Source of the DNA: a virus
DNA: 24,927 nucleotides
Reading direction: 5' to 3' (one strand)
IMG/VR virus record: IMGVR_UViG_3300026263_000013
Location: 1-24,927 of that record
This document shows positions 1-24,927 of the stretch, piece by piece. Under the pieces are notes generated by a model. The model ran no database searches and was not told where the DNA came from. It worked only from the letters and a program-made list of their open reading frames with translations. The translations under genes were made by a program, and so were the position numbers. The number at the start of each line of letters is the position of its first letter. Positions within the stretch are counted from its first letter, which is position 1.

Positions 1-37
1 AGAGAAGAAAGCAAGTTTGGAGGCATTTTTTGGATGA
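1..37 (+). CDS. 43: DNA polymerase gp43-like, C-terminal tail (partial)
   Basis: Only the last 11 codons are in the window, read in the frame that starts at base 2 and ends at TGA 35-37. They encode EKKASLEAFFG. T4-type DNA polymerases end in a short sliding-clamp-binding tail; from memory the RB69 tail is KKASLFDMFDF, and this end shares KKASL plus paired aromatics. The following genes (uvsX, gp41 helicase) fit the replication cluster of T4-like marine phages. The stop overlaps the next start (ATGA, 34-37). The body of the protein is outside the window, so the identification rests on this tail and the context. Confidence 0.55.
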   Translation, partial: EKKASLEAFFG

Positions 38-507
38 AAAAATTTAAAGACAACTTAAACGACTTTTTTAAATGGGTTAAAGGTACAGAGTTAGTTGAAT
101 TAGACGACATAGATGTAGCTGAGGATCCTGTAAGACCTGAATTAACTTTAGGTTTTAGAATTACACATGGTAGAAAGATATTAGGACTAAAATTCAATGA
201 CGAGATTGAGGCAATAGTTTGTGTTGCAATATGTCCTGAAGTACCATATACAGTTAGAGAAATGGATTACATGTCAAGAACTAAAGACGGTAAAATTGTA
301 ATAGCATATACTGTATGGTCAAGAAAACGTGGTGCAGGTAAAGAAATTATTAATAAATTAGGTGAGTGGGTGATTAAAAATGAGTACGAAAGATTGGTAA
401 CATTATCTCCATTAACACCAATGGCTACACACTTTCATATTAGAAATGGTGCCAAGCAAGTACATATAAACGATGAAACTCAAAATTTTGAATACAAGTT
501 AAAATGA
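34..507 (+). CDS. GNAT-like acetyltransferase-fold protein
   Basis: A 157-residue protein. Around residues 96-108 it has SRKRGAGKEIINK, which resembles the acetyl-CoA pyrophosphate-binding motif (R/Q-x-x-G-x-G/A) followed by a helix, as in GNAT N-acetyltransferases. Near the end, residues about 124-137 (SPLTPMATHFHIRN-GA) resemble the late GNAT strand/helix where a residue position in a side-chain pocket is formed. The N-terminus is charged and has no signal peptide. It overlaps the polymerase stop by ATGA, with a GGAGG ribosome site at 19-23. The substrate cannot be told; it could be a degenerate GNAT without activity. Proteins of this kind are common as unknowns in marine T4-like phages. 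Confidence 0.55.
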   Translation: MKKFKDNLNDFFKWVKGTELVELDDIDVAEDPVRPELTLGFRITHGRKILGLKFNDEIEAIVCVAICPEVPYTVREMDYMSRTKDGKIVIAYTVWSRKRGAGKEIINKLGEWVIKNEYERLVTLSPLTPMATHFHIRNGAKQVHINDETQNFEYKLK

Positions 508-668
508 TTATGTTAAAAACATTAGATATATCTTTCATACTATTAATTACCTTACATTGGGCATTTTCTATAGGTATGTTGGTAGCAATAAAAACTGATT
601 GGTCTATACCAAGATTTATTTTGATGTTAATTTTAACAAGGTATTTAATTATGAGTTATGGATATTAA
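504..668 (+). CDS. small two-helix membrane protein, 54 aa
   Basis: An ORF starting with ATG at 504 (overlapping the previous stop as ATGA) and ending with TAA at 666-668, inside the start of the methyltransferase gene. The product has two hydrophobic stretches, about residues 10-29 and 36-50, separated by a short turn with KTDW. It is read as an inner-membrane hairpin. The tight overlap at both ends suggests translational coupling and that it is a real gene filling an otherwise empty 150-base gap. No family is recognised. Confidence 0.5.
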   Translation: MIMLKTLDISFILLITLHWAFSIGMLVAIKTDWSIPRFILMLILTRYLIMSYGY

Positions 669-1212
669 AAAGAAATACAATATAATATACGCCGATCCTC
701 CGTGGCACTTCCAAAATTATAATAATGAAAGTGCTCAAACTAATCCAGAGAATCATTATCCAACAATGACTATGAAAGACATAGAGAACTTACCAGTTGG
801 AGATATTGCAGATAAAGATTGTGTATTGTTTATGTGGTGTACCGACCCTTTACTACACAAACAAATACCATTGGTAGAGAAGTGGGGATTTGAGTACAAG
901 ACCGTAGGTTTCACGTGGGTGAAGACGAATAAGAATCGAATCAAGAATTATTTTTTTAAAGGTCCAGGTTATTGGACAAGAGCCAATACAGAGACTTGTA
1001 TACTTGCAACAAAGGGTAAACCAAAACGTATTGGTGCCAACGTAGATAGATTGGTTGTGAGTGAACGTAGAGAACATAGTAGAAAACCAGATAGAATTAG
1101 AGACGATATAGTTAAATTATGTGGAGATTTACCACGTATAGAATTATTTGCTAGAACTTCTATGCCTGGTTGGGACGTATGGGGAAACCAGGTTGACAAA
1201 TTTACTATTTAA
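658..1212 (+). CDS. MT-A70 family DNA adenine N6-methyltransferase
   Basis: A 184-residue protein with the MT-A70 hallmarks. The catalytic motif DPPW lies at residues 13-16 in IIYADPPWHF. The distal part has the family block HSRKPD followed by ELFAR and GWDVWGN near the C-terminus. Such proteins transfer a methyl group from S-adenosylmethionine to adenine N6; bacterial and phage members act on DNA. No restriction endonuclease is adjacent, so it is an orphan methyltransferase that could protect phage DNA from host restriction or mark phage DNA. The start at 658 lies inside the preceding small ORF. The family is clear; the recognition sequence is unknown. Confidence 0.9.
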   Translation: MDIKKKYNIIYADPPWHFQNYNNESAQTNPENHYPTMTMKDIENLPVGDIADKDCVLFMWCTDPLLHKQIPLVEKWGFEYKTVGFTWVKTNKNRIKNYFFKGPGYWTRANTETCILATKGKPKRIGANVDRLVVSERREHSRKPDRIRDDIVKLCGDLPRIELFARTSMPGWDVWGNQVDKFTI

Positions 1213-1227
1213 TGATAGGATAAACGT

Positions 1228-2331
1228 ATGAAAACCAAAAATTTGACAAGTGACCAAGCATTGCATTGTGCTGGTATATTTAATAATTACTTTGAAAAGT
1301 TTGGTCGTATAGATGAATATATGAGAGATCAAAAGTTATCTCAAATAGAAAATGTACCAACGGCTTTGCCTGGTATGGGTTTAGAAAGTACCATATATTC
1401 TAATTTTGATATGTCACCTAAAGATATGGAGTTTGAAATATTGGAACCTGATAATGAAACATATGATACATTATTAAATATGACTTCTTCTCATACTAAT
1501 ATGTCAAGTGTACCTGGTAAAAATTTAAAGATTGCAGTAAAAGAAAAGAATACTAATCAGTGGGTAGGATTTATAAGATGTGGTTCTCCAGTTATAAACA
1601 TGAAACCAAGAAACGAATTATTAACTCACGTACCAGAATTAGTAAGTTTTAATAAAACATCTATAATGGGATTTGTAATAGTACCAACTCAACCATTTGG
1701 TTTTAATTATCTAGGTGGTAAACTATTAGCCGCTATATGTTGTAGTCATACTATTAGAGAAAAATTAAATAAAAAATATGGCATGAACTTATCATTATTT
1801 GAAACAACAAGTTTATATGGTAATAGTAAATCATCAAGTCAATATGATGGTATGAAACCATATTTAAGATACAAAGGATTAACTGATAGTGATTTTATAC
1901 CTTTGATACATGGTAAACCTTTCCATGATCTTGCAACGTTTATTGATAGTGCTGTAGGTAAACTTGTTAAAGATGACGCCTCTAGTAGAAAACTAAAACT
2001 AACAACGGCCATTATTGGTTTAATAAAAAGAAGTTTAAATGGTAATGATCTACAAAGATTTAATACAACTATAAGTAATGCTAAGAAATTAACTGAAAGA
2101 AAAAGATACTATGTTAGTGACTATGGTATCAAGAACTATCTAGATATAGTAAAAGATAATACAAAAGAAGTAGTTAAAGGAGAGAATTGGGATAAATTCC
2201 ACCTAAATAATATCATAGATTGGTGGAAGAAGAAAGCTGAATCTCGTTATAATAAACTTAAAGAAGACAAAAGATTAAGAACTGAATTAGAAATATGGAC
2301 ACCAGAAGCAAAGATAGATATAATAAGATAA
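1228..2331 (+). CDS. DUF4338/DruA-like protein
   Basis: A 367-residue protein with no signal peptide. Its centre (residues 148-168) reads GFVIVPTQPFGFNYLGGKLLA, followed by a Y-G at 184-185, the block ETTSLYG at 192-198, SSSQYDG at 202-208 and GLT at 217-219. This order (hydrophobic strand ending in P, helix with LLA, Y-G, L-x-E-T, small-residue loop, then G-x-T) matches what I recall of DUF4338, the family of DruA of the Druantia anti-phage system. The C-terminal third is charged and helical. Biochemical activity of the family is not known to me. It sits between a methyltransferase and uvsX, in a DNA-processing context. The family call is from motif memory and is moderate. Confidence 0.5.
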   Translation: MKTKNLTSDQALHCAGIFNNYFEKFGRIDEYMRDQKLSQIENVPTALPGMGLESTIYSNFDMSPKDMEFEILEPDNETYDTLLNMTSSHTNMSSVPGKNLKIAVKEKNTNQWVGFIRCGSPVINMKPRNELLTHVPELVSFNKTSIMGFVIVPTQPFGFNYLGGKLLAAICCSHTIREKLNKKYGMNLSLFETTSLYGNSKSSSQYDGMKPYLRYKGLTDSDFIPLIHGKPFHDLATFIDSAVGKLVKDDASSRKLKLTTAIIGLIKRSLNGNDLQRFNTTISNAKKLTERKRYYVSDYGIKNYLDIVKDNTKEVVKGENWDKFHLNNIIDWWKKKAESRYNKLKEDKRLRTELEIWTPEAKIDIIR

Positions 2332-2336
2332 CGTCT

Positions 2337-2636
2337 ATGGCAATATCAGAAAAGTCGTATAACGAATTAAAGGAATATTGGGACTTCCAAAGAATCAAGG
2401 AGTACAATTGGGAAAAGATATGTGAAATAGTGGACGAGATTGAAGATAAGTTTGCTTTTACACATGGTAAATCTGGTCTAGAATTAAAAGAAAATCTATG
2501 GAATAAGATACACCAAGATGAGTATGAAATGCCACCAAAAGGTTGGGTACCAAAAGATACAAAGTGGAGATTATGGTATGAGGGTGAGCCTAAACCGTGG
2601 TTAATAAAACAAGAAATAAAGAAGTATCAAGCTTGA
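2337..2636 (+). CDS. conserved hypothetical, 99 aa
   Basis: A short, charged, tryptophan-rich protein with no signal peptide. Notable blocks are a helical N-terminal part with EYWDFQRIKEYNWEKI and a C-terminal part with GWVPKDTKW and WYEGEPKPW. An in-frame ATG also exists at 2295, which would overlap the previous gene by 37 bases; I prefer 2337 because it falls 5 bases after the previous stop. No function is recognised. Its stop codon lies within the -35 element of the uvsX promoter. Confidence 0.6.
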   Translation: MAISEKSYNELKEYWDFQRIKEYNWEKICEIVDEIEDKFAFTHGKSGLELKENLWNKIHQDEYEMPPKGWVPKDTKWRLWYEGEPKPWLIKQEIKKYQA

Positions 2637-2661
2637 CAATATTAATGAGATATGTTATAGT
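2633..2661 (+). promoter_or_regulatory. sigma70-type promoter for uvsX
   Basis: A perfect -35 hexamer TTGACA (2633-2638), a 17-base spacer, and a -10 hexamer TATAGT (2656-2661) with an extended -10 TG (TGT, 2653-2655). It lies 23 bases before the uvsX start in the only gap of this region. It is the best host-polymerase promoter seen in the window and would drive early or middle transcription of uvsX and the helicase. Confidence 0.75.
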
Positions 2662-2683
2662 GAATAATAATTAAGGAGACAAT

Positions 2684-3706
2684 ATGAGTGATTTTTTAAA
2701 AGATATAATAAAAGAGAGTGGAAATGAATATGCAGGTTTAGTTAGTGATGGAATAGATAGTGCTGATGTTACCAGTTTTATAGACACAGGCTCTTATTCT
2801 TTTAATGCTTTACTATCAGGAAGTATTCATGGTGGATTACCATCAAACAAAATTACAGCAATCGCTGGAGAAGCTGCGACAGGAAAGACTTTCTTTGCAT
2901 TAGGAATTGTAAAGAATTTTTTAGACAAAGATAAAGAGGCAGGTGTCATTTACTTTGAATCAGAAAGTGCCGTATCAAAAGACATGATTGAAAGTCGTGG
3001 TGTAGACGGTAAGAGAATGGTTGTAGTACCAGTTGCTACAGTACAAGAATTTAGAAATCAATCAATAAAAATTATAGACAAATATTTAGAACAACCAGAG
3101 GCGAAAAGAAAACCTATGATGTTTGTATTAGATAGTTTAGGTATGTTATCTACTACAAAAGAAATGGAAGACACAGCCGCTGGTAAAGAAACAAGAGATA
3201 TGACTAGATCACAAATAGTCAAATCTACTTTCAGAGTTTTAACTTTAAAATTAGGTAAAGCAAATATACCTATGATAATGACCAATCACACCTACGATGT
3301 TATTGGTTCTATGTTCCCTCAAAAAGAAATGGGAGGTGGTTCAGGATTGAAATACGCTGCCTCATCAATCATCTATTTAAGTAAACGTAAAGAAAAAGAC
3401 GGTACCGAAGTAGTTGGTAATATTATTCATTGTAAAAATTACAAATCTAGATTAACAAAAGAGAACGCTATGATAGACGTTAAATTAACCTACAAACACG
3501 GACTTGATAAACATTATGGTCTTTTGGATATGGCTGAAGCAGCTGGTATCTTTAAGAAAGTATCAACTCGTTTTGAAACACCACAAGGTAAGGTGTTTGG
3601 TAAATCTATCAATGACGATCCAGAAAAGTATTTTACAAAGGAGATATTACAACAAATAGATGAATACGCCAACAAAAAATTCCGATACGGATCAGACGAA
3701 GAATAA
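2684..3706 (+). CDS. uvsX: UvsX RecA-like recombinase
   Basis: A 340-residue RecA-family ATPase. The Walker A motif GEAATGKT is at residues 62-69, followed by a RecA-type FESE region and a Walker B strand, [10 protein letters not shown] later block with TNHTYD and [16 protein letters not shown] matches the conserved UvsX/RecA core. It would coat single-stranded DNA and perform strand exchange in recombination-dependent phage replication and repair. The length is a little below T4 UvsX, as usual for marine relatives. The start has an AAGGAG ribosome site at 2673-2678, and a strong promoter precedes it. The gp41 helicase follows two genes on, a typical T4-like order. Confidence 0.93.
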
Positions 3707-3989
3707 AAAACGTTATATCTATGCACAAAAAACAGGTGCAGATTACACGGCTATAAAATTACTTGAAGACAAATACAGAAATGTAATCTACAAGTATGGT
3801 AAAGTTGCCTTTGCAAAAGAGGAAGATGATAAAGGACAATTGCCAATGAAGTTTGATTATGATATATTAACTAATCCCGAAGACAAAGATATAGAAAATC
3901 AGGAATTTGTAGATTACATAGGTGACATACTTATTGAAGTAATGGAAGAACAACTGAACGCAGGCAAGGTAGAATTTACCAATGAATAA
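3660..3989 (+). CDS. conserved hypothetical between uvsX and helicase, 109 aa
   Basis: An acidic 109-residue protein. No other ATG is available in frame near the beginning, so the start at 3660 overlaps the uvsX end by 47 bases; a non-ATG start further down is also possible. The region after residue 18 ([23 protein letters not shown]) looks like the conserved core, and the C-terminal part is a helix rich in glutamate. The stop overlaps the helicase start at 3982. Position between uvsX and gp41 suggests a replication or recombination accessory role, but no motif shows it. Confidence 0.65.
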
Positions 3990-5349
3990 CGAAAGAATAG
4001 AAGTCACAATATTAAGAAACTTAATGTACAATGAGCCGTACATGAGAAAATCTATACCATTTTTAAAAGACATATACTTTTCCAAAAGGGAAGAACATAT
4101 TTTATTTGGAGAAATATATAATTTCATATCAAAATATAATAATCTACCTACTAAAGAAACTATTTTAGTTGAAATGGGTCATAGAAAAGACCTGAACGAT
4201 GATGAAGTAAGATCGGTAAAAGAAGTATTAGAAGTATTAAATCCTGAAGATGTTGACCAGAATTGGCTAATAGATACAACAGAAAAATTTTGTAAAGATC
4301 GTGCCGTTCATAATGCAGTATTAGAGGGTATTAAAATATTAGATAAGAAAGATAGTAAGAGAACACCAGAGGCAATACCAAGTATATTGGCTGACGCTTT
4401 GGCAGTATCATTTGACAATCATATTGGTCACGATTATTTAAATGACAGTGATGATAGATATCAATGGTATCATACTAAAGAGAAAAAATTCCAATTTGAT
4501 TTAAGTTATTTCAATAAGATTACAAAAGGTGGTGTACCAAGTAAGACTTTAAATATTGCTCTTGCAGGTACAGGTGTTGGTAAATCTTTGTTTATGTGTC
4601 ACGTAGCTTCTAGTTTCCTTGCACAAGGAAAAAATGTATTGTATATTACTTTAGAAATGGCAGAGGAAAGAATTGCAGAAAGAATAGACGCTAACTTATT
4701 AGATGTTACCATGGACGATTTACATTCTATACCAAAAGATATGTACAATGACAGATTAAAAAAGGTACAAGACAAGACTAAAGGTCAATTAATTATTAAA
4801 GAATATCCAACGGCGTCTGCTCATAGTGGACATTTTAGAGCATTATTAAATGAACTTGCATTAAAGAAATCTTTTAAACCACAAGTATTGTTTATAGATT
4901 ATTTAAACATATGTGCTTCAAGTAGATTTAAAGGTGGTAATATATCATCATACTTTTATATTAAGGCTATCGCTGAAGAATTAAGAGGTCTAGCAGTAGA
5001 GTTTGATCTACCTATTTTCAGTGCTACACAAACAACTAGAACTGGTTATACAAGTACAGATATTGGTTTAGAAGATACAGCAGAGTCTTTTGGTTTACCA
5101 GCAACGGCTGACTTTATGTTTGCTCTACAATCAAACGATGAACTAGAACAACTAGGGCAGATGAAAGTAAAACAATTAAAGAATAGATATAATGATCCTT
5201 CTTTTCATAGATCATTTATTCTTGGTGTAGATAGAGCCAAAATGAGATTGTATGATGTAGAAAATACAGCTCAAAATATAGTAGATAAAGGAACTGAAAC
5301 AAAAAAGGAAGTAAATCCTTATGATAAGTTTTCAGATTTTAAAGTATAA
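3982..5349 (+). CDS. 41: gp41-like replicative DNA helicase (DnaB family)
   Basis: A 455-residue protein close in length to T4 gp41. The N-terminal part (about 1-150) is helical, as in DnaB N-terminal domains. The C-terminal RecA-like domain has Walker A AGTGVGKS at residues 195-202, LEMAEERI shortly after (the DnaB ITLEM block), and a Walker B strand VLFIDYLN. Later comes TQTTR, matching the DnaB sensor region. It would be the hexameric 5'-3' helicase that unwinds the fork and works with the phage primase. It overlaps the previous ORF by 8 bases and the next start by one base. Confidence 0.92.
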   Translation: MNNERIEVTILRNLMYNEPYMRKSIPFLKDIYFSKREEHILFGEIYNFISKYNNLPTKETILVEMGHRKDLNDDEVRSVKEVLEVLNPEDVDQNWLIDTTEKFCKDRAVHNAVLEGIKILDKKDSKRTPEAIPSILADALAVSFDNHIGHDYLNDSDDRYQWYHTKEKKFQFDLSYFNKITKGGVPSKTLNIALAGTGVGKSLFMCHVASSFLAQGKNVLYITLEMAEERIAERIDANLLDVTMDDLHSIPKDMYNDRLKKVQDKTKGQLIIKEYPTASAHSGHFRALLNELALKKSFKPQVLFIDYLNICASSRFKGGNISSYFYIKAIAEELRGLAVEFDLPIFSATQTTRTGYTSTDIGLEDTAESFGLPATADFMFALQSNDELEQLGQMKVKQLKNRYNDPSFHRSFILGVDRAKMRLYDVENTAQNIVDKGTETKKEVNPYDKFSDFKV

Positions 5350-5615
5350 TGCCTAAAGTACAAAAAGTAAGATTTAGCAGAAACGATAGAAGACCAAAGT
5401 CTGATAAAGATTATGATAAATTACACTACAGTAAAAAGATGGTCAAAAGAGGCCGTAAAATATTATGGCAAGTTAAAGAAAAACCTACCAATAATGTGGT
5501 AGCAACATATTTCTTTGAGGAAGACGCAGACAGATTAGTTAAATTTCAAAACAAACATAAGGTTTGGGAAATGAATGGTGGGATTCCTAGATTTTTATGG
5601 GTAGATAACAGATAA
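5349..5615 (+). CDS. conserved basic hypothetical, 88 aa
   Basis: A small, strongly basic protein (many lysines and arginines in the first 40 residues) with an aromatic-rich second half, including WQVKEKPTN, VATYFFEEDADR and GGIPRFLWV. Its start shares a base with the helicase stop (TAATG), so it is translationally coupled to the helicase. The basic N-terminus would suit nucleic-acid binding, but this is inference and no family is recognised. It ends the replication cluster just before a late promoter. Confidence 0.7.
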   Translation: MPKVQKVRFSRNDRRPKSDKDYDKLHYSKKMVKRGRKILWQVKEKPTNNVVATYFFEEDADRLVKFQNKHKVWEMNGGIPRFLWVDNR

Positions 5616-5632
5616 TTTACTTGCCTCTTTCT

Positions 5633-5640
5633 TATAAATA
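5633..5640 (+). promoter_or_regulatory. T4-type late promoter TATAAATA
   Basis: Perfect match to the T4 late -10 element TATAAATA, recognised in T4 by gp55 sigma with gp33 and the sliding clamp. It lies in the gap after the replication genes, 17 bases before the next start at 5658. It marks the switch from early/middle to late-type transcription. Confidence 0.8.
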
Positions 5641-5657
5641 TGTTATGAGAGAGATAT

Positions 5658-7079
5658 ATGGCATATAATTTAGCAACAGTTTCAACGTTAACTCAACACG
5701 TACCATCTAATATAAAGAGTGATTTTACATCTTTATTAAAACTAATGGTAGAGGGCGCCTATTATGGCGATGATTCTCCTGTCACAAAGTCTAAAGTATA
5801 TACAGTTAAAGTATCTCCAGACAATCTAAAAAAAGTCTTACCTACATTAAAGAAAAAATATACAGCAAAAGTTAAATCAGGTGCTAAACTATCTGCTGAC
5901 TTTATAGTACAAGATTATAAAATAAAATTTATAGAGACAGGTAAAAAATCTGTAGGACAACTAGACGCACAAGTCACAGCAAAACAAGAAAGAGCCTCAC
6001 TTTGGATTATTAAAAGATCATTAAAAGATAAGATTAACTATAAATGTCCTGAAGATATATCTAAAGACAAGAAATATAAAGAACTAGTGGCAATATATCC
6101 AGATGTTATGGAAGCTGGTTGGTTAGATAATTTTTATGCACAACAAAAAAAAATATTAGAAGTGTTTAGAGGTAAATCATGGACAGAATATAACAGAGAC
6201 GGTGGTTTTATGGATTATATTTCTAACTTAATAAGAGATAAGTTTAAGATTTCAAAAAAAGATAGTTGGAACCCTGCTGACATATGGTTGATTAAAAATG
6301 AAAACAATGTTAGACAAAATATTAATGCTGCTATGAAAGGTAACTCTGTATCTATATCTAAATTAAATGATGTGATGAAAACTTTATATAGTCAATATAA
6401 ATTGGCAGGTATATCATTAAAAAAGATTTCAGGTAAAGAGGCAAAATATGAGGAAGTAAATACTAAAAATGCATTAATGAGAGACAGTAAGTTTGTAATG
6501 AAGTTAGATAGATCAGTTATGAAAATGGGTAACAAGTCAGATAAAACTTTAGTGTCTGCTGATATGAGAATAGATATAAAATCTGCTAACGATGTTTGCG
6601 AGTTTCAAGTTAGACAAAACGGAAAAGGATTTAATCAAAATTTAAAATGGGATGGTAAATTTAAAGGTGCTGGTGCAGCTCGTATAGGTAAAGTACCAGT
6701 AGATTTATTAACAAGATTAATGGCAGAGTATGGTATAGGAAATAATAGTAAATTATTCTTTGTGAATAATCATAATCTATATCCTAAATCATTGGCTGCT
6801 TTTGATAAGGTCAAGTCAGTTTACCTAAAACGATTTAAATTGGTCAATAGATATACAGATACAGGTATTTCAGACAGTAAATTTATTGAAACTATGATAA
6901 AGTCATACAATAGTAATGACTTAAAGAACGGAGTATCACATACTAAACTAATGGAATTGGATTTTTTGCATGTAATATACTCTATACCACCAGCAAAAAG
7001 AAACAAAATGTTGACGGATATGGTATTTTTAGCAGAGAAAAGAGGGTCACAATTTGGTCCTTTTGGCAAGTTATACTAG
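5658..7079 (+). CDS. large conserved phage protein, possible PD-(D/E)xK-like nuclease
   Basis: A 473-residue lysine-rich protein with no signal peptide or membrane segment. Two spaced motifs recall PD-(D/E)xK nuclease cores: NPADIW at 205-210 on a predicted strand and GISLKK at 251-256 on another, with a helix containing TAKQERASLW at 107-116 before them. This resemblance is weak and from pattern only. Residues 28-33 (KLMVEG) also give a prohead-protease-like M-x-E/G site near the N-terminus. It is the first gene after a late promoter, which argues for late expression, as a virion or packaged protein. A structural protein without enzymatic activity is an equal alternative. Confidence 0.6.
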   Translation: MAYNLATVSTLTQHVPSNIKSDFTSLLKLMVEGAYYGDDSPVTKSKVYTVKVSPDNLKKVLPTLKKKYTAKVKSGAKLSADFIVQDYKIKFIETGKKSVGQLDAQVTAKQERASLWIIKRSLKDKINYKCPEDISKDKKYKELVAIYPDVMEAGWLDNFYAQQKKILEVFRGKSWTEYNRDGGFMDYISNLIRDKFKISKKDSWNPADIWLIKNENNVRQNINAAMKGNSVSISKLNDVMKTLYSQYKLAGISLKKISGKEAKYEEVNTKNALMRDSKFVMKLDRSVMKMGNKSDKTLVSADMRIDIKSANDVCEFQVRQNGKGFNQNLKWDGKFKGAGAARIGKVPVDLLTRLMAEYGIGNNSKLFFVNNHNLYPKSLAAFDKVKSVYLKRFKLVNRYTDTGISDSKFIETMIKSYNSNDLKNGVSHTKLMELDFLHVIYSIPPAKRNKMLTDMVFLAEKRGSQFGPFGKLY

Positions 7080-7099
7080 TATAAATAGTGGTAACTTGC
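7066..7099 (+). terminator. hairpin around a late promoter, possible terminator
   Basis: Inverted repeat GCAAGTTA (7066-7073) and TAACTTGC (7092-7099), an 8-bp stem with an 18-base loop, followed by TTTATT. The stop of the preceding gene and the TATAAATA box (7080-7087) lie in the loop. It may end or stabilise transcripts from the upstream gene; the short T-run makes it a weak intrinsic terminator. Confidence 0.4.
7080..7087 (+). promoter_or_regulatory. T4-type late promoter TATAAATA
   Basis: Perfect late -10 element immediately after the stop of the preceding gene, 60 bases before the start at 7148. It would start a long late transcript covering the ligase-like protein, adenylate kinase, SufE and kinase genes. 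Confidence 0.75.
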
Positions 7100-7147
7100 T
7101 TTATTGAATGAGAGAGTGAATTAATTTATGGATAAAATGAGAAAGAT

Positions 7148-8368
7148 ATGTTTAATTTTAAAGGTTTCATAACAAAGGAAAAGAACACACATTTAGAACA
7201 TCTAGAAGATGATATAATCAATAGAGGTTCCAGAGGTGGAGATAATGCTGTAAAATTTCTAAAATCAATTAGAAATATGTTAGCAGGGTCCTCTGGTGGT
7301 AAAGTTAACATGTCTGTTAAGTGGGACGGAGCTCCTGCTATTGTATGTGGAATAAATCCAGAAAACGGTAAATTCTTTGTTGGTACTAAATCAGTATTCA
7401 ACGTCAAACCAAAAATCAATTATACACCAGGAGATATTATGAGTAATCATAGTGGACCTGTTGCAGATAAATTACTAGTCTGTTTAAGAGAATTAAAAAA
7501 ATTAAGAATAAGAGGTATCTACCAAGGAGATTTACTCTTTACAAATGATACTAAAATACAAGTCATAGATGGAGAGTCTATGATATCTTTCACACCAAAC
7601 ACAATCACATATGCAACACCAGTAAACTCTACTCTAGGTAAAAAGATTAGAAGAGCAAGAATGGGAATAGTATTTCATACAAGTTATACAGGTAAAGATA
7701 TGAAAAGTTTAGGTGCTGGTTTTGGTACAATATCTGGTAGATCAGGATCATCGGCAGTATTTTTAGCAAGTGCTGGATATACTGATACTTCCGGTTCATC
7801 TACATTTACTAGTGGAGAGTTGGCAAGATTTGATGGTTTAATTAGAATGGCTGAAGGCTCTTTAGGTAAAGCTTCATCTATACTAAATGAAATGTCAAGA
7901 TCAAATGATTCATTGTCAGTAGGTTTTAGATTGAAGGCTTTCTTTAATCATTATATTAGAAACACACAAGGTCATATGGGTAAGGTTAAACAATTACAAG
8001 GTATGTTTAGAGATTACTATGAGAATATTTTAACGGAAGAAATAGCAAATAGAAAAACACCAAAAGGTAAACAAAAGTATATAGACCTATTAAATACTAA
8101 TTTAAAATGGATTGATAGAAATGACAATGCATTATATTTTGCTATAGCTTCTCACGTAAGTTTAGGTAATGCAAAGAACTTTTTAATATCTAAACTATCA
8201 CAAATACAAAGTATAGGTCACTTTATTAGAACATCAAATGGTTACAGAGTAACCAATCCAGAGGGTTATGTTGCAGTAAACAGATCAGCTGGTGCAATAA
8301 AATTAGTAGACAGATTAGAATTTAGTAGATCAAACTTTACTATTGCTAAAGATTGGGTAAAAGGATAA
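7148..8368 (+). CDS. DUF6267-like protein with ligase-like KWDG motif
   Basis: A 406-residue protein. Residues 58-61 are KWDG on a predicted strand, followed by another strand and GKFFVGTKS (74-82). This is the arrangement of motif I (K-x-D-G) in DNA/RNA ligases and capping enzymes, where the lysine takes the nucleotide. A possible motif III is IYQGDLLF (124-131) and a possible motif IV is MGIVFH (172-177). From memory it resembles phage proteins labelled DUF6267. If the motifs are right it would be a nucleotidyl-transferring enzyme, but the substrate is unknown. The N-terminus MFNFKGFITKE is a weak match to the capsid-targeting peptides of its neighbours. The ribosome site before 7148 is poor. 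Confidence 0.55.
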   Translation: MFNFKGFITKEKNTHLEHLEDDIINRGSRGGDNAVKFLKSIRNMLAGSSGGKVNMSVKWDGAPAIVCGINPENGKFFVGTKSVFNVKPKINYTPGDIMSNHSGPVADKLLVCLRELKKLRIRGIYQGDLLFTNDTKIQVIDGESMISFTPNTITYATPVNSTLGKKIRRARMGIVFHTSYTGKDMKSLGAGFGTISGRSGSSAVFLASAGYTDTSGSSTFTSGELARFDGLIRMAEGSLGKASSILNEMSRSNDSLSVGFRLKAFFNHYIRNTQGHMGKVKQLQGMFRDYYENILTEEIANRKTPKGKQKYIDLLNTNLKWIDRNDNALYFAIASHVSLGNAKNFLISKLSQIQSIGHFIRTSNGYRVTNPEGYVAVNRSAGAIKLVDRLEFSRSNFTIAKDWVKG

Positions 8369-8952
8369 TGATAGGATTTAAAGATTACATATTCAAATTT
8401 TTAGAAGAAGCTAGACAACCAAAAATTATTTTAATTGGTGGTCCAGGTAGTGGTAAATCTACATATGCAAAATTTATAACAAAAGAATTTAATATACCAC
8501 ACATATACCCAGGTGAACTATTAAGAAAAGAGAAAGCAAAAGGTGGTGAAATGGCCAAAAGATTATCTAATTTAGGTAAGGGTCACTTTGCTCCAAATGA
8601 TATAGTTTTAAAACTTGTATTTGACGCCGTTGACAAAGCAGATGGTTTTGTATTTGATGGCTTTCCAAGATATATGCAACAAGTTAGAGACATGGAAAAG
8701 AAAGGTATTACTATAGATAATGTGGTATTTTTAGATGTAAGTCAGGAAGAAGTTATCAAAAGACTAACTGCTAGAGGCAGAGTTGATGATAAACCTGATG
8801 TAATTAAAAACAGAATTGCCTTATATAAAAAAGAAACTGGTCCTGTAATAGAATATTATAGAGATAAACCAGGTTTTGTATCTATTAAAGCTGAGGGCGA
8901 TACGCCAGAGAACATAGCTAAAGAGATAATAAATAAGGTAAAAAACAAATAA
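8368..8952 (+). CDS. adk: adenylate kinase with capsid-targeting-like N-terminus
   Basis: A 194-residue P-loop kinase of the adenylate kinase family (ATP + AMP = 2 ADP). The P-loop GGPGSGKST is at residues 24-32, an AMP-site helix follows, DGFPR is at 97-101 and a short-lid region RVDDKPDVIKNR follows. The lid is the short type. I chose ATG 8368, which overlaps the previous stop as TAATG and has AAAGGA just upstream; an in-frame ATG at 8353 would overlap more. With this start, 14 residues precede the enzyme core: MIGFKDYIFKFLEE then A, which fits a T4-type prohead protease site (L-E-E/A). Nucleotide metabolism is the known role; packaging is inferred. Confidence 0.85.
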   Translation: MIGFKDYIFKFLEEARQPKIILIGGPGSGKSTYAKFITKEFNIPHIYPGELLRKEKAKGGEMAKRLSNLGKGHFAPNDIVLKLVFDAVDKADGFVFDGFPRYMQQVRDMEKKGITIDNVVFLDVSQEEVIKRLTARGRVDDKPDVIKNRIALYKKETGPVIEYYRDKPGFVSIKAEGDTPENIAKEIINKVKNK

Positions 8953-9176
8953 TGGAAAAGGAGATAATTTATACTATGAGTGAAGGAGAAACATTAAAAT
9001 TTCCAGTACCGGAAGGTATGGAAGATAACAACATTGATGGTTTAACAACAACTGTTGATGTTTTAAATGCAGTAAAAGATAACATTGGTAAAGATAACGA
9101 CAAGGCAGTTGAATTGATTGACCAATTACTAAACAGCGGAAGTGGTGCATTTGGACCACAAGGCAAGGAAGAATAG
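8952..9176 (+). CDS. small acidic hypothetical, 74 aa
   Basis: A 74-residue acidic protein. The middle (residues about 28-58) is a likely helix with DVLNAVKDNIGKDNDKAVEL, and the end is glycine-rich (SGSGAFGPQGKEE). The start shares a base with the adenylate kinase stop (TAATG). No family is recognised. Small acidic late proteins in T4 include prohead core components, but nothing here proves that. Confidence 0.6.
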   Translation: MEKEIIYTMSEGETLKFPVPEGMEDNNIDGLTTTVDVLNAVKDNIGKDNDKAVELIDQLLNSGSGAFGPQGKEE

Positions 9177-9184
9177 GAGACATA

Positions 9185-9799
9185 ATGTATATAAAAGGTG
9201 GAATGAAAAAACTATCAAAGGCAATAGCAAAATCGGCTAAGACACAAATGGATGCTGAGATTGCTAAAGCAGAAAAAGAGGAAAAAGAAATGATGGCTGA
9301 AATAGATAACCTAGATACAACAAATCCTCCTGTATTAGGTGATGAAGGCGTAGATAATATGTCTGTAAAAGAAAAATTAGGAACATGGACTCATAATTTT
9401 TCACAATTAGAGGATAGAGAAAAGTTTTATTACATGCTTGAACAAGGCAGAGGTATAGTAGAACTTGACGAAAAGAAAAGAGTAAACGGATATAGAGTAT
9501 ACGGCTGTGTTAGCCAAGTATGGGTATTACCGTCATTAAAAGATGAGAAAATGATCTTTGAAATAGACGCTGACTCTCACGAGGCTAGAGGTGTATGTTA
9601 TATTCTTAAATCTATTTTTTCAGGAGGAACACCATCTGAAATTTTAGAAGTAACAGACGATCAAATAGTTGACATAGGTTTCTATCAAATATTAACACCA
9701 AAAAGACGAGACGGTCTTTTCGCAGTAGTTAATGCTATAAGAACTTACGCCAAAGATATGGTTGAAATGTTGGAAGAAGCGGCTAAAGCACAAGAGTAA
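9185..9799 (+). CDS. sufE: SufE-like Fe-S cluster sulfur-transfer protein
   Basis: A 204-residue protein whose residues about 65-200 match SufE. Key features are EDREKFYYMLEQG at the domain start, then RVYGCVSQVWV with the cysteine at position 108 (the sulfur-accepting cysteine of SufE lies in a GCxSxVW motif), a GGTPSEIL block and LTPKRRDGL near the end. SufE takes persulfide sulfur from the cysteine desulfurase SufS and passes it to the SufBCD scaffold. The first 65 residues are a lysine/glutamate-rich helical extension absent from usual SufE (about 140 residues). The start at 9185 has an AGGAG site. No other suf gene is in the window, so it would have to work with host SufS/SufBCD. Confidence 0.87.
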   Translation: MYIKGGMKKLSKAIAKSAKTQMDAEIAKAEKEEKEMMAEIDNLDTTNPPVLGDEGVDNMSVKEKLGTWTHNFSQLEDREKFYYMLEQGRGIVELDEKKRVNGYRVYGCVSQVWVLPSLKDEKMIFEIDADSHEARGVCYILKSIFSGGTPSEILEVTDDQIVDIGFYQILTPKRRDGLFAVVNAIRTYAKDMVEMLEEAAKAQE

Positions 9800-10488
9800 T
9801 GAAGAACTTAAAAGAAGTACAAGCATTTTTAAATGAGGGTGTCTATGATAAAGGCATTTTCAAAGCTTTCTTCTTGGCAGGTGGTCCTGGTTCAGGTAAA
9901 TCATTTGTCACTCAAGCCGCTTTTGCTGGCGTAGGATTAAAAATAGTAAACTCTGATACAATCTTTGAAAGAGGATTATTAAAAGCAAACCTATCTTTAA
10001 AAATGCCAGACGAAGAAGAATATTTTAGAAACGCAGTACGAGACAGAGCAAAACTTACAGCAGGTTCTCAATTAGATACTTATGTTAAAGGAAGATTAGG
10101 TCTTGTTATTGACGCAACTGGTCGTGATAAATCTATAATCAGCAGACAACATTCTATGTTGAAAGCATTAGGTTATGATTGTTATATGATTTTTGTAAAC
10201 ACAAGTTTAGATGTGGCTATAGAAAGAAACAAAACAAGAACAAGATCAATACCTGAATATATTGTAAAGAATAGTTGGAACAAAGTACAGTCTAATATGG
10301 GTGCCTTTCAAGCCGTATTCGGACCACAAAACTTATTAATTATTGATAATAATAGAACAGAAAAAGAATTGGTAACCAATACTATTCAGACTGCTTCAAA
10401 ATATATTAGAAGACAACTTAATAGAAATCCAAATAACTATCTAGCTAAACAATGGATAGCAAAAGAATTGCAGGCAAAGAAAAGATGA
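9799..10488 (+). CDS. P-loop kinase (zeta/PNK-like) with capsid-targeting-like N-terminus
   Basis: A 229-residue protein with P-loop GGPGSGKS at residues 28-35, then KIVNSD (a kinase acceptor-site strand ending in D), a later strand LVIDATGRD that fits Walker B, and RNKTRTRSIP with several arginines as a lid. This is the layout of small P-loop kinases such as zeta-toxin-like and polynucleotide kinases; the acceptor substrate is unknown. The first 13 residues, MKNLKEVQAFLNE, followed by G, fit a capsid-targeting peptide ending in a prohead-protease site (L-N-E/G). The start shares a base with the sufE stop. It is not necessarily a toxin: no antitoxin partner is seen. Confidence 0.75.
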   Translation: MKNLKEVQAFLNEGVYDKGIFKAFFLAGGPGSGKSFVTQAAFAGVGLKIVNSDTIFERGLLKANLSLKMPDEEEYFRNAVRDRAKLTAGSQLDTYVKGRLGLVIDATGRDKSIISRQHSMLKALGYDCYMIFVNTSLDVAIERNKTRTRSIPEYIVKNSWNKVQSNMGAFQAVFGPQNLLIIDNNRTEKELVTNTIQTASKYIRRQLNRNPNNYLAKQWIAKELQAKKR

Positions 10489-12809
10489 TTAAAAATTTTA
10501 AAGAATTTGTCATAAAAGAAAGTATCATAGATATACCACGTAGAACATATGCGCCTGGTGTATTTGATAAGGCTGATACTAAAGACCCTAAAATTAAACC
10601 TAGTGTTAAAAAACAAATACAAGATCAGATTAAAGAATTTGAAAAAGAATATCCTGTTATTAAGATAGCATTAATAGGATCAATACTAACAAAGAGATAT
10701 AGAAATGACGCTGACCTTGACATCAATGTATTGTTTGATGTACCAAAAGAAAAACAAGAAGATGAAAGACTAGCACTATCTAAAAAGTATTTGTCAGCGA
10801 GTAATCCTGATAACATACAAGGCGAATTAATACCAGGTACTAAACACCCAATCAACTACTATTTTATAACAGATCAAAAAACATATGACGATCAAAATAA
10901 AAAAGCAGACGCAGTGTTTGATATAGAGAACGATAAGTTTATTAAAAGACCAGAAGATTTTACTTTTGATACAAACTTATACGTAAAAGAATTTGAAAGA
11001 AAAGTACAAGAATTAGATGTAGTTAAAGGCGAATTAAAAAGAGACATAATAGATTACCATGAATTAGTTGAATTACAACCAGATGATATTTTAAATCTAC
11101 AAGAAAAAATTAATGAGAAGTTGGAAGAAATAGAAGACAGTATTAAACAGATAGTAAAAGTAGGTGACGGAGTTGACGCAGATAGAAGAGCTGCATTTGC
11201 TGGTGATATGAATCCAGATGAGATAAGAAAATACGGTATTAAAAATAGATTACCTAAAAATGTTATCTATAAGATGTTAGAAAAATACCACTACTTAAAA
11301 TTCTACAAAAAATGTAAAGAAGTTTTAGAAGACGGTAAAGTTACCGATGATGAAATTAAATCTTTAACTAAAGAACAAATAGATGAAATGAATTTAGAAT
11401 CTATTGCTAGTTCCTGGAATGATTTAATTAGAAGAACAATCAAAGCACCTCAAATGAAAGCAGGTGTACAACTATATTTAAAATATTTAAGACAAGGTAT
11501 GAAAGACGCCAAGAATAAGGCAGCTCAACATGCTGGTATAGATTACAATGAATTTGGTAAAGCAGTAAGAGACGCTGGCTTACCTGAAGAAGTGACGGAA
11601 GAATTAAGAAGACCAAGAAAATCAATTGCGTTTACTTTTGGTAGATTTAATCCACCAACTATAGGCCATGAAAAACTTATTAGAAAAGTTAAATCAGTAA
11701 GAGCAAATGCTCATAAAATTTATTTAAGTAGAAGTGAAGACAGTAAGAAAAATCCATTATCGCCTAGTAAGAAACTAGCATATATGAAAAAGATGTTTCC
11801 TTCTCACGCAAAAGATATAGAGATTAATAGAACAAACATGATACTAGATATTGCTACTAGTTTATACAACAAAGGATATACAGAGGTCTTTATGGTTGTA
11901 GGTAGTGATAGAGTAAGAGAGTTTGATCAAATACTAAACAAATATAATGATGTTAAATCAAGACATGGTTATTATAACTTTGATAATATCAATGTGTTAT
12001 CAGCAGGCGAAAGGGATCCAGACGCAGAGGGAGCTTCAGGTATGAGTGCAAGTAAGATGAGAGCTGCAGCTGCCAAAGATGATATAGGTTCTTTCAAAAG
12101 AGGGTTACCTAGTGGTGTAAACGCTGCTGACCTAATGAAAGATGTTAGAAAAGGTATGAGACTAGCCGCTTCAGTTAATCATCATTTAGGTTATGGTAAT
12201 AAACCAATGTTAAGTATGGAAGAATATGGACAACAACAGATTAGAGACCTTTATTTAAGAGATATGATATTCAATATCGGAGAAAAGGTAGATTACACTA
12301 AACAAGATATACAAGGTACAGTTAAAAGAAAAGGTACAAATTATATTGTACTAGAAGATAATAGAAACAATTTACACAAAGCATGGATATGGGATTGTGT
12401 ACCAATCGCCAGTGATAAAGAGGTTGCAGTTAGAGAACATAATTTAAATGTAGACTATGGCTTTGAGGGTGTATCTGAAAAGAAATACAAACAAAAATTT
12501 GAAGAATTTAAGAAAGAAATTACGATGAAATTAGAGAAAGAATCACATGAAATAGGCGCCGATTATGCCAATCATACTAAAGAAGTGACACCTGGTGAGA
12601 CGCCAGAAGCTAAACCAGTTGACGCTAAAGAGAGAGGTTGGCCTACACAAGGGTACAAAGAGATAAAAACAGACAAAATAAATGAAAAAGATATACAAAT
12701 ATTTGCTTCTTCAAGTGACACAATAGATAAATATAAACATAGATTTAAGGAAGAGTGGAAATCCAAGTTGGATGAAGCTGTTCAGAAAATGCTTAAAGAT
12801 TTAAAATAA
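10485..12809 (+). CDS. fusion of Pol-beta-type and HIGH-type nucleotidyltransferases
   Basis: A 774-residue protein. Start chosen at ATG 10485, which overlaps the previous stop (ATGA); an in-frame ATG exists at 10452. Residues 1-12 (MIKNFKEFVIKE, then S) fit a capsid-targeting peptide and protease site. Residues 65-79 (GS at 65-66, D77-L-D79) are the minimal Pol-beta nucleotidyltransferase motif. Residues 385-395 (FGRFNPPTIGH) are the signature of HIGH-type adenylyl/cytidylyltransferases such as NMN adenylyltransferase. Residues about 580-645 (GEKVDYTKQDIQG, then KAWIWDCVP) look like a small SH3/KOW-like barrel common in marine phages. The last part is charged. Substrates are unknown. Confidence 0.75.
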   Translation: MIKNFKEFVIKESIIDIPRRTYAPGVFDKADTKDPKIKPSVKKQIQDQIKEFEKEYPVIKIALIGSILTKRYRNDADLDINVLFDVPKEKQEDERLALSKKYLSASNPDNIQGELIPGTKHPINYYFITDQKTYDDQNKKADAVFDIENDKFIKRPEDFTFDTNLYVKEFERKVQELDVVKGELKRDIIDYHELVELQPDDILNLQEKINEKLEEIEDSIKQIVKVGDGVDADRRAAFAGDMNPDEIRKYGIKNRLPKNVIYKMLEKYHYLKFYKKCKEVLEDGKVTDDEIKSLTKEQIDEMNLESIASSWNDLIRRTIKAPQMKAGVQLYLKYLRQGMKDAKNKAAQHAGIDYNEFGKAVRDAGLPEEVTEELRRPRKSIAFTFGRFNPPTIGHEKLIRKVKSVRANAHKIYLSRSEDSKKNPLSPSKKLAYMKKMFPSHAKDIEINRTNMILDIATSLYNKGYTEVFMVVGSDRVREFDQILNKYNDVKSRHGYYNFDNINVLSAGERDPDAEGASGMSASKMRAAAAKDDIGSFKRGLPSGVNAADLMKDVRKGMRLAASVNHHLGYGNKPMLSMEEYGQQQIRDLYLRDMIFNIGEKVDYTKQDIQGTVKRKGTNYIVLEDNRNNLHKAWIWDCVPIASDKEVAVREHNLNVDYGFEGVSEKKYKQKFEEFKKEITMKLEKESHEIGADYANHTKEVTPGETPEAKPVDAKERGWPTQGYKEIKTDKINEKDIQIFASSSDTIDKYKHRFKEEWKSKLDEAVQKMLKDLK

Positions 12810-12813
12810 AAAG

Positions 12814-14421
12814 ATGAAAACATTTAGTACATATAGACAAACAATGGCTGAGGCCTACAAAGAGGTAAACATATTAGAGAACGATCTAATGGGTACTCTT
12901 ACTGATAAGCAGATTGCAAATTTAAAAGCGCAATGGGCTAATAAGTCTATGAGAGATGTAACTCCAGGAGTTAAAGCAACTCTTAAAAAAATGGATATGC
13001 CTACTAAAGTTTCAATTGCACAAGCTAAAGTTAATATACTTAAAGACATAGTATTCAAAGAAGACGCTGAACTAGATGAGGGTAAAGTTAAATCTTTCCT
13101 TATGGACGTAGAAGATGACGCTACTAAAATGGACTTAAATAAGTTTATTAGAAAGCATTATGGCTCTATGGGTTTAACTGCTGATGAATTAAAGAAAATG
13201 TTTTACAGAGTTAACAATGAGTCAGTTAATGAGGCAATAGATGACCAAGCAGATATAGAAGAAGGTAGAATGAAAGATATCTTTACAGCAAATCAAGAAG
13301 GCGAAAGCATTGAAAAGATTGCTAAGAAATTAAAACTTTCAATAGCAACTGTTAAAGATGTATTAGGCGAAGAATTACTTGATGAAGTAGCAGATTCAAT
13401 AACACCAATGATGTTAAAGGTTCTTAAAAAAGAATACGAACCATTTAGAAATAAAAAGATTTCAGCTGCTAGAGCAAAACAGTTAATGAATATATTAGAT
13501 AAATTTAATGATAAAAATTTAGAAATTCTAAAAAAACATAACATACCTTTTGTTTCAAGTGGTGCAATGTCAAAACTTATGGTTAGAAAAATGAAATGGA
13601 AAACAACAACTATAAATCCATTTAAAGAAGAATCACAACAAAATACATTTAAAGAAATGGTAGAAGGCTGGGGTGCAAGAAAAGCTTCAGGCGGATATCA
13701 TGGAGATAAAAAATTCAAGAAATTAAAAAGCGAAGTTGAACCTAAAGGCGACAAAGAAATAGAAGAAGGTATGCCAGGTGGTGCTAACTCATCTAGTAAA
13801 AAAGGTAGTGTTTGGAGAAAAGCAATGAAGGCTGCTATGAAAAGAAACTACATGAGAAAAGCTGAGCATGAGCCTAAAGGAGATGAACTAAAAGAAAAAT
13901 TTACAGTACAGATTACTAAAAAAGATGGTGGTCAAATAGTACATGGGTCATACAAAACTAAACCAGAGGCTGACAAATTTATTAGATGGTACAAAACTGG
14001 TCCAATGAAAGATGTTAAATCAGTTGAAGTAATTAAAGAAATGGCTAAAGATGACGCACACGCAATTGGTATGGCGGCTGCTAAGAAACATACAGGTGAC
14101 ACAGAGGCACCTTTAGAAAAATCTACAATTAAAAAAGGCCATGAAATTGCAGATAAGATTTTAAATAAAGAAGCAGTAGGTCATTATCAAAAACTTATGT
14201 TAACTTATGGTAAACCAGGTGGTGACGCTAAGGTTTATTATACAGACTATATGCAAGACCTCCAAAACAGAGCTCAAGAGTATAGAAAAAAAGGTTTCAT
14301 AATAGGTAAAATGGGTAGAAGTGTACCAATGAATCAATTGCCTAAAAAAATGCCAATGAAAGGTAAAGAAATTAAAACTGAAAGATTGTGGTTAAAACAC
14401 AAAAGAGGAGATAAAAAGTAA
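12814..14421 (+). CDS. charged late protein with several prohead-protease-like sites
   Basis: A 535-residue lysine/glutamate-rich protein of no recognised family. The N-terminus MKTFSTYRQTMAE, then A, resembles the T4 internal-protein targeting peptide (MKTYQEFIAE from memory). More sites of the form L/I/M-x-E before G follow: after residue 89 (LDE/G), 150 (IEE/G), 284 (MVE/G) and 318 (IEE/G). Residues about 153-190 contain a helix-turn-helix-like stretch (IAKKLKLSIATVKDVLG). EPKGD occurs twice, at 309-313 and 353-357. A small alpha/beta segment (FTVQITKKDGG) begins near residue 363. These features suit a prohead core or internal protein cut into pieces during head maturation; that role is inferred. 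Confidence 0.6.
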   Translation: MKTFSTYRQTMAEAYKEVNILENDLMGTLTDKQIANLKAQWANKSMRDVTPGVKATLKKMDMPTKVSIAQAKVNILKDIVFKEDAELDEGKVKSFLMDVEDDATKMDLNKFIRKHYGSMGLTADELKKMFYRVNNESVNEAIDDQADIEEGRMKDIFTANQEGESIEKIAKKLKLSIATVKDVLGEELLDEVADSITPMMLKVLKKEYEPFRNKKISAARAKQLMNILDKFNDKNLEILKKHNIPFVSSGAMSKLMVRKMKWKTTTINPFKEESQQNTFKEMVEGWGARKASGGYHGDKKFKKLKSEVEPKGDKEIEEGMPGGANSSSKKGSVWRKAMKAAMKRNYMRKAEHEPKGDELKEKFTVQITKKDGGQIVHGSYKTKPEADKFIRWYKTGPMKDVKSVEVIKEMAKDDAHAIGMAAAKKHTGDTEAPLEKSTIKKGHEIADKILNKEAVGHYQKLMLTYGKPGGDAKVYYTDYMQDLQNRAQEYRKKGFIIGKMGRSVPMNQLPKKMPMKGKEIKTERLWLKHKRGDKK

Positions 14422-15116
14422 TGGGATATTTAAAGAATAAACCAAATAGTTTAGAGGATATGGCAAAACAAATGAATATCCACACAAACGAATCTGGTTA
14501 TAAAGATATGTTCAAGAAAGAATTGGACAAAACTGGTAAAGCTGGAGTTGGTGGTATGACACCTAAAGAAAAGACAGCTTTCTTTAATAAGATTGACAGT
14601 AAACATACTGCTAAAAACGAAACAGTTAAAGAAGAAACTAATTGGTCAGAGGCGGCTCAAGAACAAGAGAAAAGACAAGAAGACGCTAAGTATTTTAAAA
14701 CTGAAGACAGTAAAAAAATACCACCAATATCAAAAGATAATAAACCTGGTGTTAAGATCGCTAAGATTAGAGCAATGAAAGATGGTGAAGAAGGATCAGA
14801 TGATGAAGTACAAAAGTTAAAAGGTCAGGTTGATTTATTAAAACAAAAATTAGAAAACGAGAAACATAAGGCTGTTAAACCAATGCCTAATAAAGATACA
14901 GGAGAGGTTCCTTTATCTGTTGGTATTGCTTACAAACATTTAAGAGACAAAATGAAAACTGAAGCTAAAGTTAAATCAGAGTCAGAACCAGAAGCTGATA
15001 AGCCTTTAGACACAGCAGCGAGAGATAAGAAAATGATGGAGCCAAAAGGTAAAACTATGACTGGCGAACCAAAAACTCCTGTTGAAATGAATCCAAGAAT
15101 CAATCACTCATTTTAG
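14421..15116 (+). CDS. charged, largely disordered hypothetical, 231 aa
   Basis: A very hydrophilic protein, rich in lysine, glutamate and proline, with little hydrophobic core. The N-terminal part has GVGGMTPKEKTAFFNKID, residues about 130-150 form a likely coiled coil (DEVQKLKGQVDLLKQKLENE), and the end is low complexity. The start shares a base with the previous stop (TAATG). It probably acts with the preceding charged protein, for instance as a core or scaffold partner, but there is no direct evidence. Confidence 0.6.
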   Translation: MGYLKNKPNSLEDMAKQMNIHTNESGYKDMFKKELDKTGKAGVGGMTPKEKTAFFNKIDSKHTAKNETVKEETNWSEAAQEQEKRQEDAKYFKTEDSKKIPPISKDNKPGVKIAKIRAMKDGEEGSDDEVQKLKGQVDLLKQKLENEKHKAVKPMPNKDTGEVPLSVGIAYKHLRDKMKTEAKVKSESEPEADKPLDTAARDKKMMEPKGKTMTGEPKTPVEMNPRINHSF

Positions 15117-15133
15117 AAAAGGGTAGACTTGTT

Positions 15134-15616
15134 ATGGACAAACTGCCTAGAATATATTGTGACATGGATGGTGTCCTTGCCGACTTTATGGTGGCTGCTA
15201 AAAAGGCAACAGGTCAAACATTTAATCAATCAAATTCAGACGAACATTGGGAAGTAATTAAGAAAACTCCTAAATTTTGGTCAGATATGCCGTGGATGCC
15301 AGGTGGTAGACAGTTATGGAGATTTATATCAAGATATCAACCACATATTCTATCGGCTTATACACCAAACGATCCAAATTGTAAACCAGGTAAGATAAAA
15401 TGGTTAAAGAAGAACGTTAACCTATCTAATATGAATAGAATTAATCTGGTTAGACGAGTACAGAAACAGAATTACACAAAAACACTAGGTAAACCTACTG
15501 TTTTAATAGACGATTTCAAAAGAAATGTAGACCAATTCACACAAAAAGGTGGTATAGGAATCTACCATACCTCAACAACCAACACAATTAAACAACTAAA
15601 ATCACTAGGTTTCTAA
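15134..15616 (+). CDS. HAD-superfamily phosphatase, 5'(3')-nucleotidase-like
   Basis: A 160-residue protein. Residues 10-14 are DMDGV, the HAD nucleophile motif (DxDG), and residues 126-127 (DD in VLIDDFKRN) fit the distal acidic motif that holds magnesium. The region HILSAYT fits motif II with a serine. Size and motif spacing resemble 5'-deoxyribonucleotidases, which would remove phosphate from deoxynucleoside monophosphates and balance nucleotide pools. It closes the late operon that also holds adenylate kinase. The start has only a distant purine-rich ribosome site. The substrate is inferred from the family. Confidence 0.75.
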   Translation: MDKLPRIYCDMDGVLADFMVAAKKATGQTFNQSNSDEHWEVIKKTPKFWSDMPWMPGGRQLWRFISRYQPHILSAYTPNDPNCKPGKIKWLKKNVNLSNMNRINLVRRVQKQNYTKTLGKPTVLIDDFKRNVDQFTQKGGIGIYHTSTTNTIKQLKSLGF

Positions 15617-15625
15617 TATTAAACT

Positions 15626-15649
15626 GTTATAAATAGTGTTAGTTATAAC
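15626..15649 (+). repeat. inverted repeat over the third late promoter
   Basis: GTTATAA (15626-15632) pairs with TTATAAC (15643-15649) around a 10-base loop. The 5' arm overlaps the TATAAATA box. A similar arrangement is present at 7066-7099. It could be a transcript-end hairpin, or chance in AT-rich DNA. Confidence 0.35.
15628..15635 (+). promoter_or_regulatory. T4-type late promoter TATAAATA
   Basis: Perfect late -10 element in the gap after the HAD gene, 47 bases before the next start at 15683, which has a strong AAGGAG site. It would drive the structural-type genes that follow. Confidence 0.8.
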
Positions 15650-15682
15650 AATAAAGTAAATTTAAATTTAAAGGAGAGAATT

Positions 15683-16255
15683 ATGTCTTTATGGGGAAAC
15701 GATATTAAACCCAAAAATTTAACCGACGCTGAGAAGAAGGAAGTATACGCTACTGCTTCTGGCTGGGTTAGAGAAGCGGGTTCAGTTTTATCCGGTAATG
15801 ATAACACTTCAGCAACACCAGAAGTTTTAGTTGCAGTGGGAGCTTTAGCTACTACTATGGGTGCAGGTGATATTACCGAAATAGAATTTATTACGACAGC
15901 ATTTGATAAATCTGCTGGCGGCACACTACAAATGAGAGTAAGATTTAACGAAGACGTTACCGTGACAGGTACACCGACATTATCATTAACAAATGGTAAC
16001 CAAGGTACTGGTTCTGGTAGAGGTCCTCATGTTTTATCTTATGCTTCAGGATCAAACACTAACGAGTTGGTATTCAGTTTAGTTATAGGAGCTAATAATG
16101 CTGCTACTAACGCAAACGATGTATTAACAGTTGGTACTAACGCAATGGCACTTAACGGTGGTACAGTAAAAGATAGAGGTACTAATACTAACTCTACAAT
16201 TACTAACTCATCTTCTATAGGTACAGCGGCTGGTTCTTTAACAGTTGTAGCTTAA
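15683..16255 (+). CDS. virion protein with Ig-like/SwmB-type beta domain
   Basis: A 190-residue protein. The N-terminal about 65 residues (MSLWGNDIKPKNLTDAEKKE onward) resemble the start of virion proteins in marine T4-like phages. The rest is glycine/threonine/asparagine-rich with repeated beta-strand pattern: VRFNEDVTVTGTPTLSLTNG, then ELVFSLVIGANN, then AMALNGGTVKDRGTN. This fits the Ig-like SwmB-type domain found in surface proteins. The next gene is a paralog of this domain. A late promoter precedes it. A decoration or fibre role on the virion surface is likely but inferred. Confidence 0.7.
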   Translation: MSLWGNDIKPKNLTDAEKKEVYATASGWVREAGSVLSGNDNTSATPEVLVAVGALATTMGAGDITEIEFITTAFDKSAGGTLQMRVRFNEDVTVTGTPTLSLTNGNQGTGSGRGPHVLSYASGSNTNELVFSLVIGANNAATNANDVLTVGTNAMALNGGTVKDRGTNTNSTITNSSSIGTAAGSLTVVA

Positions 16256-16313
16256 TAAACAATTTTGAATAAGCTTATATTATAATACTAGTAAAATAAT
16301 AAGGAGAAATAAC

Positions 16314-16700
16314 ATGGCAACAGTAAACACAATAACTATTGACAGTGATGGAGATTTCAACAGAGCTGCTGGCGGTACTATAACTGCTTCAGTGGTAATG
16401 AGTGAAGACGTAAAAGTATCAGGTACACCTGTACTTAATCTAACTAATGACAATGCTGGTCCAGGCGATGGCAGAGTACAGTGGTTAGAAATGTCAGGTC
16501 ATTCTGGCGACACTATGACTTTTTCATACACTCTAGGTGCAGATGATAAAAAATCTGGCCAAGATGACGATTCAATATCAATAGGTGCTAATGCGTTAGC
16601 ATTAAACGGTGGAACGATTAAAAACGAAAACACTGGTGATGACGCTACTATAACTCACCCAGCAATGGCTGGTACAGTTAAAGTATATACACCTGCTTAA
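16314..16700 (+). CDS. Ig-like/SwmB-type beta protein, paralog of preceding gene
   Basis: A 128-residue protein that is almost entirely one beta domain. It shares with the preceding protein the pattern GGT-I, then EDVKVSGTPVLNLTN, then MTFSYTLGADD, then ALALNGGTIKNENTG and ATITH. It lacks the N-terminal virion-specific part of its neighbour, so it may be an added surface subunit. It has its own strong ribosome site (AAGGAG). A tandem duplication of the domain followed by loss or gain of the N-terminal module explains the pair. Decoration (Hoc-like in role, not in sequence) is a guess. Confidence 0.68.
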   Translation: MATVNTITIDSDGDFNRAAGGTITASVVMSEDVKVSGTPVLNLTNDNAGPGDGRVQWLEMSGHSGDTMTFSYTLGADDKKSGQDDDSISIGANALALNGGTIKNENTGDDATITHPAMAGTVKVYTPA

Positions 16701-16716
16701 TATTATAACAATATTT

Positions 16717-16742
16717 TATAGGGGTCCTAAAAAACCCCTATA
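16717..16742 (+). terminator. strong GC-core hairpin after the Ig-like genes
   Basis: TATAGGGGT (16717-16725) pairs with ACCCCTATA (16734-16742), a perfect 9-bp stem with an 8-base loop CCTAAAAA. This is the most GC-rich hairpin seen in an intergenic position. No T-run follows (TAATAATAAC), so it is a non-canonical terminator or a 3'-end stabiliser. Confidence 0.6.
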
Positions 16743-16752
16743 TAATAATAAC

Positions 16753-16797
16753 AATTGATGTAGTCAAATGGCTACAGTAGCATTCCCGAAAGGGTTT
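16753..16797 (+). promoter_or_regulatory. structured 5' leader of the next gene
   Basis: Two small hairpins lie between the terminator-like hairpin and the start at 16809. The first is TGTAGTC-AAAT-GGCTACA, a 7-bp stem (one G-U pair) with a 4-base loop. The second is CCC-GAAA-GGG with a GNRA-type loop, just before the AAGGAG site. The segment GTAG after the first hairpin can also pair with its 3' arm, giving an alternative fold. No known riboswitch class is recognised. Confidence 0.4.
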
Positions 16798-16808
16798 AAG
16801 GAGAAACA

Positions 16809-17270
16809 ATGGCAGACAAAAAAGTAACACAATTAACAGACCTAGGTAACGCCCTAGATACAGCAGATTTATTTCATATAATTGATGACCCTAGTGGTAC
16901 ACCTATTAATAAAAAGATTTCGGCTGAGGATGTATTCAACAATATTCCAAGTTGGATTGCATTAAAACAAACAGCACAAACAATAACAGCAAGTGGTTCA
17001 ACTCAAGCGGCGAACTTAACAACAGCTGTGACTTTGGTTGACGCTACATCGGCAACAGCACCAACAACACTAGCGGCTGCTTCAACAGATGGACAAATTA
17101 AAACAATTTTAAATGCGTCTACTGGTGGAACAAATGCAGTGACAATTACACCATCAAACTTTAAACAAGGTACAACGGTTACACTAAACGCTCCAGGTGA
17201 GTCAGTGACTATGATGTACAAGTCAAGTTTTTGGTACATAATTTCAGGAGAAGGTCACGTAGTAGCTTAA
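16809..17270 (+). CDS. probable virion structural protein, 153 aa
   Basis: A 153-residue protein starting MADKKVTQLTDLGNALDTAD, followed by LFHIIDDPSGTPINKKIS. This start is common in marine phage tail or fibre-related proteins. The rest is alanine/threonine-rich beta-type sequence ending in MMYKSSFWYIISGEGHVVA, which looks like the last strands of a beta domain. It has a structured leader and an AAGGAG ribosome site. A virion role fits its neighbours, but the exact part is unknown. Confidence 0.6.
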   Translation: MADKKVTQLTDLGNALDTADLFHIIDDPSGTPINKKISAEDVFNNIPSWIALKQTAQTITASGSTQAANLTTAVTLVDATSATAPTTLAAASTDGQIKTILNASTGGTNAVTITPSNFKQGTTVTLNAPGESVTMMYKSSFWYIISGEGHVVA

Positions 17271-17293
17271 TATATAATTAATAGGAGAATATT

Positions 17294-17485
17294 ATGGTAA
17301 TTGATGAAAAAATATTACAAGAGGAAAAAGAATTATTAACTAAAGAATTTAATGATTTGGCCTCTAAAATAAAACAAGTTGAATTGAATGTTGGTACTAT
17401 GAAAGCAAATTTAAATGCAATCAATGGTGCTATACAACAAACAGACAAACTTTTGATAAAGGTAAAAACAAATGAAGAAATTTAA
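17294..17485 (+). CDS. small coiled-coil protein, 63 aa
   Basis: A 63-residue protein that is a single long heptad-like helix: EEKELLTKEFNDLASKIK, then VELNVGTMKANLNAINGAI. There is no membrane segment. An AGGAG site precedes the start. Its end overlaps the next small gene. Short coiled coils of this type may serve as trimerising or chaperone-like factors; no family is recognised. Confidence 0.6.
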   Translation: MVIDEKILQEEKELLTKEFNDLASKIKQVELNVGTMKANLNAINGAIQQTDKLLIKVKTNEEI

Positions 17486-17606
17486 ATCGTTTATAAAAGA
17501 AGAAGATTTAAAGGATTTTGAGGAAGATGTTTTAGCAGATAAGAAACCTGCTGAAACACCAACCGAAGATAACGAAAAAAAGGAAACAAAAAATGAAGAC
17601 ATTTAA
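17472..17606 (+). CDS. small acidic protein with capsid-targeting-like N-terminus, 44 aa
   Basis: A short ORF overlapping both neighbours by 14 bases. The product begins MKKFKSFIKE, then is highly acidic (EDLKDFEEDVLADKK, then a proline/glutamate/lysine tail). The first ten residues have the same shape as T4's MKTYQEFIAE (from memory) and as the next gene's MKTFKKYLNE, with an I-K-E protease-like site at residue 10. T4 makes small acidic prohead core proteins (gp67) that are cut into internal peptides; this could be such a protein, by inference only. Confidence 0.5.
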   Translation: MKKFKSFIKEEDLKDFEEDVLADKKPAETPTEDNEKKETKNEDI

Positions 17607-18015
17607 GAAGTACTTAAACGAACATGTGGGTGTCGGTACTCCAGAGGTAAACTCTGTAGAAGATGGTAGTATTGGTGTTCATAATATACACGATCCAGAA
17701 GTATTAAAAAGAGTTAATGCTTTTGTAGGATCAATAGGTGAAAGAGAATACATTAAACCTGGTTTCGCTCTTGACGAATTACGTACTAAGCTATCTCAAA
17801 TAGGATTAGAAGTTAGTCCTTGTACAATGGATGGCGACAGTGGTACAGTCACAGCAGAGGTTAATGCTCACGGAGGAAGATTTGGTAAGGACGTAGATGG
17901 TTCTGATATTAATGATGATGGTATATCTCACAGAAAAGAGGGTGGCCTTAAATTAGAGGTTAAGTACGAAACATTAAAAACAGGAACATCAAAAGTCTAC
18001 GCTAAATTAGTGTAG
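17593..18015 (+). CDS. conserved late protein with capsid-targeting-like N-terminus, 140 aa
   Basis: The protein begins MKTFKKYLNE, a near match to the T4 internal-protein targeting peptide, with L-N-E at residues 8-10. The body has NIHDPEVLKRVNAFVGSIG and YIKPGFALDELRTKLSQIGL, a helical conserved segment, followed by a beta-rich second half with GDSGTVTAEVNAHGG and a D/G-rich loop (KDVDGSDINDDG) that could bind calcium. No signal peptide. It sits in the late structural group. A packaged or prohead-core protein is the best guess. Confidence 0.6.
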   Translation: MKTFKKYLNEHVGVGTPEVNSVEDGSIGVHNIHDPEVLKRVNAFVGSIGEREYIKPGFALDELRTKLSQIGLEVSPCTMDGDSGTVTAEVNAHGGRFGKDVDGSDINDDGISHRKEGGLKLEVKYETLKTGTSKVYAKLV

Positions 18016-18018
18016 TCA

Positions 18019-18381
18019 ATGTTCAAAGAAATAACCAAAGATAACTGGTTACTTTTTGCACAGCATAATTATGATAATCCTACTCTAGAAAACGAGAAGG
18101 AATTCTATGAAGATATTAAAAGAATAAGATATCTAAAAAGGTTATTTCGTAAGTATACTGTAACAGGTAAACTAAAGGTAAGACTAGTAGTTAATCACTT
18201 AATAGTTTTACAAAATGTATTTGGAGTTGAGGCTGCAATAACATTATTATTATTTAAGATTGATGGAAAGTATTGGGGTATATTAAAATCTCTTTTAGAG
18301 TACCTAGAATATTTGTATCCACATGAATTAAATAATATTAAAGGTGATCCTGTAATAGAACAAATGTTAAAGGAACTATAA
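18019..18381 (+). CDS. conserved phage hypothetical (DUF7207-like), 120 aa
   Basis: A 120-residue helical protein beginning MFKEITKDNWLLFAQHNYDN, followed by EFYEDIKRIRYLKRLFRKY and a basic-to-hydrophobic helix VVNHLIVLQNVFGVEAA. This order of blocks is, from memory, that of a family widespread in T4-like marine phages. It has no signal peptide and no catalytic motif I can see. It overlaps the next gene by one base (TAATG). Function unknown. Confidence 0.6.
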   Translation: MFKEITKDNWLLFAQHNYDNPTLENEKEFYEDIKRIRYLKRLFRKYTVTGKLKVRLVVNHLIVLQNVFGVEAAITLLLFKIDGKYWGILKSLLEYLEYLYPHELNNIKGDPVIEQMLKEL

Positions 18382-18857
18382 TGAGCAGAGGAGTAGATTT
18401 ATTAATAACGTATAGAGTTGTCAAGATGTTAGCAACTCCATTTAAAAAGCATGACGCTTTTAAACACGGTATAATAGATGAAAAGGGTAACGTATTAAGA
18501 AAATATAAAACTATCGCAAGCCCTATAGAAAAGAGATCATACACATTACTTCATAGATTTGTATTCAACCTAAAAAGAATACTTGCCAGAGTAGGAATTA
18601 AAGGAGCATTAGGTTCTTTTGCAGTTGCGGCTGCCCTTTTATTTAAAGAAAATAAAGAGGCTAAAAAACACCAATTGGTAATAGAAGCCGCTGTTATCAC
18701 ATACCTTAAACAGATAAATCAATACGATACCATGATATCGGAAGACATAAATATACCAGACATACAAGAGACGCCAATTATGAATTGTTTTGGTGTTGAT
18801 GTATTTGAACAAAACGGAGAACTAATAAGCGAGTACGATTATGACCAAAAATTATAA
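18381..18857 (+). CDS. conserved phage hypothetical, 158 aa
   Basis: A 158-residue protein with the blocks GVDLLITYRVVKMLATPF, DAFKHGIIDEKG, and EKRSYTLLHRFVFNLKR, followed by a hydrophobic stretch ALGSFAVAAALLF (about residues 75-87) and an acidic C-terminal tail. From memory this pattern recurs in T4-like phages next to the previous family. The hydrophobic stretch is short for a true membrane segment. The last 17 bases overlap the next gene. Function unknown. Confidence 0.6.
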   Translation: MSRGVDLLITYRVVKMLATPFKKHDAFKHGIIDEKGNVLRKYKTIASPIEKRSYTLLHRFVFNLKRILARVGIKGALGSFAVAAALLFKENKEAKKHQLVIEAAVITYLKQINQYDTMISEDINIPDIQETPIMNCFGVDVFEQNGELISEYDYDQKL

Positions 18858-19728
18858 AAAAATGATGGACGAAATCATTAATAAGATGGATGAATCCACA
18901 CAAATGGGTTTCGCTGTTAAATTTGCCGCTAAAAAAGATGGTGAAATTATGACAGCATGGTATAGAGACCGAGCTGACGCTGTAAAAGCATTAGCTTTGT
19001 TAAAGAAAAAAGGACTTAACGGTATTATATCAAAACAGGCAATTGACGAAGCAACACCTGACCCTACTCAATTTGGTCCTGATAAAGTTGCAAGAGCAAT
19101 GAAAATTGCTGTAAAGAGTGATGGTAATTATACTGGTGCAGTAAAAGAAATAGAAAAAATTGCTAAAGATTTATCTAAAGTATCTACTATTGCAAGAGCT
19201 TTAAAAACAGCAAACGAACAATTAGAAGAAATTAATGAAGGATATGAAGGAACTATTTTAGCATACTTAAAGAAATATGTTAATAACGCTCACTTTAAAA
19301 TGAGAAAATTAATAGTTAGAAAAGGTGCCGAAGGTGTGGTGAAGACTGCTTTACAAAGAGGTGTTGCAGATAGAGCAAGTTTAATTTACACATATGAATT
19401 ACCACCAATAGTTGGTGTAAACGAAGACGCTCCAGCAAATGCTACTGGTACGGCCGTTGCAGGAACAGGTGATGACAATACTGTTCATACAAAGAAATCA
19501 GAATTAGAGAAAATGGGTAGACGAGACCCTTTAATGTTTGCTAAACCAAAAACATTTAAAGAAAAAATTAAAGAAAGTGATGACAACAATAACGTTGTAT
19601 TAAAAGGTGTGTTAGATAAGATTGATACTATAGAAGTTAAGATAGATGAAATGACACAACCTGAAACAGAAATCACTATAGAAGAAAAGAAAGAGTATAA
19701 AACTTTTAGAGATAAGTACAATGCTTAA
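18841..19728 (+). CDS. charged late protein with several prohead-protease-like sites
   Basis: A 295-residue lysine/glutamate-rich protein. It contains sites of the form I-x-E before A, G or S after residues 70 (IDE/A), 133 (INE/G) and 245 (IKE/S). The last lies in KTFKEKIKES (237-246), which looks like an internal copy of the targeting peptides at the N-termini of neighbours. Residues about 24-60 form a small alpha/beta unit (FAVKFAAKKDGEI, YRDRADAVKAL), similar in style to one in the protein at 12814. No signal peptide or known enzyme motif. A head core or internal protein processed on maturation is inferred. Confidence 0.55.
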   Translation: MTKNYKKMMDEIINKMDESTQMGFAVKFAAKKDGEIMTAWYRDRADAVKALALLKKKGLNGIISKQAIDEATPDPTQFGPDKVARAMKIAVKSDGNYTGAVKEIEKIAKDLSKVSTIARALKTANEQLEEINEGYEGTILAYLKKYVNNAHFKMRKLIVRKGAEGVVKTALQRGVADRASLIYTYELPPIVGVNEDAPANATGTAVAGTGDDNTVHTKKSELEKMGRRDPLMFAKPKTFKEKIKESDDNNNVVLKGVLDKIDTIEVKIDEMTQPETEITIEEKKEYKTFRDKYNA

Positions 19729-19939
19729 AAATTTATTATCATTTAAAGAATATTTTACAGGTCAACTCAACGCAGAGAAAAAGAAATCAAAAAAAGTAAA
19801 AAAAGAATATGCTAACGCTACTATGGCCGGTCAAAGAGGACCAGGTCTAGGGAATTTTAGACCAATTGCTAGTTTAAAAAAATCTGAAGGCACAGCATTA
19901 CATTCATACCTAGTATCACAAGGTATATTAAAAAAATAA
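19721..19939 (+). CDS. small basic hypothetical, 72 aa
   Basis: A basic 72-residue protein with a lysine run (AEKKKSKKVKKEY) in the first third, then GQRGPGLGNFRPIASLKKSEG and a short hydrophobic end. The start MLKNLLSFKEYFTGQ is a weak match to the capsid-targeting pattern and lacks a clean protease site. It overlaps the previous gene by 8 bases. A DNA-binding packaged protein would fit the charge, but this is speculation. Confidence 0.5.
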   Translation: MLKNLLSFKEYFTGQLNAEKKKSKKVKKEYANATMAGQRGPGLGNFRPIASLKKSEGTALHSYLVSQGILKK

Positions 19940-19947
19940 GGAGAACA

Positions 19948-20547
19948 ATGGAACATTTAGATTTAATAATACAGCTAGCAACAAAATTCTGGATGTGGAC
20001 TGTATTGATATCACTAATTTTAATTGGTGCAATTATCAACTGGTCAGACAGAATACATTTAAAAGGCAGAGATAGAAGATTCAAATATGATGAAATGCCA
20101 CATATGAAACCTATATTAATACCAACTAAATCAAAAGGTTTTTGGGGTGGTATATTACTATGGTTATTATCAGTAAGAACATGGCAACTAGCAAAAGATT
20201 TTAAATACGAACTAGACGGAACAAAGTATGTTATACCGGAAGGTTTTATATTTGATGGTGCAAGTGTACCAAAATTTTTAGCCTCGTTTTTATCTCCAGT
20301 AGGTGTTTTACTTATTGGTGGTCTAGTACATGATTATGCCTACAAGTATACTGCTTTAAGACAGCAAGGTACTAGTAAAGGTGCAATAACAATATTAGGC
20401 AAAGCAGAAGCAGATAGAATATTCAGAGACATTAATATAGAGGTTAACGGATTTCATCTACTAAACTATTTAACTTATTGGGTATTAAGAGGTTTTGGTT
20501 TTGTAGCATGGAATAAACACCGAAAGGTGAACGCTAAAATAAAGTAA
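19948..20547 (+). CDS. DUF1353 family membrane-anchored protein
   Basis: A 199-residue protein. Residues about 10-32 are a membrane segment (FWMWTVLISLILIGAIIN). The C-terminal part has the DUF1353 pattern: FKYELDGTKYVIPEGFIFDGASVP, where the segment PEGFIFDGASVP is the hallmark, then GGLVHDYAYKY with a conserved H-D. DUF1353 proteins are phage proteins of unknown activity, and a hydrolase-like role on the cell envelope has been considered. It is followed by holin- and spanin-like genes, so I place it in the lysis group. The start has an AAGGAG site. Confidence 0.75.
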   Translation: MEHLDLIIQLATKFWMWTVLISLILIGAIINWSDRIHLKGRDRRFKYDEMPHMKPILIPTKSKGFWGGILLWLLSVRTWQLAKDFKYELDGTKYVIPEGFIFDGASVPKFLASFLSPVGVLLIGGLVHDYAYKYTALRQQGTSKGAITILGKAEADRIFRDINIEVNGFHLLNYLTYWVLRGFGFVAWNKHRKVNAKIK

Positions 20548-20603
20548 GGAGACGAAATGGGAAAATTTCAAGACTTTAAAAATAGCACTATAAAAAAAAG
20601 GAG
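20546..20603 (+). promoter_or_regulatory. two consecutive ribosome binding sites for the holin-like gene
   Basis: AAGGAG at 20546-20551 serves ATG 20557 (5-base spacer), and a second AAGGAG at 20598-20603 serves the in-frame ATG 20611 (7-base spacer). Two strong sites in front of two in-frame starts suggest that both products are made. Confidence 0.6.
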
Positions 20604-20769
20604 AAAACATATGGAATGGTTAAAAGGAAGAATGAAGGAACTATCATCACTACATGGTGGCGCCTTAATAGCAATAGGATTAGTAGTCTTATTTGCAGGT
20701 CCATTTGCTAAAATGGCAGCTTGGGCTGCTATCGCATACGGAGCTTGGGCAATTTGGAAGAAAGACTGA
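20557..20769 (+). CDS. dual-start holin-like membrane protein
   Basis: The long product is 70 residues and the short one, from ATG 20611, is 52 residues. The short form has two hydrophobic stretches, GGALIAIGLVVLFAGPF and AKMAAWAAIAYGAWAIW, and a basic end (KKD). The extra 18 residues of the long form carry many positive charges (KKRRK). Lambda S makes a holin and a longer, more basic antiholin in the same way. Both starts have good ribosome sites. It lies directly before spanin-like genes. A holin/antiholin role is inferred from layout and topology, not from sequence identity. Confidence 0.6.
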   Translation: MGKFQDFKNSTIKKRRKHMEWLKGRMKELSSLHGGALIAIGLVVLFAGPFAKMAAWAAIAYGAWAIWKKD

Positions 20770-20784
20770 TAGTTAATCTACACC

Positions 20785-21249
20785 ATGGGATTTAGATTAT
20801 TTTTTATAGGCATTATTTTAAGCGCCCTTTTGGGCGCTGGTGCCTATGTAATGAAGCTCCAAAAAGATAACGTTATATTAAAAGAGAACGCTATCAAAAT
20901 GGAATCAGCAATAGCTGATCAAAAGAATTTAATTGAAAATCAGAAAAAAGATTTTCAAGAAATATTAGACGCTAATAATAAGATGAACGAGTTGGTTAGT
21001 GTTCTAAAAAAAGACCTTGACGAATTAGATAAGAGGTTTAATAAAAAGAATAGAGACGTAGGTAAATTAGCAATTGCTAAAACGAAATCTATTGAACGAA
21101 TAACAAACGGTGCGTCAGCTCTTGCTACAAGATGTATAGAGATTGCAAGTGGATCGCCACTAACTGAAAGTGAATTGAATGCTACAAAGAAGTCAGAAAT
21201 TAATACTGAATGTCCTAGTATCGCTAATCCTAATTACGTCCCTTACTAG
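20785..21249 (+). CDS. Rz-like inner-membrane spanin
   Basis: A 154-residue protein with one N-terminal membrane helix (residues about 4-22, FRLFFIGIILSALLGAGAY) and a long charged coiled coil after it (LKENAIKMESAIADQKN and further). This is the topology of Rz i-spanins: a signal-anchor with a periplasmic coiled coil. The end is proline-containing and has two cysteines. The next gene, an Rz1-like lipoprotein, starts inside this one in another frame, as in lambda Rz/Rz1. It would join the outer-membrane partner to break the outer membrane at lysis. Confidence 0.7.
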   Translation: MGFRLFFIGIILSALLGAGAYVMKLQKDNVILKENAIKMESAIADQKNLIENQKKDFQEILDANNKMNELVSVLKKDLDELDKRFNKKNRDVGKLAIAKTKSIERITNGASALATRCIEIASGSPLTESELNATKKSEINTECPSIANPNYVPY

Positions 21250-21565
21250 TTGTAGTGGAGTAAAGAAGTTAAGCATATTTAAACAAGAAGTACCAAGGGA
21301 AAAACTCAATCTGAGCACTCCCACACCACTTGAATTGGAAAATTTAAAGTGGATCATCATCACTTCAGAAAATGCAGATGAAGTCTTTAAAAAGCTAGAG
21401 GAAAAAGGTATTGATCCTGTACTATGGGGTCTTACTGATAAGGACTTTGAATTACTTGCTAAGAATTTCGCACAAATACGTAACCAGCTAATGCATACCA
21501 ATAAATTATTGGATAAATACAAAGAGTATTACGAACCAAAAGAAGACAAAAAGGAGACAAAATAA
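21179..21565 (+). CDS. Rz1-like outer-membrane lipoprotein (o-spanin)
   Basis: A 128-residue protein with a lipoprotein signal peptide: basic start, hydrophobic core (LILNVLVSLILIT), and lipobox L22-T-S-C25, which predicts lipidation of Cys25. The mature part has LKWIIITSENADEVF and KDFELLAKNFAQIRNQL, resembling a phage Rz1-like family I recall. It overlaps the Rz-like gene by 71 bases in another frame. It is longer than lambda Rz1 and not notably proline-rich, but some phage spanins are long. The role is inferred from topology and position. Confidence 0.65.
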   Translation: MLQRSQKLILNVLVSLILITSLTSCSGVKKLSIFKQEVPREKLNLSTPTPLELENLKWIIITSENADEVFKKLEEKGIDPVLWGLTDKDFELLAKNFAQIRNQLMHTNKLLDKYKEYYEPKEDKKETK

Positions 21566-21801
21566 TGGCGTGGGTAGATGTACCAGGATCAAATAGTATT
21601 TGGGAATACGATAACGGAGCTACAGTGTCCGATACATATAAAAACTCAGCTGACGGTGCTAACTCAACTATATCTGGTGGTATAAGAACATACACAAAAC
21701 CAGGTACAAGTGATACAGTAAAGGTTTATATTAAGACTAGAAAGAAAGGCACAACAGTAGAACGTGGCGAACTTTCTAAAACTTATTATGACGCACAATA
21801 A
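21565..21801 (+). CDS. small conserved virion-type protein, 78 aa
   Basis: A 78-residue protein with no signal peptide. It begins MAWVDVPGSNSIWEYDNG and continues with GGIRTYTKPGTSDTVKVYIK, a beta-rich pattern seen in small marine phage tail or fibre-associated proteins. The start shares a base with the previous stop, and AAGGAG is upstream. No specific structural assignment is possible. Confidence 0.6.
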   Translation: MAWVDVPGSNSIWEYDNGATVSDTYKNSADGANSTISGGIRTYTKPGTSDTVKVYIKTRKKGTTVERGELSKTYYDAQ

Positions 21802-21809
21802 AGGAGAAA

Positions 21810-22271
21810 ATGAGTAAGAATAAATTAGAAATATCAAGTGAATCAGCTGTAAGCATGCCGATGAAAAACCTAATTGCCATAGTCGGAGCCGTGGCAATGG
21901 GAGTGTGGGCTTATTTCGGAGTAATTGAGCGGTTGAACAAATTGGAAACGAATACAACTTTATTAGAAAAAGATTTGACACAGGCTGAAAGTGCTTTAAC
22001 AGCCGATATAGAAAAGAATAACGAATTTAGGATCAAATGGCCACGTGGAGATTTAGGATCACCACCTGCCGATTCCGAGCAATTTATGTTAATAGAATTT
22101 TTAAGTGGTCAGGTGGAGCAAATCCAAAAAGATTTACAAAACATGATGAATAATGCCGTGAACATTGAGAGATTGCAAAAAGATATGGAAAAGGTTTTGG
22201 CTGACGTTGAGAAATTAAAGGACAAAATTAGATCCGTTAAGGTAGAAAACGGACATAAAATAGGAGAATAA
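21810..22271 (+). CDS. membrane-anchored coiled-coil protein, 153 aa
   Basis: A 153-residue protein with one membrane segment (about residues 19-37, NLIAIVGAVAMGVWAYFGV), then a long coiled coil (ERLNKLETNTTLLEKDL onward), the block EFRIKWPRGDLG and a second helical region with ERLQKDMEKVLADVEKLK. From memory the MPMKNLIAIV and FRIKWPRG blocks are a conserved family in marine T4-like phages. Topology suggests an inner-membrane protein with a cytoplasmic or periplasmic stalk. GC content of 21841-21960 is about 44%, higher than that of neighbouring genes. A further spanin-like role is possible. Confidence 0.6.
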   Translation: MSKNKLEISSESAVSMPMKNLIAIVGAVAMGVWAYFGVIERLNKLETNTTLLEKDLTQAESALTADIEKNNEFRIKWPRGDLGSPPADSEQFMLIEFLSGQVEQIQKDLQNMMNNAVNIERLQKDMEKVLADVEKLKDKIRSVKVENGHKIGE

Positions 22272-22274
22272 GAT

Positions 22275-22574
22275 ATGGATGCCGCTACACTAGTTACCAT
22301 TATTACTATGTTCATTGTAACCGATACATCATCATCATTTGTTAAGTATGATGGATTAGGTGCTTGCTTGAAAGATAAAAGAGCAATAGAAAAATTAAAA
22401 GATGGCCGTAGAGTTATTTGTGGTCCATCAATGGCGGAAGTAGACGCCGACGGAAACATTATAAGTATTAAAAACAAAATGCCTGACCAATCTGGTAGTT
22501 TAAAACTAGGTGGTACAGCAAAGTCTTTATCTGAAAAGAAAAAGGAGAAGAAGACTAAAGTATTAACACAATAA
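22275..22574 (+). CDS. small protein with hydrophobic N-terminus, 99 aa
   Basis: A 99-residue protein. Residues 4-16 are hydrophobic (ATLVTIITMFIVT), too short for a firm membrane helix but suggestive of a signal. Residues 31 and 49 are cysteines in GACLKDKR and VICGPS, which could form a disulfide if the protein is exported. The C-terminal third is lysine-rich and low complexity. It sits among envelope-directed genes. Function unknown. Confidence 0.5.
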   Translation: MDAATLVTIITMFIVTDTSSSFVKYDGLGACLKDKRAIEKLKDGRRVICGPSMAEVDADGNIISIKNKMPDQSGSLKLGGTAKSLSEKKKEKKTKVLTQ

Positions 22575-22583
22575 GGATAAATT

Positions 22584-23663
22584 ATGAAATTGAATTTAAA
22601 AAAGAATGTTCAGAATATAGTTGGTGTTGTAATGTTAGTTGCTGTATTATTAGCAGTAGCATTTACTAGTCACAGTAATAAAGGACAAGAGGTAGAAGTT
22701 AAAAAAGAAATAGGTTTACTTCAAACAGTAAAAGAAAGAGGTTATGTTATATGTGGAGTTAATGCTGGTTTACCAGGTTTCTCTGCTCAAGATGAAGATA
22801 CAGGAGTTTGGAGTGGGTTAGATGTTGATTTCTGTAAAGCAGTATCAGCTGCTATATTTGGAGACGAAACTAAAGTAGAATTTGTTGGACTAAATGCTAG
22901 TCAAAGATTTCCAACATTAGCGTCTGGCAATATAGATTTACTTGCTAGAAATACTACTTGGACAATTAGTCGTGATGTTAACTTGATGTTTGAATTTGCA
23001 GGAGTTAACTACTATGACGGTCAAGGTTTTTTAATACCAACAGAATTAGGCATTAAGAGTGCCAAAAATTTAGACGGTGCGTTTGTTTGTATTACAAAAG
23101 ATACAACGTCTGAATTAAACTTAAACGATTACTTTGCCGAAAACAATATGACATATAAACCAATATATGTTGAGGGTAATAAAATGGCAAAAGCAAAACT
23201 ATTTGGTGGTGAGTGTGATGTATTCACAACAGACGCCTCTGGTTTAGCAAGTGCTAGATCAGGTGCTGAAGACCCTAGTAAATGGATGGTATTACCAGAA
23301 ATTATATCTAAAGAACCATTAGGTCCAGCAGTAAGACAAGGCGACCAAGAGTGGGAAGATGTAGTTAGATGGACACACTTTATAATGGTTAATGCTGAAG
23401 AAGCAGGTATCACTTCCGAAAATGTGGATATGATGTTAACTGCTAAATCAAAAGAGATTAAAAGAATATTGGGCGTAGAAGGATATGTTGGTCCAATGTT
23501 GGGATTAGGTATGAAATTCGGATATAATATAATAAAACTTGTTGGTAACTACGGTGAATCATACGAAAGAAATGTAGGACCAAATACTCCTCTAGCATTA
23601 GAGAGAGGATTAAATAAACTTTGGAAAGACGGTGGCGTTATGTACGTACCACCAATTAGATAG
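22584..23663 (+). CDS. aapJ: AapJ-like general L-amino-acid ABC transporter substrate-binding protein
   Basis: A 359-residue periplasmic binding protein. Residues about 10-28 form a hydrophobic signal or anchor (IVGVVMLVAVLLAVAF). The mature part has the AapJ/YhdW hallmarks: KERGYVICGVNAGLPGFSAQ, then GLDVDFCKAVSAAIFGD, RFPTLASGNIDLLARNTTWT, NYYDGQGFLIP, and TTSELNLNDYF. AapJ captures amino acids and hands them to the AapQMP permease. Length is full for the family and no frameshift is seen. No permease or ATPase gene is in the window, so it would need the host's AapQMP. No lipobox or clear signal-peptidase site is seen, so it may stay membrane-anchored. Confidence 0.9.
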   Translation: MKLNLKKNVQNIVGVVMLVAVLLAVAFTSHSNKGQEVEVKKEIGLLQTVKERGYVICGVNAGLPGFSAQDEDTGVWSGLDVDFCKAVSAAIFGDETKVEFVGLNASQRFPTLASGNIDLLARNTTWTISRDVNLMFEFAGVNYYDGQGFLIPTELGIKSAKNLDGAFVCITKDTTSELNLNDYFAENNMTYKPIYVEGNKMAKAKLFGGECDVFTTDASGLASARSGAEDPSKWMVLPEIISKEPLGPAVRQGDQEWEDVVRWTHFIMVNAEEAGITSENVDMMLTAKSKEIKRILGVEGYVGPMLGLGMKFGYNIIKLVGNYGESYERNVGPNTPLALERGLNKLWKDGGVMYVPPIR

Positions 23664-23671
23664 GGAGAGAT

Positions 23672-24121
23672 ATGTTTAAATTATTTCATAACACGTGGGA
23701 AAAGTGGGCAATATTAATTTGTCTTGCTGTGTTATTGTTAGTTGGTTTCAAAGCAGCCAAAGCAGATTGTACTGGTTGTGGAGATGACGGACATCAACAA
23801 TGTCCTTTAGAAGGTGCTGAACACACACACGATAAACCAGAAGTAGTGTTTGCTGTATGTGTATTTTCAGATGGTCAATTAATAGACCATAAAGGTGCTG
23901 ACAACATGAGCGATTGTTTAAAGACTAAAAGAGAAGTTGAAAAGGCTTGGAGAAATAGAGCAGATGAAACAGACAGCGTAGAGATTAATGGTATCACGTA
24001 TCAAATACATGGTGACTCATTAAACTTTATGTGTGATTTAGTTGACGCAAATGTACATCACTATGAAGATGGTACTTGGGAAATTGTTAAGATACTAGGA
24101 AAACACAAAAAGGAAGAATAA
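23672..24121 (+). CDS. membrane-anchored or exported Cys/His-rich protein, 149 aa
   Basis: A 149-residue protein. Residues about 13-30 are a hydrophobic signal/anchor (AILICLAVLLLVGFKAAKA), with a possible signal-peptidase site AKA before D32. The exported start has CTGCGDDGHQQCP and AEHTHD, a Cys/His cluster that could bind metal, and more cysteines follow (CVF, CLKT, CDLV) that could form disulfides. The body has VFAVCVFSDGQLIDH and GITYQIHGDSL. No family is recognised. It follows the AapJ-like gene by 8 bases, so the two are probably co-expressed in the envelope. Confidence 0.55.
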   Translation: MFKLFHNTWEKWAILICLAVLLLVGFKAAKADCTGCGDDGHQQCPLEGAEHTHDKPEVVFAVCVFSDGQLIDHKGADNMSDCLKTKREVEKAWRNRADETDSVEINGITYQIHGDSLNFMCDLVDANVHHYEDGTWEIVKILGKHKKEE

Positions 24122-24219
24122 TGTTATACATACTAGGTTTTATCCTAATATGTATATATTTGAATTATAAAATAAACAAGTTTGCTGATAAGATTAATCC
24201 ATTTTATTGGCATAAATAA
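24121..24219 (+). CDS. small single-helix membrane protein, 32 aa
   Basis: ATG 24121 shares a base with the previous stop (TAATG), and TAA 24217-24219 ends it. The product is MLYILGFILICIYLNYKINK followed by a short polar end: one membrane helix (residues 2-16) then a basic tail. It fills the gap before the nuclease gene. Short one-helix proteins are frequent in this genome region. No function is known. Confidence 0.45.
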   Translation: MLYILGFILICIYLNYKINKFADKINPFYWHK

Positions 24220-24234
24220 AAGTGAGGTAATATA

Positions 24235-24657
24235 ATGGCTAAATTAGGTGATAAAACTGATTTCAGTTATAGAGTAAAGAGAGTAACCAAAGTCGTAGAC
24301 GGTGATACAATAGATGTAATACTGGATATGGGTTTCAATATTCTATTTGCACAAAGAGTTAGATTGTTTGGTATAGATACACCAGAATCTAGAACAAGAG
24401 ATTTAGTTGAGAAGAAATTCGGATTAAAATCTAAAAAATTCTTACAAGAACAATTAAAAAAAGCAACAAAGATTACAATCAAAACATACAGAGGTGATGA
24501 GACCGGTAAGTTTGGTAGAATACTAGGCGATGTATGGTGTGATGGTAAATCTGTTAACCAATTAATGTGTAAAGTAGGTCATGCTGTAGCTTACTATGGT
24601 CAAAACAAAAAACTTGTTGAGAACGCACATTTAAAGAATAGAAAAAGAGTGAGGTAA
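24235..24657 (+). CDS. SNase/thermonuclease family nuclease
   Basis: A 140-residue protein with the staphylococcal-nuclease fold motifs: VVDGDT (residues 20-25), RLFGIDTPE (43-51) and KFGRILG (92-98). Catalytic residues map to R43, E51 and R95, and calcium-binding D22, D48 and T49 are present, so it should be active. The family cleaves DNA and RNA with calcium. No signal peptide, so it stays in the cell. In a T4-like phage it could degrade host DNA or recycle nucleotides. The ribosome site is GAGG. Assignment to the family is strong; its target is not. Confidence 0.88.
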   Translation: MAKLGDKTDFSYRVKRVTKVVDGDTIDVILDMGFNILFAQRVRLFGIDTPESRTRDLVEKKFGLKSKKFLQEQLKKATKITIKTYRGDETGKFGRILGDVWCDGKSVNQLMCKVGHAVAYYGQNKKLVENAHLKNRKRVR

Positions 24658-24660
24658 ATT

Positions 24661-24888
24661 ATGAGTGATAAAGATAACATTGAACATACTACAACAGATG
24701 AACATGATAAGACATATGAGAACGAAAGTACAAGAGATTATTCTCCAATGGTGCAAATCTCAATTAAAGAATACGATAAATTAAAAGAACAAAATAAATA
24801 TATTACAGACCCTACTTTAATCGGTATGATAGATAAGTTGGAGTTTTTTGTAAAAGAATTAAGAAAACATATAGTCAGAAAATTATAA
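24661..24888 (+). CDS. small hydrophilic hypothetical, 75 aa
   Basis: A 75-residue protein with an acidic, disordered first third (DNIEHTTTDEHDKTYENEST) and a helical second part (SIKEYDKLKEQNKYI, then DKLEFFVKELRKHI). No signal or membrane segment. Its stop overlaps the fourth late promoter. It is spaced 3 bases after the nuclease gene, so probably co-transcribed. No function is recognised. Confidence 0.6.
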   Translation: MSDKDNIEHTTTDEHDKTYENESTRDYSPMVQISIKEYDKLKEQNKYITDPTLIGMIDKLEFFVKELRKHIVRKL

Positions 24889-24891
24889 ATA
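24884..24891 (+). promoter_or_regulatory. T4-type late promoter TATAAATA
   Basis: Perfect late -10 element overlapping the stop codon of the preceding gene. The next gene starts at ATG 24905 or, more likely, ATG 24921, 29 bases after the box, with a purine-rich AGGATA upstream. Only its first two codons are in the window, so it cannot be named. Confidence 0.75.
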
Positions 24892-24904
24892 GATGTACAA
24901 TAAT

Positions 24905-24927
24905 ATGAGGATAAAAAACTATGGAGA
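24905..24927 (+). other. start of the next gene, cut by the window edge
   Basis: Two candidate starts (ATG 24905 and ATG 24921) follow the late promoter. The second has AGGATA at a suitable distance. Only a few codons are present, so the product is unknown; a late, probably structural gene is expected from the promoter. Confidence 0.3.

Follow-up and report, generated by a model that had tools for sequence, protein, structure and literature searches.

Gene content and genomic setting

We analysed a window of 24,927 nt, i.e., positions 1 to 24,927 of IMG/VR record IMGVR_UViG_3300026263_000013, a fragment in which 40 genes were tested. Its source is a T4-like marine phage. Protein comparison places it nearest to two Kyanoviridae isolates, Pelagibacter phage HTVC008M and Methylophilales phage Melnitz; a nucleotide search with 12 kb of the window found no match among isolate phages, and relatives of the window were gathered through protein searches. 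Downstream of UvsX and the gp41 helicase stands a block of genes, those given with a coordinate range below all being on the plus strand, several of which open with a short N-terminal segment, here called a tag. The gene order of this block agrees with that of HTVC008M gp126-gp144 and Melnitz _15-_36, while in cyanophage S-ShM2 the block sits between gp41 and gp61, the helicase and primase genes.

The gene at 8368..8952 (tag codons 8368-8409; MIGFKDYIFKFLEE/A, the slash marking the predicted cut) encodes an adenylate kinase, an identity which is secure (Pfam ADK, 121.7 bits, cut-off 26.8). Its longest open reading frame begins upstream at TTG 8353, and orthologs favour ATG 8368 as the start. 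Next to be considered is a P-loop kinase of the AAA_33 or polynucleotide-kinase-like type (ATG 9799..10488; tag 9799-9837, MKNLKEVQAFLNE/G), scoring 45.5 bits against Pfam AAA_33 and 35.5 bits against the PNK phrog; the best Foldseek match was the C. thermocellum polynucleotide kinase, obtained with a model of moderate quality (mean pLDDT 70.7). The gene at 10485..12809 (tag 10485-10520, MIKNFKEFVIKE/S) joins a Pol-beta-type nucleotidyltransferase to one with a HIGH motif (Pfam NTP_transf_2 and CTP_transf_like), and here too orthologs favour the inner start, ATG 10485, over the longest frame from ATG 10452. The N-terminal domain of this nucleotidyltransferase is Pol-beta-like and the C-terminal domain finds NadM, NMNAT and PPAT in Foldseek. 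Because that match is one of fold only, and the score against the NadR model (24.9 bits) lies far under its cut-off of 341, we call the protein NMNAT-like and assign it no substrate.

Further along lie a charged protein of 535 aa (ATG 12814..14421; tag-like segment 12814-12852, MKTFSTYRQTMAE/A), an acidic protein of 44 aa (17472..17606; tag 17472-17501, MKKFKSFIKE/E) and a protein of 140 aa (17593..18015; tag 17593-17622, MKTFKKYLNE/H). Orthologs of the charged protein open M[TS][KR]YR[KE]TMAE/A, a form also found in HTVC008M gp132 and Melnitz _20, and most of them are missing an aromatic residue at position 7. The first-pass annotation had placed these tags at start codons overlapping the preceding stops. 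Such an overlap is there for the adenylate kinase, the kinase, the nucleotidyltransferase and both small genes, whereas a short gap precedes the charged protein at 12814.

Two neighbouring genes touch on the same subject. A DUF6267 protein (7148..8368; Pfam PF19782, 386.6 bits) has an incomplete tag-like start, MFNFKGFITKE; F4 and F7 are kept in most of its orthologs, conservation does not extend to the acidic cut site, and the cyanophage forms open at NTHLE. Invariant KWDG, EG and K residues suggested a ligase by eye, a candidate we rejected since neither searching solved structures with a profile nor comparing it with T4 RnlB by hhalign gave a match. Separately, the nucleotidase is untagged in the window and N-terminally extended in HTVC008M (MKYSAFKAETLNLHLVQE/Q) and Melnitz (MKSIVEVTSINEE).

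Frequency and specificity of the N-terminal pattern

All six N-termini named in the first-pass annotation are present at their genes. The shape ascribed to them, M-x(1-3)-F/L-K-x-x-x, hydrophobic, x-E, is matched by 6 of the 40 genes of the window, against 0.41 expected from shuffling residues 2-21, and none of 2,000 shuffles reached six. These matches comprise five of the named proteins together with UvsX (2684), which is probably spurious; the sixth, the charged protein, needs a looser pattern (9 matches in the window, 0.84 expected), so that a single shape holds for five of the six. Since UvsX fits the looser pattern as well, the pattern by itself is not specific, and across the whole genome of cyanophage S-CREM2 the loose form gave 11 matches against 5.2 expected. 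Given this lack of specificity, we relied instead on orthologs and on a strict layout taken from T4 internal protein III (IPIII), i.e., an aromatic residue or Leu near position 4, an aromatic at +3, an aliphatic residue next, then xE. Only the 44-aa and 140-aa proteins have it in the window, where 0.05 matches were expected by the same shuffling.

The T4 record begins both IPII and IPIII with MKTYQEFIAEA, in agreement with the IPIII start given in the first-pass annotation. IPI begins MKTFKEFTSTTTPVSTITEA, therefore the distance between cut site and start is probably variable in T4 also. In the literature on capsid-targeting sequences (CTS), N-terminal stretches of ~10-20 residues, positions 4 and 7 are assigned to targeting and residues 8 and 10 to processing; this layout of hydrophobics at 4 and 7, an aliphatic residue at 8 and Glu at 10 is exact in two proteins of the window and present as spaced variants in four.

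Specificity was assessed in 172 related loci. Outside the four families with strict tags, 18 of the 5,816 starts tested had the strict pattern (5.0 expected), of which 17 add to the 44-aa family and the last is a different small protein, and six neighbouring control families (SufE-like, nucleotidase, phrog_407, phrog_18642, phrog_1462 and the 14421 family) yielded none. These numbers bear on the explanation that the N-termini resemble one another through chance and shared ancestry, the genome being low-GC and lysine-rich. The UvsX match and the count of loose matches in S-CREM2 would suit it; against it, the window has more matches, strict as well as loose, than the shuffles, strict matches in related loci are almost confined to the same families, and adenylate kinase tags (below) keep their form despite differing in sequence. 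We consider chance extremely improbable, and it is already disfavoured by the shuffles and ortholog tests.

Conservation of the tag in orthologs

Orthologs of the tagged proteins were taken from IMG/VR and are kin, hence none of the counts in this section are independent. The strict tag is present in 12 of 22 orthologs of the 44-aa protein. The 140-aa family (52 orthologs) keeps MKTFKxxxxE, then has a variable stretch of 15 columns before a conserved body, mean entropy being 0.60 bits in columns 1-10, 1.86 in the next 15 and 0.63 in the remainder. Among ortholog calls of the nucleotidyltransferase, 59/98 are tagged by the loose pattern and 38 by the strict one; tag length varies, and most have an [IL]xE/S or /A junction. 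The kinase junction [LIV]xE/G[VL]YD is retained among the loci listed, and the Melnitz kinase, which has been relocated in the genome, is still tagged (MKTFAELQE/G); the Melnitz nucleotidyltransferase opens MKKFSEIIE/A.

In the case of adenylate kinase, cellular relatives and the curated models begin after the tag: matches in PDB and NCBIfam open at about query residue 19, corresponding to residue 1-3 of those enzymes. The 18 residues ahead of the domain are MIGFKDYIFKFLEEARQP in the window and MKTFKQYVTE.., MDTFKQYLFNFLNEAKQ.., MLGFKDYIINHLLEAKQ.., MVQTFVNFLKEAK.., MKTFRNFYEQQLLEAKQ.. and MKTFKHFYFEAING.. elsewhere. Even adenylate kinases with ~54-63% identity to that of the window bear other tags ahead of the catalytic domain (MDTFKQYLFNFLNE/A, MKTFRNFYEQQLLE/A, MVQTFVNFLKE/A), which differ in sequence and length and end in a Glu-containing site directly before the domain. 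Tag counts were redone by domain, since first-pass counts at kinase starts had mixed true starts with nearest start codons. On this basis 32 of 33 distinct separate adenylate kinases are tagged, 29 by regular expression and 3 (MKTFKHFYFE/A) that it had missed, the remaining one being without an assignable start. Where the enzyme is instead fused to the neighbouring kinase, none of 14 distinct proteins has a front tag (starts MNIILIGG or MNIVLIGG), and a tag-like LREFREYLNE/G or SFSEMRNFITE/G with a cut site lies between the two domains. Thus, the tag may be there or not before the same catalytic body. An internal TTG translation start in these fusions was rejected as a general rule, because in some of them the codon is TTA or TTC and a ribosome site is not consistently present.

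Homologs thus keep the form of the tag while its sequence drifts, as expected if the first-pass reading is right; it is absent or degenerate in some orthologs, such as the window nucleotidase and the nucleotidyltransferase of HTVC008M, which opens MKTLKELLRKK without an xE site (the strict pattern has no match in HTVC008M), and it is internal in the adenylate kinase-kinase fusions.

Alternatively, each N-terminus might be the amphipathic first helix of its enzyme, part of the fold or used in oligomerisation, and have no role in packaging. That the kinase retains its segment even when internal in a fusion is in keeping with this, as is a low-confidence AlphaFold helix at kinase residues 3-12. 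However, adenylate kinase does without the segment in cells and in the 14 fusions, and the same form stands before proteins of unrelated fold as well as an acidic peptide of 44 aa. It matches T4 IPII and IPIII, and it marks the S-CREM2 enzymes detected in virions. We regard a structural role of this kind as unlikely.

Tagged proteins in published virions

The published virion proteomes cover related cyanophages; for the lineage of the window neither a virion proteome nor a protein N-terminal sequence turned up. The list for S-CREM2 has 52 virion proteins (PMC10665884). The strict pattern occurs in 7 of its 219 genes (0.28 expected), and the products of five of these seven are in the virion, all five non-structural or of unknown function (Fisher p = 4e-4): a SAM hydrolase (MKDFDSFLEE), an APH-like kinase (MKRFDAFLTE), a cytidylyltransferase (MKNFSSFLTE), gp13 (MKDLHSFLTE) and gp136 (MQTFSMFFSE). 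The tag is found on unrelated proteins and folds, ranging from adenylate kinase, P-loop kinase and nucleotidyltransferase to SAM hydrolase, APH kinase, ATP-grasp and small acidic proteins. A Cas9 of S-CREM2 was rejected as a tagged protein, since its LRFASFMAE/A lies at residues 17-25 with only CTG directly before it and no usual start codon.

The nucleotidyltransferase family (T4-GC190) has been detected in virions of S-SM1 (PMC3037559) and S-SZBM1 (PMC9146016) as well as S-CREM2 (PMC10665884), and an NMNAT-like relative in those of S-SCSM1 (PMC9602691). The starts we read in this family were MKNFSSFLTE/A in S-CREM2, MRFRQFIIE/A in S-SZBM1, MKKFSTFISE/A in S-ShM2 and MKRYTNFLSE/A in S-CREM1. 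Packaging of tagged enzymes would explain why such relatives occur in purified cyanophage particles. Counting against it, S-SZBM1 191 and 192 have strict tags, yet are missing from the virion list of that phage. The adenylate kinase and polynucleotide-kinase-like kinase of the pelagiphage-type group are not among the S-SM1, S-CREM2, S-SZBM1 and S-SCSM1 virion lists.

The authors of the cyanophage proteomes weighed packaging against carry-over and did not exclude contamination. This leaves room for the view that the tag is a peptide docking proteins to the replisome, a membrane or a scaffold in the infected cell, virion presence being contamination only, which the position of the block, with the gp41 helicase gene on one side and that of the gp61 primase on the other, would also fit. 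However, carry-over should favour abundant rather than tagged enzymes, whereas tagging predicts the virion content of S-CREM2, and the layout is that of the experimentally defined T4 head tag, protease site included. A docking peptide is, in our judgement, very unlikely.

The first-pass annotation knew of no kinases or nucleotidyltransferases delivered in this way. That needs narrowing, given that cytidylyltransferase or NMNAT-like proteins and kinases had already been reported from cyanophage virions and T4 Alt is known to be both tagged and injected; what holds is that the virion proteins had not been tied to a targeting sequence. We found no such link in the cyanophage proteome reports, and a search of the available literature for cyanophages with capsid targeting returned a T4 review only.

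Prohead protease and proposed mechanism

A gp21-type protease, which the first-pass annotation had proposed to seek in the rest of the genome, is annotated in HTVC008M, Melnitz and S-CREM2 and present in three long contigs bearing the block. The 24.9-kb window fragment has none, and it is missing from other contigs, as it may be from fragments.

Taken together, we think it likely that these N-termini serve as capsid-targeting sequences like those of the T4 internal proteins, placed on enzyme cargo that is cut by a gp21-family protease and leaves with the DNA. Confidence is high that they act as targeting tags, and packaging of the tagged enzymes is well supported: the original proposal that these enzymes travel in the head stands as a working hypothesis, backed by the tags of homologs, gp21 in relatives, and the nucleotidyltransferase family and other tagged enzymes in published virions. 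The later steps, cleavage and injection, are inferred. The hydrophobic residues of a tag, 8-14 residues long, would bind it to the prohead core, so that its protein is taken up as the head assembles. There the gp21-family protease would cut behind the glutamate ([LIVM]-x-E / A, G, S, E), and the mature enzyme would stay with the packaged DNA and exit with it into the host at infection. The predicted cargo comprises adenylate kinase, the polynucleotide-kinase-like P-loop kinase and the Pol-beta and NMNAT-like nucleotidyltransferase, together with internal proteins that are small or charged. We speculate that it may supply nucleotide/NAD+ or RNA-repair activity (tRNA repair included) at the first moment of infection, a role made plausible by the proposal that myoviruses package NAD+/ADPr enzymes in the head (PMC9503650).

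A broader version, which we put forward tentatively and rate at somewhat under even chances, is that marine T4-like phages carry a modular cargo in which the tag is gained and lost independently of the protein body. It would load adenylate kinase, the PNK-like kinase, the NMNAT-like nucleotidyltransferase, nucleotidase, SAM hydrolase, RimK-like ATP-grasp, APH-like kinase and perhaps Cas9, acting at entry as a kit for nucleotide, NAD+ and RNA repair and anti-defence. The adenylate kinase-kinase fusions might then be head-processed polyproteins, one internal tag and cut site serving two enzymes.

Cyanophage proteomics has repeatedly found NMNAT-like enzymes and kinases in virions and left their packaging undecided, a question which an N-terminal targeting tag would settle. 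The reading makes a direct prediction, namely a peptide starting just past the predicted cut. If it is true, sequence alone would predict which proteins accompany the DNA into the cell in very abundant marine phages, whose hosts are SAR11, methylophiles and cyanobacteria, and the idea of T4 head cargo, besides restriction inhibitors and Alt, would take in enzymes of nucleotides and NAD+.

Comparison with known systems

The type of system is already known from T4, while the cargo and its breadth appear new. The T4 proteins IPI, IPII and IPIII resemble the system proposed here in their short tag at the N-terminus, which has hydrophobics at 4 and 7, an aliphatic residue at 8 and Glu at 10 before the cut, in the gp21-family protease, which relatives of the window encode, and in small internal proteins among the cargo; ejection into the host is known for them and for Alt. 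In contrast to the T4 proteins, the tags of the window also head complete metabolic enzymes, several are 12-14 residues long, and helicase and primase genes flank the block. T4 Alt, an ADP-ribosyltransferase, is likewise an enzyme with a gp21-cleaved N-terminal propeptide that is packaged and injected, but it modifies host RNA polymerase, whereas the cargo proposed here consists of nucleotide kinases and nucleotidyltransferases. The NMNAT-like or cytidylyltransferase proteins of cyanophage virions (T4-GC190) belong to the same nucleotidyltransferase family and are N-terminally tagged where checked. The ejection proteins of the phiKZ-like giant phage SPN3US are also head proteins whose propeptides are cut by a prohead protease before ejection; their propeptides are mostly >100 residues, compared with 8-14 for the tags of the window.

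Head tags and tag-like sequences in other phages

Strict head tags, the N-terminal capsid-targeting layout of T4 IPIII, extend to a further enzyme in Melnitz, a Methylophilales phage related to that of the window, where the RimK-like ATP-grasp protein (82-1131 of the Melnitz locus, L005) begins MTQKFSQFITE/E, the slash marking the predicted cut after Glu. The Cas9-like nuclease gp12 of cyanophage S-CREM2 (7704-10313 of its locus, L091) is found in the virion, and its residues 17-25, LRFASFMAE/A, are possibly an internal tag. Agrobacterium phage Atu_ph07 (L090) encodes four related proteins side by side, with the N-termini MRWEQLTE (in two), MRWEQLNE and MKWNDLNE, one of the four being fused to a P-loop kinase of the window family, with EVTE/GVNDKHIF preceding the kinase.

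Other genes of the window

Between adk and the P-loop kinase gene, the phage has an untagged gene (9203-9799) whose product matches PF02657 (E 4.6e-26), a SufE-like domain of Fe-S metabolism. In the DUF6267 protein (7148-8368), the KWDGAPA, QGD, EG[YF]V and KLV motifs are all invariant and, as sequence, are reminiscent of covalent nucleotidyltransferases, a likeness that profile searches did not confirm. A phage-carried homolog of basic amino-acid ABC transporter substrate-binding proteins lies at 22584-23663 (TIGR01096, 148.6 bits against a cut-off of 256).

Comparison with T4

The 54-aa product of T4 gene 61.1 (NC_000866, 18966-19130; L204, the T4 locus) itself starts with a strict head tag, MKTFKEFIKE, and the gene sits between 61 and 41, the interval that holds the tagged block in marine phages.

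Follow-up and report, generated by a model that had tools for sequence, protein, structure and literature searches.

A two-helix holin candidate in a T4-like marine phage and an upstream second start found in one lineage

The locus and its two starts

The DNA analysed here (the window), a virus record of 24,927 bases, is part of a T4-like marine phage. The closest DNA matches with a name are short stretches of cyanophages, single-cell marine virus records and Pelagibacter phage HTVC008M. The part of interest holds a small gene, referred to below as the holin candidate, between a DUF1353 gene and a pair of spanin-like genes:

19948..20547, + strand: N-terminal TM helix followed by a DUF1353 domain (PF07087, phospholipase A2-like; Pfam 4.5e-14)
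20546..20551, + strand: outer Shine-Dalgarno (SD) site AAGGAG (TAAGGAG when counted from 20545); it overlaps the DUF1353 stop codon (sequence)
20557..20610, + strand: in-frame N-terminal extension of 18 codons, MGKFQDFKNSTIKKRRKH, restricted to the window and six closely related contigs (L001-L006)
20598..20603, + strand: inner SD site AAGGAG within an A-rich leader
20611..20769, + strand: core two-TM protein of 52 aa, the holin candidate, with the family start ATG at 20611 (start conservation, alignment, AlphaFold2)
20785..21249, + strand: Rz-like i-spanin (PHROG 739, 8.9e-08)
21179..21565, + strand: Rz1-like o-spanin, a lipoprotein with lipobox LTSC, overlapping the Rz gene (PHROG 812, 6.2e-07; sequence)

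The ATGs at 20557 and 20611 lie in the same frame, 54 nt apart, and share the stop codon at 20767-20769, giving products of 70 aa from the outer start and 52 aa from the inner one. The outer ATG follows TAAGGAG at a spacer of 5 nt and the inner follows AAGGAG at a spacer of 7 nt, exactly as the initial annotation had placed the two sites and their starts. Ten ATGs on the + strand of the window have a 6-nt SD at good spacing, and 20557/20611 is the sole in-frame pair within 30 codons; likewise, of 40 candidate genes the holin candidate alone has, within its first 30 codons, an in-frame ATG preceded by a 6-nt SD at normal spacing. Under a first-order Markov null, 0.087 such in-frame SD-ATG pairs are expected per strand and 8% of simulations contain at least one. 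On composition alone the pair is thus mildly unusual and not extraordinary, so conservation must decide. RNA structure around both starts was not significant (z -1.0), and the count of sigma-70-like promoters near the gene was not above expectation.

A T4-like late promoter sequence, TATAAATA, occurs in exact copies at 5633, 7080, 15628 and 24884, exclusively on the + strand, and three of the boxes lie just upstream of gene starts (5658, 7148 and 15683); by sequence these are likely T4-type late promoters. No exact copy is found at the holin candidate gene, and a near-match, TATAAAAA, at 20589 was ruled out as a promoter since it is too close to the inner ribosome-binding site (RBS) to serve it. 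Two further genes were noted downstream. A host-like auxiliary gene for a periplasmic solute-binding protein of the amino-acid type (PF00497) lies just past the lysis region, at 22584-23663, and positions 24235-24657 encode a Staphylococcal-nuclease-like protein (PF00565) which in several relatives directly follows Rz1.

The DUF1353 protein TtaP has phospholipase A2 activity with a His/Asp dyad (PMC11525133). In the DUF1353 protein of the window, H128, D129 and D156 are invariant in 16 of 16 aligned homologues and lie in two helices of the AlphaFold2 model. A structure search with this model matched the long N-terminal helix only, with no phospholipase among the matches listed. The gene may, from its sequence, encode a lysis-associated lipase; because a membrane-anchored, phospholipase A2-like enzyme adjoins the holin candidate and the spanins, the arrangement suggests a lipid-degrading step in lysis. 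The family is labelled 'tail assembly chaperone' in PHROG 1158, a label that we consider doubtful.

Conservation of the starts and the nature of the extension

A search with the 70-aa form fetched 74 relatives and a profile of the core fetched 80 more, out of a family of at least 534 IMG/VR loci. The inner start lies behind an SD-like site in all 97 distinct ORFs examined, and its codon is ATG in every one of them but L110, which has TTG. Among the same ORFs the outer ATG is confined to the window and its six close contigs, and a separate pattern scan for DNA encoding [FY]QDFKN..TIK matched these six alone. Its presence in every relative leaves no doubt that the inner site is real, and by this alignment the inner start is the start of the family. 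The dual start is thus not a property of the family, and conservation of a single start in relatives is the outcome that the initial annotation had named as counting against its proposal.

Within the seven-contig clade, L001 is the one relative in which both sites match the AAGGAG of the window exactly. L002-L006 have GGGAG as the inner site and TAAGGA, TAAGG or AGGGA as the outer; the outer SD is weak in L005 but otherwise the SDs are kept, and all seven contigs retain both starts. From the sequences, a dual start specific to this clade is therefore possible. In a tree of the DUF1353 proteins, the extended contigs that were tested cluster, corresponding to one change (support 68/85); L112, which lacks the extension and is the same contig as L024, is placed near them. 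The extended contigs fit a single gain, and the extension is best read as a recent one. Upstream in-frame GTG or TTG codons in L021, L042, L044 and L046 were ruled out as starts, since they fall within the DUF1353 gene, which is read in another frame. Separately, the holin candidate of L069 begins M-I-K-M, by sequence a lambda-like close dual start, in that contig only.

The 18 added residues had been described as strongly positive. They do carry a net charge of +6 (+7/-1), but most of this comes from the inner RBS, AAAAAAAAGGAGAAAACAT, whose in-frame translation is KKRRKH. The leader ACTATAAAAAAAAGGAGAAAACATATG, which in the window reads TIKKRRKH in frame, is identical in L031-L035 and nearly so in L024, L025 and L074, and in all of these it is non-coding. 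Because the leader is kept in relatives where it is not translated, the basic charge of the extension appears to be largely a by-product of the inner RBS, although such a tail could be put to use all the same.

Whether the long form is translated is evenly balanced in our judgement. In favour are the strong outer SD of the window and the presence of an SD in most extended members, the start and frame kept in seven contigs, a single whole-codon, in-frame deletion in L004-L006, and a pN of 0.08-0.12 vs a pS of 0.31-0.44 between the window and the other extended contigs (0.04-0.07 vs 0.43-0.47 in the core). On the other side, the extension ratios rest on 6-9 nucleotide differences only, and some of this DNA would be under constraint as an RBS regardless of coding.

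The same observations bear on the simplest alternative, namely that the inner start alone matters and the outer ATG is neutral or yields a minor, functionless product. The family-wide conservation covers the inner start alone, and composition yields one such pair in about 8% of comparable windows. Against it stand the outer SD, TAAGGAG with a 5-nt spacer, which ranks with the best in the window, and the kept start and frame, the whole-codon deletion and the pN below pS. We give this alternative a sizeable, though minor, share of our credence.

The core protein family and its gene neighbourhood

Family members are 52-57 aa long with two hydrophobic helices by hydropathy and alignment, and the earlier description of a two-helix membrane protein following the inner start holds. 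The AlphaFold2 model of the core is of low confidence (mean pLDDT only 68) and places helices at residues 2-11, 14-29 and 31-51. The alignment gives a short N-terminal helix, then two TM helices joined by a conserved turn, the second rich in W and A. The N-terminal stretch is mostly net positive, and the C-terminus is usually basic in the alignment and weakly positive to neutral by charge, a pattern which by the positive-inside rule fits an N-in/C-in topology.

No PHROG, Pfam or NCBIfam model accepts the core protein, and no holin family model matched it. Holin families are many and mutually unrelated, so such a match is not a required feature. A Foldseek viral search with the hairpin model, which is too weak for interpretation, gave no match. 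The only deposited phages with relatives at significance are four Melnitz genomes; in Methylophilales phage Melnitz the family member is gp32 (L075 5013-5174, 53 aa). A search of a genome collection gave one match, in a MAG contig with a gene neighbourhood like that of L022 and L023.

An Rz gene lies within 1.5 kb of the holin candidate (HOL) in 31 of 80 distinct loci, and the gene orders among these include DUF1353-HOL-Rz-Rz1 and HOL-Rz-Rz1-DUF1353. In L069 (2112-4348) the order is endolysin-HOL-Rz-Rz1-CHAP-like hydrolase, with overlapping Rz and Rz1 genes and an endolysin identified by PHROG 181 (1.3e-73) that carries PG_binding_1. In L163 the holin candidate is directly 5' of an endolysin, and these are the only two of the 80 loci with an endolysin neighbour. 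A putative M15-type peptidase seen by eye downstream in L141 and L142 was left out of this count, as Pfam gave no match. A second small protein of 77 aa, apparently with two TM helices, is encoded between DUF1353 and the holin candidate in L043 (2745-2978) and also in L036, L098 and L133. It has no family match and no match in deposited phages; it is possibly a partner or a second holin.

In 41 of the 80 loci, no spanin, DUF1353 or endolysin gene was recognised within 1.5 kb. The neighbours there include SNase homologues, a class 3 lipase and, judged by eye, proteins resembling UV-damage endonuclease and HesB. The lysis genes of T4-like phages can be scattered, so the missing lysis neighbours are weak evidence. 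The class 3 lipase (PF01764, 1.5e-20), encoded close to the holin candidate in L116, L121, L125 and L154, is a second lipid hydrolase family accompanying it.

HTVC008M has DUF1353 and Rz genes with no holin candidate between them, and the gene is therefore not universal. The initial suggestion of a SAR11-type phage is plausible, since, of the named genomes, that of HTVC008M has the closest DUF1353 and Rz genes, but HTVC008M itself does not have the holin candidate. Its Rz homology (L083 5050-5583) is split over two frames, a 75-aa annotated ORF and then the rest, which is a frameshift or a sequencing error.

The two-TM architecture, the spanins in different gene orders and the endolysins next to the gene in L069 and L163 favour holin activity of the 52-aa core, which we consider probable. 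This is weakened by the 41 loci where lysis neighbours were not recognised, by HTVC008M and by the missing match to a holin model. The first of these points, together with the phospholipase A2-like and class 3 lipase neighbours, would also suit some other small membrane protein encoded by chance in the lysis region, such as one that works with the lipid hydrolases; its position beside spanins in several gene orders and beside endolysins in two contigs argues against this, and we think it rather unlikely.

Known dual-start systems and the preferred reading

The S gene of phage 21 produces the class II pinholin S21 68 and the antiholin S21 71 from two in-frame starts (PMC9671378). Like S21, the window gene is small, has two TM helices, adjoins Rz/Rz1 and has two in-frame starts. 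However, the S21 starts are three residues apart and those of the window gene 18, with a short form of 52 aa; in addition, the dual start is found in one clade only, holin families give no sequence match and the holin role here is putative. The initial annotation compared the gene with lambda S (S105/S107), and this likeness extends to the two in-frame starts, the basic N-terminal addition in the longer form and the spanin genes downstream. It is otherwise loose, as lambda S has three TM helices and the core two, S107 adds two residues and the long form 18, and the window starts have no significant RNA structure. The lysis regulator gp62 of phage N4 also has two TM helices and two alternative starts each preceded by an SD, and its termini are cytoplasmic (PMC12642591), as the charge pattern would suggest for the window protein, but it is 109 aa long, is paired with a separate pinholin, gp63, and has been studied experimentally.

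Melnitz gp32 belongs to the same family as the window gene and lies a few genes from the Rz/Rz1 and DUF1353 genes of that phage; it differs in having a single start (AAGGAG at 7 nt) and is annotated as hypothetical. The Melnitz paper proposed that a CsgGF curli pore acts perhaps like a pinholin (PMC9004378); the word holin is absent from it, and the phage is described as being without lysin-like genes besides gp67 (PMC9004378). By its sequence, gp32 offers a simpler lysis candidate for Melnitz than the curli pore. Holins are also unmentioned in a survey of pelagimyophages (PMC7029224).

The gene could be a true dual-start holin/antiholin as in lambda S or phage 21, the long form acting as antiholin and the short one as holin in a ratio set by the two RBSs. 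Apart from the weak outer SD in L005, the seven contigs of the clade retain both starts with their SDs, the long form adds its net +6 at a presumably cytoplasmic N-terminus, and known antiholins are distinguished by N-terminal basic residues (PMC9671378). However, the outer start is missing from the rest of the family, the basic residues are those of an RBS leader that is kept where it is non-coding, and the extension is nine times the length of that in S107. We regard this reading as unlikely and, judging from the alignment, the antiholin reading as unsupported as a family trait. What stands of the original holin/antiholin proposal is the holin reading, by its two-TM architecture and its Rz/Rz1 and endolysin context, but not a dual start outside seven contigs.

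The prohead protease of T4-like phages cleaves by the rule L/I-x-E. An N-terminal [FY]xx[FY] motif is present in all extended members ([FY]QDF; TYQDF in L006), and the first nine residues of the extension, MTYQDFKND in L006, resemble MKTYQEFIAE of T4 ipII/ipIII; the motif, which is short, occurs in 7 of 39 N-termini of the window (one of them a signal/TM helix) vs 2.3% of internal positions. That the extension is a peptide like the T4 capsid-targeting sequence (PMC10229621, PMC5694885), sending part of the protein to the prohead and making the long form a virion component, is nevertheless very improbable, as a two-TM membrane protein would be odd cargo, the extension has no acidic L/I-x-E site and no E in any extended contig, and no donor gene sharing this N-terminus was found, the search giving short or unrelated ORFs only. 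Other window proteins with [FY]xx[FY] N-termini start at 7148, 8368, 10485, 12814, 17472 and 17593, and some of these may be internal head proteins.

We therefore favour, with reasonable though not high confidence, the combined reading of a holin candidate with an ancestral inner start and a recent, local gain of the outer one. The gene would be the phage's holin, minimal and class II-like with two TM helices, and its normal product would come from the inner ATG at 20611. In the lineage of the window, an upstream in-frame ATG with its own SD would have been gained recently, directly behind the DUF1353 stop, so that phages of this lineage probably also make some of a longer, 70-aa form whose cytoplasmic tail is basic. 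Should this form be functional, the simplest role would be to slow triggering, its extra positive charge holding the N-terminus inside, as a weak antiholin or a timing modulator; actual antiholin action of the long form seems to us improbable. Less likely again is the boldest version, in which an unnamed, large marine family of minimal holins has one lineage whose new start turns an RBS into the basic tail of an antiholin; if true, a dual-start regulator would have been caught at its origin.

The observation of two starts is thus confirmed, and the holin reading is plausible and strengthened. Little is known about the lysis genes of T4-like phages of the SAR11 and OM43 types, and a widespread family found with spanins, and in two contigs with endolysins, provides a concrete and testable holin candidate for them. 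The dual start is a secondary, lineage-level curiosity which could show how an antiholin originates.
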